From: an uncultured Clostridia bacterium
Lineage (GTDB): Bacteria > Bacillota > Clostridia > Oscillospirales > Acutalibacteraceae
DNA length: 64,000 nucleotides
Assembly (NCBI GenBank): GCA_944412445.1
Contig: CALYBJ010000002.1
Span: 1 to 64,000 of the forward strand
Direction of reading: 5' to 3'
Part shown: piece after piece, positions 1 through 64,000 of the stretch
Layout of the letters: every line of letters begins with the position of its first letter
Numbering within the stretch: the first letter of the stretch is position 1
Notes under the pieces: generated by a model
Databases searched by the model: none
What the model was told of the DNA's origin: nothing
The model's input: only the letters and a program-made list of their open reading frames with translations
Made by a program: the position numbers and the translations under genes

Positions 1-77
1 CGAAATCGGCAGACGCAAGGGACTTAAAATCCCTCGGTAGCAATACCGTACCGGTTCAAGTCCGGTCACCAGCACCA
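1..77 (+). tRNA. tRNA-Leu (UAA), 5' end cut off by the window
   Basis: The 3' part of a class II tRNA. The anticodon stem AGGGA/TCCCT closes a seven-base loop CTTAAAA with anticodon TAA, which reads the Leu codon UUA. A long variable arm (CGGTAG..TACCG) follows, as expected for tRNA-Leu. The T arm is ACCGG-TTCAAGT-CCGGT at 50-66, then the 3' acceptor strand CACCAGC at 67-73, discriminator A and an encoded CCA at 75-77. The 5' acceptor strand and part of the D arm lie outside the window. Confidence 0.93.
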
Positions 78-111
78 AAAAGACGGATTAAAATCGTCTT
101 AGTTTATTTAA

Positions 112-147
112 AACCCTGTTTTCATGTGAAGACAGGGTTAATTTTTT
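112..147 (+). terminator. Rho-independent terminator after tRNA-Leu
   Basis: A strong hairpin, AACCCTGTTTTC / GAAGACAGGGTT with an ATGT loop and one G-U pair, is followed by AATTTTTTG. It ends transcription of the tRNA. A smaller hairpin (AAGACG/CGTCTT, 80-100) precedes it. Confidence 0.8.
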
Positions 148-194
148 GTGTTAAGAAAGAAAGCAAAAAGAAATTAATATAATCTGTTTAAAAT

Positions 195-1977
195 TCAATT
201 AAGACTGTTTATGTATTCTTGAACTTCATCTGGGAGTGTCAGGTCCGGAGTAACATTAATTTTTTTTGCCAGCGGATTTACTTCGGTCAATATACTGTTT
301 ATCATATCCGGTATATCTAAAATTTTTTGTTAGTACTGTTCTACCTTTCTGTTGTTTTCTGTTTTTGTATAATATTCATACCCTGTTTTTAAAACATTAA
401 AATAGTCTATATATTCAGCTAATTCAAATTTTGTTGCATTAAGAGACATAATTTTATATTCAACAGCTTTATCAAAATCACCGGTATATTGGCTGATTGT
501 TGCAAGAGCATCATATGCAATGGGGCTATATTTATTTCTTTTAATAACGCTTTCCGCTGTTTCTTTTGCAATGTTTACATCTTCTGTTTGTCTTAAAACG
601 ACTAATTGAGAGTCTGTAAGGTAAGGATAAATTTTAATTGCGTCTTCGTAATTTTCGTTGTTTTCCAGATATGTGGCAGTAAACATAGGAATACAGATGC
701 ATATTAAAAAAAACGATAAAATTTTTATTGCTAAAAGTAAAAATTTATTTTTTGATATTGTTAAATCTTTTCCGGTGCTGACAGTGCAGTTATTTTTAAT
801 GTTTTTTGACTTTTTGCTTATAACTGTTTTTGAAGGAAACTCAAATTTAAAATGTTTTCCCTTTTCAAAATCAAAGCACAAAACTGCAATACAAAAAACA
901 GAAAGAAATTGAAGATCAAAATCAAGAAATATGCGCAGACCAATTGCGGCGAGCAAGAATTTTCGGAGCATACTGGTGTTTCTTGATATTAAGCTTTTAA
1001 TCCATCCGACAAAAAACAGTATTGCCGGTATCCAGCCAATATCAAGTAAGAATTGCAAATATTCATTATGGATAAAAGCTACGCTGTAAACGGTTGATTG
1101 AATAGAATATTGAATATACTTGTAACCGTTATATCCAAGTCCGAAAGGATGTTTAATTATAAGGGGCAATGCATCATAATAATAAACAAATCTGATTACA
1201 AGTGTTTTTGAATCAAGAAAGCTTGTCAGATAGTGCGCAACATTAGTTAAGTTATCCGAAAAATATGCGTAAGCAGCCGCAGCAGCAGCAAGGACTGCAA
1301 ATGCAGGAAAAACAAATTTTCTGGCAAATTTTAGTTTGAAGCTAAGTGCAGCAATAAGAATTGCCGTTATTATAAAAACCGTTCGGCTTCCGGAAAGAAG
1401 AAGACCAGTAATAAGTATAGCTGCAATTAATGGCGGAATCCATTTTTTGTGAAATGATGAAAAAGAAAATATAGTGATAATAAGCCCGCATAAAAGAAAA
1501 ATTGCAAAAGTATTGGCGTAGCCGAATCCTCCGTGAAATCTGTAGTTCGTATAAAAATTGCTTTAGAGATGTTCAAAAAAATACATGGGAGCGCCGAACA
1601 CAGTTAAAACGGCTCCGGCAAAAGGAACAGTTAATAAGAGATTGTGTTTGGCTTCAGGTGAAATTTGCATTATAATCAGCATGAATGGCAGCAGCGGTAA
1701 GAATTTAAAGAATCCAACGAAGCAGCCCCCCCCCAGTCAACAGCAAACGGAAGCGCAATGAGATATGCTGCGGTAAAAATAACTATACTCATGCTTTGCA
1801 GATTTAAATTTAACAAAATAAATTTATTTTTGTTAATATGTGTAATAGGAATACAGATAAGCAGAACACAAAAGCCTATGCATACATATTCCGGAAAGCC
1901 GCCGCTGAAAAATGGAAACAAAAACATTAAAGCATATAAAAATAGAGGTTATTGACTGTTCTGTTGGTTTTTGTCAT
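195..1977 (-). pseudogene. Decayed O-antigen ligase/Wzy-type membrane protein with C-terminal TPR-like region
   Basis: The remnant of a roughly 590-residue polytopic membrane protein of the O-antigen ligase (Wzy_C) family. Such proteins polymerise or transfer surface polysaccharide. Visible family signs are hydrophobic segments throughout, the loop around HPFGLGYNGYKY, the segment HNEYLQFLLDIGW, and a helical TPR-like tail. A start with a good RBS (AAAGGA, then ATG at 1977-1975) gives MTKTNRTVNNLYFYML. The frame then breaks at a T tract near 1929-1932 and resumes one base out of phase. A run of nine Gs on the coding strand (1726-1734) causes a second one-base shift; seven or ten Gs would keep the frame. 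In-frame TAA codons interrupt it at 1563-1565 and 330-332, after which the same frame continues to TGA at 195-197. Longest surviving open stretches: 1676-1927 and 330-1562. Four independent lesions indicate a pseudogene rather than one sequencing error. Confidence 0.85.
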
Positions 1978-2114
1978 AGTTTATCCTTTCGTCAAAGTAT
2001 TGATTAAAAAACTGCGCATAACAAAGTTAAAAATTTTGAATGTTCCGGACTCAATTTTTTAATATGTACTTAAAATAGTAAAAAATATTTTTATTACACT
2101 TTAGCACAATTGAA

Positions 2115-2389
2115 TTCATATCGTCAAGCAATCCATTATTAAAAGCATCAAATTAATTGTACATAAATTTGTTTTTTATGTAAAAAGTGTAAAGATAATT
2201 TTTCTGACAGAGTTTTCAAATTTTGAAGAACTTTATACGCTTTGCAGCAAAATCAGAGACACAACAGCTGCATTAAATCATATTTTTGATAATGTGATTT
2301 TTGACTGTTCTTCATGCAGTTTGAAAGAAATATATGATGAGATAGACGGAATGAAGGAGCTTCACAGAAATAAATCCAAACTGCCATGA
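2115..2389 (+). pseudogene. Orphan 3' gene fragment with a Cys-x-x-Cys motif, no start
   Basis: An open frame without any plausible start or RBS runs from about 2115 to TGA at 2387-2389. The last 60 residues look like real protein (FSNFEELYTLCSKIRD, then FDCSSCSLKEIYDEIDGMKE). The 5' part is AT-rich and protein-like only in places. The CxxC followed by an acidic IYDEIDGMKELH tail faintly recalls C-terminal ends of CO dehydrogenase/acetyl-CoA synthase-related proteins, but I cannot confirm that. Read as the tail of a gene that lost its body. The rest of the 1978-2513 interval shows nothing I can name. Confidence 0.45.
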
Positions 2390-2513
2390 TATTTTTCTTG
2401 TTATTATAATTAACTATTGTTACGCCGCTTTAGAATTTTGAATTATTGATATATTTTTTGATATAGCTTGCATACCGCATAAATGTTTTTCCGGCAGAGT
2501 TTTTAATTTATGC

Positions 2514-2542
2514 TTGTAATTTTATCTATACAGGTGTATAAT
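2514..2542 (+). promoter_or_regulatory. Sigma-A type promoter of upp
   Basis: TTGTAA at 2514-2519, 17-base spacer, TATAAT at 2537-2542. It sits 24 bases before the upp start codon. Confidence 0.7.
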
Positions 2543-2566
2543 TTTTATGAAAAAGGAGGAATTATA

Positions 2567-3196
2567 ATGGGAAAAGTAATGATAACAGATCATCCCCTGA
2601 TACAGCATAAGCTTTCAATAATAAGAGATAAGGACACATCGTCAAAGGATTTCAGAACAATTATAGGTGAAATCGCTATGCTTATGACTTATGAGGCAAC
2701 GAGGGATCTTCCGCTTGCGGAGGTAAAGGTAGAAACGCCTGTAGCTGTTGCATCCACAAAAAAGCTGGCTGGAAAGAAGCTGGCGATAATCCCGATTTTA
2801 AGAGCAGGCCTGGGCATGGTAGACGGAGTTCTGAATATGATACCATCTGCAAGAGTAGGTCACATAGGGCTTTACAGAGATCCGGAGACATTACAGCCGG
2901 TTGAGTATTACTGCAAGCTTCCTGCCGATATAGGCGAGAGAGAAGTTATAGTTGTAGATCCCATGCTTGCCACAGGCGGCTCCGCAATAGACGCTATTAC
3001 GCAGATAAAAAAGAGAAATCCGAAAAACATCAAATTTATGTGTACCATAGCAGCTCCCGAAGGAATTGAAGCGCTTTCAAAGGCTCATCCCGATGTTGAT
3101 ATTTACTGTGCTGCGTGTGATGAGAAGCTTAATGACCACGGTTATATTGTTCCCGGCTTAGGCGACGCAGGAGACAGAATTTTCGGAACAAAATAA
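2567..3196 (+). CDS. upp: Uracil phosphoribosyltransferase
   Basis: Converts uracil and PRPP to UMP in pyrimidine salvage, in the cytoplasm. The 209-residue length is the family norm. The PRPP-binding loop [12 protein letters not shown] lies near residues 128-139, and the uracil-binding C-terminal segment with [13 protein letters not shown] is complete. The frame stays open upstream, but the start is set at ATG 2567 because AAAGGAGG lies directly before it and the resulting N terminus ([15 protein letters not shown]) is typical. It has its own promoter at 2514-2542 and a terminator at 3207-3238, so it is probably monocistronic. Confidence 0.96.
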
Positions 3197-3206
3197 TTAA
3201 ACAGTG

Positions 3207-3238
3207 AAAGGGGCAGAGAACTGCTCCTTTTGTTTTGG
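3207..3238 (+). terminator. Terminator between upp and the ylmH-like gene
   Basis: AAAGGGGCAG/CTGCTCCTTT with an AGAA loop (3207-3230) is followed by TGTTTT. It lies only 12 bases before the start of the next gene, so some readthrough into that gene is possible. Confidence 0.65.
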
Positions 3239-3249
3239 TGAGGTGAGTT

Positions 3250-3996
3250 ATAACGGAGGAAAAGGAACTGACTGTAAGCAGATTCAAAGACCTTTCTCAA
3301 AGGTCTTATAATAAAAATATATGGACTTATTCTGAGTTTCTTACACTTTCTCAGCAAAGCGATCTGTATTGCCTAAAACTGCCTGTCAGAGTAACAGAAT
3401 TCGGCGGTTATGATGCGGCTGAAAGGAAGATAGCAGTTTTCGGAGATATTGAGAGTATAGGTTATGAGCCGGATTATCCCGTTGATATAATAAAAATAAG
3501 TCCCGTTAATGAAAAATTTTCTCAGGAGCTTACTCACAGAGATTTTTTAGGCTCCCTTATGGGAGCGGGAATAAAGCGGGAGATGATAGGGGATATTATT
3601 ATAAACGGCGGCGACGCTTATGTTTTCTGCATTAATACGGTAACGGATTATATTTGCAATACTGTTGAATATATAAAGAGAACAAAGGTAAAATGCACTG
3701 CCGCTGACCGCTTGCCGGAAGAATTTTCTGTTTCATCGGTTACAGAGGAACATATTATCTCTTCAATGCGTCTTGATGTTATTGTCGCTTCCGTATATAA
3801 CTTATCACGAAGCGATGCAAAAAGGCTTTTTGACGGTGAGAAAGTATTTATTAACGGTCGAAATGCGGAAAATTCTTCATTAATAAAAAACGGAGATATT
3901 GTTTCGGTAAGGGGCTGTGGCCGTTTCAGGTTCATTGAAATTTTGCGCAGCACGAAAAAAGGAAAGCTTGTTGCCGGAACCGAAAAATATATTTAA
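3250..3996 (+). CDS. ylmH: YlmH-like RNA-binding protein (S4 domain), apparent ATA start
   Basis: A 248-residue protein of the YlmH family, which has a C-terminal S4 RNA-binding domain and in Firmicutes usually sits near division genes; homologues act on stalled 50S ribosome complexes. Seen here: an N-terminal helical region (LTVSRFKDLSQRSYNK), the central HRDFLGSLMGAGIKREMIGD block near residues 97-116, and an S4 domain around residues 175-245 (RLDVIVASVYNLSRSDAKRL). The frame is clearly coding from about 3253, but no ATG, GTG or TTG lies between the upstream in-frame TGA and the conserved region. ATA at 3250-3252, preceded by GAGGTGAG at 3240-3247, fits the family start (M-T-E-E). The first ATG (3559) would remove over 100 conserved residues. 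Function is confident; the start is inferred. Confidence 0.85.
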   Translation: MTEEKELTVSRFKDLSQRSYNKNIWTYSEFLTLSQQSDLYCLKLPVRVTEFGGYDAAERKIAVFGDIESIGYEPDYPVDIIKISPVNEKFSQELTHRDFLGSLMGAGIKREMIGDIIINGGDAYVFCINTVTDYICNTVEYIKRTKVKCTAADRLPEEFSVSSVTEEHIISSMRLDVIVASVYNLSRSDAKRLFDGEKVFINGRNAENSSLIKNGDIVSVRGCGRFRFIEILRSTKKGKLVAGTEKYI

Positions 3997-4010
3997 TATT
4001 AACTCAAATA

Positions 4011-4046
4011 CGAAGGCCTCCCGTAAAAACGAGAGGTCTTCGCTTT
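4011..4046. terminator. Hairpin between convergent genes
   Basis: CGAAGGCCTCCCG / CGAGAGGTCTTCG (4011-4042, TAAAA loop, two G-U pairs) separates the plus-strand ylmH-like gene from the minus-strand kinase gene. A short CTTTATG follows on the plus strand, so it is a plausible bidirectional terminator. Confidence 0.6.
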
Positions 4047-4050
4047 ATGT

Positions 4051-6576
4051 TTATGCGTTATCGGAATCGGCGTTTCTGCCGCTGTCCTTTGCAGGCAGCT
4101 GGACTATAGCCTTAAACAGGTCGCCGTCAATAATGATTTTCAGCTCTCCGTCCTGAAGCAGGCACAGATCTTTGGCTATTGAAAGTCCGAGTCCGTTGCC
4201 TTCTCTTGTTCTTGACTGGTCGCCTCGTACAAACCTTTCGGTAAGCTCATCCGGAGAAATATTCAGAGGCTCGCATGAAATGTTTTTTATTTCAAAATAG
4301 CTGTATTTGCCGTCGCCGTAAACTGAAATATAGACTCTTGTATCGGCAGCGGAATATTTTTTTGCATTGCTTAAAAGATTAGAGATAATCCGATAGGTTT
4401 TTGAGCCGTCGGCAAAAACCTCGGGAGGCGTTTCGGGCTGATTAAAAATTATTGTGTTGCCGTTAGCTTCCATTTCGGGAGCGAACTCTGCTATAGCCTG
4501 AGCCGTCAGCTCGGAAAGATTAAGAACCGATTTATTTAGCGTAACATTTCCGGTTGATACCTTTGAGGCTTCAATTAAATCTTCTATCAGTCTTTTAAGC
4601 TTAAAGGACTGCTTGTTTATAACTGAAATGTATTTCTTTGCTTTTTCATCGGTAATATCGCAGCTTTTAAGCAAATCGGAATATGTTATAAGAGATGTTA
4701 AAGGAGTTTTCAGGTCGTGGGAAACATTAGTTATAAGCTCTGTTTTCATTTGTTCGTCCCTGACAGCTTTGGCGACGGCTTCACTGAGCTCATAGTTGGC
4801 GTTGGTAAGGTTCATAGCAAGGAGCGCCAAGGATTTAGGAACCTTTTCGCTGCCGAAATCTACATTTTCATGCCGGCAGGAAGCGTCAATAATTTTGTCG
4901 AGATTGTAAATGTATTTCACTGTGAAAACAGCGCACAGGGCATTAAATGCAATCATAACGAGAAGAACAACTATTGCCGATAATGGTGTGTAAAGTATTG
5001 CCATTGAACCTAAAAATGAAAATATTGCATTTATAAGCACATATCCCGCAGTCAGAAAAATAAACTTAATATGAAAAATTCTGGGAGTGTATGAAAAAAT
5101 TGCTTTAAGTTTTTTAAGGAGTCCGAAAATTGATATAAATATTTTACCGATCAGTGTATTTTTTAAGATTGATAAACCGGCTTTTTTTATTCTTACAGCG
5201 GAGGCAAGACATTCCGTAAAAACTGCGAAGCAAAATGCTCCGGCGAGAGCAAAAGCGAGTGCGCCGTAGTCTGAAAGTATATATGAAAAATAATTGCTTC
5301 TTAAAACTTCGCTTGCTGCCGCCAACGCCAGAAATACAGTGCCCACAATAATTCCTAAAGATAAAATCAAATGCAAATCAGAAGGAAGCCGGTCAATATA
5401 TGCCGTAACGGGAGTATCTGTGCCGTTTTTATGACCGCAGAGCATTAAAAGCAGAACAAGAAAAACAACAGCTGAAATAAAAGAAATTATCAGTATCGCA
5501 AGGTTGACCTGAGCGGAAAAAGTGTCATAATTATTGAAAACCGAAAAAATTTCGGAATATGCGTCATTTGATTCATTTAAATCATTCTCAAGGAAAATAT
5601 ACATTTCCTTAAAGCTGCTTTCTCCTGTAATAAGTGAGGATATAGAATCTTTTAAAGCAGGATTTAAAATTCCGTTGATTACGGCGTTAACGCTGTTTGA
5701 GTAAAGGGATATTTTATAATTGTCAAGTGAATCGGCAGAGGGGATAAAATCTATATTTTTATAAACCTTGTCGTTGTAGGCAACCAAATAATATTTAAAA
5801 TTTTTTAAAAGCGACAGAGAATAATTTGCTTCGTATGCTGAATCGAGGGAATATAAAACAGCGTTCATGTTATCGTTGTACTGAGAAGTAAAATCCTTTG
5901 ACGCCTGATTTTCAGAGAGGTTCATATCCTCCGTATACAAGTTAAGATTGAAACTGGTATCAGAGTTTAATGTAATTGTATATTCATAAGAAAAAGACTG
6001 AGTAAAAGCATCAGTTCTCACAAGGGCTTCATAATTTAAAAACTCTCTGCCTTTGGCATTGCCGAGAATTATCTGAGCAAGCTCTATGTTTTTCGGCACA
6101 CTGCCGCCGTCTTCAGCATTATCGCTGTAAGCAGTTGCATATTCTGCGTAGTATTCATTAGGAAGAGTAACAGAATCGGCAGTATATTCATAATTAAAGT
6201 ACGAATCGTCGTAGTTTTCAACGGCATATCTCAGCTCATCTTCTATAATTTTCGCCTTTTTATCAAGAAATGAATTGACAGCGCCGTTAATTATACTTTT
6301 TGACTGCTCGGCAAAAACAGCCTCTATTGATGAAGTATCTGAAGCAGCAACGGTTCTGAGATTGATAATATCATTTAAGAATTGATTTTTGAAAAGCTCC
6401 GAGTAGGAAATATCTGCTGACGAACCGTTGAAATATGAGTTGAATCCGTATACATAAGAAGCAATTATGATTGACGCGCATGAAAAAACCGATAAAAAGA
6501 AAAATACCGCCGAAAGCAGAAAACATATTGCTTTTGCGGCGAAGCTGTACTTAAAGTTTTTCGACTTTGTATCCAA
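4051..6576 (-). CDS. Sensor histidine kinase with large extracytoplasmic region and second membrane block
   Basis: Membrane histidine kinase of 841 residues, the partner of the regulator encoded just upstream. In order: TM segment at about 15-41; a 310-residue extracytoplasmic region rich in Tyr, Asn and Ser (about 42-355) with no recognised sensor fold; TM segments at about 358-380, 402-422, 437-460 and two or three between 503 and 556; a HisKA dimerisation region with NVSHDLKTPLTSLITYS (phospho-acceptor His620); an ATPase domain with N box NLLSNAKKYS and G box GNGLGLSIAK. The start is TTG at 6576-6574, inside the last codons of the regulator, 26 bases overlapping, which implies translational coupling. 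AAGGTGG lies about nine bases before it. Ligand unknown. It is longer than the usual 450-600 residues because of the extra membrane block. Confidence 0.9.
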   Translation of the reverse strand: MDTKSKNFKYSFAAKAICFLLSAVFFFLSVFSCASIIIASYVYGFNSYFNGSSADISYSELFKNQFLNDIINLRTVAASDTSSIEAVFAEQSKSIINGAVNSFLDKKAKIIEDELRYAVENYDDSYFNYEYTADSVTLPNEYYAEYATAYSDNAEDGGSVPKNIELAQIILGNAKGREFLNYEALVRTDAFTQSFSYEYTITLNSDTSFNLNLYTEDMNLSENQASKDFTSQYNDNMNAVLYSLDSAYEANYSLSLLKNFKYYLVAYNDKVYKNIDFIPSADSLDNYKISLYSNSVNAVINGILNPALKDSISSLITGESSFKEMYIFLENDLNESNDAYSEIFSVFNNYDTFSAQVNLAILIISFISAVVFLVLLLMLCGHKNGTDTPVTAYIDRLPSDLHLILSLGIIVGTVFLALAAASEVLRSNYFSYILSDYGALAFALAGAFCFAVFTECLASAVRIKKAGLSILKNTLIGKIFISIFGLLKKLKAIFSYTPRIFHIKFIFLTAGYVLINAIFSFLGSMAILYTPLSAIVVLLVMIAFNALCAVFTVKYIYNLDKIIDASCRHENVDFGSEKVPKSLALLAMNLTNANYELSEAVAKAVRDEQMKTELITNVSHDLKTPLTSLITYSDLLKSCDITDEKAKKYISVINKQSFKLKRLIEDLIEASKVSTGNVTLNKSVLNLSELTAQAIAEFAPEMEANGNTIIFNQPETPPEVFADGSKTYRIISNLLSNAKKYSAADTRVYISVYGDGKYSYFEIKNISCEPLNISPDELTERFVRGDQSRTREGNGLGLSIAKDLCLLQDGELKIIIDGDLFKAIVQLPAKDSGRNADSDNA

Positions 6577-7240
6577 GTCCCCACACCACCTTCAAATATT
6601 TTGGGTCTTTAGGGTTAATTTCAATTTTTTCCCGAATGTTTCTTATGTGAACCGTAACTGTTTTTTCAGTTCTGAAAGCAGGCTCATTCCAGACAGCCTC
6701 ATAAATCTGAACGCTTGACAGAACTCTGCCCATGTTCTCCATAAGATATTCCAGAATACTGTATTCTCTTGCTGTAAGCTTAACCGGTTCACCGTCAACA
6801 GTGACTTCTTTGGTATCGGTATTTAATGCAAGACCTCCGGTAATAAGCGTATTGTCTGCTTTTTTCATGCTTCCCAGTGAAATATATCTTCTTATCTGAG
6901 ATTTTACTCTTGCAACAAGCTCAAGAGGATTAAAGGGCTTTGTTACATAGTCGTCGGCGCCGAAGCCCAGACCTGATATCTTGTCCGTGTCTTCGCTTTT
7001 TGCCGACAGCAGAATAATCGGAAAATTAAATTTTTCCCTGATTTTAATTGTAGTTTTAAGACCGTCCAGTCTCGGCATCATGATATCAAGGACCATGCAG
7101 TGAATTTCATGGTTTTTTATAAGCTCAAGAGCTTGGAAGCCGTCGGAAGCCGTAAGGACTTCGTAACCTTCGTTTTTAAGATAAATTTCTATTGATTCCA
7201 GAATTGCGGTATCGTCGTCGCAAACAAGAACGCAGTGCAT
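6551..7240 (-). CDS. OmpR/PhoB-family response regulator
   Basis: A 229-residue transcription factor. The receiver domain (1-120) has the acidic pocket CDDD (8-10), phospho-acceptor Asp52 in MVLDIMMPRLDG, and the conserved Lys in YVTKPF. The winged-helix DNA-binding domain fills residues about 130-229 and ends in the typical WGLGYKVEKL. It is the first gene of a two-gene operon with the histidine kinase, which it overlaps by 26 bases. GGAGATGAAAAT precedes the ATG. Targets cannot be read from the window; no ABC transporter is adjacent, unlike bacitracin-type systems. Confidence 0.93.
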   Translation of the reverse strand: MHCVLVCDDDTAILESIEIYLKNEGYEVLTASDGFQALELIKNHEIHCMVLDIMMPRLDGLKTTIKIREKFNFPIILLSAKSEDTDKISGLGFGADDYVTKPFNPLELVARVKSQIRRYISLGSMKKADNTLITGGLALNTDTKEVTVDGEPVKLTAREYSILEYLMENMGRVLSSVQIYEAVWNEPAFRTEKTVTVHIRNIREKIEINPKDPKYLKVVWGLGYKVEKL

Positions 7241-7344
7241 ATTTTCATCTCCGAAAAAATTGAATTTTTGACCCTGTCTTTATTAAACCAGTTTGTTTTT
7301 AAGAAAAGATAATGAAAAAATAAAGAAAAGTAAAGTTTAAATGA

Positions 7345-8061
7345 TTAAACGGCGCTGCGGGATAATTTTTCCTTTTTCTTCGTATATCTTGCGTACAGCG
7401 CCGCGCCGCCGAGTCCCAGCACCACCGTTGAAAGAAATACCGCTGCCGAAAGAATATAGTTGCTTTCACCTAAAGCAGAGCCGCACCAGGTTGACGTAAG
7501 TATTGAAGGTATTCTTGCAATTGAAGTAATTATAAAAAACTTAAAAATTGAAATCGGAAGAAAGTCAATAAAGTATGTTATAAGGTCTTTCGGTGTTCCG
7601 GGAATAAGATAAATTATAAACAGGGAAGAAATTACATTAATTTTTTTTATGTAGTCCTGAACAGCTGTGATTTTCTTTTCGGGAATTAAAGCATTGATAA
7701 ATTTCGTTCCGAAAATTTTTGTAAGAAGAACAATTGCAAATGAGCCGATCTCGGTACCTAAAATGCAAAGAAGCATACCCTGAAATGTGCCGAAAACATA
7801 TCCGGCGCCTATTTCAAGAGGCTCGGCAGGAACGAATTTTACAACGGTCTGCAATGATCTGATTGCCACGAAAATGACTTTTCCCCAGGAACCGAAGCTC
7901 ATAAGCCAGGAACGAAAAGTGTCCTTGTTTTTTATAATTGCCGCCAGCTCGCTACTGTATTTTGAGTAAAAGATTATGATCAGTATCAGCAGCACCGAAA
8001 AGGCGATCAGCGGTACTGTCAGCTTGTTGTCCTTTATAAACTTTGCCGTTTTCTTTATCAT
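7345..8061 (-). CDS. VTT/TVP38 (DedA-like) membrane protein
   Basis: Polytopic inner-membrane protein, about 238 residues, of the TVP38/TMEM64/YdjX group (VTT domain). Family members are implicated in lipid scrambling or undecaprenyl-phosphate handling; the role here is inferred. TM helices at about 12-34, 45-65, 75-105, 130-160, 165-190 and 200-222, with the family signature region EIGSFAIVLLTKIFGTKF and the re-entrant segment YLIPGTPKDLITY. ATG at 8061 is chosen over one five codons upstream because AGGAG lies seven bases before it. Either start places its 5' end about 110 bases inside the preceding glycosyltransferase frame, so the two genes are coupled. Confidence 0.8.
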   Translation of the reverse strand: MIKKTAKFIKDNKLTVPLIAFSVLLILIIIFYSKYSSELAAIIKNKDTFRSWLMSFGSWGKVIFVAIRSLQTVVKFVPAEPLEIGAGYVFGTFQGMLLCILGTEIGSFAIVLLTKIFGTKFINALIPEKKITAVQDYIKKINVISSLFIIYLIPGTPKDLITYFIDFLPISIFKFFIITSIARIPSILTSTWCGSALGESNYILSAAVFLSTVVLGLGGAALYARYTKKKEKLSRSAV

Positions 8062-8830
8062 TACAAAGCTCCTCATAAAATATCTTTAAAACATTTTTGC
8101 AGCCAGGCTTCCATGGCTTGTCTCTTCCGTCGAAATGTATGATTGCGGCGTTATGTCTTGCCCAGGAAGGGGAAAGCTTGAATCTGTTTAACTGCTTTAA
8201 ATCAAGATTATATCTAATGGTATCAAGCTGAGTTATTCTGTCGTAGAACATTAGATTCAGCACATCCTGATCGGCAAATTCAAGATGTATTTTTGTTGAT
8301 GTCATAAAATTGAGAATATCTTTTCCGCAGTAAAATTTTCGTAAGAGCTTCAGATTGATAAGCATAACCCCTGCATTGTAATACGGATAAATTTTAGGAA
8401 GATGCAGTCTGAACTTATTGAATACGGTAAAAAATGTATTTGTGTGTGAAGCCATTGCGAAAAAGTTGTCCTTCAAATCCATATAATACAGCTCATTGAT
8501 ACTGTTAATGCAGATTATGTCCGGATCAAGATATAATATTCTGTCAATGCTCTCCGGCAAAAAATCCGTGCAAAGCAGTCTGTAATATGTTTCTTTTGAA
8601 GTATGCTTAAGAAGTGTAAGTCCGTTAAAGTATTCAGCGCCGATCGTTATAAAGTGAACTTTATGGCAAGTGCCGGACAAGTCCATTTTGATTTTTCCCA
8701 TATCAAAGTCATTAAGAGTGCTGTGGGCAATGTAGTAATCGTTAGGTTCGTCTGAAACCTTGGAAATTGAATACAGACATATTCTCAGCGGTTCAAGATA
8801 TGAAGAATTTAAAGTAAACAAAAAATTCAT
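7952..8830 (-). CDS. Glycosyltransferase family 8 (general stress/LPS-type)
   Basis: A 292-residue GT-A fold glycosyltransferase of family 8, transferring hexose from a nucleotide sugar, probably to a cell-surface glycan or glycolipid. Motifs: N-terminal MNFLFTLNSSYLEPL, the metal-binding DxD in RILYLDPDIICINS (about residues 98-111), the acceptor region YYNAGVMLINLKLLR, and the C-terminal HFDGRDKPWKPG signature. AAAGGAG lies before the ATG. The last 35-40 residues, after FYEELC, overlap the next gene and look unlike the family, as if an earlier stop were lost. With the VTT protein it forms a small envelope operon. Confidence 0.85.
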   Translation of the reverse strand: MNFLFTLNSSYLEPLRICLYSISKVSDEPNDYYIAHSTLNDFDMGKIKMDLSGTCHKVHFITIGAEYFNGLTLLKHTSKETYYRLLCTDFLPESIDRILYLDPDIICINSINELYYMDLKDNFFAMASHTNTFFTVFNKFRLHLPKIYPYYNAGVMLINLKLLRKFYCGKDILNFMTSTKIHLEFADQDVLNLMFYDRITQLDTIRYNLDLKQLNRFKLSPSWARHNAAIIHFDGRDKPWKPGCKNVLKIFYEELCNDKENGKVYKGQQADSTADRLFGAADTDHNLLLKIQ

Positions 8831-8928
8831 GAAATTACTCCTTTAGATTATTGCAAATCTATTTAACAATTAAAAGAGCAAGAAAAAAACAAGCAAATGT
8901 AAAGAATTAATAAATTTTTCCGAAGCTT

Positions 8929-10218
8929 TCAGTCTGTCAGCTCACCAATACAGTAATCGTTTTCTGTATCAATAATCCGTATGTTTAAAATCCGACCTGT
9001 CAGAGGCCTGTCTGATTTGACTTTCACCGGTGTGTAATTTTTTGTATATCCGCACTGGTAACCGTTTTTCGGAGCCTCAAAAAGAACCGAAAAGGTTTTG
9101 TTTATAAGACTTTTAAAATATTCCGTTCTGATTTTTGAGCAAACCTCCGATAAAACGGACGCTCTGTGTGTTTTTTCCGTATTGCTGAGGTGATCCGGCA
9201 GTGATGCGGCTCTTGTACCTTCTCTGCGGGAGTACGGAAAAACATGGACTTTTTCAAACTTTATTTTTTCAACAAATTTCAGGGTTGTCACAAACTCTTC
9301 CTGTGTTTCTCCCGGGAAGCCGGCTATTATATCGGTGGTTATTGAAGCTTCCGGAAAAACGCTTCTGAGTTTTTTTACAAGATTTTCGTATTCCTCCGAA
9401 TTGTAATGTCTGTTCATTCTCTTTAAAACAGTATCGCAGCCGCTTTGCAGAGAAATATGAAACTGCGGACAAAATTTCGGGAATTCAGCCAGCTTTTCGA
9501 TTATATCATCTGTGATATGATCCGGCTCAAGGGAGCCAAGCCGTATTCTCTCAATGCCTTCTGTTTCATTAGCGGCGGCAACTGCGTCTGTAAGCGAAAG
9601 ACCTATATCTCTGCCGTATGCCGATAAATTTATTCCCACAAAAACGATTTCTTTATATCCGTTTCCGGCTAAAGTTTTTATTTCATCCTTAATGCTGTTA
9701 AGCTCTCTTGATCTTGAGCGGCCTCTGGCAAACGGAATCGCACAGTAGGAACAAAATCTGTTGCAGCCATCCTGAATTTTAACAAAAGCTCTTGTATGCT
9801 CGGAAAAAACGGAAATGGAAGTGCAGACAAATTTGTCATCTTTATTATGCGGCTCCGCGGCAATTATCCTTTTTCTGTCAGAAAACCATTGCTTGAGAAG
9901 CCGTGGGAGCTTATGATTGCTTTTGTTGCCGATTACAATATCAGCTTCTTCAACAGACAGTGCTTCGCTTGGAAAAGCCTGAGGAACACAGCCTGTTAAT
10001 ACGACGGCTGAATCAGGATGCGTTTGCTTGAAGCGGCGAACCGCCTGTCTTGTTTTTCGTGTGCTTTCCGCAGTTACAGTGCATGAATTTATTACATACA
10101 CATCTGCCGCTTCTTTTGAATTAACAATATCATAACCTTCGGCTTTCAGTCGTTCGGACATTTCCTGGGACTCGTACTGATTTACTTTACAGCCGAGAGT
10201 ATAAAAAGCTGCTTTCAT
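8929..10218 (-). CDS. mtaB: tRNA t6A37 methylthiotransferase MtaB
   Basis: Radical-SAM methylthiotransferase that converts t6A to ms2t6A at position 37 of ANN-decoding tRNAs. The 429 residues have the expected order: UPF0004 domain opening with YTLGCKVNQYESQ (three Cys for the auxiliary cluster), radical-SAM core with CNRFCSYCAIPFARGRSRSR, and a C-terminal TRAM domain. The MtaB rather than MiaB or RimO assignment follows the GCKVNQYE and FARGRSRS signatures. Expressed alone on the minus strand, divergent from the carboxypeptidase gene at 10334; the 115-base gap between them carries no feature I can assign with confidence. Confidence 0.93.
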   Translation of the reverse strand: MKAAFYTLGCKVNQYESQEMSERLKAEGYDIVNSKEAADVYVINSCTVTAESTRKTRQAVRRFKQTHPDSAVVLTGCVPQAFPSEALSVEEADIVIGNKSNHKLPRLLKQWFSDRKRIIAAEPHNKDDKFVCTSISVFSEHTRAFVKIQDGCNRFCSYCAIPFARGRSRSRELNSIKDEIKTLAGNGYKEIVFVGINLSAYGRDIGLSLTDAVAAANETEGIERIRLGSLEPDHITDDIIEKLAEFPKFCPQFHISLQSGCDTVLKRMNRHYNSEEYENLVKKLRSVFPEASITTDIIAGFPGETQEEFVTTLKFVEKIKFEKVHVFPYSRREGTRAASLPDHLSNTEKTHRASVLSEVCSKIRTEYFKSLINKTFSVLFEAPKNGYQCGYTKNYTPVKVKSDRPLTGRILNIRIIDTENDYCIGELTD

Positions 10219-10333
10219 ATTTCACACCTCGCGACAATTATAGATTTAATTAAAATAAAAATCAAGTATAATATTAATCCTTTAAGCATAAAATTCATTG
10301 ACAGTCGTACAAGTACAATAACGGGGTGATATA

Positions 10334-11572
10334 ATGAAAAGAAAAATTTTATGCGTAATTCTTACTGCTGCAATTATGTTAACGGTAATGATATTTCCCA
10401 AAGGAATAGAGATTTCAGCTGAGGAAGAAAAAAGTCTGAGAAGCACAGCCGGCAGTCAGGCTGTGACTGTAGACGCATCTGTCACCGTTGACGCCCAGCT
10501 TATGACTTATGCGAAGGCAGTTGCTCTTATGGAAAAATCAACCGGAAAATTATTGTATGCCGAAAATGAAAACGAACGGCTTTATCCTGCATCGGTAACG
10601 AAAATTATGAGTATTCTCCTTGTATGCGAGGCAATTGATTCCGGGAAAATAAAATTATCCGATACCGTTGAATGCAGTGACAATGCAGCATCTAAGGGCG
10701 GCTCGCAAATATGGCTTGAGCCGGGAGAGCAAATGACGGTTGAAGAGCTTTTAAAGGCTGCCTGCATTTACAGCGCAAATGACGCCTGTACGCTTTTAGG
10801 AGAATATGTCTGCGGAAGTGAACAGGCCTTTGTAAGTGCGATGAACAGCAGAGCAAAGGAATTGGGCATGGAAAATACTAATTTTGATAACTGTACGGGT
10901 CTCGACGACACAACGGAAACACATTTAACAACAGCCTACGACATTGCCCTGATGTCCCGGGAGCTTCTGAAACATGATGTTATAAGACAATATACGACTA
11001 CATGGATGGACACATTGAGAAACGGAGAAACACAGCTTGTAAACACAAATAAGCTTGTACGGTCATATAACGGCATTACGGGTCTCAAAACGGGAACAAC
11101 GGAAAAGGCAGGCTGCTGTGTATCGGCAACTGCCGAAAGAAACGGAATGGAGCTTATAGCGGTAGTTTTAGGCAGTGAAAACAGCAATGACAGGTTTACA
11201 ACAGCTTCAAACCTACTTGACTGGGGCTTCGCTAATTATGAAATTTTTACTCCCGAAGCGGAAGACATCAGCGGAAAAACAGTAAAAGTTTTAAAGGGCA
11301 AGGAACAATATGTTGATATTATTCTTCCGCAGCTGTCACCTGTACTGATAAACAAGGGACAAAGCGGTGAAATAACAGTGAAGACCGAGCTTGCAGATGC
11401 TGTCGAAGCTCCTGTGGAAGAAAATCAGATTTTAGGAAAAATCAGCGTATTCATAGGGGAGCAGCTTCTTGACGAATATGATATAAAGGCAGAGAATTAT
11501 GTTCCCGGGCTAAATTTTTTTGACGCATTTTTAAAACTGCTGTCGTCATTTTCATTACAGCGTAACAGATAA
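10334..11572 (+). CDS. D-alanyl-D-alanine carboxypeptidase (PBP5/DacF type)
   Basis: Secreted low-molecular-weight penicillin-binding protein that trims the terminal D-Ala of peptidoglycan stem peptides. Of 412 residues, 1-29 are a signal peptide. Catalytic motifs are complete: SVTK (Ser87, Lys90), SAN (147-149) and KTG (252-254). The C-terminal domain (about 310-395) is the beta-rich PBP5 C domain, and the tail NFFDAFLKLLSSFSLQRNR fits an amphipathic membrane anchor. Preceded by GGGGTGATATA. It is one of three S11-family peptidases in the window; length and motif spacing match sporulation/vegetative DacF. Confidence 0.93.
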   Translation: MKRKILCVILTAAIMLTVMIFPKGIEISAEEEKSLRSTAGSQAVTVDASVTVDAQLMTYAKAVALMEKSTGKLLYAENENERLYPASVTKIMSILLVCEAIDSGKIKLSDTVECSDNAASKGGSQIWLEPGEQMTVEELLKAACIYSANDACTLLGEYVCGSEQAFVSAMNSRAKELGMENTNFDNCTGLDDTTETHLTTAYDIALMSRELLKHDVIRQYTTTWMDTLRNGETQLVNTNKLVRSYNGITGLKTGTTEKAGCCVSATAERNGMELIAVVLGSENSNDRFTTASNLLDWGFANYEIFTPEAEDISGKTVKVLKGKEQYVDIILPQLSPVLINKGQSGEITVKTELADAVEAPVEENQILGKISVFIGEQLLDEYDIKAENYVPGLNFFDAFLKLLSSFSLQRNR

Positions 11573-11616
11573 AAAATTAAAAAATCAAAAAATTCTCTCT
11601 TGTGAATAAATATCTA

Positions 11617-11645
11617 TTGAAATATGAAAAAAAACATAGTATAAT
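11617..11645 (+). promoter_or_regulatory. Sigma-A type promoter of pgi
   Basis: TTGAAA at 11617-11622, 17-base spacer, TATAAT at 11640-11645, 36 bases before the start codon. Confidence 0.7.
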
Positions 11646-11680
11646 ATTTTAAAATATTTGTTTGTTTGGAGAGACGAAAA

Positions 11681-13027
11681 ATGTCTGTAAAATTGAATCG
11701 TAAGTATGTGAGCCGTTTTGTCGGAGACGATGAACTGTTCGCAGAAAAGGATGCTGTCAGGGAAGCGTATGAACAGCTTTATTCCAAAAAAGAAAACGCT
11801 TTAGGCAGCGACTTTCACGGATGGCTTAATCTTCCTGAAAATTACAGCAGGGAAGAGTTTGAAAGAATTAAAAAGGCGGCAGAAAAAATCAGAAAAAATT
11901 CAGATGTGCTTGTAGTAATCGGAATCGGAGGCTCCTATCTGGGAGCAAGAGCTGCTATCGAATTCTGTAAATCCAAAAATTACAATATAGTTGAAAAAAA
12001 TTCACCGAAAATATTTTTTGTAGGAAACTCCTTGAGTCCTACTGAAATTTCCGAAGTTTTAGCTATTTGTGAGAACTGTGATTTTTCTGTTAATGTTATT
12101 TCAAAATCAGGAACGACAACGGAACCTGCCGTAGCTTTCAGATTGTTTAAAGCTTTGCTTGTTAAAAAATATGGTAAGGACGGGGCGTCAGAGAGAATAT
12201 ACGCTACTACCGATAAGCATAAGGGAACGCTTAAGGAGATGGCTGACAAGGACGGCTATGAGACCTTTGTTGTACCCGACGATGTCGGAGGAAGATTTTC
12301 TGTTCTTACAGCAGTAGGATTACTGCCGATAGCGGCAGCGGGAATTGATATTGATGCCCTTATGAAAGGCGCATACGATGCCATGAAGCAGTATGATAAT
12401 TCTGATGTTATGACAAATGACTGCTGTGTTTACGCTGCACTTCGTAATATTCTTTACAAAAAAGGCAAAAATGTTGAGCTCATGGTAAGCTATGAGCCTG
12501 ACTATACAATGATGAATGAATGGTTTAAACAGCTTTTCGGCGAAAGTGAAGGAAAGGATCATAAAGGCATTTATCCTTCATCTGTTGTGTACTCAACTGA
12601 TCTTCATTCTCTCGGACAATATGTTCAGGAAGGAAAAAGACAGCTTTTCGAGACAGTTGTTATATTTGACGAGCCGAAATGCGATATTACAATAGAGGCT
12701 GACGAAACAGACGGTGACGGACTTAATTTCCTTGCGGGAAAAACGATGTCGTTTGTTAACAGAAAAGCTTTTGAGGGAACGCTTCTTGCCCATACAGACG
12801 GAGACGTACCCAACATTATAATAGAAGTCAGCAAAATGGACGAATATAATTTAGGTTATCTTATATATTTCCTTGAGAAATCCTGTGCAGTATCAGGTTA
12901 TATGCTGGGAGTAAACCCCTTTAACCAGCCCGGCGTTGAAAGCTATAAAAAGAATATGTTTGCTCTTTTAGGCAAGCCCGGATACGAGGAAATGGCAGAG
13001 GAGCTTTCAAAGAGAATTTTGAGCTGA
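11681..13027 (+). CDS. pgi: Glucose-6-phosphate isomerase
   Basis: Interconverts glucose 6-phosphate and fructose 6-phosphate in glycolysis. The 448-residue protein is the short Firmicutes type. Landmarks: sugar-phosphate loop [24 protein letters not shown], and the C-terminal signature with [15 protein letters not shown]. The start is ATG 11681, with GGAGAGACGAAAA before it; an in-frame TTG five codons earlier lacks an RBS. The next gene follows after 32 bases without a terminator, so the two are probably co-transcribed. Confidence 0.96.
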
Positions 13028-13059
13028 CCGTCAATTATACAAGAAAAGGAGATTGAACT

Positions 13060-13476
13060 ATGATTACATTACTTACCGGCCCTAAAGGAAGCGGAAAAAC
13101 AAAGAAGCTTATTGACATGATCGACGAGGCTTTTAAGGCGTCTGAAGGAAACGTTATTTGCGTTGAAAAGAATGAGGCTTTAAGGTATTCAATCAAGCCC
13201 AATGTAAGACTTGTTTCCACCGATCATTACGATATAGCCGGTTTTGACGCTTTTTACGGACTTCTTGCGGGACTGTGCGCAGGAAATCACGATATAACCG
13301 ATATTCTTGTAGACGCGACACTTCGCATTGGTTCAAGAGATTTTGAAGAGCTTGCGGATTTCCTTACAAAGGTAAATGCACTTGCCGCTGATTCCGATAC
13401 CAAATTTACGTTTACCGTATCAACGGAAACAGAAAATATTCCTGAAAGAGTTCTCTCTTTCTGTGAGTTAAAATAA
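13060..13476 (+). CDS. Small P-loop NTPase of unknown role
   Basis: A 138-residue protein with a Walker A motif at the extreme N terminus (TGPKGSGKTKKL) and a candidate Walker B strand DITDILVDATLRIG near residue 85. There is no room for a sensor or effector domain. AAAGGAG precedes the ATG, and the gene follows pgi closely. I do not recognise a characterised family; proteins of this kind are usually labelled ATP-binding. A role tied to sugar phosphate metabolism is only suggested by the position. Confidence 0.75.
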   Translation: MITLLTGPKGSGKTKKLIDMIDEAFKASEGNVICVEKNEALRYSIKPNVRLVSTDHYDIAGFDAFYGLLAGLCAGNHDITDILVDATLRIGSRDFEELADFLTKVNALAADSDTKFTFTVSTETENIPERVLSFCELK

Positions 13477-13561
13477 TATCTTTTTGACAATAAGCTGCTG
13501 TATTTAGAAAATTAATCAGAAAAATGCTTAATAAATAATTACACTTTGTTGAGAAAACATA

Positions 13562-13590
13562 TTGACAAAAGATAATTTTATATATATAAT
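13562..13590 (+). promoter_or_regulatory. Sigma-A type promoter of the DUF177-rpmF operon
   Basis: TTGACA at 13562-13567, 17-base spacer, TATAAT at 13585-13590. Consensus in both boxes, as expected for a ribosomal-protein transcript. Confidence 0.8.
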
Positions 13591-13622
13591 ATTATCCGTT
13601 CGTATTTTGGAGGACTTTGCAA

Positions 13623-14105
13623 ATGCAGATTGAATTACGGCGTTTTTTTGAAAACGATGACATAAAGCAGGACTTTGATTATGAATTTACCTGTGATGAT
13701 AAGTTGTTTTCCGAGCCGGTTCATGTTAAAGGGTTTGTAAAAAATTCAACGGGGATCGTGTCTCTGACTGCCGAAGCCGATTTTACGATTTCCGCTCAGT
13801 GTGCAAAGTGTGCAAAAAATATTTGCAAGAATATGAGTATTCCCGTAAGTCATTTGCTTGTTTCGAAGCTGAACGATGAGGACAATGATGATTTTATCCT
13901 TGTTGAAAATATGCTTCTGGATCTTGACGGTCTTGTTATGGAAGATATATATCTTTCTCTGCCTTTAAGATTTTTATGCAAGGAAGACTGTAAAGGACTT
14001 TGTCCTTACTGCGGCAAAGACCTTAATGACGGCGAATGCGGCTGCAAAAAGCCTGTTGACCCAAGGCTTGCGGCTCTCAGCCAGCTTTTGTCGGAAGATG
14101 AATGA
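13623..14105 (+). CDS. YceD/DUF177 family metal-binding protein
   Basis: A 160-residue YceD-family protein. The family is nearly always encoded directly before rpmF, and homologues have been linked to 23S rRNA accumulation. Two pairs of cysteines are visible: CAKCAKN in the middle, and a C-terminal cluster CKGLCPYCGKDLN followed by CGCKKP, a plausible zinc site. The tail DPRLAALSQLL is the usual YceD ending. ATG 13623 is preferred, nine bases after GGAGG; a TTG two codons earlier is too close to that site. The rpmF gene starts 28 bases after the stop. Confidence 0.9.
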   Translation: MQIELRRFFENDDIKQDFDYEFTCDDKLFSEPVHVKGFVKNSTGIVSLTAEADFTISAQCAKCAKNICKNMSIPVSHLLVSKLNDEDNDDFILVENMLLDLDGLVMEDIYLSLPLRFLCKEDCKGLCPYCGKDLNDGECGCKKPVDPRLAALSQLLSEDE

Positions 14106-14133
14106 CATTGTAAATTATTAGGAGGTTTTCGAT

Positions 14134-14316
14134 ATGGCAGTACCTGCAAGAAGAGTTTCTCGCGCAAGAAGAGATAAAAGACGTTCAAGCGTTTGGAAGA
14201 TGGAGGGACCCTCTCTCCAGAAGTGTCCTCAGTGCGGCGCTTATAAGATGACTCACAGAGTATGTGATACCTGCGGTTATTACAACGGCAGACAGGTTAT
14301 AAGCGTAGAGGATTAA
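14134..14316 (+). CDS. rpmF: Ribosomal protein L32 (bL32), zinc form
   Basis: A 60-residue 50S subunit protein. N terminus MAVPARRVSRARRDKRR is the classical bL32 start. The C-terminal half carries CPQCGAYK and CDTCGYYNGR, the four-cysteine zinc site of the C+ form. AGGAGG precedes the ATG. Second gene of the DUF177 operon; the usual downstream plsX/fabH genes are absent. Confidence 0.97.
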   Translation: MAVPARRVSRARRDKRRSSVWKMEGPSLQKCPQCGAYKMTHRVCDTCGYYNGRQVISVED

Positions 14317-14340
14317 TTTTTCTATTTTATTTCAGACATG

Positions 14341-14373
14341 AAAGGCGGAGAAGATTTCTTTCCCGCCTTTTTG
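14341..14373 (+). terminator. Terminator after rpmF
   Basis: AAAGGCGG (14341-14348) pairs with CCGCCTTT (14363-14370), followed by TTGG. Partial termination is likely, since the next gene begins 30 bases later with its own RBS and no evident promoter. Confidence 0.6.
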
Positions 14374-14399
14374 GTGTTGTTTATTTCGGAGGGTATTCA

Positions 14400-15716
14400 T
14401 TGTCTGTAAGTATATTATCTGTAAGGGAAAATTCAATCTGCTCAAGGCAGGGTATAATGAACGGCTTTAAAATCATTTCAATAAACGGAAATGATATTAA
14501 TGATGTTTTCGATTTCCGCTTTTACGGAGCGGCAAAGCGTCTTCATGTTGTTTTTGCCGATAATGACAATAATATAGTTGAAAAACATATAAAGGCAACA
14601 GGCAATGTTGACGATTTGGGACTTGAATTTTCAACATATCTCATGGACAAGCAGCACTGCTGTAAAAACAAATGTATTTTCTGTTTTGTTGATCAGATGC
14701 CTGACGGAATGAGAGAAAGTTTGTACTTTAAAGATGACGACTCAAGACTGTCTTTTCTTTTCGGTAATTATGTTACCCTTACAAATATGGCCGAAAAAGA
14801 CATTAAAAGGCTTATTGATATGCACATTTCTCCCGTTAATATTTCAGTTCATACAATGAATCCGGAGCTTCGCGTTAAAATGATGAAAAATCCTAACGCA
14901 GGGAAGGTGCTTGAATTTATAAAAATGCTTGCCGACGGCGGCGTTGAAATAAATGCTCAGCTTGTTTTGTGTCCGGGAATCAACGACGGCAGAGAGCTTG
15001 AGTATTCTCTTAATGAGCTTTATAAAATCGGTGAAAAGATAATAAGTGTAGCAGCAGTTCCCGTCGGTCTTACAAAATTCCGCAAAGACCTGTGCCCCAT
15101 AGAAGGCTACAATAAAGAAACGGCGTCGGCTGTTATTAATATGATTGACAATTTTAATAAAGCTCATTACGGGGAAATAAACCGAAATTTCGTTTTTGCC
15201 GCCGATGAATTTTATTTGCAGGCTGAAAGAGAAATGCCGGACTGTGAATATTATGACGAATTCAGACAGCTTGATAACGGCGTAGGCACATGGGCGCTGA
15301 CGAAGCAGGAATTTTATGATGCCCTTGACAGTGTGTCAGAGAGTAAAGCAAAGAAAATCGCGTTAATTACCGGCGTTGCCGCAGGTCCCCTTATAAATGA
15401 GCTTGCAAAAAGCGCCGAAAAGAAATTTGAGGGCTTAACAGCAGATGTTTTTACCGTAGTAAACGATTTTTTCGGGCACAGCGTAACTGTTGCCGGACTT
15501 GTTACTGCCGGCGATATTATTGCTCAGGTGGGAAAACTTTCCGAATATGAAAAAGCGCTGATACCCTCGGTAATGCTTCGGGACGGAGATGAAAAGATTT
15601 TTCTTGATGATATTACCGTTGACGAGCTGTCGGAAAAATTAAATGTAAAGATTGAATCTGTTTCCGGCGGAGGTAAAGATTTGTTATATAAAATTGTTGG
15701 CAGGGAGAGTGAGTAA
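14400..15716 (+). CDS. DUF512 family radical-SAM-like protein with PDZ domain
   Basis: A 438-residue protein of the DUF512 family, common next to der in Clostridia. It has an N-terminal PDZ-like domain (about 1-60, NGFKIISINGNDIND), then a radical-SAM-type region with CKNKCIFCFVDQMPDGMR (cluster cysteines spaced C-x3-C-x2-C), and the C-terminal DUF512 domain. The exact reaction is unknown. The start is TTG at 14400, with GGAGGG eight bases upstream; no ATG occurs before conserved residues. The stop is one base before the der start, indicating co-translation. Confidence 0.9.
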   Translation: MSVSILSVRENSICSRQGIMNGFKIISINGNDINDVFDFRFYGAAKRLHVVFADNDNNIVEKHIKATGNVDDLGLEFSTYLMDKQHCCKNKCIFCFVDQMPDGMRESLYFKDDDSRLSFLFGNYVTLTNMAEKDIKRLIDMHISPVNISVHTMNPELRVKMMKNPNAGKVLEFIKMLADGGVEINAQLVLCPGINDGRELEYSLNELYKIGEKIISVAAVPVGLTKFRKDLCPIEGYNKETASAVINMIDNFNKAHYGEINRNFVFAADEFYLQAEREMPDCEYYDEFRQLDNGVGTWALTKQEFYDALDSVSESKAKKIALITGVAAGPLINELAKSAEKKFEGLTADVFTVVNDFFGHSVTVAGLVTAGDIIAQVGKLSEYEKALIPSVMLRDGDEKIFLDDITVDELSEKLNVKIESVSGGGKDLLYKIVGRESE

Positions 15717-15717
15717 A

Positions 15718-17046
15718 ATGAGCAAGCCCATTGTAGCCGTTGTAGGCAGACCAAATGTAGGCAAGTCAACTCTTTTTAATAAATTATGCGGCAAGCGTCT
15801 TGCTATAGTGGATGATAAGCCCGGTGTAACAAGAGACCGTATTTACGGTGACTGCGAATGGCTGGGAAAAAGCTTTTTGCTTGTTGATACCGGAGGAATT
15901 GAGCCTTATTCTGACGATATAATTTTATCTCAGATGAGGAGACAGGCGCAGATTGCAATTGACAGCGCCGATGTTATTATTTTTGTTACTGATATAAAAA
16001 CAGGGGTCGTAGCTACTGACGCCGAGGTTGCTTCAATGCTTCTAAAAAGCGGAAAGCCGATTGTGCTGTGCGTCAACAAATGTGACTCCATAGGCGAAAC
16101 GCCTCTTGAAATTTATGAGTTTTACAATTTAGGCCTGGGTGATCCCGTTGCTGTTTCTGCGGCTCACGGTCACGGTACCGGAGATTTGCTTGACGAGGTA
16201 TACAAATATATCGGCGACAATACAGAGGAAGAAACCGACGATGATACGGTAAAGGTGGCAATAATAGGCAAACCGAACGTAGGCAAATCTTCTCTTGTTA
16301 ACGCTGTATGCGGTGAGGAAAGAGTAATTGTTTCAAATATTGCCGGAACGACAAGAGACGCGACGGACACCGTTGTTGAAAATGAGCACGGAAAATTCCT
16401 TCTCATTGACACGGCAGGACTCAGACGAAAATCAAAGGTCGATGACACAATTGAAAAATACAGTGTAATGAGAGCCGTTATGGCAGTTCAGCGAGCCGAT
16501 GTCTGCGTAATTATGATTGACGGCACGGAAGGCTTTACGGAGCAGGATTCCAAGGTTGCCGGAATTGCTCATGAAGAAGGCAAGGGCTGTATTATCGTAG
16601 TAAACAAGTGGGACATTGTTGAAAAAGACGGAAAAACAATGGACGCATACAGAAAAAAGCTTATGAATGATTTTTCATTTATGTCTTACGCTCCGATTAT
16701 TTTCATATCCGCAAAAACAGGACTCAGACTGGGCAGGCTTTTTGATTTAATAAAATTTGTGGATACCCAGAACGCCATGAGAATAAGAACCGGTCAGTTA
16801 AATGAAGTGCTTGCTGACGCCCAGACAAGGGTTCAGCCGCCTACGGATAAAGGAAAAAGGCTTAAGATTTACTATATGACGCAGCCTTCCACAAGGCCGC
16901 CAACATTTGTATGCTTTGTAAACGATAAGGAGCTTTTTCATTACAGTTATCAGAGATATATTGATAATCAGATAAGAGAAGTTTTCGGTCTTGAGGGCAC
17001 ACCTACAAGGTATATTATCCGTGAGCGTGGAGAAGGAAATAAATAA
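15718..17046 (+). CDS. der: Ribosome biogenesis GTPase Der (EngA)
   Basis: Essential tandem-GTPase that assists 50S subunit assembly. The 442-residue protein has two complete G domains (GRPNVGKST near residue 10, DTGG, NKCD; then GKPNVGKSS near residue 185, DTAG, NKWD) and a C-terminal KH-like domain from about 360. ATG 15718 is chosen, one base after the DUF512 stop; GGGAGAGTG serves as RBS. The downstream GNAT start overlaps the stop as TAATG. Confidence 0.97.
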   Translation: MSKPIVAVVGRPNVGKSTLFNKLCGKRLAIVDDKPGVTRDRIYGDCEWLGKSFLLVDTGGIEPYSDDIILSQMRRQAQIAIDSADVIIFVTDIKTGVVATDAEVASMLLKSGKPIVLCVNKCDSIGETPLEIYEFYNLGLGDPVAVSAAHGHGTGDLLDEVYKYIGDNTEEETDDDTVKVAIIGKPNVGKSSLVNAVCGEERVIVSNIAGTTRDATDTVVENEHGKFLLIDTAGLRRKSKVDDTIEKYSVMRAVMAVQRADVCVIMIDGTEGFTEQDSKVAGIAHEEGKGCIIVVNKWDIVEKDGKTMDAYRKKLMNDFSFMSYAPIIFISAKTGLRLGRLFDLIKFVDTQNAMRIRTGQLNEVLADAQTRVQPPTDKGKRLKIYYMTQPSTRPPTFVCFVNDKELFHYSYQRYIDNQIREVFGLEGTPTRYIIRERGEGNK

Positions 17047-17549
17047 TGAACACCAGAATTAAAAAAGTTTCCGTTGATGAAAAAGAAATATTAAGAAATT
17101 TGCTTGAAAAATATAATTATGAGTTTTCCCGGTGGAACCTTGAGGATGTTAATTTTTTAGGTCAGTACGGCTATGACTATTTAGACTGCTATTGGACGGA
17201 TGAAAACAGATATGCTTTTTTCATTTTTGCCGATAACAAGCTTGCAGGCTTTGCCATGATTAATAACATTCCCGAAGCTCACGAGCCTGCCGATTATTCT
17301 GTTGCCGAATTTTTTGTTATGTACAAATACAGAAGAGACGGAGTAGGTCGGTATGTTGCTAATGAACTGTTTAATATGTTCCGCGGCAAATGGCAAATAA
17401 AAATGCACCCTAAAAATGTTGCCTCAGTATGTTTTTGGAATAAAGTCGTAGGCGAATATACAAAAGGCAATTACAGATTATCAGAATTTGCAAGCAGTGA
17501 AGCCTACGGTGACGGAACAAAGGGGCATATTATATTTTTTGAAAACTGA
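17046..17549 (+). CDS. GNAT-family N-acetyltransferase
   Basis: A 167-residue GNAT-fold protein. Acetyl-CoA binding is suggested by VAEFFVMYKYRRDGVGRYV (about residues 86-104), matching motif A with R-x-x-G-V-G. The acceptor substrate is unknown. Its ATG shares an A with the der stop codon (TAATG), so translation is coupled to der. Last gene of the DUF512-der operon; a terminator follows at 17555. Confidence 0.87.
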   Translation: MNTRIKKVSVDEKEILRNLLEKYNYEFSRWNLEDVNFLGQYGYDYLDCYWTDENRYAFFIFADNKLAGFAMINNIPEAHEPADYSVAEFFVMYKYRRDGVGRYVANELFNMFRGKWQIKMHPKNVASVCFWNKVVGEYTKGNYRLSEFASSEAYGDGTKGHIIFFEN

Positions 17550-17554
17550 TTTTT

Positions 17555-17586
17555 GAACCGCTTTTCAGCGGTTCTTCTTGTTTTTT
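17555..17586 (+). terminator. Terminator of the der operon
   Basis: GAACCGC/GCGGTTC (17555-17574, TTTTCA loop) followed by TTCTTGTTTTTT. Confidence 0.85.
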
Positions 17587-17630
17587 ACAGCTTTATTTAA
17601 AATAAAAATAATATAACTTTTTTACAAGAC

Positions 17631-17660
17631 TTGTTTTTTCGGTAAGTATTGTATTATAAT
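17631..17660 (+). promoter_or_regulatory. Candidate promoter of the ytvI-like gene
   Basis: TTGTTT at 17631-17636, 18-base spacer, TATAAT at 17655-17660; 43 bases before the start codon. Confidence 0.5.
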
Positions 17661-17703
17661 AATTACATAAGAAAACAAAGTTAGTTAATTTAGAGGTGAT
17701 TTT

Positions 17704-18894
17704 ATGGACAAAACTCAAAAACGCTGGTCTTTTATTGTAAACATTATTTATTTCGGAATTTTTATCGTAGCTTTTTACTTTTTTATGAAATACGCTTTTT
17801 GGATGTTTTTTCCGTTTATAATAGCATTTATAATCGCGGCGCTTCTTCAAAAGCCCTTAAAATTGCTAACTAAGAACGAAAAGGTTCCCAAAGGCTTTGT
17901 AAGCGCAGTTCTTTCACTGCTTGTCTTTGCATTAATCGGCGGACTTATCGGTCTTGGCGGCGCAAGACTTATATATTCCATAAAGGATCTTATAACATAT
18001 TTTACGGACAGGTGCAGCAATTTTGCCGAATTTTTTGATGTTTTAAAAACAGGTTATTTGAATCTTGAAATTGCCCATCGTGTGCCTGTAGAAATTAACG
18101 ATTATGTCACAAACGCCATTGATTCCGTTGCTGAATATTTTATCAGCGGCGATATAATGAAAACAATTACCGAAAATATTTCAAAAATAGCGTCGCCTTT
18201 GGGCAGCGTAATAACGACTGTTCCGTCAATTTTGGCCGGAGTTCTTGTTTCTGTTGTTGCGACATGCTTTATGACAGTAAGCTACAGCGATATGAAGGCT
18301 TTTATTTTAAGGCAGTTTGACGATGATAAAAAAATAAAAGCCGTGCGCGCAAAGCATATTCTCGTTTCTTCTGTGGGAAAAATGTTTAAAGCTTACGGAC
18401 TTATAATCATCATAACTACTTTCGAGCTTTCGGTAGGCTTGTACGCACTGAAAATATTAGGGATCAACGACGGTTCCCATATAGTCCTTATAAGCATAAT
18501 AATTGCGTTTATAGATATCGTGCCGGTTTTGGGTACAGGAACCGTTATGATTCCCTGGAGCATTTATTCTTTTGTTACCGGTGAAATAGGAATGGGAATA
18601 GGTCTCCTTGTTATTTACGCAATAATTTCGGTTATAAGACAGATTATTGAGCCGAAGCTTGTTTCCGGCCAGGTAGGCATATCTCCCATTATTACAATAA
18701 TCGCGATGTATGTGGGAATTAAAGTTTTCGGTGCAATTGGAATATTTATACTTCCTTTCATAGTAATAATAATTAAGCTCTTGAATGACGAGGGAATTAT
18801 TCATATTTTCAATTCAAGCCCTAAAGACATAAGACAGGACGATATCCCTGTCAGCAAAGATGAAAATAAAGCAAACGGAGGAGAAGCTCTTTGA
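17704..18894 (+). CDS. AI-2E/YtvI-family membrane permease
   Basis: A 396-residue member of the AI-2E transporter family (PerM/YtvI). TM helices: a pair at about 12-50, one at 62-88, then after a long hydrophilic helix (about 90-160) a cluster from 165-200 and 235-370, with the signature FIDIVPVLGTGTVMIPW and IRQIIEPKLVSGQVGISP. In sporulating Clostridia this subfamily is called sporulation integral membrane protein YtvI; that role is an inference. GAGGTGATTTT precedes the ATG. The stop overlaps the start of the next gene (TTGA). Confidence 0.87.
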   Translation: MDKTQKRWSFIVNIIYFGIFIVAFYFFMKYAFWMFFPFIIAFIIAALLQKPLKLLTKNEKVPKGFVSAVLSLLVFALIGGLIGLGGARLIYSIKDLITYFTDRCSNFAEFFDVLKTGYLNLEIAHRVPVEINDYVTNAIDSVAEYFISGDIMKTITENISKIASPLGSVITTVPSILAGVLVSVVATCFMTVSYSDMKAFILRQFDDDKKIKAVRAKHILVSSVGKMFKAYGLIIIITTFELSVGLYALKILGINDGSHIVLISIIIAFIDIVPVLGTGTVMIPWSIYSFVTGEIGMGIGLLVIYAIISVIRQIIEPKLVSGQVGISPIITIIAMYVGIKVFGAIGIFILPFIVIIIKLLNDEGIIHIFNSSPKDIRQDDIPVSKDENKANGGEAL

Positions 18895-19667
18895 CAGACA
18901 CAAAAGGCGAGATCTCGGAATTAAGGCTTGCGGTGCTGATAGACGCGGACAATATTCCGTATTCATATATCAAGGGAATACTTTCCGAGATAGCGAGATA
19001 CGGAACGCCGACAGTCAAAAGAATTTACGGCGACTGGACAAGACCGGATTTATCCGGCTGGAAAAAGGTTCTTCTTGAAAACGCGATTTCTCCTATTCAG
19101 CAGTACAGCTATACAACGGGAAAAAATTCTACCGATTCGGCAATGATCATTGATGCAATGGATTTGCTTTATGAAAACAATGTTGACGGTTTTTGCATAG
19201 TTTCGAGCGACAGTGATTTTACAAGGCTGTCAACAAGATTAAGGGAATCGGGAAAAAAAGTATACGGTCTCGGCGAAAAAAAGACGCCGGTACCGTTTAT
19301 TGTGGCTTGCGACAAATTTATTTATCTTGAAATTTTGGACAGTGACCATAAGAAGGAGTCCGATAAGGATAAAAAAGCCGAAAAAAGTACTAAAGAAAAA
19401 AGCAATGTGTTGCCTAAAAGCGTTATTAAGCTTATATCAAGCTCGGTTAATGATGTTGCCGATGAGGACGGCTGGGCTTTTCTCGGTGAAATAGGAAATA
19501 TAATTGTAAAAAAAGAACCGTCTTTTGACGCCAGAAACTACGGATATTCTAAGCTCACTCCGCTTATTGAAGCGACGGGTTTATTTGATATTGACACGAG
19601 GGAAACATCCAATAAGGGCATCAAGCATATTTATATAAGATCCAAAATGTCCGGCAGAGCAGAGTAG
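18891..19667 (+). CDS. NYN-domain (PIN-like) protein with C-terminal OST-HTH/LOTUS domain
   Basis: A 258-residue predicted RNA-directed nuclease. The N-terminal NYN domain (about 8-145) has the acidic residues expected for PIN-like metal binding: LIDADNIP, STDSAMIIDAMDLL and VSSDSDFTRL. After a charged Lys/Glu/Ser linker (about 150-175) comes an OST-HTH/LOTUS RNA-binding domain (about 178-255). This NYN-LOTUS order matches the LabA/DUF88-like bacterial group. The start is TTG at 18891, overlapping the upstream TGA by two bases, with GGAGGAG upstream. Coupled to the YtvI-like permease. The target RNA is unknown. Confidence 0.9.
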   Translation: MTDTKGEISELRLAVLIDADNIPYSYIKGILSEIARYGTPTVKRIYGDWTRPDLSGWKKVLLENAISPIQQYSYTTGKNSTDSAMIIDAMDLLYENNVDGFCIVSSDSDFTRLSTRLRESGKKVYGLGEKKTPVPFIVACDKFIYLEILDSDHKKESDKDKKAEKSTKEKSNVLPKSVIKLISSSVNDVADEDGWAFLGEIGNIIVKKEPSFDARNYGYSKLTPLIEATGLFDIDTRETSNKGIKHIYIRSKMSGRAE

Positions 19668-19692
19668 TCGAAGCACTATTCTGCTTTTTTTT
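19658..19692 (+). terminator. Terminator overlapping the 3' end of the NYN gene
   Basis: AGCAGAGTAGT (19658-19668) pairs with ACTATTCTGCT (19675-19685), followed by eight Ts. The stop codon TAG lies in the 5' arm. Confidence 0.85.
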
Positions 19693-19746
19693 CTAAATTA
19701 TCAACAAAATTAAAAAATATGTAAATTTTTTTTAATGCTTATGGAT

Positions 19747-19772
19747 TTATTTTATTTTCAGTGATAAAATAA
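19747..19772 (+). promoter_or_regulatory. Perfect inverted repeat upstream of the inositol operon, possible operator
   Basis: TTATTTTAT and ATAAAATAA are perfect complements separated by eight bases. The right arm overlaps GATAAAAT, which could act as a -10 box. It starts 59 bases before iolJ. It is AT-rich, so chance is not excluded. Confidence 0.35.
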
Positions 19773-19805
19773 TTTAAATTTTTTACAGAGAGGAAATTAA
19801 TATTT

Positions 19806-20642
19806 ATGCCGCTTGTAAAAATGTCAGAAATAATAAGCTTCGCAGAGAAAAACAACTGTGCTGCGGGAGCCTTCAGTGTTGGCAATATGGAAATGATAAT
19901 CGGTGCGGTAAAAGCTGCCGAGGAAATGGATACGCCTATTATTCTCCAGATTGCCGAAAAGAGAATGAAGCAGTCGCCTCTTGATTTAATGGGACCTATG
20001 ATGGTTTCTGCGGCAAAGAATGCCGCTGTTCCTGTTGCCGTTCACCTTGATCACGGACTGACAATGGACTGCATCAAAAAATCTTTGGAATACGGATTTA
20101 CTTCCGTGATGCTTGACGGATCTCTTCTGCCCTTTGAGGATAATATAGCCCTTACAAAAGAGGTAAAGGCTCAGGCAGACAAATACGGGGCAACAGTAGA
20201 GGCTGAACTGGGTGTTGTCGGAGGTAACGAGGGTGACAGCGCAAAGCATGAAATACTTTGCACCGATCCTGATGCGGCGAAGATTTTCTGTGAAGAAACG
20301 AAAATTGACTGTCTTGCTGTTGCAATAGGAAATGCCCACGGGAACTATCCCGTGCTTCCCGAGCTGCGTTTTGATGTTCTGGAAAGCATTTACAAAACGG
20401 TTGAAACGCCGCTTGTTCTTCACGGAGGAACAGGGATTACAGCCGAAATGTTCAGAAAGGCAATTTCATTGGGTATAAGAAAGATAAATATTGCTACGGC
20501 AAGCTTTGATGCCCTTGCAAATGCGGCGAAAGAATATACTCAGACGGCTGATAAGCCCGATTATTTTACCCTGTCGCCTAAAATGGCTGAAGCAGTTTAC
20601 AATAATGTCAAAAAGCATATTGAAATATTTCGCAATAAGTGA
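19806..20642 (+). CDS. iolJ: Class II aldolase, probable 6-phospho-5-dehydro-2-deoxy-D-gluconate aldolase
   Basis: A 278-residue class II (zinc) aldolase of the FbaA/KbaY/IolJ family. Residues: VAVHLDHGLTMD (zinc His and catalytic Asp), EAELGVVGG, IGNAHGNYP and LVLHGGTG phosphate-binding segment. Sequence alone also fits fructose-bisphosphate aldolase. As first gene of an iol operon it most likely splits DKGP into DHAP and malonate semialdehyde. GAGAGGAAATT is the RBS. The iolC gene follows after 56 bases. Confidence 0.85.
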   Translation: MPLVKMSEIISFAEKNNCAAGAFSVGNMEMIIGAVKAAEEMDTPIILQIAEKRMKQSPLDLMGPMMVSAAKNAAVPVAVHLDHGLTMDCIKKSLEYGFTSVMLDGSLLPFEDNIALTKEVKAQADKYGATVEAELGVVGGNEGDSAKHEILCTDPDAAKIFCEETKIDCLAVAIGNAHGNYPVLPELRFDVLESIYKTVETPLVLHGGTGITAEMFRKAISLGIRKINIATASFDALANAAKEYTQTADKPDYFTLSPKMAEAVYNNVKKHIEIFRNK

Positions 20643-20698
20643 TACATATACATTATAATAATTTATGAACGAAAAAATTAAAAGAAAGGACTATAAAA

Positions 20699-21715
20699 AT
20701 GAGTTATATTGAATTTGACAAAACAAAAAAATACGATCTTATACCTTTGGGACGAGTAGCCATAGACTTTAATCCTACTGATATGAACAAGCCTCTTTCC
20801 GAAAGCAGTAATTTTAATAAATATGTAGGAGGATCACCGGCAAATATAGCAGTCGGAATGGCTCGACTTGGTAAAAAAGTCGGTTTTATCGGAAAGGTGT
20901 CCGATGATCAGTTCGGAGATTATGTTATAAATTACTTTAAAAATGACGGTATTGATGTAAGTCACATTACACGCTGTAAAAACGGTGAAAATTTAGGCTT
21001 GACTTTTACGGAAATAAAAAGTCCTTCCGAAAGCAGCATACTTATGTACAGGGAGGGCGTAGCCGACCTTATGCTTCATCCCGATGATGTTGACGAAGAG
21101 TACATTAAGGAAACGAAGGCTCTTCTTATTTCGGGAACCGCTCTTGCGGCAAGCCCTTCGAGAGAAGCCGCTTTGAAAGCAATGATGCTTGCAAAGAAAA
21201 ATAACATTCCATTAATCTTTGATATTGACTACAGGGAATATACATGGAAGAATAATGATGAAATTTCCATATATTATTCAACGGTTGCACGAAACAGCGA
21301 TATTATTTTAGGTTCCCGTGAGGAGTTTGATTTAACGGAAGCAGTTACGGGAGTATGCGCTTCAGATGGGGAAAGCGCGAAGCTTTGGACTTCTTACGGA
21401 GCCAAAATAGTAGTTATCAAGCACGGCAAGGAAGGTTCAACCGCCTATACAAACGACGGCAAGAGCTATACAATCAAGCCTTTCCCCGCAAAGAAGCTCA
21501 AAGGCTTCGGCGGCGGCGACGGCTACGCTTCATCGTTTATAAGAGCGCTTATTGACGGCTGTGAAGTTATAGAAGCTCTTGAATTCGGTTCAGCTTCAGC
21601 GTCAATGCTTATTTCCGCCCACAGCTGTTCTGCGGCGATGCCTTCCCTTGACGCTGTTAAAAAGTTTATTGCCGACGCAAAGGCAGAGTACGGCGAAATG
21701 GTTGTAAGAGGATAA
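20699..21715 (+). CDS. iolC: 5-dehydro-2-deoxygluconokinase
   Basis: PfkB/ribokinase-fold sugar kinase of 338 residues that phosphorylates 5-dehydro-2-deoxygluconate to the substrate of IolJ. N-terminal substrate region GRVAIDFNP, glycine signature YVGGSPANIAVGMARLG near residue 42, and the second PfkB signature KGFGGGDGYASSFI near residue 261. In the last one the usual GAGD is GGGD, still offering the catalytic Asp. AAAGGAC lies before the ATG. Context: the inositol operon. Confidence 0.93.
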   Translation: MSYIEFDKTKKYDLIPLGRVAIDFNPTDMNKPLSESSNFNKYVGGSPANIAVGMARLGKKVGFIGKVSDDQFGDYVINYFKNDGIDVSHITRCKNGENLGLTFTEIKSPSESSILMYREGVADLMLHPDDVDEEYIKETKALLISGTALAASPSREAALKAMMLAKKNNIPLIFDIDYREYTWKNNDEISIYYSTVARNSDIILGSREEFDLTEAVTGVCASDGESAKLWTSYGAKIVVIKHGKEGSTAYTNDGKSYTIKPFPAKKLKGFGGGDGYASSFIRALIDGCEVIEALEFGSASASMLISAHSCSAAMPSLDAVKKFIADAKAEYGEMVVRG

Positions 21716-21722
21716 CTATCCA

Positions 21723-22427
21723 ATGACTTTCAGAAAAAATAAAAAAGTATTTAAAGCTATGATAATAGTTTTGTGCGTATGCTCATCCGCCTGTGTCTTG
21801 GTTGGAATTTATGCGCTGTCGGTAAACGCTTATGTTAAAAATTATTCGGAAAAATACATTTTAAGTGTAAGTGAGGCGTCGGAGCTGGAAGATGCCGATT
21901 GTATTTTGGTTTTGGGCGCAGGAGTTCACGGTACAACCTTAAGTCATATGCTTGAGGACAGGGTTAATACCGGTATCGAGCTGTATAATTCAGGCGCCGC
22001 TCCGAAGCTTTTGATGAGCGGTGATCACGGCAGAGAGGATTATGACGAGGTCAACAGCATTAAGGCTTATGCCAAAAATAAAGGCGTGCCATCTTCCGAT
22101 ATATTTATGGATCATGCGGGCTTTTCGACTTATGAATCAATGTACAGGGCAAGAGATGTTTTTAAGGCAGAAAAAATAATTATCGTTTCGCAGAAATATC
22201 ATCTTTACAGGGCTTTGTATGTGGCGAGATATCTGGGACTTGATGCCTACGGAGTAGACGGACAGATAAGAAATTATACCGTTGATACCAACCTTTACAA
22301 CACTGTAAGAGAGATGCTGGCGAGAAACAAAGATTTTATTTATGTAAGATTTAATCCTGAGCCTACATATCTGGGAGATGTAATTCCTATTAACGGCAAC
22401 GGAGATTTGACCAACGACAAAACCTGA
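21723..22427 (+). CDS. SanA/YdcF-like DUF218 membrane protein inside the inositol operon
   Basis: A 234-residue protein with one N-terminal TM helix (about 12-33) and an extracytoplasmic DUF218 domain: CILVLGAGVHG at about 58-68, LLMSGDHGREDYDEV, and IIIVSQKYHLYRAL. SanA-type members influence envelope permeability and vancomycin tolerance in enterobacteria; the biochemical activity is unknown. It lies seven bases after iolC and 15 before iolB, so it is co-transcribed with inositol genes although it has no known step in that pathway. Confidence 0.88.
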   Translation: MTFRKNKKVFKAMIIVLCVCSSACVLVGIYALSVNAYVKNYSEKYILSVSEASELEDADCILVLGAGVHGTTLSHMLEDRVNTGIELYNSGAAPKLLMSGDHGREDYDEVNSIKAYAKNKGVPSSDIFMDHAGFSTYESMYRARDVFKAEKIIIVSQKYHLYRALYVARYLGLDAYGVDGQIRNYTVDTNLYNTVREMLARNKDFIYVRFNPEPTYLGDVIPINGNGDLTNDKT

Positions 22428-22442
22428 AGGGAATGATTTGAT

Positions 22443-23216
22443 ATGTTCGGTATACCGGAACTGAATGAGAACAATGAAAAAATCCTCTGTGAAATGAACG
22501 GTATTAACTCTGATATGTTAATGAATATCAAGGTTAAATTTTTAAAAGCAGGGGAGAAAATAAGAATTTTTGACGCCGAAAACGAAACGGCTGTACTGCT
22601 TGTTTCAGGAGAAGTAAGGTTTATCTGGAACGGCAAGGAAGAAACGGGCAGCAGACAGTCTCCTTTTGAAATGAAGCCTTACTGTCTTCATGCTTCCAAG
22701 AATACGGAATTTTTTGTAGAAGGGCTAAAAGACAGCGAAATTGTAATTCAGCAGACAAACAATGAAAAAGAGTTTGAAGCAGTATTTTATAAGCCTGAGG
22801 ACTGCCTTTATCAGGAGTTCGGCAAGGGTCAGTGGGACGGAACGGGTCATAGAGTAGTTTCCACAATGTTTGATATTGACAACGCGCCGTACTCAAATAT
22901 GGTTATGGGAGAGGTTTTCAACAAGCCCGGCAGATGGTCAAGCTATCCTCCTCATCATCATCCTCAGCCTGAGGTTTATTATTACAGATTTGATAAGCCC
23001 CAAGGCTTCGGCGCCTGCTTTAACGGCGATGAGGTATACAAAAGCGTAGACGGTTCATACTGTACCATACATAACGGACAGGACCATGAGCAGGTGGTTG
23101 CGCCTTGTTACACGATGTATTATGTATGGATGATAAGACATCTTGACGGTGATCCCTGGTTCAAGACAACAAGAATCACTGCCGAGGAACATGAATGGAT
23201 ATTAAAAGCAGATTAA
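22443..23216 (+). CDS. iolB: 5-deoxy-glucuronate isomerase
   Basis: Bicupin isomerase of 257 residues that turns 5-deoxyglucuronate into 5-dehydro-2-deoxygluconate. The metal-binding cupin motif PPHHHPQPEVYYYRFD sits near residues 160-175, with further ligands in the NGQDHEQVVAPCY segment. AAGGGA is the RBS. The length matches the family (about 265). Follows the SanA-like gene by 15 bases. Confidence 0.94.
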   Translation: MFGIPELNENNEKILCEMNGINSDMLMNIKVKFLKAGEKIRIFDAENETAVLLVSGEVRFIWNGKEETGSRQSPFEMKPYCLHASKNTEFFVEGLKDSEIVIQQTNNEKEFEAVFYKPEDCLYQEFGKGQWDGTGHRVVSTMFDIDNAPYSNMVMGEVFNKPGRWSSYPPHHHPQPEVYYYRFDKPQGFGACFNGDEVYKSVDGSYCTIHNGQDHEQVVAPCYTMYYVWMIRHLDGDPWFKTTRITAEEHEWILKAD

Positions 23217-23240
23217 ATTAATTAAACAGGAGGAATTTTT

Positions 23241-25157
23241 ATGCCGGTAATGACAACTGCGCAGGCGCTTGTTAAATTTCTTGACAATCAGTTTGTGTCT
23301 TTTGACGGAAAAGAAAATAAATTTGTAGACGGTATTTTTACCGTATTCGGACACGGAATTGTTGTAGGTCTCGGTCAGGCACTTGACGAAAATCCCGGAG
23401 GACTCAGAGTTTATCAGGGAAAAAACGAACAGGGAATGGCTCATGCGGCAACAGCATACGCAAAACAGAACAACAGAAGAAAAATAATTGCCTGCGCGTC
23501 ATCAATAGGCCCCGGTGCCGCAAACATGATAACGGCGGCGGCAACGGCGACAGTAAATAATATACCGCTTCTTTTGTTCCCGGCGGATACATTTTCAACA
23601 AGACAGCCGGATCCGGTACTCCAGCAGTTTGAACAGCCCTATTCATTAAGCGTTACGACAAATGACGCCTACAGAGCTGTAACACGCTACTGGGACAGGA
23701 TAGCAAGACCGGAGCATCTTATGTCTGCCATGATAAACGCAATGAGAGTTTTAACAGACCCTTCATGCACCGGTGCCGTAAGCATTTGCCTTTGCCAGGA
23801 TGTTGAGGGCGAGGCGTATGACTTTCCCGAGGAATTTTTCAAAAAAAGAGTTCACAGAATAACGAGAGTAACTCCTCCCGATGAAGAAATCAATGATGTG
23901 GCTTCATTGATTCTTTCATCAAAAAAGCCTATGGTTATCTGCGGCGGCGGCGTAAGATATTCTGAGGCCGGTGATGTTCTTGTAGAATTTTGTGAGAAAT
24001 TCAATATTCCTTACGCCGAAACTCAGGCCGGCAAAAGCGCAACAAGGTCCTCTGTCAGATACAACATGGGCGGCGTAGGCGTTACAGGCAATTCAGCAGG
24101 AAATGATGTTGCTAAGGAAGCAGACTGCATTATAGGTATAGGAACAAGATTTTCTGATTTTACAACAGCGTCAAAATCTCTCTTCCCCGAAAAGAAAATC
24201 GCCGCCATTAACGTTTCGCGCTTCGACGCGTATAAGCTTGGCGCTGTAAAGGCAGTAGGCGACGCAAAAGCGTCTATTGAAAAGCTCAGTGAAATTTTAT
24301 CCGAAAAAGGTTATAAATCCGAGTATACAGACGAGTTTGATAATGCTAAAGCGGCGTGGGACAAGGAGATGGACAGACTTACCAACTATACAGTCGATGA
24401 TAATTTTGAGCCGTTAATTAAAGCGAGATATGAAAAAACCATTCCGGAATTTATAAAGATGACCGGTTCAGCATTAACTCAGACTCAGGCGCTCGCTTAC
24501 ATAAGAAATCATATAGACGAAAATGCTGTGGCGGTTGCGGCGGCAGGAAGTCTTCCCGGCTGTATGCAGAGAATGTGGACAACGGAAAGCCTTTACACAT
24601 ACAATATGGAATACGGCTATTCCTGCATGGGGTATGAGATTGCAGGCGCATTCGGCTCAAAGCTTGCTATGCCTGACAGAGAGGTTTACGCGTTCTGCGG
24701 AGACGGAAGTTTCCTTATGCTTCACAGCGAGCTTGTTACCTCTATTCAGGAGGGCGCCAAAATTAATGTAATGCTTTTCGACAATTCCGGTTTCGGCTGT
24801 ATCAATAATCTCCAGATGAGCAACGGTATAGGAAATCTTGCAACTGAATTCAGAAAAAGAGACGAAAACGGTAATCTTCTGGGCGAGCTTATGCCTATTG
24901 ATTTTGCGAAATGCGCTTCCGGCTACGGCGTGAAGACATATACCGCAAGAACGATTGAAGAGCTTGCGGAGGCTCTTGAAGACATCAAAAAGCAGACGGT
25001 TTCAACACTTATAGATATAAAGGTTCTTCCCAAGTCAATGACCGACGGCTACGGCGCATGGTGGAATGTAGGCGTAGCTTCCGTATCAGGGCTTGAAAGC
25101 GTGCAGGAAGCATACAAAAATAAGGTTGAGAATCTTAACAAGGCGAGAAAATATTAA
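23241..25157 (+). CDS. iolD: 3D-(3,5/4)-trihydroxycyclohexane-1,2-dione hydrolase
   Basis: Thiamine-diphosphate enzyme of 638 residues that hydrolyses the diketo-inositol ring, giving 5-deoxyglucuronate. The N-terminal ThDP-binding half contains [20 protein letters not shown] with the catalytic Glu. The central domain and the C-terminal ThDP motif, from [13 protein letters not shown] to [12 protein letters not shown], are complete. GGAGG precedes the ATG. Third catabolic step of the operon. Confidence 0.95.
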
Positions 25158-25184
25158 TTCTTAATGTGAAAGGAAATGATATAA

Positions 25185-26078
25185 ATGCTTGACAAAAGCA
25201 AAGTAAAACTCGGAATTGCGCCGATAGCATGGACAAATGATGACCTGCCTGATTTAGGTGCGGAAAACACTTTTCAGCAGTGTGTATCGGAAATGGCTCT
25301 TGCAGGATTTACCGGCTGCGAGGTAGGAAACAAATATCCCAAGGACCCCGAAGAGCTTCACAAATACCTTGATATCAGAGGAATTCAGATATGCAACGCA
25401 TGGTTCTCAACCTTCCTTACAACAAAGCCTTATGAGGAAACGGAAAAGGAATTCATAAAGCATATAACTTTCCTTAAAGCCATGGGAGCAAAAGTAGTAG
25501 GCGTTTCCGAGCAGGGGCACTCAATACAGGGTACAAGCAAATCAATATTTGACGATAAATACATAATGAACGACGAAGAGTGGGATATGCTTTGCACCGG
25601 ACTTAATAAGCTGGGAAAAACAGCAAAGGATATGGGAATTACCCTTACATTCCATCATCATATGGGAACGGTTGTTCAGACTGAGGCTGAAATTGACAGG
25701 CTTATGGAAAATACCGACCCGGAGCTGTTTAATCTTCTTTTCGATTCCGGTCATCTTGCTTACTGCGGTGAAGATTATATGTCTGTTCTTAATAAGTATA
25801 TTAAGAGAATCAAGCACGTTCACTTAAAGGATATTCGCCCCGAAGTAATCGCTGAAGTAAAGAAAAATCATTTAAGTTTTCTTGACGGAGTAAGAATGGG
25901 AACATTTACGGTGCCCGGTGACGGAGCCATTGACTTTGCGCCTATATTCAAGGTTCTTGAAGACAACGACTATGAAGGCTATGTTCTTGTTGAAGCTGAA
26001 CAGGATCCCGCAAAGGCAAATCCCTTTGAATACGCTGTTAAGGCGAGAAAATATATAGCTGAAAAAACAGGTTTATAA
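25185..26078 (+). CDS. iolE: myo-inosose-2 dehydratase
   Basis: TIM-barrel dehydratase of the xylose-isomerase-like family, 297 residues, removing water from scyllo-inosose. Key regions: [17 protein letters not shown] at the N terminus, the metal site [30 protein letters not shown], and [21 protein letters not shown] is the RBS. Lies 27 bases after iolD and 15 before the Fe-ADH. Confidence 0.95.
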
Positions 26079-26093
26079 AAGGAAGTAGTAAAA

Positions 26094-27248
26094 ATGGGTT
26101 ATCAGTTTATAATGCCTAAACACATTTTTTACGGCGAAAATGCTTTATCCGATGCCGGAGAGCAGATTGCATCCCTGGGCAAAAAGGCTCTTATCGTAAC
26201 GGATCCTATGATGGTAAAGCTGGGCAATGTAAAAAAGGTGACAGACATCCTCGACAAAAGTGAAACATCATACGCAGTTTTTGACGGAATTACGGGAGAG
26301 CCGACAGATGCAATGATTTCGGAAGGTCTTAAGGTTTGGAATGATGAAAAATGTAATTTTCTTATTGCCGTAGGCGGCGGATCTCCTATTGACTCCATGA
26401 AAGCAATCGGCGCCGTTGCAACTAACGGCGGATCTATAAATGATTATTTAGGTAAAGTAATTACCGTGCCGACTCCGCCTATGATTGCAATTCCTACAAC
26501 AAGCGGAACAGGTTCTGAAGCTACTCAGTTTACAATTATTACAAACACTGAGAAGGACATTAAAATGCTGCTTAAAGGTCCGGTTCTCATGCCGGATATC
26601 GCGATAGATGACCCGGCGTTTACGCTGACAGCTCCGCCTTCCGTAACAGCGGCGACAGGTCTTGACGCACTCTGCCATGCCTCTGAGGCTTACACATCGA
26701 AAAAAGCCCAGCCCATGACAGATGATTTGGCAATAAGCGCAATTAAAAGAATTTTTAAATATTTACCTGCTGCATATAAGGACGGAAGCAATATTGAAGC
26801 AAGAGAACAGATGAGTCTTGCGGCGCTTGAAGCCGGCGTAGCTTTTAACAATGCCTCCGTAACAATTATTCACGGTATGAGCAGACCTATAGGGGCTTTA
26901 TTCCATGTTGCCCACGGAATCAGCAACGCCATGCTGATGAAGGAATGTTTCAGCTATGTTTATGACGGAGCAGCCGACCGTTTTGCGGATATGGCGCGAG
27001 CGATAGGAAAAGCCGATACATCTGACAGTGATGAAGCGGCCGCGGAGAAGTTTGTAGCAGCCTGCAAAGAAATCTGTGATTTCTGTAATATTCCCACTCT
27101 TGAGGAATACGGAATTGACAGAGAAAAATTCTTCCGGTGTATGCCCAAAATGGCGGAAGACGCCATGGCTTCAGGCTCGCCCTCAAATACAATAAAAGAA
27201 GTTAACAAAGACGATCTTATGAATATTTATAAATCTCTCTGGAAGTAA
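26094..27248 (+). CDS. Iron-containing alcohol dehydrogenase, candidate malonate-semialdehyde reductase
   Basis: A 384-residue group III (Fe-dependent) alcohol dehydrogenase. NAD-binding GGGSPIDSMKA near residue 96; iron ligands in GLDALCHASEAY and in HGMSRPIGALFHVAHGISNAM. Because the operon has no iolA (malonate-semialdehyde dehydrogenase), the enzyme may reduce malonate semialdehyde to 3-hydroxypropionate, as in the inositol-to-propionate route of gut Clostridia. That is inference from context; a 1,2-propanediol or butanol role is possible from sequence alone. Confidence 0.9.
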   Translation: MGYQFIMPKHIFYGENALSDAGEQIASLGKKALIVTDPMMVKLGNVKKVTDILDKSETSYAVFDGITGEPTDAMISEGLKVWNDEKCNFLIAVGGGSPIDSMKAIGAVATNGGSINDYLGKVITVPTPPMIAIPTTSGTGSEATQFTIITNTEKDIKMLLKGPVLMPDIAIDDPAFTLTAPPSVTAATGLDALCHASEAYTSKKAQPMTDDLAISAIKRIFKYLPAAYKDGSNIEAREQMSLAALEAGVAFNNASVTIIHGMSRPIGALFHVAHGISNAMLMKECFSYVYDGAADRFADMARAIGKADTSDSDEAAAEKFVAACKEICDFCNIPTLEEYGIDREKFFRCMPKMAEDAMASGSPSNTIKEVNKDDLMNIYKSLWK

Positions 27249-27296
27249 AAATACCGTGTTTTCGGTTTAATATTAAATAAAGTTGGAGGTATTCTG

Positions 27297-28307
27297 ATGG
27301 TAAGAATCGGAATAATCGGTGCAGGACGCATCGGAAAGGTTCATCTCCAGTCTATTACATATCATGTAAAGGATGCTGTTGTAAAGGCTGTTGCTGATCC
27401 GTTTATGAATGAAGAAACAGTAGCGTATATCAAAAGCATGGGCGTTGACAAGGTTTCAAAGGACTACAAGGATATTTTATCTGACCCTGAAATCGACGCG
27501 GTTATGATTTGCTCCTCAACTGACACTCATGCGGCTATTTCAATCGAGGCTATAAACGCAGGCAAGCATGTTTTCTGCGAGAAGCCCGTTGACCATTCAA
27601 TAGAAAAAATAAAAGCTGTTGAGGACGCGCTCAAAGGAAAAAACATCAAATTCCAGGTTGGTTTTAACAGACGCTTTGACCATAATTTTGCCGCAATACG
27701 CAAGACGGTTGACGACGGCAGAATCGGCGATCCCCACATTGTAAAAATTACCTCCCGTGATCCTGAGCCTCCAAACCCCGCATATATCAAGGTTTCAGGC
27801 GGTATTTTCCTTGATATGACCATTCACGATTTTGACATGGCAACATTCCTTGTAAACAGTGATGTTGAGGAAGTATATGTTCAGTCTGCTGTTCTTGTTG
27901 ACCCTGCAATAGGAGAGCAGGGTGATGTAGATACTGCAATAATCACAATGAAAATGACAAACGGCGCTCTTTGTGTAATAGATAACTCAAGAAGAGCCGC
28001 ATACGGTTATGACCAGAGAGCCGAGGTATTCGGTTCAAAGGGTATGGTTTCAACATCAAACGACACCCTTTCATCAGCCGTTATAGCCGATGCAAACGGC
28101 GTAACAGGAGAAAAACCCCTGTTCTTCTTCCTTGAAAGATATATGCAGTCATTTACAGAGGAAGTTTGTCAGTTTGTGGACGCCATTGAAAACGATAAGG
28201 AAACTCCGGTTGGAATCCATGCCGGAATGCAGTCGGTAAAAATAGGTTTGGCGGCGAAAAAATCCGTTCAGGAACACAGACCTGTTAAGCTTTCCGAAAT
28301 CAACTGA
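27297..28307 (+). CDS. iolG: myo-inositol 2-dehydrogenase
   Basis: GFO/IDH/MocA-family dehydrogenase of 336 residues that oxidises myo-inositol to scyllo-inosose, the entry step. Rossmann motif IGIIGAGRIGKVH at the N terminus, the catalytic Lys in EKPVDHS (about residue 97), VGFNRRFDHNF, and DMTIHDFDMA containing the conserved Asp and His. GGAGG precedes the ATG. Last gene of the operon; a UUCG-loop terminator follows. A second iolG/iolW/iolX paralogue and a transporter are not in the window. Confidence 0.93.
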   Translation: MVRIGIIGAGRIGKVHLQSITYHVKDAVVKAVADPFMNEETVAYIKSMGVDKVSKDYKDILSDPEIDAVMICSSTDTHAAISIEAINAGKHVFCEKPVDHSIEKIKAVEDALKGKNIKFQVGFNRRFDHNFAAIRKTVDDGRIGDPHIVKITSRDPEPPNPAYIKVSGGIFLDMTIHDFDMATFLVNSDVEEVYVQSAVLVDPAIGEQGDVDTAIITMKMTNGALCVIDNSRRAAYGYDQRAEVFGSKGMVSTSNDTLSSAVIADANGVTGEKPLFFFLERYMQSFTEEVCQFVDAIENDKETPVGIHAGMQSVKIGLAAKKSVQEHRPVKLSEIN

Positions 28308-28317
28308 TTTATTGCAT

Positions 28318-28347
28318 AGCCGTCTTCGGACGGCTTTTTTTGTTTTT
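28318..28347 (+). terminator. Terminator of the inositol operon
   Basis: AGCCGTC-TTCG-GACGGCT followed by TTTTTTTGTTTTTG; a stable UUCG tetraloop hairpin. Confidence 0.92.
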
Positions 28348-28398
28348 GTTTACCAAAATTTTATATTATTTTTTGTTTCTCTTTTAATGAAATTATTG

Positions 28399-28426
28399 TT
28401 GACATTACATTGTGTTGTGCTATAAT
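28399..28426 (+). promoter_or_regulatory. Strong promoter of the T-box transcript
   Basis: TTGACA at 28399-28404, 16-base spacer ending TGC, TATAAT at 28421-28426 (extended -10). The predicted RNA start lies near 28433, directly before the T-box stem I. Confidence 0.8.
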
Positions 28427-28447
28427 AATGTCAATAAATCAAATATT

Positions 28448-28708
28448 GGAAAAGCGATGACGAAGACGGTCGAGTATGCTGTTCTTAAAGAGAGTTGGCG
28501 GCAGGTGTGAGCCGACAGAGGGTATATTCAATGACTTATCACTTCCGAGCCGGAATCTGAAAATTTTTTAATGAGTAAGCGTTCCCGTAAATACTGCGTG
28601 AAAGTGTAGGGCTTGATTGAGCCTGTGAGGTGGCGTATTCATACGCAATTTGAGTGGTACCGCGGATATTTTATCCGTCTCAAGATATTCTTGGGACGGT
28701 TTTTTTTG
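28448..28708 (+). promoter_or_regulatory. T-box riboswitch leader
   Basis: A complete tRNA-sensing leader. Stem I begins GCGATGACGAAGA and contains an AGTA element (28473-28476). The distal AG-bulge/apical elements AGAGAGTTGGCGGCAGGTG...GAGCC lie at about 28489-28513. The 3' base (TTATCAC) is near 28536. A stem II-like region, GAGTAAGCGTTCCCG with CTGCGTGAAAGTG, follows. The T-box proper, TTTGAGTGGTACCGCGG, is at 28649-28665. The terminator stem CCGTCTCAAGA/TCTTGGGACGG runs 28675-28698, with eight Ts. Pairing of uncharged tRNA would favour readthrough into the ligase gene. I could not read the specifier triplet safely; candidates lie in the 3' side of stem I at 28520-28529. Confidence 0.9.
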
Positions 28709-28754
28709 CGTCTTATCGTTGTGCAATATTTGAAAAAAAAGGAGATGCGACAAA

Positions 28755-31034
28755 TTGGATTATTCAATTGCAGAAATTGCAAAGCGAGTTAAGGATCTTC
28801 GAGAAATCGTTGGTCTCAGCGAGCAGGAAATGGCTGACAAAATCGGTATTTCCGAAGATGATTACAAACAGCACGAAGAAGGCAAGGTTGATTTCGGTTT
28901 CGGCTTTATTTACAAATGCGCTGATATTTTCGGCGTTGAAATGAAGGATATTCTTGAGGGACAAAGCCCCAGCCTTTCCCTTTATACCATTACGAGAAAA
29001 GGCGAAGGAATGCCTATTAAGAAGACAAACGGTTTTGTGTATGACAACCTTGCGCCTTCTTTTAAGGATAAGATAGGAGAGCCTTTCAGAGTTACAATTC
29101 CCTATACAGATACTGACTATATGTATTTTTCGAGCCACACAGGCCAGGAGCTTGATATAGTTATCAGCGGCAGCGTTAAGTTTTCAATTAACGGAAAAAC
29201 CGAAATTCTGAATGAGGGCGACTGTGCTTACTATAACAGCTCCGTTCCTCACGGACTTAAAGCAGTAGGCGGCAAGGATTGTGAAATTTATGCTATTGTT
29301 ATGAAGCCCAACGCTGAGGAGGCTGCTCCCAATCAGACTTTTGTTTTGAAAGAGGAGCCTAAGACAGAGGACACCGGCTGCGTTTGTGATAAATTTATAG
29401 AGTGCGATGAAGACGAAGACGGAAGACTTACCGCTATCAGGTTTAAAAATGAGGAAGAGTTTAATTTCGGCTTTGATGTTGTTGACGAGCTTGCAAAGAA
29501 ATGTCCTACAAAAACAGCCATGATGTGGGTAGGAAATGATAAATCGGACAGAAGAATTACTTTTGCCGATATAAAAAAATATTCCAATAAAACAGCAAAC
29601 TATTTTGAGTCTCTCGGAATCAAGAAGGGCGACAGAGTTATGCTTGTTTTAAAGAGACACTATGAGTTCTGGTTCTCAATAATTGCTCTTCATAAAATGG
29701 GCGCAATAGTAATTCCGGCAACAAATCAGCTTGTAGAACACGATTTTTCATACAGATATAAAGCTGCCGGCGTAAAGGCAATTGTATGTACTGCTGACGG
29801 AGATGTAGCACATCAGGCTGACTTAGGCGCCAAAGATTTCCCGGATATGATTAAAATCATCGTAAGAGGAAAGAGGGACGGCTGGCACTGCTATGATGAA
29901 GACATCGAAAAGTTCAGCGGCGCTTATGAAAGAAAACCCGACACTCCCTGCGGCAGTGACAGAATGCTTATGCTGTTCACTTCAGGAACAACAGGTTATC
30001 CCAGAATCGCATCTCATTCATATAAGTATGCTCTCGGTCATTATATTACTGCCAAATACTGGCACAATGTAAATCCCGACGGACTTCATTTTACAATTTC
30101 CGATACAGGCTGGGGTAAGGCTCTTTGGGGCAAGCTTTACGGACAGTGGCTTTGCGAGGCTCCTATATTTACTTATGACTTTGACAGATTTAAGTCGGAA
30201 GATATTCTTCCCATGTTTAAAAAGTACAATATTACTACCTTCTGCGCGCCTCCCACAATGTACCGTTTCTTTATAAAAGAGGATCTTTCAAAGTATGATC
30301 TCTCCTCTATCCAGTACGCAACGACAGCAGGTGAGGCTCTTAATCCTGAAGTATTCAATCAGTTTAAGAAAGCTACCGGACTTACCATTATGGAGGGCTT
30401 CGGTCAGACCGAAACAACCCTTGTAATCGGAAACCTTATCGGTTCAACAGTAAAACTCGGTTCAATGGGTCAGCCCAGTCCTCTTTATGATGTTAAAATT
30501 CTTGACGCTGAGGGCAAGGAGTGCAAGAGCGGCGATACAGGAGAAATCTGTATCAGAACAGACGAAACTGTTCCCTGCGGACTCTTTAAGGGATATTTCC
30601 TTGATGAGGATAAAACTAAATCCGTATGGTATGACGGATACTATCACACGGGAGATACAGCATACAGAGACGAAGACGGATACATCTGGTATGTAGGCAG
30701 AATTGACGATGTTATTAAATCTTCCGGATACCGTATCGGACCATTTGAGATTGAAAGCGTTATCATGGAGCTTCCTTATGTTCTTGAGTGTGCAATAACA
30801 CCTGTACCGGATCCTATCAGAGGACAGATTGTTAAAGCTACAATTGTTTTGACAAAGGATGCAGTACCTTCCGAGGAGCTTAAGAAAGAAGTTCAGAATT
30901 ATGTTAAAACTCATACTGCTCCTTATAAGTATCCGAGAATTGTTGAATTTGTAACTGAGCTTCCCAAGACAATCAGCGGTAAAGTCAGAAGAGTTGAAAT
31001 CAGAGAAAAAGACAATAAAAAAGCCGAAATGTAA
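28755..31034 (+). CDS. XRE-cupin-AMP-dependent acyl-CoA synthetase fusion
   Basis: A 759-residue three-part protein. Residues about 5-65 form an XRE-type helix-turn-helix (KRVKDLREIVGLSEQEMADK). Residues 75-190 form a small cupin domain (VISGSVKFSINGKTEILNEG). Residues about 215-755 form an acyl-adenylate/acyl-CoA synthetase with LFTSGTTGYPRIASH, GFGQTETT, YHTGDTAYRDEDGY and the C-terminal catalytic Lys in PKTISGKVRR. It should activate a carboxylic acid with ATP and CoA. The start is TTG 28755, behind AAGGAGATG. It is controlled by the T-box in front, which is unusual for an acyl-CoA ligase and suggests the product feeds amino-acid synthesis. Substrate unknown. Confidence 0.9.
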   Translation: MDYSIAEIAKRVKDLREIVGLSEQEMADKIGISEDDYKQHEEGKVDFGFGFIYKCADIFGVEMKDILEGQSPSLSLYTITRKGEGMPIKKTNGFVYDNLAPSFKDKIGEPFRVTIPYTDTDYMYFSSHTGQELDIVISGSVKFSINGKTEILNEGDCAYYNSSVPHGLKAVGGKDCEIYAIVMKPNAEEAAPNQTFVLKEEPKTEDTGCVCDKFIECDEDEDGRLTAIRFKNEEEFNFGFDVVDELAKKCPTKTAMMWVGNDKSDRRITFADIKKYSNKTANYFESLGIKKGDRVMLVLKRHYEFWFSIIALHKMGAIVIPATNQLVEHDFSYRYKAAGVKAIVCTADGDVAHQADLGAKDFPDMIKIIVRGKRDGWHCYDEDIEKFSGAYERKPDTPCGSDRMLMLFTSGTTGYPRIASHSYKYALGHYITAKYWHNVNPDGLHFTISDTGWGKALWGKLYGQWLCEAPIFTYDFDRFKSEDILPMFKKYNITTFCAPPTMYRFFIKEDLSKYDLSSIQYATTAGEALNPEVFNQFKKATGLTIMEGFGQTETTLVIGNLIGSTVKLGSMGQPSPLYDVKILDAEGKECKSGDTGEICIRTDETVPCGLFKGYFLDEDKTKSVWYDGYYHTGDTAYRDEDGYIWYVGRIDDVIKSSGYRIGPFEIESVIMELPYVLECAITPVPDPIRGQIVKATIVLTKDAVPSEELKKEVQNYVKTHTAPYKYPRIVEFVTELPKTISGKVRRVEIREKDNKKAEM

Positions 31035-31040
31035 AGAAAA

Positions 31041-31068
31041 AATATCGGGCAGTCATCTGTCCGATATT
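31041..31068 (+). terminator. Hairpin after the ligase gene
   Basis: AATATCGGGCAG/CTGTCCGATATT with a TCAT loop. There is no proper T tract, so it may be a weak terminator or an mRNA 3' end stabiliser. Confidence 0.45.
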
Positions 31069-31088
31069 ATTCTGAATAAAAAATCTTA

Positions 31089-31117
31089 TTGACAAGTTTG
31101 ATTTGATGTGTTAAAAT
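31089..31117 (+). promoter_or_regulatory. Promoter of the DAHP synthase gene
   Basis: TTGACA at 31089-31094, 17-base spacer, TAAAAT at 31112-31117. Confidence 0.65.
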
Positions 31118-31173
31118 TTATTTATCACTTTAAAGTATTAAAGAAAATTGTTGTCATATAAGGAGAAATTTTT

Positions 31174-32202
31174 ATGTCTATGGATTTTAAAAGAAAATTG
31201 CCTATTCCTCAGGAGGTAAAGGAACAGTACCCCTTGTCGCCTGAGATAGTTGAAGTAAAAAAACAGCGTGACGCTGAAATAAGAAAGATTTTTACAGGCG
31301 AGGATGATAAGTTTGTTCTTATAATCGGACCATGTTCCGCTGACAGGGAAGACGCGGTTCTTGATTATACCTGCAGACTTGCGACGCTTCAGGAAAAGGT
31401 TAAGGACAAAATCTTTATTATACCAAGAATTTATACTAATAAGCCGAGAACAACAGGTGACGGCTACAAGGGTATGGTGCATCAGCCGGATCCGGAGAAA
31501 CAGCCTGATTTATATGAAGGAATACTTGCAATAAGAAGACTTCATACAAGAGCGATTGAAGAGTCCGGTCTTGTGTGTGCCGATGAGATGCTTTATCCTG
31601 AGAATTACAGATACCTGTCCGATTTGCTTTCCTATGTTGCCATAGGTGCAAGAAGCGTAGAGGATCAGCAGCACAGACTTACCTCAAGCGGAATTGACGC
31701 TCCCGTGGGAATGAAAAATCCAACCAGCGGAGATATTTCTGTTATGCTTAATTCCATTACAGCTGCACAGCACAGCCATTCCTTTATCTTCAGAGGCTGG
31801 GATGTAACAACAAGCGGAAATCCTCTGGCTCATGCCATTCTCAGAGGATATGTGAACAAGCATGGTCAGCCTCAGCCTAACTATCATTATGAGGACCTTA
31901 ACTTGCTTTATGATATGTATCAGGAAAAAGGCTTAAAGAATATGGCACTGATAATTGATACCAACCATTCAAATTCAGGCAAAAAATATCTTGAGCAAAT
32001 CAGAATAGCGAAGGAAGTGTTACATTCCTGCCGCCACAACAGTCATATAAGAGCTCTTGTTAAGGGATTTATGATTGAAAGCTATATTGAGGACGGATGC
32101 CAGAAAATAGGCGAGGGAGTATACGGAAAATCAATAACCGATCCCTGCTTGGGCTGGGAAAAAACAGAAAGGCTTGTTTTTGATATAGCGGACTTGTTAT
32201 AA
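31174..32202 (+). CDS. aroF: 3-deoxy-7-phosphoheptulonate synthase (type I, AroG-like)
   Basis: Condenses PEP and erythrose 4-phosphate in the first step of the shikimate pathway. The 342-residue protein is of the AroFGH class, with IIGPCSADREDAVLDY near residue 50, RIYTNKPRTTGDGYKG, GARSVEDQQHR, and the metal-site segment LIIDTNHSNSGKKY. The N-terminal extension of about 45 residues resembles that of feedback-regulated forms. AAGGAGAAA precedes the ATG. It has its own promoter and terminator, 140 bases after the T-box-controlled ligase; the choice between aroF, aroG and aroH cannot be made from sequence. Confidence 0.93.
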   Translation: MSMDFKRKLPIPQEVKEQYPLSPEIVEVKKQRDAEIRKIFTGEDDKFVLIIGPCSADREDAVLDYTCRLATLQEKVKDKIFIIPRIYTNKPRTTGDGYKGMVHQPDPEKQPDLYEGILAIRRLHTRAIEESGLVCADEMLYPENYRYLSDLLSYVAIGARSVEDQQHRLTSSGIDAPVGMKNPTSGDISVMLNSITAAQHSHSFIFRGWDVTTSGNPLAHAILRGYVNKHGQPQPNYHYEDLNLLYDMYQEKGLKNMALIIDTNHSNSGKKYLEQIRIAKEVLHSCRHNSHIRALVKGFMIESYIEDGCQKIGEGVYGKSITDPCLGWEKTERLVFDIADLL

Positions 32203-32210
32203 TAAAATCG

Positions 32211-32243
32211 AAAAAAAGCGCCGGAGCAGTTCGGCGCTTAAAT
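32211..32243. terminator. Bidirectional terminator between aroF and the GT2 gene
   Basis: AAGCGCCG (32216-32223) pairs with CGGCGCTT (32232-32239). The minus strand reads seven Ts after the hairpin, the plus strand AAATTTTA, so it serves the minus-strand operon best. Confidence 0.8.
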
Positions 32244-32244
32244 T

Positions 32245-33225
32245 TTACCCTCTGAATTTAAGAAACAGCGGAAGCAGTCTTTTCTGACAAGCCGCAACTG
32301 ACTTGGAAAAAGCAAAATTAATCACAGTATTTTTAGAATAAATTATACGGCGTATAAATTCGGCAGTTTTTCCTTTAAAAGGTTTTTTCATGGCTTCGTG
32401 AACGGTTGTATCATTAATCAGGTTTTTTATATATGCAATTTTTTCTTTATTTTTAAGAGTGCAGTTGTCTGCGAACAAAACCGTCATGCAGGATAGAATA
32501 TTTTTCACAAACATATATCTGGGTATATCTTTGTCGATGCAGAGACCTGAAAAGTTTTCAAAAATTATTTTGCATGAATCGAGTTTATCGGGTATGTAAC
32601 CTGAAATCAGGCTTACTCCCTTGTCAATATTATAGTTGTAAAGAACATCGGGTATACATTTGACGGAAGGCGAACATCTTAGTGCGCCGCAGTTGAATAT
32701 CCTGTCCTCGCCGTATCTGTAACCGCTGAATTTTATATTGTTTTTAATTAAAAAGCTGCGCTTGTACGCTTTGTTCCAAACGGAGTTTAATAGATTGTTT
32801 TTATAAAGCCTGTCAATTGAAAAATCTGAATCCGGTGAATATATTTTATTTTTGGCTTTGCCTTCAAAATTTTGGCTGAATCCGAAAATAAGTATGTCAG
32901 GTTTTGATGAAAGAGCATTTTCTATAATCTTAAGCGAGCCGTCTTTAAAATCATCGTCGCTGTCAAGGAACATAATATATTCTCCGCCGGCAATTTCCAA
33001 TCCGTAATTCCTTGCAAAAGCAGGGCCTGAATTATCTATTCTCATTGAAACAACATTGAGGTGTTTTTCTGCGATGCTATTAATAATTTCAGGTGTTAAA
33101 TCTGTTGAACCGTCATCTACTATGATAATTTCAATATCATCGAAATTCTGTCCTGTAACAGAAAAAACGGCCTTATTAAGCGTTTTTTCACAGTTATACG
33201 CAGGAATAATCAAACTTAAAAGCAT
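32245..33225 (-). CDS. Family 2 glycosyltransferase
   Basis: A 326-residue inverting GT-A glycosyltransferase. LLSLIIPAYNCEKTLNKAVFS opens the protein, followed by IIIVDDGSTDLTPE and the DxD-type metal site MFLDSDDDF at about residue 84-92. The C-terminal 110 residues are helical and basic, without TM segments. Likely adds sugars to a cell-surface polymer or lipid. It starts 17 bases after the GT4 gene and is the last gene of the minus-strand operon. Confidence 0.9.
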   Translation of the reverse strand: MLLSLIIPAYNCEKTLNKAVFSVTGQNFDDIEIIIVDDGSTDLTPEIINSIAEKHLNVVSMRIDNSGPAFARNYGLEIAGGEYIMFLDSDDDFKDGSLKIIENALSSKPDILIFGFSQNFEGKAKNKIYSPDSDFSIDRLYKNNLLNSVWNKAYKRSFLIKNNIKFSGYRYGEDRIFNCGALRCSPSVKCIPDVLYNYNIDKGVSLISGYIPDKLDSCKIIFENFSGLCIDKDIPRYMFVKNILSCMTVLFADNCTLKNKEKIAYIKNLINDTTVHEAMKKPFKGKTAEFIRRIIYSKNTVINFAFSKSVAACQKRLLPLFLKFRG

Positions 33226-33242
33226 TATAAAGTAATCCTCCG

Positions 33243-34295
33243 TTATTTGTCGAAAAGCTCATAAAGGCTGTTTTTGATTTTAAGATTGTAATAATCAAGA
33301 CTGTCATGTGTTTTTATGTGTTTTTTTTGGTTTATGATGGCTTTCGTAATGTCTTCCGTTCCCGTTAAACCGTCGTTGTATTTTTCAAGGTGCTTTGAAA
33401 AAATCAAATCAAGTCCCAATGCTTTAGCTTCCCACAAAACCATGCCTTGCCCCTCGTGTCGGGATGTTAAAACAAGAGCGTCCATTTTTGCCATATATGG
33501 GTATGGATTTTCCACAGCGCTTATAATCGTAACATAGGAAGCCAATTCCTGTTCCTCAATTTGCTGAGCAATTTTAAGTTCTTCCTCGCCGCTTCCCAAA
33601 AGATACAAATGAATGTCATGGCGTTTTTCGGTCGCTTCGGCAAAATAATTAAGCAAAAGATCAATGCCTTTCTGATGCGTAAACCTGCCCACAAAAATAA
33701 AATTCGTTATATCCGGTTCTACATCAAAATCAATTAAGTCCCTGCTTTTTCTGATAAGCAGGGGAGTATTAATTGAATTAGGAATAACCGTGATTTTCTT
33801 ATTGTAAATGCCTGTCATTTGCCTGAAAGGCTCAACAATCCCCCTGGATACGGCCACAAACTCGTCATAATACTGAAATTTGTCTTTAAAATGGTGCCAC
33901 AAAACACGATATTTTTTAGAGTTGGCATATTCTATTTCCACATCATTGTGAATCCACATGATGCGTTTTTTTGCGCTGACAGCTAAGGTACACAGGGCAC
34001 ACTCATTGCTGTAGCTGTTAAAATCAATGGCTAAATCATATTCCTTGTTTGGAAGATTGTAGCTGAACATTTTTCTCAGGGTACTGAAACTGATAACTCT
34101 GTTTAGATAAAAAAGCGGTTTCAGTATAAAGACATTAACATTTTTTATATCTTCTTTTCTGCAAAGCTCCGGTTCGGCAAATAAAAACAAATCAACATTA
34201 TAGGATGAAAGATCCATATTTGTGATCATATTAAGCAATGACCGCTGAATACCGCCAATGCCCAGATCCTTTTGAAATATTGCAATATTTTTCAT
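33243..34295 (-). CDS. Family 4 (GT-B) glycosyltransferase
   Basis: A 350-residue retaining glycosyltransferase. N-terminal FQKDLGIGGIQRSLLNMI glycine loop; C-terminal Rossmann domain with FIFVGRFTHQKGIDLLL, and LVLTSRHEGQGMVLWEAKALG containing the E-x7-E motif of GT4. Its ATG overlaps the alpha-galactosidase TGA (ATGA), so the two are translationally coupled. Probably transfers a hexose to a surface glycan. Confidence 0.9.
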   Translation of the reverse strand: MKNIAIFQKDLGIGGIQRSLLNMITNMDLSSYNVDLFLFAEPELCRKEDIKNVNVFILKPLFYLNRVISFSTLRKMFSYNLPNKEYDLAIDFNSYSNECALCTLAVSAKKRIMWIHNDVEIEYANSKKYRVLWHHFKDKFQYYDEFVAVSRGIVEPFRQMTGIYNKKITVIPNSINTPLLIRKSRDLIDFDVEPDITNFIFVGRFTHQKGIDLLLNYFAEATEKRHDIHLYLLGSGEEELKIAQQIEEQELASYVTIISAVENPYPYMAKMDALVLTSRHEGQGMVLWEAKALGLDLIFSKHLEKYNDGLTGTEDITKAIINQKKHIKTHDSLDYYNLKIKNSLYELFDK

Positions 34296-35980
34296 CGTTT
34301 TGCAAAAATGCCGCTTACATAGGTCTGATTTCCGTATCCGTTTGCGATATTAAACCACAGCATTCGGATTTTTCCGTCTTTGTTTTTCAGCTTCAATAAA
34401 AGCTTTTTATTGTTTTCAATGTAGTTGGCGTCAATTACGGTATACATACTGTCGCCGAAAATTTTTCTGACAGCCTCAAAATCAGCGTCGGTGTATTCTT
34501 CCATATTGTCGGATACAAACAAAACATCTCCGCAGATATTATTGATAAGTCCTAACAAGATTTTTTGCTCAATGGAAAATTTAAGATTTGAATATCTGAA
34601 GAAAAATACATCCGGATCATTAAGGAAAACACGCTTGTTAAGCTGTCGTCTGAAAATCGAATTGTTAATAGCCATCTGCGCGGAGGGAATCTCGTTGTTA
34701 AGCTTTAATTTGTTGTAGTATTTTCCGGTATATTTTAAATCGACATCACAGCTTATTCTGCAAGCGTCAACATATCCGAAAGCGGCGCCCAGCGGAACTC
34801 CGCAGCCTAATATTATTTTATCGCCGCAGCATTCTCTGAGAAATTCCATGGCTTCGCACATTATTGTGCCTCTTGATTTGCCGTTTCTGGGAATCTGGCA
34901 TTGGCTGTAAAGAAAATCAAGCTTGACCATATCGTAGCCCCAGTCGTTTAATATGACATTAAAGAAATTCTTAATATAAGCTCTTGCTTCATCGTTATAT
35001 ATATCAAGAGTATATGCACCGCCCCAGCCTGCGCAGCCAAGGACGGGTTTTCCCTTACTGTCTTTAATTACCCAGTCGGGATGCTCACGGTAGGTTCTTG
35101 ATTTTATCTGAACATTAAAGGGCGCAAGCCAAATGCCTGCCATATATCCCTTGTCGTGGATTTTGTCGGCGATAAATTTCATACCGTCAGGAAACTTTCC
35201 GGGGTTTGGATCAAGCCAGTCGCCTACGAAAGTTTCATAACCGTCGTCAATCTGAAAAATATTTGCGTTTTCTCTGACTTTGTCCATGGCGTCAAGATCA
35301 CGTAGAATGATGCTTGCGTTGATATTTTGGAAATAATTATACCATGAAGTATAGCCTGAAAGGTGAGAAAGCTTAGGCTTTTTGACTCCCATCAGTTTAA
35401 AATATTCATCAAAGACATCATTTTCAGAGCCGCTGAGAACAGCAATGTCGTAAAGGGGATAATCGGTGCTGATAATAACACCTTCAACATCCTTAGAAAT
35501 TTCAATTATATTGCTGTTAAAATCTCCTCTGAATACAGTATATCCCTGTTTTTCGGAAAGAGAACCTAAAAACATATATTTCTCATTGTTTTTTACATAT
35601 GTGTAGCAGTGACTGTGAAAAACGCCGGTTTTTGTTTCATCGTCAACGAACCAGACATCTGCGGAAATGCCGGCTAATTTTTTCAGGCTGTTTGTTCTTG
35701 CAACAGGGATTATACCCGGCTGCTTATCATTTTCTGTGTATTCTCTTGATGTTGACCAAGACTGGTATCCGTTTGCAAAGAACTTGTCACCCTCTTTAAA
35801 ATCATGGTCAAAAATGAATTTTGCGTCAAGAAGCTCAATAAGGGTTTTAGGTTTAAGAGTAAGCTTAATTTTGTCATTATCAACAACATAATCGGCGTCA
35901 AGAAGCTCGGAGGTTTTTCCTGTGAGCGTATAATTCTTTCCTGCGGCTCTGTAATTGCATATAAACTGCGGGTTGTGCAT
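34292..35980 (-). CDS. GH36-type alpha-galactosidase
   Basis: A 562-residue glycoside hydrolase of clan GH-D. The (beta/alpha)8 barrel begins near residue 205 (FQIDDGYETFVGDW). The nucleophile is expected in DMVKLDFLYS, and the acid/base in ACRISCDVDLKY. It is shorter than the 700-residue typical GH36 and lacks a signal peptide, so it acts on imported alpha-galactosides or intracellular glycoconjugates. ATG 35980 is chosen because AAGGAG lies nine bases upstream; a TTG six codons earlier overlaps that site. First gene of the GH36-GT4-GT2 cluster, 76 bases after the carboxypeptidase stop. Specificity is inferred. Confidence 0.87.
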   Translation of the reverse strand: MHNPQFICNYRAAGKNYTLTGKTSELLDADYVVDNDKIKLTLKPKTLIELLDAKFIFDHDFKEGDKFFANGYQSWSTSREYTENDKQPGIIPVARTNSLKKLAGISADVWFVDDETKTGVFHSHCYTYVKNNEKYMFLGSLSEKQGYTVFRGDFNSNIIEISKDVEGVIISTDYPLYDIAVLSGSENDVFDEYFKLMGVKKPKLSHLSGYTSWYNYFQNINASIILRDLDAMDKVRENANIFQIDDGYETFVGDWLDPNPGKFPDGMKFIADKIHDKGYMAGIWLAPFNVQIKSRTYREHPDWVIKDSKGKPVLGCAGWGGAYTLDIYNDEARAYIKNFFNVILNDWGYDMVKLDFLYSQCQIPRNGKSRGTIMCEAMEFLRECCGDKIILGCGVPLGAAFGYVDACRISCDVDLKYTGKYYNKLKLNNEIPSAQMAINNSIFRRQLNKRVFLNDPDVFFFRYSNLKFSIEQKILLGLINNICGDVLFVSDNMEEYTDADFEAVRKIFGDSMYTVIDANYIENNKKLLLKLKNKDGKIRMLWFNIANGYGNQTYVSGIFAKR

Positions 35981-36056
35981 TTTATCCAACTCCTTCAATA
36001 GAGATTATCTTAATATTTTTAATATATTATGCAATATTTTGTGCAGAATGTCAAGA

Positions 36057-37202
36057 CTAACGCCAGAAATATGAAAATCCGGTGTCATACAAGCTTTTGA
36101 GGTCCGCATACCTGCCGTATTTTGAAGGACATCCCATAACCACTGCAATAAAGGTCTTTTCCTTGCCGGTTTTGTCAATATATTTTTTTGCGGCAGAAAC
36201 AAGGCAGATTCCGGCCAACGAGTGTGAGCCGGTTTTGATTCCTACGGCGTAGGGATAATATCTGCTGCTGTAAGGATTTATAAGTTCATCGGAATTAGTA
36301 TACGATGCGCTTCCGCCTGATTCAAAATACGCCGTTGCCCAGGGCTGGTTTACAGTATTTCTTATAAGCGGAATTGAATACGCTTTTGCACCGATAATCA
36401 TCATATCGTATGCGGAGACATAGTGATTGCTGTTAGGGAAACCGTCCGGGTTTGCAAAGTGTGAATCATTCATGCCTAATTTTTTTGCATAGTCGTTCAT
36501 CATGCTGATAAAATAATTCAGCGCTTTTGATGCCGACATACTGCTGTCGCCGGAAGCAACTCTTGCAGTGTTTACTGCGATTGTATATGCGGCGTCACAG
36601 CCTGAAGGCACAAGAAGACATTTCAGAATCTCCTTGAACTTTATGCGCTGTCCCTGATATATACCGGCTTTGCTGGTGTTCCACTCCATTAAGTTAAGCT
36701 CGCTGCCTACTTTTAATACATAATTCTCGTCAAGATATTCACTTGCAAGGCAGGCTGTAATAAGCTTTGTTGTGCTTGCAGGGTGGCATCTCAGGTGCAT
36801 ATTTTTGTCATACAAAATTACATCGTTGTCATAGTCATACAAAACAGCCGATTTTGCATAGCCGGTGGAAAAGAGTGTGCTTGTATCAGAAACAAACCTT
36901 CTGTCTGAAAATGTTTCTGCTTTTGCGAAAGGATCAAGCTTTGCGCTTACTCTCAGAATATACCTTGCGTCGGCCGCGTTTACTTTTCCGTTTTTATCAT
37001 AGTCTGCCGCCGTTTGCTGATTCGAGCTGAGTTTTTCAAGAGAGGCAGCTGCTCTTAACACGATTCTCGCGTCGGATGCTGAAATTTTTGCGTCGCCGTT
37101 AACATCGCCTAAAAGTGAAGCAGCTGACACTCCTATTGAAAAAGATGTTATGTAAACGGAAAACGCTAAAACTGCGAATAAAATTTTGATGTAGTTTTTC
37201 AT
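36057..37202 (-). CDS. Dockerin-bearing D-alanyl-D-alanine carboxypeptidase-like protein
   Basis: A secreted S11-family peptidase, 381 residues. Signal peptide 1-28. A type I dockerin module fills about 30-90 with two calcium-loop repeats, GDVNGDAKISASDARIVLR (32-50) and ADYDKNGKVNAADARYILR (66-84). The peptidase domain follows with STTK (Ser143, Lys146) and KTG (323-325). The middle motif is SGC (200-202) instead of SxN, so the catalytic Asn is missing. Dockerins bind cohesins, so the enzyme may be displayed on a scaffoldin or the cell surface. AAGGAGAATAAA precedes the ATG, one base after the methyltransferase stop. Confidence 0.9.
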   Translation of the reverse strand: MKNYIKILFAVLAFSVYITSFSIGVSAASLLGDVNGDAKISASDARIVLRAAASLEKLSSNQQTAADYDKNGKVNAADARYILRVSAKLDPFAKAETFSDRRFVSDTSTLFSTGYAKSAVLYDYDNDVILYDKNMHLRCHPASTTKLITACLASEYLDENYVLKVGSELNLMEWNTSKAGIYQGQRIKFKEILKCLLVPSGCDAAYTIAVNTARVASGDSSMSASKALNYFISMMNDYAKKLGMNDSHFANPDGFPNSNHYVSAYDMMIIGAKAYSIPLIRNTVNQPWATAYFESGGSASYTNSDELINPYSSRYYPYAVGIKTGSHSLAGICLVSAAKKYIDKTGKEKTFIAVVMGCPSKYGRYADLKSLYDTGFSYFWR

Positions 37203-37203
37203 T

Positions 37204-38385
37204 TTATTCTCCTTGTTTTTTAATTAACAAAATTATATTTTCAATATGTCTTGTATGGGGAAACATATCAAAAGGACTGCATTTTTTTACTTTATAACCG
37301 TTTTTGACAAGATAGTAAACATCTCTTGACTGGGTTTCAATATCGCAGGAAATATAAATAATTTTTTCAGGTTTAAGGACTAATATTGAATCAAGAAACT
37401 GTTTGCTGCAGCCTGCTCTGGGGGGATCGGTAAAAATCACATCAGCGTTATTGCCTTCAAGAGCGTACGATTTCATAAAATCTCCGGCATCGGCTTCATA
37501 GAACGAAATATTTTTTATGTTGTTGATTTTTGCGTTTATTACAGCGTCTTTTACAGCGTCCTTGTTAAGCTCCGCGCCTATCACTCTTTCAGCATATTTT
37601 GCTGCCGTGATTCCGATAGTGCCTGTACCGCAGTAAGCGTCAATAACTGTTTCGGCTCCTGACAGCCCGGCAAATTCCACCGCTTTATTGTATAATTTTT
37701 CAGTTTGAACAGGATTAATCTGATAAAAAGATTTCGGTGAAATTCTGAATTTATGCCCGCATAAAATATCGGTTATAAATCCTTTTCCGTATAAAACCTT
37801 TTGTGTTTCGCCTAAAACCATGCTTGTGAATTTATTGTTTATGTTCTGAACGATGGTAGTTATTTCCGGATGTATTTTAAGGAGCTCTTCAACAAAGTGA
37901 TTTTTTCCGGGAAAAACAGGCGTTCCTGTTACAAGAACCACCATTATTTCGCCGGTTGAAAAACCTCTTCTTATCAGCACATGCCTAAGAAAACCGCTCC
38001 CGTTTTTTTCATTGTATACCGACAGGTTAAAAGAAGACAGAAGCTTTCTTACTGTAACAATTATATCGTCAGCGTATTTATCTTCAAGCATACAGGAATC
38101 AACCTTTACAATCCTATGAGTGCTTGACTGATAAATTCCGGAAATAATCATTCCGCTTCTTGTAGTTCCGAAGGCAGCGCTTACTTTATTTCTGTAGTGG
38201 TATGGATTTTCCATGCCTGTTATATTGTCAACCCGGCAGTATTTTCCGAAAAGCTTTACGACCTTAGCCTGTTTATAGGCAAGCTGTCTTTCGTAGTCCA
38301 TGTTCTGAAGCTGACATCCGCCGCATTTTCCTGCTGCCGGGCAATTTTTTTTGTTTGATTTTAAGTTGGATAAAGCGTCTTTCAT
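37204..38385 (-). CDS. 23S rRNA (uracil-C5)-methyltransferase, RlmD/RlmCD family
   Basis: A 393-residue RumA/TrmA-family enzyme that places m5U in rRNA using SAM. The iron-sulfur cysteines CPAAGKCGGC (residues 15-24) plus a later Cys in VKVDSCML are present. The SAM fold has DAYCGTGTIGITAA near residue 250, and the catalytic region has DPPRAGCSKQF and YISCDIETQSRD with its nucleophilic Cys. No TRAM domain precedes it, unlike many RlmCD proteins. Promoter at 38420-38448 on the minus strand. First gene of the operon that runs into the dockerin peptidase. Confidence 0.92.
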   Translation of the reverse strand: MKDALSNLKSNKKNCPAAGKCGGCQLQNMDYERQLAYKQAKVVKLFGKYCRVDNITGMENPYHYRNKVSAAFGTTRSGMIISGIYQSSTHRIVKVDSCMLEDKYADDIIVTVRKLLSSFNLSVYNEKNGSGFLRHVLIRRGFSTGEIMVVLVTGTPVFPGKNHFVEELLKIHPEITTIVQNINNKFTSMVLGETQKVLYGKGFITDILCGHKFRISPKSFYQINPVQTEKLYNKAVEFAGLSGAETVIDAYCGTGTIGITAAKYAERVIGAELNKDAVKDAVINAKINNIKNISFYEADAGDFMKSYALEGNNADVIFTDPPRAGCSKQFLDSILVLKPEKIIYISCDIETQSRDVYYLVKNGYKVKKCSPFDMFPHTRHIENIILLIKKQGE

Positions 38386-38419
38386 AAATTATTTTCCATT
38401 CGTAAATTAAGTAAATCAT

Positions 38420-38448
38420 ATTTTATCATGCTGCAAACAAAAATTCAA
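38420..38448 (-). promoter_or_regulatory. Minus-strand promoter of the methyltransferase operon
   Basis: On the minus strand: TTGAAT (38448-38443), 17-base spacer ending TGA, TAAAAT (38425-38420). Back to back with the lacZ promoter. Confidence 0.65.
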
Positions 38449-38455
38449 TTAAAGA

Positions 38456-38484
38456 TTGAAAAAAAAATATGTTTATGATACAAT
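38456..38484 (+). promoter_or_regulatory. Promoter of the beta-galactosidase gene
   Basis: TTGAAA at 38456-38461, 17-base spacer, TACAAT at 38479-38484, 27 bases before the GTG start. Confidence 0.65.
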
Positions 38485-38511
38485 GTAAAAAACTGTTAGG
38501 GGGTTTTTACA

Positions 38512-41500
38512 GTGAAATATAATTTGCAGAAAAATAATTACAAAAACTTTAAAGTTTTCAGAGATAATATAACCGAACCGAGATCGTATTTTATTCCTTA
38601 CGGCTCCTTTGAAAAGCTTATAAACACTGAAATCAGCAGAGAAAGATATGAGTCTGATATGGTAACATGTCTTTCCGGACAGTGGGATTTTAAGTTTTAT
38701 ATGCACTGCACGAAATTACCCGATGTTTTTGATTCGTCGAGCGTGAAGTTCGATGAAATTAAAGTGCCCTCTACATGGCAGAGAACAGGATATCTGGAGC
38801 CTGTTTATCTTAACTGTCCGTATGAGTTTAAGACAATGTACCCGGCTGTTCCCGAGGATATGCCGGCCGGAATTTACAGAAAAAGGTTTTCCGTTGATGA
38901 TGCTGATAAAAAGTATATACTTACTTTTCTGGGTGCCGCAAGCAATATGGAGGTTTATGTCAACGGAGATTATGTAGGATACTCGGAGGGCTCCCATAAT
39001 ACTGCTGAGTTTGACATTTCGGACAAGATACAGCCAGGGGAAAACGAACTTGTTGTTTTAAGCTTTAAATGGTGCTGCGGCTCATTTCTTGAGGCTCAGG
39101 ATATGTTCAGAGAAAACGGCATTTTCAGGGATGTTCTGCTTACAGCTTATGACAAGTCCTACATTTATGATTATGAGGTTATATCAAGGAAAAACGAAAA
39201 CGGCAGATATGACATGACCTGCAAAGTTGAGGTTCCCGGCTACTCTGAGGGCTGTACGGTTAAGGTCGAGCTTTATGACGGAAATGCTCCCATAGCTTCG
39301 CAGGAGCTTAAGGCCTCTCAGAAAATGAATTTCGAGTTTTCCGGACTTGATGTCAAAGAATGGAATGCGGAGGAGCCTTATGTCTATACGCTGTTCATTA
39401 CCCTTTTTGAAAACGGAAAGGAAGTAATGACTCTTCGCAGTATTACAGGCTTTAAAACCGTAAAAATTACCGGAAATGTTTTTACATTCAACAATAAAAA
39501 AATAAAGTTTAAAGGCGTTAATCATCATGACTCCAATCTTTACACCGGATATGTAATGACTCATGAAGACCTTGAACGCGACATAAAGCTTATGAAGGAA
39601 TATAATGTGAACTCCGTCAGAACCTCGCATTATCCTCCCGATCCGTATTTCCTTATTCTCTGTGATATTTACGGCTTATACGTAGTAGATGAAGCCGATA
39701 TTGAAACACACGGTTTAGGCGAGCTTTGCGATAACGTAAGCGCAATAAGCAGTGATTTGAAGTGGAGATATCATTATATCGACAGAGTAATGAGAATGTA
39801 CAGAAGAGACAGAAACAGGGTTTCGGTCACCATGTGGTCATTGGGAAACGAGTCCGGCGGCTACAAATGTCAGGACAAGTGCTGTGAATGGCTTAAGGCG
39901 CAGGGAACAGAAATTCCGGTACACTATGAAGGCGTTGCCATAACCAAAAGAGTTGCTTATGATGTTGTTTCCGAAATGTATACATCACAGGAAGATGTTG
40001 AAAAAATCGGTCTGGGAAAATACAGAGGAAAGTATAAGGGTGGGTCAAAAGCCGTTATGCAGCATTATTTAAGTAAACCGTTTTTCCTGTGCGAATACGC
40101 TCACGCTATGGGAGTAGGTCCCGGCTCCATGCAGGAATACTGGGACAGTATATATAAGTATGACAATCTTATGGGCGGCTGTATATGGGAATGGGCAGAC
40201 CACAGCGTATACCACGGACCTGAGGATACCAAGTACAAATATAAATATACTTACGGCGGAGACCATAAGGAAAAACAGCATGACGGAAATTTCTGTGTAG
40301 ACGGTTTGTTTTATCCTGACAGAGCTCCTCATACCGGCGCGCTGCAAATGAAAGAGATATACAGGCCTCTTATTTGTGAACACAGTGAAGGCAGTATTTT
40401 TAAATTTACAAATACTAACCGTTTCAGAAGCTCCGGTTATCTTAAAATCAAATGGGTTCTTGAGCGAAACGGTTCTGAGTTTGACAGCGGAACAATTGCG
40501 GCTGATATAAAGCCTGAGGAAACTGCCGAAATTGAAATTGTCCATAAGGCAATTGATACGGAAAACGACTACTTTATGAACATAATTTGTTATGACGGCG
40601 ACTTCGAGGTCTCAAGAGAGCAGATACCTCTGAACGATGTATCCGTGTCGTATAATCTGAAAAATGAAGGAAAAATTGAGATTTGTTCCGACGGTAAAAA
40701 TGTCACTGTCAGATTTGACGGCGGCGAAGCTGTATTTTCTTCGGAAAGCGGATATCTTACTTCTCATATAAAAAACGGCGTTCAGTATCTTAACACCGAA
40801 CCGGCTTCCGGAACGGCAGGCTTTGTTCCCAATGTCTTCAGAGCTCCCCTTGACAATGATATGAATATCAGGGAGAAATGGTTTGAACTCAAGCTTGACA
40901 AGGCGTCTGCTGTCCTTGATTCCTTTGATGTTTGCCTTGACGGCTCATGCGCTTCCGTAATCTCAGTATTTATGATTAAAGGCGGCAAAAAGGACATTTT
41001 TGAATGTATGGTTGACTATACGGTATCGCCCAAGGGTGAAATTAAAATAAGAGCTGTTCTTAATAAGCTTATTGCAGATGAAATTAATTTGCCCAGATTC
41101 GGCATGACGGCTGAGCTTCCTGCTGCATTTGACAATGTAACATACTACGGAAGAGGCAGCAGAGAAAATCTTCCCGATATTACAATTCAGGCGCCGATAG
41201 GCATTTACAAGTCCAAGGTTCACGATATGCACGAACCGTATATCTATCCACAGGACAACTCGGAGCACTGCAATGTAAAGTGGTTAAAGGTTGCCGATGA
41301 CGCAGGTCACGCGATAAATATTTATGCCGAAGAAAGATTCGCATTTAATATTCATGATTACACCCAGGAAAATCTTTATGAGGCCAGGCATCAGGAAGAC
41401 ATTGTAAATGTAGCGTCCTCTATTCTCACTGTGGACGGCTATGTAAGAGGAACAGGCACCAACAGCTGCGGACCCAATACAATGCCTGCCTATGTAATTG

Positions 41501-41547
41501 ACGAGGACAGTATGCTCATATTTGAGTTTACGGTTGTGGCTGAATAA
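38512..41547 (+). CDS. lacZ: GH2 beta-galactosidase (LacZ type)
   Basis: A 1011-residue cytoplasmic enzyme that hydrolyses lactose and beta-galactosides. The five-domain LacZ layout is complete: sugar-binding domain (WQRTGYLEPVYLNCPYEF), immunoglobulin-like domains, TIM barrel with acid/base Glu in TMWSLGNESGGYKC and nucleophile Glu in FFLCEYAHAMGVGPGSM, then the small beta chain (NVFRAPLDNDMN). The start is GTG 38512 with TAGGGGG upstream. No lac permease or regulator is adjacent; a GNAT gene starts two bases after the stop. Confidence 0.95.
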   Translation: MKYNLQKNNYKNFKVFRDNITEPRSYFIPYGSFEKLINTEISRERYESDMVTCLSGQWDFKFYMHCTKLPDVFDSSSVKFDEIKVPSTWQRTGYLEPVYLNCPYEFKTMYPAVPEDMPAGIYRKRFSVDDADKKYILTFLGAASNMEVYVNGDYVGYSEGSHNTAEFDISDKIQPGENELVVLSFKWCCGSFLEAQDMFRENGIFRDVLLTAYDKSYIYDYEVISRKNENGRYDMTCKVEVPGYSEGCTVKVELYDGNAPIASQELKASQKMNFEFSGLDVKEWNAEEPYVYTLFITLFENGKEVMTLRSITGFKTVKITGNVFTFNNKKIKFKGVNHHDSNLYTGYVMTHEDLERDIKLMKEYNVNSVRTSHYPPDPYFLILCDIYGLYVVDEADIETHGLGELCDNVSAISSDLKWRYHYIDRVMRMYRRDRNRVSVTMWSLGNESGGYKCQDKCCEWLKAQGTEIPVHYEGVAITKRVAYDVVSEMYTSQEDVEKIGLGKYRGKYKGGSKAVMQHYLSKPFFLCEYAHAMGVGPGSMQEYWDSIYKYDNLMGGCIWEWADHSVYHGPEDTKYKYKYTYGGDHKEKQHDGNFCVDGLFYPDRAPHTGALQMKEIYRPLICEHSEGSIFKFTNTNRFRSSGYLKIKWVLERNGSEFDSGTIAADIKPEETAEIEIVHKAIDTENDYFMNIICYDGDFEVSREQIPLNDVSVSYNLKNEGKIEICSDGKNVTVRFDGGEAVFSSESGYLTSHIKNGVQYLNTEPASGTAGFVPNVFRAPLDNDMNIREKWFELKLDKASAVLDSFDVCLDGSCASVISVFMIKGGKKDIFECMVDYTVSPKGEIKIRAVLNKLIADEINLPRFGMTAELPAAFDNVTYYGRGSRENLPDITIQAPIGIYKSKVHDMHEPYIYPQDNSEHCNVKWLKVADDAGHAINIYAEERFAFNIHDYTQENLYEARHQEDIVNVASSILTVDGYVRGTGTNSCGPNTMPAYVIDEDSMLIFEFTVVAE

Positions 41548-41548
41548 T

Positions 41549-41974
41549 ATGGCAGACACTTGTATAAAAAGAGTTTCCGGCGAGGAAGTAAAAAATTTGC
41601 GTATTGCTGTTTTCTCAACAGAACAGAGGTATCCGAAGGACATGCTGTTTGACTGTCATGAAAAAGAAGCAATTTTTTACGGCTTCTTTTCAGCCGATGA
41701 AATTTCCGGCTGCTGCAGATTATATAGAGAATCAGCAAACACCGTACATATTGACAATATAGCCTTTTCTCCGAAAATGCGGGGAAAAGGCTTCGGAAAA
41801 AAATTTATACTTGATGTTGCCGAAAAATGCTTTGAAACAGGCTTTAAGCGGATAACAATAAACGCAAAAAAGGAAGCTGTAGGTTTTTATCTGAAATGCG
41901 GCTTTGAAATTTGCGGAGATGAGTTTGCAGATGAAAATTTTGTACGCATACCTGTTGTAAAAAGTATTCTATAA
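41549..41974 (+). CDS. GNAT-family N-acetyltransferase
   Basis: A 141-residue acetyltransferase. The acetyl-CoA motif is IDNIAFSPKMRGKGFGKKFI (R-x-x-G-x-G). KEAVGFYLKCGFEICGDEF is typical of the ElaA/YjcF-type group. The ATG lies two bases after the lacZ stop; the longer in-frame extension starting within lacZ is not used. Co-transcribed with lacZ. Acceptor unknown. Confidence 0.85.
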   Translation: MADTCIKRVSGEEVKNLRIAVFSTEQRYPKDMLFDCHEKEAIFYGFFSADEISGCCRLYRESANTVHIDNIAFSPKMRGKGFGKKFILDVAEKCFETGFKRITINAKKEAVGFYLKCGFEICGDEFADENFVRIPVVKSIL

Positions 41975-42012
41975 ATGTAACAGATAATTTTATGTTGGAT
42001 GTGGATATTCTA

Positions 42013-42522
42013 ATGGCAAAAAAAATGAAGGACTATAATGTATTCAGATGCCCGTATTGTTCTTGCGAATATTTCGACGAAGATGCCGGAAAGGGAAAAA
42101 CAGTGGGCAATCCTGTAATTTCATGTCCGAACTGCGGAAAATCCATACTGAGGAAGTCAGTATTGGAGCCGGCTTTGATAAGAGGCAGCAGATATTTTGA
42201 TATAAAATTTGCCTCTCTTTACAGGAAATTAAAATACGGAGTCATCTTTATATATGCAGTTTTTCTGCTTTTAATTGTTATGAAAGCAGACTTGCTTTTG
42301 TCTCTTTACTTAATAGGCATGGCGCTTCTTATTTATATCGCATACGAAATCATACGAGTCGTTCATATGAGGTCATTTTTAAAATCCGACGAGTATTACA
42401 GTGAGATAGCTTTTTCCCTGAACCGGCTGTCGGATAAAAAATATGCTGAAATGATTACCGAAATACAGGGTATTGACAGCAGCAGCGTTTATTTTTATGA
42501 GCTTTATAGCAGCAAGCAATAA
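42013..42522 (+). CDS. Zinc-ribbon protein with two TM helices, unknown function
   Basis: About 169 residues. An N-terminal zinc ribbon, CPYCSCEYF then CPNCGKSIL, precedes two adjacent TM helices (about 74-93 and 97-117) and a soluble C-terminal tail of 50 residues. I recognise no named family. Start uncertain: ATG at 42013 has GGATGTGG upstream, ATGs at 41992 and 42025 are alternatives. It lies between the GNAT gene and the DUF2207 gene, both on the same strand, and may share their transcript. Confidence 0.7.
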   Translation: MAKKMKDYNVFRCPYCSCEYFDEDAGKGKTVGNPVISCPNCGKSILRKSVLEPALIRGSRYFDIKFASLYRKLKYGVIFIYAVFLLLIVMKADLLLSLYLIGMALLIYIAYEIIRVVHMRSFLKSDEYYSEIAFSLNRLSDKKYAEMITEIQGIDSSSVYFYELYSSKQ

Positions 42523-42550
42523 ATAAAATTATTTTGAAAGGAAGACTCGA

Positions 42551-44068
42551 ATGAAAAAAATAGTATCGGTTTTAGTTGCAATCATGTTGCTTTTCTCTCT
42601 GGTATTCAGCTTTTCTGCAAATGCGGCGTCAAATTTATCTGTTGTAGGATTAACTGTTTATGCTGATCTGAATACAGACGGCACGGTTGATATTACGGAA
42701 ATCTGGCAGATTGAATATCCCGACGCAGCCGAAGGCTTTACAAGATGGATAGATTTATATAACGGCTCCGGAACCAATGCCGTGACCGCCATACAAAAGT
42801 TTGATGAAATACAGAATTTATCTGTAAGCGCTGACGGCAAACAGATGGAACAGGGTTCAGGCAACGGAACATATTCCTGCAATACATCTGCGGACGGCTC
42901 AAGCTATGATATTGTTATTGCGGATAAAACAGACGGAGCTGTTACTGAAAGAGAATATGTAATTTCCTATACACTGACAGGCGCCCTTAAAAAGACAGAC
43001 GGAAAGGCAAACTTTTCACATATTTTTATAGGAAAGGCCTTTCAGTATACGTGTAACAATGTAACTGTAAATATTAACGCTCCTGCCGGCGTTAGCGGAG
43101 AAGATATTGAATTTGCCGAAGACACAAGCAAAACTATTTCAGTAAGCGGCAGCACTGCGGTTTATCAGATGAACAGGGTATATGATACCTTTGTCGTTGA
43201 TGTTTCCATGCCCGATAATGTGTTTAATGAAGGTGCTTTAGTCTCATATTCTTCATTCTCTCAGATAGCCTCTGATGTAAGAAACTTTGCCGTAACAGCA
43301 TTTCCATGGATAATTTTAGCAGTCGCTGTTGTGTTAGTGATTATTCTTGTTTTATACACTGACAGGATTAAAAGGCTTAAAATTGAAAAGAAAACTGCAA
43401 AAGGCATTAAAGAAGAAGATTTGAATAACTGTGTCGGACTTCCTGCGGGAATTACCCCCTGTGCGGCATACAAAATGCTTGTTCCGTATTCAAAAACAGC
43501 TCCTAAGTTTACCTCAAAAAAAGTTCCTTGTCTTTTCGGTCTTGCTGTTCTGGAGTGCATGGAAAAAGGCTATATAAAACAGGACGGAAAAAATCTTGTT
43601 GTAGAAACTCCGAAAGAAGAAATTAACGCTTATCTTGCAAGCGTGCTTAATTTTCTGAAAACTTTCTCCGCAAAAAACGGAAGCAAATATGTAATTGATG
43701 AAGAATTTTACAGCAGAGTTTCAAATGAATGTGAAACGAGATATGATGATATAGCAAAATACCTGGCGACATTTTACAGCTTTATACCTGAAATAAACGG
43801 CAAATATTTTAAAGATGAGAAGAATGTTGAAAATTATAAAAATACATATTTGCTTAAGCTGAAAATACAAAAGCTTGACCTGAAATACAGCTTTGAAGAC
43901 TGTGTAAAAAAGGTTTTATCCGGAGTTACCCCGGACAATCCGGAAGTTTTCGGAATGATTTTTGACACTTCGGCGGAAAAGCTTTTTAAGACAAAAAATG
44001 AAGACGGCATAAACGCTCTTTCAAATTCGATTTATGCAATGTATAAGGTTTTTGTTAAATCAAAATAA
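42551..44068 (+). CDS. DUF2207 membrane protein
   Basis: A 505-residue envelope protein. Signal peptide 1-25, then an extracytoplasmic DUF2207 domain (about 28-235) with the family-like DITEIWQIEYPDAAEGFTRW. A TM helix at about 249-268 (FPWIILAVAVVLVIILVLY) is followed by a 235-residue cytosolic part without a recognised fold. Family function unknown. AAAGGAAG precedes the ATG. Preceded by the zinc-ribbon membrane protein. Confidence 0.88.
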   Translation: MKKIVSVLVAIMLLFSLVFSFSANAASNLSVVGLTVYADLNTDGTVDITEIWQIEYPDAAEGFTRWIDLYNGSGTNAVTAIQKFDEIQNLSVSADGKQMEQGSGNGTYSCNTSADGSSYDIVIADKTDGAVTEREYVISYTLTGALKKTDGKANFSHIFIGKAFQYTCNNVTVNINAPAGVSGEDIEFAEDTSKTISVSGSTAVYQMNRVYDTFVVDVSMPDNVFNEGALVSYSSFSQIASDVRNFAVTAFPWIILAVAVVLVIILVLYTDRIKRLKIEKKTAKGIKEEDLNNCVGLPAGITPCAAYKMLVPYSKTAPKFTSKKVPCLFGLAVLECMEKGYIKQDGKNLVVETPKEEINAYLASVLNFLKTFSAKNGSKYVIDEEFYSRVSNECETRYDDIAKYLATFYSFIPEINGKYFKDEKNVENYKNTYLLKLKIQKLDLKYSFEDCVKKVLSGVTPDNPEVFGMIFDTSAEKLFKTKNEDGINALSNSIYAMYKVFVKSK

Positions 44069-44086
44069 GTCTTATTAAACGTAACA

Positions 44087-44128
44087 GGCGGGATACAATC
44101 TTTCGCTTTCTCGGGAGATTATCCCGCC
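44087..44128 (+). terminator. Hairpin after the DUF2207 gene
   Basis: GGCGGGAT (44087-44094) and ATCCCGCC (44121-44128) pair across a 26-base loop. The T tract (GTTGATTTCATTT) is poor, so terminator status is only likely. Confidence 0.45.
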
Positions 44129-44164
44129 GTTGATTTCATTTAAAATACAGTTTAGGGTGAACAA

Positions 44165-45064
44165 ATGGATTTAGGTACGATTACAATAAGGGAAGCTCTC
44201 GCAGCTAAAAATAAAAACCGCAGTGAAGAGCATATTGAGGATACCCGGCGTGCTCAGGAAAAAATCGGAAAATTTTTAGAAAAAATATATGATGACAATC
44301 TGATTTATCAAACTGTTATGTTCCGTAATTTTATAGGCTCATGGGCAGCACCGAAAGAACAGTTTCATAACGGGATAATCATGTATGTTCACGGAGGCGG
44401 TTTTTGCTGCGGCAATCTTGACTATGCTAAGGGTTTTGCGTCCGTGCTTGCAAAAAAATATAATATCAGGGTTTTTTGTCTTGCGTACCGGCTTGCACCT
44501 GAATATCCTTTTCCTTCAGCTCTCGAGGACTGCATCGAAGCCTATAAATATTTGCTTTCTTTCGGGTACAGTCCGAAGGAAATAGTGCTTGCAGGGGAGT
44601 CGGCAGGAGGAGGACTTATTAACAGCCTGTGCCTTAAGCTTCGGGATATAGGCGAAGACCTGCCGGCAGGACTTATAAACATATCGCCCTGGACCGACCT
44701 GACATTGTCCGGAGAATCTTTTTATAGGAATGCTGATATTGATGTTGCGCTTACACCTATGCAGCTAAGCTTTTATGCGGAAACCTATGCGGAAAGCTTT
44801 GACAGAAAAAAACCGTACATTTCTCCCGTATTCGGTGATTTTAAAGGTTTTCCGCCGTCACTTATTTTTGTGGGAAGCGATGAAATACTGCTTGACGATT
44901 CCTTAAGGCTGTATAATAAATTAAGCGATGCAGGGGTTGACTGCCATATCAGTGTAGGTGAGGGGCTGTGGCATGTTTATCCGCTGTACGGAATAAAGGA
45001 AAGCAAGTCGGTATATGATCAGATTTACAGCTTCCTACGCAGAATATTAAATGACAAAATATAG
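44165..45064 (+). CDS. Alpha/beta hydrolase (HSL-type esterase)
   Basis: A 299-residue esterase/lipase of the hormone-sensitive lipase family. Oxyanion-hole motif YVHGGGFCCGNLDY near residue 77; nucleophile elbow GESAGGG; Asp in VGSDEILLDDS; catalytic His in EGLWHVYPLYG. Cytoplasmic, no signal peptide. Substrate probably a short acyl ester. AGGGTGAACAA is the RBS. The next gene starts eight bases after the stop. Confidence 0.9.
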   Translation: MDLGTITIREALAAKNKNRSEEHIEDTRRAQEKIGKFLEKIYDDNLIYQTVMFRNFIGSWAAPKEQFHNGIIMYVHGGGFCCGNLDYAKGFASVLAKKYNIRVFCLAYRLAPEYPFPSALEDCIEAYKYLLSFGYSPKEIVLAGESAGGGLINSLCLKLRDIGEDLPAGLINISPWTDLTLSGESFYRNADIDVALTPMQLSFYAETYAESFDRKKPYISPVFGDFKGFPPSLIFVGSDEILLDDSLRLYNKLSDAGVDCHISVGEGLWHVYPLYGIKESKSVYDQIYSFLRRILNDKI

Positions 45065-45072
45065 GTGATTAT

Positions 45073-45969
45073 ATGGATACTAAAATTGTTGAATGTGTAC
45101 CGAACATAAGCGAGGGCAGAAATAAAGAAACAGTGAAAAAATGCGCCGAAGCTGTTTCTTCCGTGCCGGGTGTCACATTGCTTAACTGTACTTCTGACAG
45201 CGACCACAATCGCTCTGTATTAACATTTATCGGGTCGCCCGAGGGTGTTGTTGAAGCGGCTGTAGCGCTTTGCAGAACTGCGTCCCGGCTGATTGATTTA
45301 ACTAAGCATAAGGGAGAACACCCAAGAATGGGCGCTGTCGATGTTATTCCTTTTATACCGGTTAAAAATGTCACAATGGATGAAGCAGTTGAAATATCAA
45401 GGAATGTAGGTAAAAGAATTTTTGAAGAAGCCGGAATACCTGTTTATTTGTATGAAAATTCTGCTTCGGCAGGTCACAGACGCAACCTTGCGGATGTAAG
45501 AAGAGGTCAGTTTGAGGGCTTAAAAGAAAAGACGCTTCTGCCGGATTGGCAGCCGGATTTCGGAACAGGCTTTCATAAAACGGCAGGAATATCCATTGTA
45601 GGAGCCAGGGAGTTTTTAATAGCTTTTAATATCAATCTTTCTACATCCGATGTTGATATCGCGAAAAAAATTGCGAAGGTAATAAGACAGTCAGGCGGCG
45701 GTCTTTCCTGCGTCAAGGCATTGGGCATAATGCTTCATAACAGAAATATTGCTCAGGTATCAATTAATATGACAGATTATAAGGTAACTCCGCTTTACAG
45801 GGTTGTGGAGCTTGTAAGGGCAGAGGCAAGGAGATGGGGCGTAACTGTAACAGGAACTGAGCTTATAGGCCTTTCCCCTATGAAGGCGCTTATTGATGCT
45901 GCTGAGTATTATTTGCAGCTTGAAGATTTTAATTACAGCGCTCAGGTTTTTGAAAATCATCTGCTGTAA
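45073..45969 (+). CDS. ftcD: Glutamate formiminotransferase
   Basis: A 298-residue single-domain formiminotransferase. It moves the formimino group of N-formiminoglutamate to tetrahydrofolate at the end of histidine breakdown. ECVPNISEGRNKE is the family N terminus; the central HPRMGAVDVIPFIP and SVNINMTDYK-like (SINMTDYKVTP) motifs are complete. No cyclodeaminase domain or other hut genes lie nearby. Coupled to the esterase gene, eight bases apart, and ended by the terminator at 45978. Confidence 0.93.
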   Translation: MDTKIVECVPNISEGRNKETVKKCAEAVSSVPGVTLLNCTSDSDHNRSVLTFIGSPEGVVEAAVALCRTASRLIDLTKHKGEHPRMGAVDVIPFIPVKNVTMDEAVEISRNVGKRIFEEAGIPVYLYENSASAGHRRNLADVRRGQFEGLKEKTLLPDWQPDFGTGFHKTAGISIVGAREFLIAFNINLSTSDVDIAKKIAKVIRQSGGGLSCVKALGIMLHNRNIAQVSINMTDYKVTPLYRVVELVRAEARRWGVTVTGTELIGLSPMKALIDAAEYYLQLEDFNYSAQVFENHLL

Positions 45970-45977
45970 AATTTCAG

Positions 45978-46007
45978 TGACAGGGAAACTGCTTCTCTGT
46001 CATTTTT
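45978..46007 (+). terminator. Terminator after ftcD
   Basis: TGACAGGGAA/TTCTCTGTCA (45978-46002) followed by TTTTTG. Confidence 0.8.
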
Positions 46008-46048
46008 GATATTTTTTTTCGGATAATATCCATTTGCCATAATAATTA

Positions 46049-46077
46049 TTGACCTTTTATATCGCTTGTGGTATTAT
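46049..46077 (+). promoter_or_regulatory. Candidate promoter of the tandem thyX-like gene
   Basis: TTGACC at 46049-46054, 17-base spacer, TATTAT at 46072-46077. Confidence 0.6.
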
Positions 46078-46109
46078 TAAGCTGATTAATTTTGGAAGGA
46101 ATGTTTCAG

Positions 46110-47504
46110 GTGGGTGCAGAAAACAATTCAGGCGCTTGCGCCATAATAATCGGAATGTCCGATACAGGTGAAAAAATCCCGGCGGCGGCAGGCAGAATAT
46201 CCACTCAGGAGGGCAATGCTGCCGAAATTTTTGAAAAGTCTCAGGATGCGGAGAAAAACGCCAAGCTGATTTCCAAGGTTACACGCTCCGGACATAATTC
46301 AACGATAGAGCATACGGTTTTTAATCTGGCTTTTAAGGATGTGTCAGTTTTTACCGAGCAGTTTATGATAGAATACAGGCTTGCTTCGTTTACCGTAAAA
46401 TCAAGAAGATATGTTGATTTCGGAAAAAGCGGATATTTCACTCCTGAATTTAAATGCAGTGAGGATAAAAAGCTTTTTACCGATACTATGGATTATTTGT
46501 TTGCGGAGTATTCTGAATTTCTTTCAGCGGGCATACCCAAGGAAGACGCAAGATTTATTCTTCCGTATTGCCTGAGAAGCAACTTTTACTGCACCGTAAA
46601 TGCAAGAGAATTTTTGCATATATTAAAGGGAATGTTGTTCGGCAGAGGCCGTGATTATAAGGAGCTTTATACTCTGGGAACTCAGCTTTATGAGCAAGCC
46701 GAAAAGCTTGCTCCGGGTATATGCGCGGATTTTTTCACAAGAAGACCTGCATTTTCCGACAAGACGGCGATAGGCTTTGCGTTTAATAATTGCGCTTGTG
46801 ATAAAAATGACGAAAGTGATGAAAGGGTAAAGCTTATTTCATATACGCCGGAGGCAGAAAAAACGGTTGCAGAATCAGCCCTTATCTGGACAAGGCAATA
46901 CACGGCTTCCTCAATTGAAAGAATCATTTCTGATAAAAGCAATGTGGTTAAAATTTTAAACGCCGTTACAGCTTCAGGCCGTCCCAGACCCCTTGAAACA
47001 ATAAATTACACATTCAGAATAAACGGAGTTTCTCTTTCTACCATAACGCATTTCGCAAGGCACAGAATGCACTCTCTTATGGTTCCGAGCTTAACACTGA
47101 CAGACAGGAAAAAATATATTCTTCCCGAAACAATAAAGGCAGACAGAAATATTACATTAAGATACCGAAAGGCATTTGAAAAAATTGCTGAGCTTTATGA
47201 TACATTAAGAGCAAAGGGCTACACGGAAGAAGAGCTTGTATACTGCCAGCTCAGCGGAAATACACTTGACATTGTATCATCCATGAACGGCAGAGAGCTT
47301 ATGCTTTTCTTCAAGCTGAGGACCTGCAGAAGAGCTCAGTGGGAAATCAGAGAAATTGCGGTTGAAATGCTGAGGCTTTTAAGAAAGATTTCACCGGAAA
47401 TTTTTGCAAACTACGGACCCGGCTGTTATGTATCGGAATGCCCCGAGGGTACGCTTTCATGCGGAAAAGCCAAAGAAGTTAAAGAATTTTTTAAGGATTT
47501 ATGA
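46110..47504 (+). CDS. Tandem ThyX-type (flavin-dependent thymidylate synthase) protein
   Basis: About 464 residues comprising two ThyX-like halves. The first has HNSTIEHTVFNLAF and a variant flavin motif EYRLASFTVKSRRY. The second has RPLETINYTFRINGVS and the near-canonical RHRMHSLMVPSLT, plus the C-terminal LRTCRRAQWEIREIA. Canonical ThyX (RHRxxSxxxxSxR) is about 220-250 residues and homotetrameric; here one chain carries two half-sites, each with altered residues. dUMP methylation is likely but not certain. The start is set at GTG 46110, nine bases after GGAAGGA; ATG 46101 and TTG 46092 are possible. Confidence 0.82.
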   Translation: MGAENNSGACAIIIGMSDTGEKIPAAAGRISTQEGNAAEIFEKSQDAEKNAKLISKVTRSGHNSTIEHTVFNLAFKDVSVFTEQFMIEYRLASFTVKSRRYVDFGKSGYFTPEFKCSEDKKLFTDTMDYLFAEYSEFLSAGIPKEDARFILPYCLRSNFYCTVNAREFLHILKGMLFGRGRDYKELYTLGTQLYEQAEKLAPGICADFFTRRPAFSDKTAIGFAFNNCACDKNDESDERVKLISYTPEAEKTVAESALIWTRQYTASSIERIISDKSNVVKILNAVTASGRPRPLETINYTFRINGVSLSTITHFARHRMHSLMVPSLTLTDRKKYILPETIKADRNITLRYRKAFEKIAELYDTLRAKGYTEEELVYCQLSGNTLDIVSSMNGRELMLFFKLRTCRRAQWEIREIAVEMLRLLRKISPEIFANYGPGCYVSECPEGTLSCGKAKEVKEFFKDL

Positions 47505-47562
47505 TATAATAATTTGAGCGAAGTATTGTTAAAATATTGTTTTTTATATGAAAGGTGACATT

Positions 47563-47841
47563 ATGAAAGACAGCGTTAAGGAAGAAAATGCAAAAATGCT
47601 TTATAAGGCGGTTTTGTCTTTAAAAAACGAGCAGGAATGTGCTGCATTTTTTAAAGATTTGTGCACAGATACGGAAATCAGCGCGATGGCGCAAAGATTT
47701 GTTGTTGCCCGAATGGTGGCTCAGGGAAAAAAATATGACGAAATCGAGGAACAGACCGGCGCGTCACCTGCCACAATCAGCAGAGTTAAGCGTTATATGA
47801 CAAACTACGCTGAGTACGATATTTTTAAAAGGCTGGATTAA
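47563..47841 (+). CDS. YerC/YecD family TrpR-like regulator
   Basis: A 92-residue DNA-binding protein of the TrpR/YerC superfamily. The helix-turn-helix lies in MAQRFVVARMVAQGKKYDEI followed by TGASPATISRVKRYM. YerC proteins lack the tryptophan pocket, and their ligand is unknown. ATG 47563 follows GAAAGGTGACATT; an ATG five codons earlier overlaps that RBS. The next gene starts one base after the stop. Confidence 0.88.
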   Translation: MKDSVKEENAKMLYKAVLSLKNEQECAAFFKDLCTDTEISAMAQRFVVARMVAQGKKYDEIEEQTGASPATISRVKRYMTNYAEYDIFKRLD

Positions 47842-47842
47842 T

Positions 47843-48571
47843 ATGAACTATTCTTCGTTGGCTTATGTATATGATAAGCTGACATTTAATGTGGAATATA
47901 AAAAACGGGCTGAATATATTCATGCTTTGCTGACTGAAAACGGATGTGACGGCGGAATACTTCTTGACCTTGCCTGCGGCACAGGCACTCTGTCAAAGTA
48001 TCTTGCTGACTTCGGTTATGACATTATTCTTGTTGACAGCTCCGACGAAATGCTGAATGTTGCAAGAGAAAAGCTTCCTGAGGCTTTAATTTTATGTCAG
48101 GACATGAGAGAGCTTGATTTGTACGGTACGGTAAACAGTGCCGTATGCTCCCTTGACGGTGTGAATCATCTTTTAAAACCGATTGATGTGAAAAATATGT
48201 TTTCAAGAGTTTCGCTGTTTATCGAAAAAGGCGGTATTTTTGTTTTTGATGTAAATACTCCTTATAAGCATGAAAAAGTTTTGGGCAGCAATACTTTTGT
48301 GTATGAAAAGGATAATATTTACTGTGTTTGGCAAAATTCTTATAAAAGAAAAAGCCGTGCAGTTGATATAGAAATAGATATTTTTACTGAAGAGAACGGA
48401 ACATATATAAGGCAAAGAGAGAATTTTTCCGAAAGAGCTTACAGCATAGAGGATATCAAAAGCTGGCTTGCGGAAGCGAATTTCAGAGTTTTGGGAATTT
48501 TTGACGATTTAACAAGAGAGCCGCTTCGTGAAGATTCTCAAAGAGCGTATTTTGTTGCGGAAAAATTATAA
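47843..48571 (+). CDS. Class I SAM-dependent methyltransferase
   Basis: A 242-residue methyltransferase. SAM motif LLDLACGTGTLSKYLADFG near residue 34-52, motif II Asp in IILVDSSDEML. Followed by a small beta-rich insert (IFVFDVNTPYK). It resembles the YqeM-type group often next to hslO in Clostridia. The substrate is not known. Starts one base after the YerC-like gene and ends 14 bases before hslO. Confidence 0.87.
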   Translation: MNYSSLAYVYDKLTFNVEYKKRAEYIHALLTENGCDGGILLDLACGTGTLSKYLADFGYDIILVDSSDEMLNVAREKLPEALILCQDMRELDLYGTVNSAVCSLDGVNHLLKPIDVKNMFSRVSLFIEKGGIFVFDVNTPYKHEKVLGSNTFVYEKDNIYCVWQNSYKRKSRAVDIEIDIFTEENGTYIRQRENFSERAYSIEDIKSWLAEANFRVLGIFDDLTREPLREDSQRAYFVAEKL

Positions 48572-48585
48572 AGAGGTAAGATTAT

Positions 48586-49464
48586 ATGGGACAGCTTGTC
48601 AGATGTATATCTGAAGACGGAACGCTATTAATAATGGCGTGCGATACTACCGATGTAGTTGAAAAAGCTTATGAAATACACGGCACATCAAAGGTATGTA
48701 CGGCGGCTCTGGGCAGGATGCTTACGGGAGCGGCAATGATGGGCAGTATGCTGAAAGGCAAAAACGACAGTCTTACGCTGAAAATTAACGGCAGCGGTCC
48801 TGCAGGTTCGGTAATAGCCGTAGCCGACAGTGGCTGCCACGTAAAAGGCTATGTTGTTGACGGAAATGTTGAGCTGCCGCTTAATGAAAAAGGCAAGCTT
48901 GATGTAGGCGGAGCTGTTGGCAAAGACGGTTTTTTGACCGTTATTAAGGACTTAGGGCTTCATGAGCCGTATGTCGGACAGGTTCCGATAGTTTCCGGAG
49001 AAATAGCAGAGGATATTACATCTTATTTTGCCGCAAGCGAGCAAACGCCGACAGTTTGCGGACTGGGAGTCCTTATTGCACAGGATAAATCGGTAATAAA
49101 AGCCGGCGGTTTTCTGATACAGCTTTTGCCTACGGCAGACAATTCTGTGATTGATAAAGTAGAAAACGATATTAAAGATGTTTCATCGGTTACAAAGATG
49201 CTTACAGACGGAATGACGCCTTATGAAATATGCAGAAATGTTTTGCCGTCCTTTGATATTCAGCAGCTTGACGAATCTTTTCCTGAGTATAAGTGCGACT
49301 GCTCAGCGGAAAGAGTTAAGAATGCGCTTATAGCCGCAGGAAAAGAAGAATTGCTTGATATGGCAAAGGATGAAAACACCGAAGTAAAATGTCAGTTCTG
49401 TAATAAGGTATATAATTTTTCGGGGGAAGACATATTAAAAATTTTAAAGGAAGCGGAAAGCTGA
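48586..49464 (+). CDS. hslO: Hsp33 redox-regulated chaperone
   Basis: A 292-residue holdase activated by oxidation. The C-terminal zinc switch is CDC (YKCDCSAERV) and CQFC (VKCQFCNKVY), the four cysteines that release zinc under oxidative stress. The N-terminal domain and middle linker are complete. AGAGGTAAG is the RBS. Followed after 25 bases by the zinc-finger/ClpC fusion, giving a plausible protein-quality-control operon. Confidence 0.95.
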   Translation: MGQLVRCISEDGTLLIMACDTTDVVEKAYEIHGTSKVCTAALGRMLTGAAMMGSMLKGKNDSLTLKINGSGPAGSVIAVADSGCHVKGYVVDGNVELPLNEKGKLDVGGAVGKDGFLTVIKDLGLHEPYVGQVPIVSGEIAEDITSYFAASEQTPTVCGLGVLIAQDKSVIKAGGFLIQLLPTADNSVIDKVENDIKDVSSVTKMLTDGMTPYEICRNVLPSFDIQQLDESFPEYKCDCSAERVKNALIAAGKEELLDMAKDENTEVKCQFCNKVYNFSGEDILKILKEAES

Positions 49465-49489
49465 AAAGCAACCACAAAAGGAGAAACTA

Positions 49490-51823
49490 ATGGATAAAAG
49501 AATGTTATGTTCAAAATGCGGAAAGCGTCCTGCGGTAGTATTCATCTCAAAAATACAGGGAGACGACACTAAACAGGAAGGCCTGTGTTTAAAATGCGCA
49601 ATGGATATGAATATAGGACCCATTAAGCAGTTTATGGATAAAATGGGCATTACCGAAGAAGATGTTGAGGCGGTAAGCGAGCAGCTTGGAGACGCTATGG
49701 ACGCCATGGACGGGGCTGACGGCTTTGAATTCGGCGGAGCTTCAACATTTCCGTTTATGCAGGGAATTATGAATTCACTGGGTGATAAGAGCTCAGATAA
49801 CGAAGAAACTTCCCTTTCGGACAGCTCAAGCAGCGCAGATAAAAGCGGAGATAAGCAGCAGAAACGCAAAATTTTCGGAAAAGACAAAAAGAAAAACGAA
49901 AAGCAGCGTAAATTTTTGAATCTGTACTGCACCGACTTGACTAAAAAAGCAAGAGAGGGCAAAATTGATAAAATCATCGGAAGAGAAGATGAGATTTACA
50001 GAGTTACCCAGATACTTTGCAGAAGAACAAAAAATAATCCCTGTCTTATAGGTGAGCCGGGCGTAGGAAAAACTGCAATTGCAGAAGGTCTTGCATTGAA
50101 AATTTCTGCCGGAGCAGTGCCTGCAAAGCTTCAGAACAAAGAGCTTCATTTGCTTGACCTGACGGCTCTTGTTGCCGGAACACAGTTCAGAGGTCAGTTT
50201 GAAAGCAGAATTAAAGGACTTGTTGAGGAGGTTAAGGCTGAAGGCAACATTATATTGTTCATTGACGAGGTTCACAACCTTGTAGGTACAGGTGATGCAG
50301 AAGGTTCAATGAACGCCGCGAATATTTTAAAGCCTGCGCTTTCGAGAGGTGAAATACAGGTTATAGGAGCCACCACTTTTACCGAGTACAGAAAATATAT
50401 AGAAAAAGATTCAGCCCTTGAAAGACGATTCCAGCCCGTAAAGGTGGAGGAGCCTTCCATTGAAGACGCCTATAAAATGCTTCAGGGCATAAAGGGATAT
50501 TACGAAATGTACCACAGAGTGGAGATATCCGACAGACTTCTGTATTTAACTGTTACCCTTTCCGAAAGATATATAAATGACAGATTCCTGCCTGATAAAG
50601 CAATTGACTTGTTAGATGAAGCCTGCACATGCGCAAACCTGAGGAATAAAGCCATAAGCGACTGCGAGGCAGCAGAAAACAAGCTTAAGGAGCTTAAGTC
50701 TCAGGAAGAAGAGCTTATGAATACAGGCGACGGACAGGAACCCGATTATGAAGAAATCGCGTCAATTCGTTCTGAGATTCTGAATATTGAAAACGCGCTG
50801 CCCGAGCTTAGAGAAAAAGCTGCCGACAACGCTGTTACCGAGGACGATATCGCAAGAGTTATAAATTTGTGGACAGGCATACCTGTAAGGAAAATAATTG
50901 ACTCGGATCTTGACAAGCTTGCCGATCTTGAAAAGCATTTGAAGGAAAAAATTATCGGTCAGGATGAGGCGGTGGAAGCTGTTGCTTCTGCCATAAGAAG
51001 AAATAAGATTCAGATTAATCCCCAGAGAAGACCTTCTTCATTTATTTTTGTTGGTGCTACCGGCGTCGGCAAAACAGAGCTTGTAAAACAGCTTGCAAAT
51101 GAATTATTTGATACGCCTGAAACGCTTATCAGGCTTGATATGTCCGAGTTTATGGAAAAGCACAGCGTTTCAAGAATAATCGGTTCACCTCCGGGATATG
51201 TGGGATATGACGAGGCAGGACAGCTTACGGAAAAAGTAAGACGAAAGCCGTATTCGGTAATTCTTTTTGATGAAATCGAAAAAGCTCATCCTGATGTTAT
51301 GAATATTCTGCTCCAGATTCTGGACGAGGGAAAAACAAGTGACGCCCAGGGAAGAACAGTTGATTTTTCAAATACGGTCATAATAATGACATCAAACGCC
51401 GGAAGCCGGAATCGTGAGGGCGCGCTGGGCTTTGCGAAATCTGCCGGAGATGTTTCCAAGGAGAGGGCAATAAAAGGTCTTCATGAATTTTTAAGACCGG
51501 AATTTATAGGTAGAGTTGATGAGGTAATAGTATTTAATCAGCTTACTGATGATGACTACAGAAAAATTGCGAAGCTTAACATCGATGCCCTTATACCCGG
51601 TTTAAAGGATAAAGGCATTGCGCTGAAGGTTGATGAGGAAGTAGCGGCTGAAATTGCTAAAATTGCCGACGGCGGCGAAAGAGGCGCAAGAGATATCAGA
51701 GTAGCAATAAGAAAAAATATAGAAGACAATATTGCAAATATAATAATTGAAAACAGAAATATAAACATAAACGAAATTCATGTTTCTGTTGAAGACGGAA
51801 AAATTATTTGCAGAAAAAATTAA
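49490..51823 (+). CDS. Clp ATPase with N-terminal McsA-like zinc finger
   Basis: A 777-residue ClpC-type AAA+ unfoldase. The N terminus is not the usual Clp_N repeat but a zinc finger (CSKC at 7-10, CLKC at 33-36) resembling McsA, then an acidic/Ser-rich and Lys-rich linker (about 70-145). AAA1 has GEPGVGKTAIAEG and ILFIDEVHNL; a short middle coiled coil follows; AAA2 has GATGVGKTELVKQ and ILFDEIEKAHPD. The ALGF segment near residue 645 matches the ClpP-docking loop, so it likely works with ClpP. Follows hslO by 25 bases. Confidence 0.92.
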   Translation: MDKRMLCSKCGKRPAVVFISKIQGDDTKQEGLCLKCAMDMNIGPIKQFMDKMGITEEDVEAVSEQLGDAMDAMDGADGFEFGGASTFPFMQGIMNSLGDKSSDNEETSLSDSSSSADKSGDKQQKRKIFGKDKKKNEKQRKFLNLYCTDLTKKAREGKIDKIIGREDEIYRVTQILCRRTKNNPCLIGEPGVGKTAIAEGLALKISAGAVPAKLQNKELHLLDLTALVAGTQFRGQFESRIKGLVEEVKAEGNIILFIDEVHNLVGTGDAEGSMNAANILKPALSRGEIQVIGATTFTEYRKYIEKDSALERRFQPVKVEEPSIEDAYKMLQGIKGYYEMYHRVEISDRLLYLTVTLSERYINDRFLPDKAIDLLDEACTCANLRNKAISDCEAAENKLKELKSQEEELMNTGDGQEPDYEEIASIRSEILNIENALPELREKAADNAVTEDDIARVINLWTGIPVRKIIDSDLDKLADLEKHLKEKIIGQDEAVEAVASAIRRNKIQINPQRRPSSFIFVGATGVGKTELVKQLANELFDTPETLIRLDMSEFMEKHSVSRIIGSPPGYVGYDEAGQLTEKVRRKPYSVILFDEIEKAHPDVMNILLQILDEGKTSDAQGRTVDFSNTVIIMTSNAGSRNREGALGFAKSAGDVSKERAIKGLHEFLRPEFIGRVDEVIVFNQLTDDDYRKIAKLNIDALIPGLKDKGIALKVDEEVAAEIAKIADGGERGARDIRVAIRKNIEDNIANIIIENRNININEIHVSVEDGKIICRKN

Positions 51824-51836
51824 CGACAGTCAGAGG

Positions 51837-51866
51837 GAACCGGCTTTTGAGCCGGTTCTTTTTTTT
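51837..51866 (+). terminator. Terminator of the hslO-clp operon
   Basis: GAACCGGC/GCCGGTTC (51837-51858) followed by eight or more Ts. Confidence 0.93.
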
Positions 51867-51947
51867 ACAATAATGAGCAGTGAATATATGTATAAAAAGA
51901 CAATATCTTCAAAATGTAAGTTATCTTTGCTTTTTGATATGATAAAC

Positions 51948-51977
51948 TTGACACAGATAATATGTTTGGTGTAAAAT
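51948..51977 (+). promoter_or_regulatory. Promoter of glpK
   Basis: TTGACA at 51948-51953, 18-base spacer, TAAAAT at 51972-51977. Confidence 0.6.
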
Positions 51978-52010
51978 ATATAAAGATTTATTTATGAAAG
52001 GTGTTTTTTT

Positions 52011-53528
52011 ATGGAATCCGATAAGAAATATATACTTGCTCTCGATCAGGGAACAACAAGCTCACGCGCAATTGTCTTTGATAAAAAAGGACAGATTGCG
52101 GCAAAGGCACAGTATGAGTTTACTCAGATATATCCTCATGCTGGCTGGGTAGAGCATGACCCTGAGGAAATTTTAAGAAGCGAATACAGGGCAATTGCAG
52201 ACGCCATGATTGACGGAAGAATTGAATCAAAAGAAATAGCGGCAATAGGAATTACAAATCAGCGTGAAACAACCGTATTATGGGATAAGACAACAGGAAA
52301 GCCTGTATATAACGCTGTTGTCTGGCAGTGCAGAAGAACTGCCGAAATGGCTAAGTTTATTATTGAGGATAAAGAACTGAGAAATTACATAAAGGCACAC
52401 ACGGGACTGATTATTGACGCCTATTTTTCTGCCACAAAAATTAAATGGATTCTTGAAAACTGTGAAAAAGCCCGCAAGGTATTAAAAAAAGGAAATCTGC
52501 TCTTCGGAACCATTGAAACCTGGCTTATCTGGAATTTAACCGGCGGAAAGGTTCATGTAACAGACTATTCAAACGCCTGGCGAACAATGCTTTTTGATGT
52601 AGACAAGCTTTGCTGGGATGAATATATATGCGAAAGACTTGGTATACCCATGTCGATTTTGCCTGAGGTTGTGCCTTCAAGTCAGGTATACGGCGAAGTA
52701 GCCCATGGAATTCCGGGACTTGAAGCCTTGGCAGGACTTCCTATTGCCGGAGCAATAGGCGATCAGCAGGCAGCTCTGTTCGGACAGGCGTGTTTCAGAC
52801 CGGGACAGGCAAAAAATACATACGGAACAGGCTGTTTTCTTTTAATGAACACCGGAGGAAAGCGAGTAAAATCAGAAAATAATCTGCTTACGGGTATAGC
52901 ATGGGGAATTGACGGGGAAGTCGAATATTGCATTGAAGGCTCCGCTTTTAACGCCGGATCTGTAATTCAGTGGCTCAGAGACGAGATGCACCTAATTAAG
53001 AGCGCACCGGAATGTGACAGACTTGCAGAAGCCGTTCCGGACGCAGGAGGAATATATCTTGTTCCGGCATTTACGGGGCTTGGCGCCCCCTACTGGGATA
53101 TGTACGCAAGAGGCTGCATTGTAGGAATTACAAGAGGAACAAACAAAATGCACTTCGCGAGAGCAGTTCTTGAAAGTATTGCATTCCAGATGACCGATTT
53201 GCTTGAGGCCATGAAGGCAGATTCCGATATAGAGTTAACCGAGCTCAGAGTTGACGGAGGCGCCAGTGTAAGTAATATAATGATGCAGATTCAGGCGAAT
53301 TTGATAAGAACAAGAGTAAACAGACCGAAGGTTGTTGAAACAACAGCCCTTGGAGCCGCCTATCTTGCCGGACTTGCAGTCGGCTTCTGGTCAAGCAGAA
53401 CCGAAATCGAAGGAATCAGAGAGGTCTCGAGAGAGTTTGTACCTCAGATGCCTATGGATGTAAGAGACAGAATTTATTCAGGATGGAAAAAAGCTGTAAA
53501 ACGCTCCATGGACTGGGCTGAAGACTGA
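52011..53528 (+). CDS. glpK: Glycerol kinase
   Basis: FGGY-family kinase, 505 residues, making glycerol 3-phosphate. [16 protein letters not shown] at the N terminus, [14 protein letters not shown], the substrate segment [26 protein letters not shown], and the C-terminal FGGY signature [18 protein letters not shown] are all typical. GAAAGGTG precedes the ATG. No glpF or glpD is adjacent, so it stands as a single-gene unit. Confidence 0.96.
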
Positions 53529-53563
53529 ACTTTAATATTGATTTTAAAATATCTAATTTGGTA

Positions 53564-53592
53564 TTGATATTTTTATAACGATTTGCTATAAT
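53564..53592 (+). promoter_or_regulatory. Promoter of serC-serA
   Basis: TTGATA at 53564-53569, 17-base spacer ending TGC, TATAAT at 53587-53592 (extended -10). Confidence 0.75.
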
Positions 53593-53654
53593 ATCATACA
53601 TGCAAATATTTTTGCGTAATTTTATGTATACTTATATGTACGGAGGAGATACAT

Positions 53655-54737
53655 ATGGCACGTGTTTATAATTTTTCTGCAGGACCTTCAATGCTTCCGG
53701 AAGAAGTACTGAAGAAAGCTGCTGAGGAGATGCTTGATTATCAGGGCTCAGGACAGTCTGTAATGGAGATGTCCCATCGTTCAAAGGTATTTGACGGTAT
53801 AATTAAAGAGACTGAAAAACTCTTCAGAGAAATCATGAACATACCTGACAATTATAAGGTATTATTTCTTCAGGGAGGCGCGTCCACACAGTTTGCCGCA
53901 ATTCCTCTTAACTTTATGAACGGAAGCGGCAAGGCAGATTATATTATAACCGGCCAGTGGGCAAAGAAAGCTTTTTCCGAAGCCTCAAAATACGGCGAGG
54001 CAAGAGCAGTTGCTTCTTCAGCGGACAAGACATTTTCATATATTCCCAAAACAAAAAGGGAAGATTTTGATAAGGATGCAGACTATGTTTATATCTGCAT
54101 GAACAATACGATTTACGGTACTGTATATCATACAATTCCCGATACAGGCGATATTCCTCTTATTGCGGATATTTCATCCTGTTTCCTTTCAGAGCCTCTC
54201 GATGTTACAAAATTCGCCATGGTTTACGGCGGTGCACAGAAAAACGTTGCTCCCGCAGGCGTTACGATTTGTATAATAAGGGAGGATATGCTCGGCAAAG
54301 CAAGAGATATAACCCCTACAATGCTGAATTATAAAATACAGGCTGACGGAGATTCTCTTTACAATACTCCGCCCTGCTGGAATATTTATATAACTAAGCT
54401 TGTACTTGAATGGATCAGGGATCTCGGCGGATTATCTGCGATGAAAGAGAGAAACGAAAAGAAAGCGAAAATTCTTTATGATTTCCTTGATTCGTCAAAA
54501 ATGTTCCACGGCACGGTAGTTCCCGAGGATCGTTCCCTTATGAATGTTCCGTTCGTAACAGGCAGTGATGAGCTTGACGCAAAATTCGTAAAGGAAGCTG
54601 CTGAAAACGGCTTTGTCAACATTAAGGGACACCGTACGGTAGGCGGCATGAGAGCTTCTATTTACAATGCAATGCCCATTGAAGGCGTTGAGAAGCTTGT
54701 TGCATTTATGAAAAAATTTGAAGAGGAAAACTCATAA
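53655..54737 (+). CDS. serC: Phosphoserine aminotransferase
   Basis: PLP-dependent class V aminotransferase of 360 residues converting 3-phosphohydroxypyruvate to phosphoserine. YNFSAGPSMLPEEVL at the N terminus, LFLQGGASTQFAAIP, and the PLP Lys in MVYGGAQKNVAPAGVTI (about residue 196). GGAGGAGATACAT is the RBS. First gene of the serC-serA pair; serB is not in the window. Confidence 0.96.
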   Translation: MARVYNFSAGPSMLPEEVLKKAAEEMLDYQGSGQSVMEMSHRSKVFDGIIKETEKLFREIMNIPDNYKVLFLQGGASTQFAAIPLNFMNGSGKADYIITGQWAKKAFSEASKYGEARAVASSADKTFSYIPKTKREDFDKDADYVYICMNNTIYGTVYHTIPDTGDIPLIADISSCFLSEPLDVTKFAMVYGGAQKNVAPAGVTICIIREDMLGKARDITPTMLNYKIQADGDSLYNTPPCWNIYITKLVLEWIRDLGGLSAMKERNEKKAKILYDFLDSSKMFHGTVVPEDRSLMNVPFVTGSDELDAKFVKEAAENGFVNIKGHRTVGGMRASIYNAMPIEGVEKLVAFMKKFEEENS

Positions 54738-54793
54738 TAAAATAAAGAGCAGCATATAATTTTATGTTTAATCTTTATGAAAGGAATTTGACA

Positions 54794-55951
54794 ATGTATA
54801 ATATTCTGACATTAAATAAAATTTCAGCAAAAGGCCTTGCGCAGTTTGACGCCCAGAAGTATACATACTCCGACACTGCGGAAAATCCTGACGCTGTTAT
54901 AGTAAGATCTGCTTCCATGCACGAAATGGACTTGCCTGAAAGCGTTAAGGCAATTGCCAGAGCAGGTGCAGGATACAATAATATCCCTGTTGACAAATGC
55001 ACAGAAAAAGGTATATGCGTATTTAATACGCCGGGAGCTAATGCAAATGCGGTAAAGGAGCTTACCATTCTCGGCTTGCTTATGACGTCCAGAAGAATTT
55101 CACCTGCAATTGACTGGTGCAAGTCGCTTAAAGGACAGGACGAAATCAGCAAAAAAATTGAAAAAGGCAAGTCAAATTTTGCAGGTCCTGAAATTATGGG
55201 CAAAACATTGGGTGTAATCGGTCTTGGCGCAATAGGTGTTAAAGTTAGCAACGCAGCCGTAACACTCGGAATGAAGGTTATAGGATACGACCCGTTCCTT
55301 TCCGATAAAGCGGCTTCCATGCTTGACAATTCCATAACGATTACATCGAAAGTTGAACAGCTCTTTGCCGAAAGTGATTATATTACCGTTCATGCGCCGT
55401 TGACAGACGATACAAAAAATATCGTAGGCAAGGAAACACTGGCAATTGCAAAGGACGGCGTAAGGGTTCTTAACTTTGCAAGAGGCGGTCTTGTTGACGA
55501 TGACGCGATAGTTGAGGCAATTAAAAGCGGAAAGTGTGCAGCTTATGCAACTGATTTTCCCAACGATGAAATGCTTGACCTTGACGGCGTAATTCCTCTT
55601 CCTCACTTGGGTGCTTCAACTCCCGAATCCGAAGAAAATTGCGCTGTTATGGCTGCAAATCAAATTTCTGATTATCTTGAAAAAGGCAACATTGTAAATT
55701 CGGTTAATTTACCCTGCATCTCAAAGGATATGCCTGCCGGCAGCAAGAGACTTACGGTTATTACAAAGGGCGATGTTTGCGAAAAGGTTTATAATGAGCT
55801 TGCAAAATTCGCTGTGCCTGCCGAGGGTGCAGTAGCGGCTATGAGAAAAGACATCGGATATATTATTATCGACAGTGAGAATTTCTCCGACGACGCCGTT
55901 GCAGCAGTTAAAGCAGTTGAAGGCGTTATTGCTGTAAGAGTTTTAGGTTAA
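54794..55951 (+). CDS. serA: D-3-phosphoglycerate dehydrogenase
   Basis: A 385-residue 2-hydroxyacid dehydrogenase that starts serine synthesis. NAD-binding LGVIGLGAIGVKVSNAAVTL near residue 140, catalytic Arg in LNFARGGLVDD, and His in PLPHLGASTPESEENC. A C-terminal ACT-like domain (about 315-385) suggests serine feedback. ATG 54794 is used, six or seven bases after GAAAGGAA; an ATG ten codons earlier overlaps that site. Lies 56 bases after serC. Confidence 0.95.
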   Translation: MYNILTLNKISAKGLAQFDAQKYTYSDTAENPDAVIVRSASMHEMDLPESVKAIARAGAGYNNIPVDKCTEKGICVFNTPGANANAVKELTILGLLMTSRRISPAIDWCKSLKGQDEISKKIEKGKSNFAGPEIMGKTLGVIGLGAIGVKVSNAAVTLGMKVIGYDPFLSDKAASMLDNSITITSKVEQLFAESDYITVHAPLTDDTKNIVGKETLAIAKDGVRVLNFARGGLVDDDAIVEAIKSGKCAAYATDFPNDEMLDLDGVIPLPHLGASTPESEENCAVMAANQISDYLEKGNIVNSVNLPCISKDMPAGSKRLTVITKGDVCEKVYNELAKFAVPAEGAVAAMRKDIGYIIIDSENFSDDAVAAVKAVEGVIAVRVLG

Positions 55952-55964
55952 TAAAAATTTAAAA

Positions 55965-55988
55965 GGCCGAGCTTCTCGGTCTTTTTTT
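55965..55988 (+). terminator. Terminator after serA
   Basis: GGCCGAG-CTT-CTCGGTC followed by seven Ts. It ends only 13 bases before the next start codon. Confidence 0.85.
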
Positions 55989-56001
55989 CTTGGAGGTAAC
56001 A

Positions 56002-57111
56002 ATGAACATCAATTCTTTTATGCCTGCTGAAGTTATAAGCGGAAAAAATTGTTTTAATGACAATTATGATAAGTTAGCCTCTCTCGGAAAAAAGTGTATG
56101 ATTGTCACCGGCGGATCGTCAGCCGAAAAATGCGGAGCGATTAATGATGTGAAAGCCGCTCTCCGTAAGCTTTCAATTAATTACACTGTATTTAACGGCA
56201 TAACGGAAAATCCTTATACCGCCGATTGCTTCAGAGCAGGGGAGGAAGCAAGGGAATTCGGCGCTGATTTCATAATAGGAATAGGAGGCGGTTCGCCTCT
56301 CGATGCGTCTAAAGCTATTGCAATTTACGCTTCAAATCCCGAATTAAAGCATGATGATATATACTTGAGAAAATACAGCTGCAAGCCGCTGCCGCTGGTA
56401 TTAATCGGAACAACATCAGGAACGGGAAGCGAAGTTACAGGAGTCTCGGTTCTTACTAACAGCAATACAGGAATGAAAAAAAGCATATCTGGTCATGACT
56501 GTTATTCACAAATTTCGTACTGCGATTATACTTATACAAAAACAATGCCCTACAGCGTTACTGTTTCAACGGCATTGGACGCCTTTGCTCACGGAAGCGA
56601 GTCATATTTTTCAGAAGCAGCCAATGAATTATCGGAGATTTACGCTTTGCGGTCAATGAAAATAGTTTGGGAGGGACTTAAGTATTTTTATGAAACAAAA
56701 AGTCTGCCCGATGAAGAACTCAGAGAAAAAATGTATATCGGATCACTTTTCGGAGGGCTTGCTATAAATATTACGGGAACGTGCTTTCCCCACACAGTAG
56801 GTTACATTCTTACGGAGGATTATAACATTCCCCATGGCAGAGCGTGCGCGGCATTTACACCGGAATATTTAAAAATTGCGGCCGAAAACTGTCCCGAAAA
56901 ATCAGACAGTCTGTTTAAATTGCTTAATGCCGATTTGGATAAAATTACGGAGGTTGTGACTGCTCTTGCCGATATAAAAATTAAAATGACTTCTGATGAA
57001 ATTAAAAATTACGGAAAAAGATGGACTTCGGGAATAAAAAATTTCAGCCGTACTCCCGGCAATTTTACAGGAGAGACAGCTGAAAAAATATTGACAAAAT
57101 ATATAAAATGA
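56002..57111 (+). CDS. Iron-containing alcohol dehydrogenase (second copy)
   Basis: A 369-residue group III alcohol dehydrogenase, distinct from the one in the inositol operon. NAD-binding GIGGGSPLDASKA, TTSGTGSEVTGVSVL, iron ligands in TALDAFAHGSESYF and FPHTVGYILTEDYNIPHGRAC. The start is ATG 56002, directly after GGAGGTAACA. It follows the serA terminator and has no separate promoter that I can see, so expression may depend on readthrough. Substrate unknown. Confidence 0.9.
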   Translation: MNINSFMPAEVISGKNCFNDNYDKLASLGKKCMIVTGGSSAEKCGAINDVKAALRKLSINYTVFNGITENPYTADCFRAGEEAREFGADFIIGIGGGSPLDASKAIAIYASNPELKHDDIYLRKYSCKPLPLVLIGTTSGTGSEVTGVSVLTNSNTGMKKSISGHDCYSQISYCDYTYTKTMPYSVTVSTALDAFAHGSESYFSEAANELSEIYALRSMKIVWEGLKYFYETKSLPDEELREKMYIGSLFGGLAINITGTCFPHTVGYILTEDYNIPHGRACAAFTPEYLKIAAENCPEKSDSLFKLLNADLDKITEVVTALADIKIKMTSDEIKNYGKRWTSGIKNFSRTPGNFTGETAEKILTKYIK

Positions 57112-57117
57112 TTTTTA

Positions 57118-57807
57118 TTAAACTTTAAGTCCGGTTTTTGCGTTTAAAATGTTCCTAAAAACCGCTGCCTGATTGTTTGAAATATGCTTGTCCATGTGCA
57201 TACTGCCGAAATACCACTTTTTATATTTGCACTGAACAGCAAGCTCGTCAAAAAATGCGTTTAATGCAGAAACTCTGAAATCCTCTGCTTTCTGCATCAG
57301 AAGAAATTCTCTTGTTTTTGACGGAGGCTCGTGTGTCACAATAATATCAATGTCATAATGTGCTTTTTCCAGTCTGTTTACGGCAGAAAGCAGTTCTTCC
57401 TGAGTTGGTATTTCAAGCCGTTCGGAATCAATATCCTCAAAACGAAGCTCAGCCTCAGGCGATTCTCCTCCGCCCATTGTAAAAACTTTCATACCTTCTA
57501 TAGTATAAATCTGACCTCTCATAAGATGGTAGAGATTTCCGCATATATTTCTTGCTTTCCCGCCGTTCCAGTCTTCGGCGGGAAATTTATTTAAAAGCCT
57601 GAAATTTTCATGCGTACCGTCAATAAAGCAAATATTATATTTTCTTTTCCCCAAATTTCTTAAAATTTTATCTTCGTTCTTTGAGTCGTCCCATATAAAA
57701 CCGAAATCACCGCAAATTATAAGGGTATCGTGGATTTTCATGAATTTTAAAGCGTCAGCAGACAGACGGCTGACATCTCCGTGTATATCTCCGGTAACAT
57801 AAACCAT
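57118..57807 (-). CDS. Calcineurin-like metallophosphoesterase
   Basis: A 229-residue metallophosphoesterase. Metal motifs: VTGDIHGD at residues 4-11, ICGDFGFIWDD, IDGTHENFRLL (a variant of GNHE), IIVTHEPPS. Substrate unknown; similar phage-type and clostridial proteins act on phosphodiesters or phosphoproteins. GGAGGAAAAGAT is the RBS. Convergent with the Fe-ADH gene, with only six bases between the stops and no hairpin there. Confidence 0.9.
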   Translation of the reverse strand: MVYVTGDIHGDVSRLSADALKFMKIHDTLIICGDFGFIWDDSKNEDKILRNLGKRKYNICFIDGTHENFRLLNKFPAEDWNGGKARNICGNLYHLMRGQIYTIEGMKVFTMGGGESPEAELRFEDIDSERLEIPTQEELLSAVNRLEKAHYDIDIIVTHEPPSKTREFLLMQKAEDFRVSALNAFFDELAVQCKYKKWYFGSMHMDKHISNNQAAVFRNILNAKTGLKV

Positions 57808-57898
57808 ATCTTTTCCTCCGGAAAAATTAAATATTTGTATTTACATTTTTTCAGTTTGAATGTATACTTATTATAGCACTAATGTGGTGGGTGTGTCT

Positions 57899-59290
57899 AT
57901 GAAAAAGTTAATAATTTTTTTGATTATTTTAATTATATCGGTTATGCCGGGCCTTTCGCTGGCGGCAGGCGCCGAATACTATAATAACAACCTTGAAGAT
58001 ATGCGTTCCGAAGCATATCTTTTAGTTAATGTTGATACCGGCTCAACGGTTTTCTCCTACAATGCAGATAAAAAATTAAAATGCGCTTCACTTGTTAAAA
58101 TTGCAACTGCCGCAGTTGTTGTTGATAACTGCGACAACTTGGACGCAGAGGTGACCGTAACTCAGTCGGCGTTAAAGCCGCTTGAGGGCTTATACAGCTC
58201 CTCCAGCGATTTAAAAGTCGGAGAAAAAATTTCGGTAAGAAATCTTCTTTACTGTCTTATGCTTGAAAGCACAAACGATTCCGCAAATGTTTTGGCTGAG
58301 TATATCGGCGGAACAATTGATAATTTTGTAGTTATGATGAATGATTTTGCTGAAAGTATAGGTTGTACCAACACGAATTTTACAAACGCTCACGGTCTTG
58401 ATGAAGAAAACGAATACAGTACGGCAAACGATATGTATTTAATAACGAAATACGCTTTGGGAAACTCGGTTCTTGCCGATATGGGCAGCACCGTGGACTA
58501 CACTGTTCCTGCAACAAATATGTCGGAGGCAAGAAAGCTTAACACTTGGGTTGACCTGGTAGAGCAGGGCACAAGATATTATTATGAATACGCAAAAGGC
58601 TTTAAAACCGGATACACCGACGAAGCCAGCAGGTGTGCTTCAGCCGTAGCTACAAAGGACGCGTATACATACATAGGAATAATTTTAGGCTGTCCAAATG
58701 AAGACACGGACGGCTGCGGATATGTTGACAATACGGCGCTGTATGAAGTCAGAAGAATGTTTAAGTGGGCATTTTCCGAGCTTAGAATGACAACAATCGC
58801 CGAGGAAAACGATATTATAACCGATATTCCGGTATCATTGTCCACACAGGCGGATCATGTAAGACTTGTTCCTGAAAAGCAGATACAGGCGCTTCTTCTC
58901 AGCACCGTGGATCAATCAAGCCTTGAGTTTATCTGCGAAACCGAGGAAAATGTTATGGCGCCGGTAGAGAAAGGGCAGGTTTTGGGAACGGTTCAGATAA
59001 AATACGCAGACAGCGTTATTGCGCAGGTAAATCTTGTTGCCGGAGATTCAGTATCAAGAAGCCCTCTTCTTTATGCCGGATATATAGCTAAGAATATTAT
59101 AACTTCTCCGATTTTTTTAATAGCAGCTGCCGTTGTATTTGCCGGAGTAATGCTTTACATCTTTATTATTTTCAGCAAATATAAGAAAAAACAGAATGAA
59201 ACAAGAAAAAGGCTTAGAGAGATAAAAGAGAGAAATTATGCGTCTGATTCCGATTTATCAAAGGCATACCAAGAAAACAAAAATAAATGA
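57899..59290 (+). CDS. D-alanyl-D-alanine carboxypeptidase with C-terminal TM anchor
   Basis: A 463-residue secreted S11 peptidase. Signal peptide 1-23; catalytic SLVK (Ser64, Lys67), STN in MLESTNDSANV, KTG in GFKTGYTDEAS; a beta-rich C domain, then a TM helix (about 408-430, PIFLIAAAVVFAGVMLYIFI) and a basic cytosolic tail. This differs from the amphipathic-anchor form at 10334. The start is ATG 57899 after GGTGGGTG. Terminator at 59296. Likely trims peptidoglycan stem peptides at the membrane. Confidence 0.92.
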   Translation: MKKLIIFLIILIISVMPGLSLAAGAEYYNNNLEDMRSEAYLLVNVDTGSTVFSYNADKKLKCASLVKIATAAVVVDNCDNLDAEVTVTQSALKPLEGLYSSSSDLKVGEKISVRNLLYCLMLESTNDSANVLAEYIGGTIDNFVVMMNDFAESIGCTNTNFTNAHGLDEENEYSTANDMYLITKYALGNSVLADMGSTVDYTVPATNMSEARKLNTWVDLVEQGTRYYYEYAKGFKTGYTDEASRCASAVATKDAYTYIGIILGCPNEDTDGCGYVDNTALYEVRRMFKWAFSELRMTTIAEENDIITDIPVSLSTQADHVRLVPEKQIQALLLSTVDQSSLEFICETEENVMAPVEKGQVLGTVQIKYADSVIAQVNLVAGDSVSRSPLLYAGYIAKNIITSPIFLIAAAVVFAGVMLYIFIIFSKYKKKQNETRKRLREIKERNYASDSDLSKAYQENKNK

Positions 59291-59295
59291 GCGTA

Positions 59296-59332
59296 AAAAT
59301 GTAAGATCGTTTATTTCGGTCTTGCATTTTTG
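59296..59332 (+). terminator. Terminator after the third carboxypeptidase gene
   Basis: AATGTAAGA pairs with TCTTGCATT across a loop (TCGTTTATTTCGG), followed by TTTGTA. Confidence 0.75.
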
Positions 59333-59351
59333 TATATAAAAATAAAATTTT

Positions 59352-59780
59352 TTGAAAGGATTTTCCTCCGTCAATCGTATTATATACAGATGTGAATATT
59401 CTTCGTGTCAGGCTGTATGTGAACCGGCGGCTGACGGAACGGGAAAGCAAAACGAAAACAATAAAAGCACCGCTTCTTCCTCAATAAAAAGCGAAGATGA
59501 ATCGGCTGAAAGCATAAAGGAGGCGACAAGCAGCACATTATGTGAATGTTCAATATGTGAAAATAACGGTGTGCCGGTAACAGACGGTACGGGCTTGCAG
59601 TACGGTAAAGAAAACAATAAAAATTCAAACAATTATAACAGCCTCGGAGACAATTCGGGAAAGTGCGGCAGCCGCGGCGAAAACTGCACATCTGCGTGTG
59701 AGCCTTCAACAGACAGAAGCGGAAGGTTCGGCAGCGGCGAAGGAAAACAGGCCATGTGCGGCAGGGAATTTTGTAAGTAA
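59352..59780 (+). CDS. Cysteine-rich protein with three degenerate DGTG repeats, unusual start
   Basis: A 142-residue frame with 11 cysteines and three related units: around residues 14-38 (CEPAADGTGKQNENN), 64-90 (VPVTDGTGLQYGKENN) and 105-130 (CEPSTDRSGRFGSGEG). Long Ser/Asn/Glu-rich linkers separate the units. No TM segment. The only conventional start is TTG 59352, which overlaps the apparent SD AAAGGA (59355-59360). The position nine bases after that SD is GTC (59370), so the true start or a decayed start is unclear. It ends 15 bases before the ECF sigma gene. I recognise no family; real expression is inferred from repeat conservation and operon placement. Confidence 0.6.
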   Translation: MKGFSSVNRIIYRCEYSSCQAVCEPAADGTGKQNENNKSTASSSIKSEDESAESIKEATSSTLCECSICENNGVPVTDGTGLQYGKENNKNSNNYNSLGDNSGKCGSRGENCTSACEPSTDRSGRFGSGEGKQAMCGREFCK

Positions 59781-59795
59781 GCAAGAGGAGATATT

Positions 59796-60278
59796 ATGCG
59801 AAGCGAAAAAGAAGCAGTCAGGGCAATCGAAGCGTATTCTGATACCGTTCGCAGAATCTGTATGCTTCATTTAAAAAGCTATTCCGATACGGAGGATATT
59901 TTTCAGACTGTTTTTCTTAAATATCTGACTTATCGGGGAGATTTTCAAAGCGACGAGCATGAAAAAGCCTGGTTTATTCGGGTAACTGTAAATGCCTGTA
60001 AGGATTACCTTAAAAGCTTTTTTCGCAGCCGCACAATATCCCTGGAGGAATTAAAGGATGTTTCATCAGAGGTAACAGAAAGCCGCGGAGAGGTATTATC
60101 CGCAGTTTTATCCCTTCCGCAGAAATATAAAGATGTTGTATATCTGCACTACTATGAAGGCTATACAGCTGTCGAGATAGGCAGGATTTTAAAAAAGAAT
60201 GAAAATACGGTTTACACTCTCTTATCGAGGGCAAAAAAAATATTAAAGGAAAAGCTGGCAGGTGATGATTTTGAGTAA
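59796..60278 (+). CDS. ECF-type RNA polymerase sigma factor
   Basis: A 160-residue sigma-70 family factor. Region 2 lies at about 10-80 (YSDTEDIFQTVFLKYLTY, HEKAWFIRVTVNACKDYLKS). Region 4 helix-turn-helix is at about 105-155 (YEGYTAVEIGRILKKNENTV). AGAGGAG precedes the ATG. The stop overlaps the anti-sigma start region, so the two are coupled. Target promoters cannot be read from here. Confidence 0.93.
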   Translation: MRSEKEAVRAIEAYSDTVRRICMLHLKSYSDTEDIFQTVFLKYLTYRGDFQSDEHEKAWFIRVTVNACKDYLKSFFRSRTISLEELKDVSSEVTESRGEVLSAVLSLPQKYKDVVYLHYYEGYTAVEIGRILKKNENTVYTLLSRAKKILKEKLAGDDFE

Positions 60279-61047
60279 CAGAATTTTTGAAGCATTTGAC
60301 AGCATCTGTGCCGAAGAGGAGCTAAAAAAACAAACTCTTAAAGCAATGAGGTTAAAAATATATGAAAATCAAGGCAGTCACACTTCTTTCAAAAAAGCGG
60401 CAATTATAATGTGTTCTGTTTTTGCGGTGATTTTTCTCTCCTGCTTGGGTGTTTATAAAATACCGGTATCTGCCGTTTCAATTGACATAAACCCATCAAT
60501 ACAATTAAAAATCAACGGATTGGATAGGGTTATCCAAGCGGAAGCCATGAATGAAGAAGGCAGGGAAGTAATCGAATCTGTCAGCGTAATGAATTTAAAA
60601 TATGATGAAGCTGTCGAACTGATTATAAGCTGTGAAGAGGTGCAGAAATACATTACGGACGATTCGGAAATAGATATAGCCGTGGCAAGCAGAAATCAGC
60701 AGAAAAGCACAGATATGGAAAACGGTATAAAACAGTGTATAAACGGCGCATCGGATGTAAATTGTTTCTGCGTTAATTATGACGATGCGGTTTCTGCCGA
60801 TAGCTTCGGGATGTCCGTCGGTAAATACAGAGCTTATTTGCAGCTTATTGAGCATTATCCGGATATAAGCTCCGAAGAAGCCGCCGAAATGTCTATGAGT
60901 GAAATAAGAAGGCTTATAAACGGTGCAGACAGTGAAACTCAGGATTACGATAATGTTTCGGGAGCTGTCACCCAAGAGCCGAATTCTTACTGTGCAAATA
61001 ACGTGGCACAGGGAGCTCACAGCGGACATATGCACGGCAAAAAATAA
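60271..61047 (+). CDS. RsgI-like membrane anti-sigma factor
   Basis: About 258 residues. A cytosolic N-terminal segment (about 1-42, IFEAFDSICAEEELKK) should bind the sigma factor; a TM helix at about 43-62; then an extracytoplasmic domain with the RsgI-family hallmark VSIDINPSIQLKINGLDRVI. The C terminus is low-complexity and ends HSGHMHGKK. Start unclear: TTG 60271 has AGGTGA six bases upstream, ATG 60265 and GTG 60262 are alternatives; all overlap the sigma gene. It probably holds the ECF factor inactive until a surface signal arrives. Confidence 0.87.
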   Translation: MSNRIFEAFDSICAEEELKKQTLKAMRLKIYENQGSHTSFKKAAIIMCSVFAVIFLSCLGVYKIPVSAVSIDINPSIQLKINGLDRVIQAEAMNEEGREVIESVSVMNLKYDEAVELIISCEEVQKYITDDSEIDIAVASRNQQKSTDMENGIKQCINGASDVNCFCVNYDDAVSADSFGMSVGKYRAYLQLIEHYPDISSEEAAEMSMSEIRRLINGADSETQDYDNVSGAVTQEPNSYCANNVAQGAHSGHMHGKK

Positions 61048-61061
61048 TTAATACATTAACT

Positions 61062-61095
61062 TCGGGATATTGGTTTTATATCCCGACATTTTTTG
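61062..61095 (+). terminator. Terminator of the sigma/anti-sigma operon
   Basis: TCGGGATAT/ATATCCCGA (61062-61086) followed by CATTTTTTG. Confidence 0.85.
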
Positions 61096-61099
61096 AGTC

Positions 61100-61128
61100 T
61101 TGATTATTATATTATTTCATGTTATATT
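61100..61128 (+). promoter_or_regulatory. Candidate promoter of the MATE gene
   Basis: TTGATT at 61100-61105, 17-base spacer, TATATT at 61123-61128. It leaves a leader of about 100 bases before the start codon. Confidence 0.5.
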
Positions 61129-61147
61129 ATAAAAAAATACTCTTGCC

Positions 61148-61217
61148 GCCGGGTAAGACAAAATGTTGGTTTTTGCGTCATTAGGCCTTTGAAGACGCAG
61201 AATACCGGCATTTTTTT
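61148..61217 (+). promoter_or_regulatory. Structured leader ending in a terminator-like hairpin, possible riboswitch
   Basis: An outer helix GCCGG(G)TA (61148-61155) / TACCGGC (61203-61209) encloses an inner helix TGCGTC (61174-61179) / GACGCA (61194-61199). The inner loop contains AGGCCT. Seven Ts (61211-61217) follow the outer helix, directly before the RBS AAAGGAG of the MATE gene. This is the layout of a transcription attenuator. It matches no riboswitch consensus that I can recall. Confidence 0.5.
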
Positions 61218-61234
61218 ATAAAGGAGTTTTTAAT

Positions 61235-62563
61235 ATGGCGAAAAAACGCATTTTAAGCGAATTTTTAAAATATTCATCCTTAAGTGTACTGGGAATGACA
61301 GGCATTTCCTTATATATACTTGCCGACACTTTTTTTATATCAAAGGGACTGGGAGCCAACGGACTTGCCGCGCTGAATATTGCCATACCTGTTTACAGCC
61401 TTATTCACGGCTGCGGACTTATGCTCGGAATGGGAGCTGCCACAAAATACACCGTTTTAAAAAGCAGAGGAGAGCAAAAAAGTGCTGACAAAATTTTTGT
61501 AAATACATTATATGCAGGCATTTTTTTGGCTGTTATATTTGTTTTTTCCGGCTTATTTTTATCCGGCAGAATAACATCCTTGCTGGGAGCGGATTCACAG
61601 GTCTTTGAAATGACGGAAACATATATAAAAGTCTTAATGTTTTTTTCACCGGCGTTCATTTTGAATAATATAATTATTTGCTTTGTAAGGAACGACGGCA
61701 GTCCTAATCTTTCCATGGCAGGTATGATAACAGGAAGCCTTGCCAACATTGTTCTTGATTACATTTTTATCTTTCCTTTGAATATGGGGATTTTCGGCGC
61801 TGTTATTGCAACAGGTTTTTCACCTATTATAAGCATAGCTGTGTTGTCTGTTCACTTTATTTTAAAGAAAAACGGTTTTCATATTGTAAAAACATATCCT
61901 AAAATGAAAATAATAGCTGAGGAAATGTATCTTGGACTGCCGTCGTTTGTATCGGAAATGTCATCAGGAATAGTAATACTTCTTTTTAATTATCTCATTT
62001 TAGATATCGGAGGAAATACAGGTGTAGCGGCGTACGGCATAATAGCAAATACAGCTCTTGTTGTCAATGCCGTATTTACGGGAATTTCTCAGGGAGCTCA
62101 GCCGCTGATAAGCGCCGCATACGGCAACGGAAAAGAAAAAGATGTTTCTTCTATAAGAAAATATTCGGTTATTTCCGCATTGTCGGTTGCAGCCTTTATA
62201 TTTATCATTGTCATGATTTTTAACAGTGAAATAACTGATATTTTTAACAGCGAGAAAAATGTCATACTTCAGGAAACAGCGGAATACGGAATAAGACTTT
62301 ATTTTATATCCGTGTTTTTTACGGGATTGAATATTGTGCTGAGCGTATTTTTTACTTCTACCGAAAACCCCGTACCTGCTCATATTATATCCCTTCTGAG
62401 AGGTTTTGTTTTAATTATTCCCGCGGCGGTTTTGATGTCGAAATTTTTCGGAATCACTGGCGTGTGGCTTGCTTCTCCCGTTACGGAGGCGATAGTAACA
62501 TTAATAGGAGTTTTTCTGTTTTTTAAAACAAGAAAACAAATTAAGAAAAATGAAATTGATTAG
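61235..62563 (+). CDS. MATE-family multidrug/cation efflux transporter
   Basis: A 442-residue membrane antiporter with 12 predicted TM helices in two homologous halves. Family features: YILADTFFISKGLGANGLAAL in TM1-2, GASPNLSMAGMITGS-like (DGSPNLSMAGMITGSLAN) in the first half and GISQGAQPLISAAYGNG in the second. It exports cationic drugs or metabolites with Na+ or H+. AAAGGAG precedes the ATG. Its leader RNA may sense the substrate. Confidence 0.93.
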   Translation: MAKKRILSEFLKYSSLSVLGMTGISLYILADTFFISKGLGANGLAALNIAIPVYSLIHGCGLMLGMGAATKYTVLKSRGEQKSADKIFVNTLYAGIFLAVIFVFSGLFLSGRITSLLGADSQVFEMTETYIKVLMFFSPAFILNNIIICFVRNDGSPNLSMAGMITGSLANIVLDYIFIFPLNMGIFGAVIATGFSPIISIAVLSVHFILKKNGFHIVKTYPKMKIIAEEMYLGLPSFVSEMSSGIVILLFNYLILDIGGNTGVAAYGIIANTALVVNAVFTGISQGAQPLISAAYGNGKEKDVSSIRKYSVISALSVAAFIFIIVMIFNSEITDIFNSEKNVILQETAEYGIRLYFISVFFTGLNIVLSVFFTSTENPVPAHIISLLRGFVLIIPAAVLMSKFFGITGVWLASPVTEAIVTLIGVFLFFKTRKQIKKNEID

Positions 62564-62587
62564 GTGTAGATTATTTCGTCCTAAAGC

Positions 62588-62616
62588 TTGACAAGATTTT
62601 GTCAAAGTTATATTAT
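62588..62616 (+). promoter_or_regulatory. Promoter with overlapping inverted repeat before aconitase
   Basis: TTGACA (62588-62593), 17-base spacer, TATTAT (62611-62616). The -35 box is the left arm of a perfect 7-base inverted repeat, TTGACAA-GATT-TTGTCAA (62588-62605), a plausible operator. A second -10 option, TATAAT, lies at 62616-62621. Confidence 0.55.
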
Positions 62617-62650
62617 ATAATATGTATTAAAATACTTTACGGAGGAAAAT

Positions 62651-64000
62651 ATGGGTTATACAATCGCAGAAAAGCTTATAAAGAGTCATCTTGTAAGCGG
62701 AGAAATGAAAAAGGGAACTGAGATAGGCCTTAAAATTGATCAGACGCTTACTCAGGACGCAACAGGTACAATGGCATACCTTCAGTTTGAGGCAATGGGA
62801 ATTGACAGAGTAAAAACAGAGTTATCTGTAGCTTATATTGATCACAACACTCTTCAAAACGGCTTTGAAAATGCCGATGACCACAGATTTATCCAGACGG
62901 TTGCGAAAAAAAGAGGAATAAGATTTTCAAGACCCGGCAACGGAATTTGTCATCAGGTTCATCTTGAGCGCTTCGGCAAGCCCGGAAAAACATTGCTCGG
63001 TTCTGACAGTCATACTCCCACAGGCGGAGGCATCGGAATGCTTGCGATGGGAGCAGGCGGTCTTGATGTTGCTGTTGCCATGGGCGGCGGTACATACTAC
63101 ACAACAATGCCTGAAATTGTTAAAATCAATCTTACAGGTAAGCTTACATCATGGGTTTCCGCTAAGGATGTTATTTTAAAGGTTCTTGAAATACTTACCG
63201 TAAAGGGCGGAGTAGGAAAAATCATTGAGTACGGCGGCGAAGGCGTAAAAACGCTTTCCGTTCCCGAAAGAGCAACAATCACAAATATGGGCGCTGAGCT
63301 TGGGGCAACAACTTCTGTTTTCCCTTCTGATGAAATCACAAAGGCGTTCCTTAAGGCTCAGAACAGGGAAGAGGACTGGACAGAGCTAAAAGCAGATGAG
63401 GACGCAGTTTATGACAAGGTAATCGACATCAATCTTTCTGAGCTTGTTCCCCTTGCTGCAATGCCGCATATGCCTGACAATGTAAAGCCGGTTGATGAAA
63501 TAGGAAATATCAGCATAGATCAGGTTTGTATCGGTTCCTGCACAAACTCATCACTTTACGATATGATGAAGGTCGCATACATTCTCAAGGGCAAGAAAGT
63601 AGCACCGAATGTAAGCCTTTCGATAGCTCCCGGCTCAAAGCAGGTTCTTACGATGCTTGCGGAAAACGGTGCTCTTGCAGATATGATAGACGCCGGTGCC
63701 AGAATTCTTGAAAGCGCCTGCGGTCCCTGTATCGGAATGGGTCAGTCGCCTAATTCAAAGGGAATTTCACTGCGTACATTTAACAGAAACTTTGAGGGAC
63801 GCTCCGGAACAGCCGATGCGGGAATATATCTTGTAAGCCCTGAGGTTGCGGCAATTTCAGCTGTAAAAGGAGTTCTGTCTAATCCTGTAAAAGAGCTTGA
63901 AGCAATGCCTGAATTTAAGCTTCCCGAAAAGTTCCTTATAAATGACAATATGATTGAAATACCTGCTTCAAAGGAAGATGCTGACACTGTAAATATTGTG
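62651..64000 (+). CDS. Aconitate hydratase, 3' end beyond the window
   Basis: The first 450 residues of an iron-sulfur aconitase of the clostridial AcnA/mitochondrial-like group, which interconverts citrate and isocitrate. Substrate and cluster residues: LGSDSHTPTGGGIGMLA, CIGSCTNSS and ESACGPCIGMGQSPNS, providing the three cluster cysteines. LeuC is less likely because of the AYIDHNTLQNG segment and the sequence at ISLRTFNRNFEGRSG. GGAGGAAAAT precedes ATG 62651. The frame is still open at 64000. Confidence 0.93.
   Translation, partial: MGYTIAEKLIKSHLVSGEMKKGTEIGLKIDQTLTQDATGTMAYLQFEAMGIDRVKTELSVAYIDHNTLQNGFENADDHRFIQTVAKKRGIRFSRPGNGICHQVHLERFGKPGKTLLGSDSHTPTGGGIGMLAMGAGGLDVAVAMGGGTYYTTMPEIVKINLTGKLTSWVSAKDVILKVLEILTVKGGVGKIIEYGGEGVKTLSVPERATITNMGAELGATTSVFPSDEITKAFLKAQNREEDWTELKADEDAVYDKVIDINLSELVPLAAMPHMPDNVKPVDEIGNISIDQVCIGSCTNSSLYDMMKVAYILKGKKVAPNVSLSIAPGSKQVLTMLAENGALADMIDAGARILESACGPCIGMGQSPNSKGISLRTFNRNFEGRSGTADAGIYLVSPEVAAISAVKGVLSNPVKELEAMPEFKLPEKFLINDNMIEIPASKEDADTVNIV

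Follow-up and report, generated by a model that had tools for sequence, protein, structure and literature searches.

A cysteine-rich frame ahead of an ECF sigma/RsgI-type anti-sigma pair in an uncultured Clostridia bacterium is probably the 5′-truncated remnant of a secreted repeat protein gene

The window analysed here is a stretch of 64,000 nucleotides from an uncultured Clostridia bacterium. Near its end lies a cysteine-rich open reading frame (59352–59780, forward strand; TTG-initiated, 142 amino acids, 11 cysteines), followed 15 bases after its stop codon by the ATG of a sigma factor gene at 59796, and then by the gene for a membrane anti-sigma factor. A sequence-only reading had described an 11-cysteine frame without family match at this distance from the sigma gene, and this was confirmed by the list of open reading frames and by a Pfam/NCBIfam search, in which the frame had no match at the curated cut-off. 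A 134-amino-acid frame runs antisense over the same stretch. The length of the cysteine-rich frame alone is therefore little proof of a gene, and homology and synteny are the evidence. The locus contains the following features:

59294–59332, forward strand: intrinsic terminator of the upstream D-Ala-D-Ala carboxypeptidase gene (dac); stem AAAAATGTAAGATCG/CGGTCTTGCATTTTT, −17.9 kcal/mol, z −3.7
59353–59381, forward strand: ECF promoter TGAAAG-N16-TCGTATT, through which the sigma factor is predicted to drive its own operon; motif shared with related loci
59391–59780, forward strand: probable 5′-truncated remnant of a secreted Cys/DGTG-repeat gene, mature part only; unit profile, syntenic homologues in genomes G138 and G166, reciprocal match
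59796–60278, forward strand: ECF sigma factor, SigW-like, 61–70% identical to loci L061–L140; domain and structure-sequence matches
60271–61047, forward strand: membrane anti-sigma factor with short cytoplasmic domain, transmembrane helix, RsgI_M domain and His/Gly tail; RsgI_M match and structural model

The terminator separates the ECF operon from dac. The sigma protein matched Sigma70_r2 (5e-10) and Sigma70_r4_2 (3e-13), both over the gathering threshold, scored 85 bits against TIGR02937 (cut-off 42.9) and matched SigW (5wuq) with an E value of 1.6e-16. Judged by these matches it is a two-domain, true ECF factor near SigW. In SigI factors the C-terminal domain shows no homology to sigma-4 (PMC10575876); the window protein has a strong sigma-4 match, and there was no SigI model among the matches listed. 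A sigma alignment was used to scan 84,980 species genomes, and the best 80 of 494 relatives, with sigma factors 61–70% identical, were taken for comparison.

The frame at 60262–61047 matched RsgI_M (PF23750) at 1.9e-24. Translation probably starts at the TTG at 60271 (MSNRIFEAF...), which aligns with relatives, and not at the GTG at 60262. This TTG overlaps the sigma stop codon, and the two genes are probably translationally coupled. RsgI_M was found in all 32 aligned anti-sigma members, and the RsgI_N cytoplasmic domain, which binds sigma-I, in none of the same 32. An Asn-Pro motif (INPS in the window) is present in the anti-sigma factor at 78 of the 80 loci that were the best of 494. Most PDB matches were to RsgI chains that start exactly at the cleavage-site proline (8hep_B, 8hdj_B and others; profile position 79), and an AlphaFold model with pLDDT 84 gave Foldseek matches to 8hdj, 8hep and 8t9n. 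The protein is thus an RsgI-type anti-sigma factor, in which RsgI_M with a predicted Asn-Pro cleavage site follows a single transmembrane helix. Its C-terminus is a low-complexity His/Gly tail.

When translated, the DNA upstream of related operons repeatedly reads NGFPxxNRIxxE, and the window frame starts with LKGFSSVNRI. The string recurs because a DNA motif, TGAAWGGATT...TCGTATT, underlies it. The consensus of this promoter is TGAAWG-N16-TCGTATT. Using the pattern TGAANG-N16-[TG]CG[TC]AT, with spacers of 14–18 permitted, we found the promoter ahead of the operon in 61 of 81 related loci, always with a spacer of 16; TCGTGT or ACGTAT variants occur in several of the remaining loci. Where present it was found once per locus when both strands were scanned, and the window genome (G000) has a single perfect match, at 59353–59381. 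At the one-mismatch level there were seven sites in this genome (six beyond the perfect match), compared with six for a reversed-pattern control. No further regulon members therefore emerged in G000, and we infer that the sigma factor serves its own operon only. The sequence-only reading had attributed a poor start to a TTG overlapping its ribosome-binding site. Both the TTG and the supposed site (AAAGGA) instead belong to the −35 region of the conserved promoter, and the first 13 codons of the frame are therefore non-coding. In a related ECF/RsgI_M lineage (L002, L003 and L040; MEKTSSGTND...), a TGAAWG-N16-TCGTAT promoter is present and no secreted repeat gene lies ahead.

An open reading frame with a signal peptide ends beside the sigma gene in 71 of 76 loci, these being the ones among the best 80 of 494 that have enough upstream DNA. 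One of the 71 (L120) encodes an unrelated membrane protein, and for two upstream frames (L107 and L129) the script assigned wrong starts, so the number of secreted homologues is given as about 70 of 76. This search beside other ECF/RsgI loci, which had been proposed from the sequence alone, bore out the view that the cysteine-rich frame belongs with the sigma/anti-sigma pair, since its homologues adjoin other such pairs. DxDxDGxxD repeats are present in 65 of the upstream frames of the 76 loci (again from the best 80 of 494) and DGTG repeats in nine. The former have the consensus (Y/F)VDADGDG(V/I)CDN, with cysteine in 97% of 151 units, and the latter look like CPNxGVxxxDGTGxQxGK. Both types occur together in single proteins (L110, L077, L126, L140 and G064), which indicates one family. 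The window frame contains the DGTG type only.

In 200 genomes of the same taxonomic family, weak matches to the cysteine-rich frame were found, and those in G138 and G166 lie directly upstream of an RsgI homologue or its sigma factor. With the G138 protein as query, the window frame was reciprocally the best match in its genome (E 1.3e-4). A DGTG-unit profile built from other species only, with the window frame left out, scored 29.8 bits on that frame (E 2.8e-8 in a search of the window's 1375 six-frame segments); the best of 5000 shuffles reached 10.3 bits. Of three related units claimed earlier, the profile recovered two, P-A-A-DGTG-K-Q and C-E-N-N-G-V-P-V-T-DGTG-L-Q-Y-G-K; the third (CEPSTDRSGRFGSG) has diverged too far to be scored. 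Ordinary searches miss the secreted gene because it is short and repetitive.

The DxDxDGxxD loops of the secreted family are also found in TSP3/EF-hand calcium-binding repeats, but here each loop carries a fixed cysteine (97%), and DGTG is the only type in the window protein. On the repeat family, the Pfam TSP3_bac and EF-hand models gave no significant score (E 0.35 or worse). Putative binding of Ca2+ or Zn2+ by the intact family is plausible. AlphaFold gave no usable fold for a secreted relative (L080, pLDDT 58). By eye, the C-termini of some secreted proteins (L084, L128 and L079) resemble surface domains of the Listeria-Bacteroides repeat or LRR type, which hints at a function on the cell surface. 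The upstream frame of L073 is a giant of 334 amino acids with 36 cysteines, arranged in regular DGICDNCGVSGKHGYCH repeats that resemble metal (zinc) ligands.

The window frame shares with this family its position before the sigma gene, the promoter and cysteine-containing DGTG units. It lacks a ribosome site, a start and an N-terminal signal peptide, all of which its relatives have, and is therefore considered a remnant and not a functional member. In relatives the ATG lies a median of 76 nt from the TGAA of the promoter and the first mature cysteine 41 codons further on, about 200 nt in total, compared with 38 nt from TGAA to the first cysteine in the window. About 160 bases, corresponding to the 5′ leader, ribosome site, ATG and signal peptide, are thus missing. 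No in-frame ATG, GTG or TTG with a ribosome site was found 3′ of the promoter in the window frame, and a genome-wide search revealed no second copy of the secreted gene. A deletion between ribosome site and mature part was considered and dropped: as AAAGGA is promoter sequence, the loss extends to the ribosome site. The simplest explanation is that a 5′ deletion took the leader, start and signal peptide and spared the promoter. Lacking these 160 or so bases, the gene probably yields no protein, and the earlier suggestion of decayed translation pointed in the right direction, there being no usable start after the promoter and no signal peptide. We put at about 0.78 the probability that the frame is a remnant, truncated at its 5′ end and probably untranslated, of the gene that forms the output of a self-contained ECF module.

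That the frame remains open for 130 codons counts against a remnant, and implies either that the truncation is recent or that the assembly is wrong. In the latter case, an assembly or strain artefact, the living population would have an intact secreted gene from which about 160 bases were dropped during assembly. The genome is in 48 contigs, the remaining frame is undisturbed and a repetitive family can confuse assemblers; however, the missing piece is the non-repetitive leader and signal peptide, the contig is continuous without an N run or break, and the stretch from terminator to promoter appears normal, so that we regard an artefact as unlikely. More improbable still is a functional intracellular cysteine-rich regulator, made from an unusual start and binding metal or sensing redox beside the anti-sigma factor. 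The retention of 11 cysteines, and of an open frame until 15 bases ahead of the sigma gene, would be in keeping with such a protein, but the TTG lies upstream of the promoter −10 element and hence off the transcript, and there is no ribosome site or start further 3′. Relatives in the same position bear signal peptides and are secreted, and the cytoplasmic regulatory or redox-sensing subunit envisaged by the sequence-only reading is therefore not supported. That the stretch is no protein gene, and is a chance frame or an RNA leader of the sigma operon (as it stands, an untranslated leader of roughly 400 nt, with the antisense frame also present), is hardly credible given the DGTG-unit score relative to shuffles and an operon position identical to that of the homologues. 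No Rfam family was found in the leader; one weak snR9 match elsewhere was attributed to chance.

Alongside the truncated remnant, the sigma and anti-sigma genes look intact, with residues conserved in the family kept, and in the window species the pair probably runs as an orphan loop. The dac gene and its upstream neighbours (57118–59290 in the window, compared with L174–L181) are syntenic in the genus, and elsewhere different genes lie 3′ of dac. None of the other 10 members of the genus has the ECF locus, so that within the genus the module occurs only in the window species. At L048 (G138, 1229–2004) and L036 (G064, 1080–2298) the promoter and secreted gene are kept and the sigma gene is lost, and in G138 the N-terminal part of the anti-sigma factor has been lost as well. 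Such partial losses indicate that the module decays in several ways in the family.

Across 66 related loci, the histidine fractions of the anti-sigma tail and the secreted protein co-vary, with r = 0.61 in independent contrasts (sign-flip p = 0.0001), or 0.67 when the secreted protein is represented by its last 25 residues. The relationship was weaker for asparagine, weaker still for glycine, and not seen for cysteine, serine, glutamine or lysine. As controls, histidine in the secreted protein gave 0.10 against the sigma factor and 0.35 against the anti-sigma factor outside its tail; because of the latter, a general trend in composition may account for some of the signal. The co-variation suggests one shared extracellular ligand, perhaps a metal, or mutual binding.

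The module combines properties of two known kinds of system. With SigI/RsgI of Clostridium thermocellum and Bacillus subtilis it shares the transmembrane helix and RsgI_M, which match 8hdj, 8hep and 8t9n in sequence and fold, and a variable extracellular C-terminus, the presumed sensor. It differs in that the sigma factor is a SigW-like ECF factor with sigma-4, no RsgI_N is recognised, the C-terminus is a His/Gly-rich tail and not a carbohydrate-binding module, and the operon is headed by a secreted repeat protein. With SigW/SigV-type ECF systems it shares an ECF sigma factor, an autoregulated TGAA..N16..CGT promoter and a membrane anti-sigma factor. In contrast to these, its promoter core is longer (TGAAWGGATT..TCGTATT) and occurs about once per genome, its anti-sigma factor is of the RsgI_M type, and no general envelope-stress regulon was seen.

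RsgI signalling has been described as proceeding through self-cleavage, RseP and ClpXP (PMC12203970), and wall sensing in B. subtilis has been postulated for a disordered region of RsgI (PMC10128001). A scheme can be proposed from what was observed: the order of the genes, the promoter and its single occurrence per genome, the signal peptides, the RsgI fold and the tail co-variation. The family operon runs from the ECF promoter through a small secreted repeat protein and the ECF sigma factor to the RsgI-type membrane anti-sigma factor, which would keep the sigma factor at the membrane. Like RsgI, the extracellular domain of the anti-sigma factor may cut itself at Asn-Pro, and a pull or ligand on the His/Gly-rich tail, by analogy the sensor, would part the cleaved halves. 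A site-2 protease and then ClpXP would release the sigma factor, which would transcribe only its own operon, giving more secreted protein, sigma factor and inhibitor. In this scheme the secreted protein is the output: it would probably be located at the surface, bind metal or the wall, and act on whichever extracellular ligand the anti-sigma tail responds to.

The module consists of an ECF factor that is controlled by an RsgI-type lock and of a secreted protein as its dedicated output. Among the loci from the best 80 of 494 it is distributed over Lachnospiraceae, Oscillospiraceae and other gut Clostridia, and cultured strains that have it include Butyricicoccus pullicaecorum DSM 23266 and Mediterraneibacter agrestimuris DSM 111629. 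No published description of an ECF/RsgI/secreted-repeat operon was found in the literature searched, nor any match to the repeat string. A bolder and more doubtful proposal is that this is a widespread, undescribed one-operon signalling module of gut Clostridia in which a single-target ECF factor, a self-cleaving RsgI-type lock whose His-rich tail binds metal, and a secreted repeat protein that competes for or presents that metal or wall ligand form an extracellular feedback loop, the window copy decaying to an orphan loop.

An odd open reading frame can thus be assigned to a conserved three-gene module that seems not to have been described, and provides a case in which an annotated frame harbours the promoter of its own operon. 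The RsgI self-cleaving lock is also paired with true ECF factors, and with a defined promoter and a single predicted output, the signal and the role of the secreted protein are directly testable.
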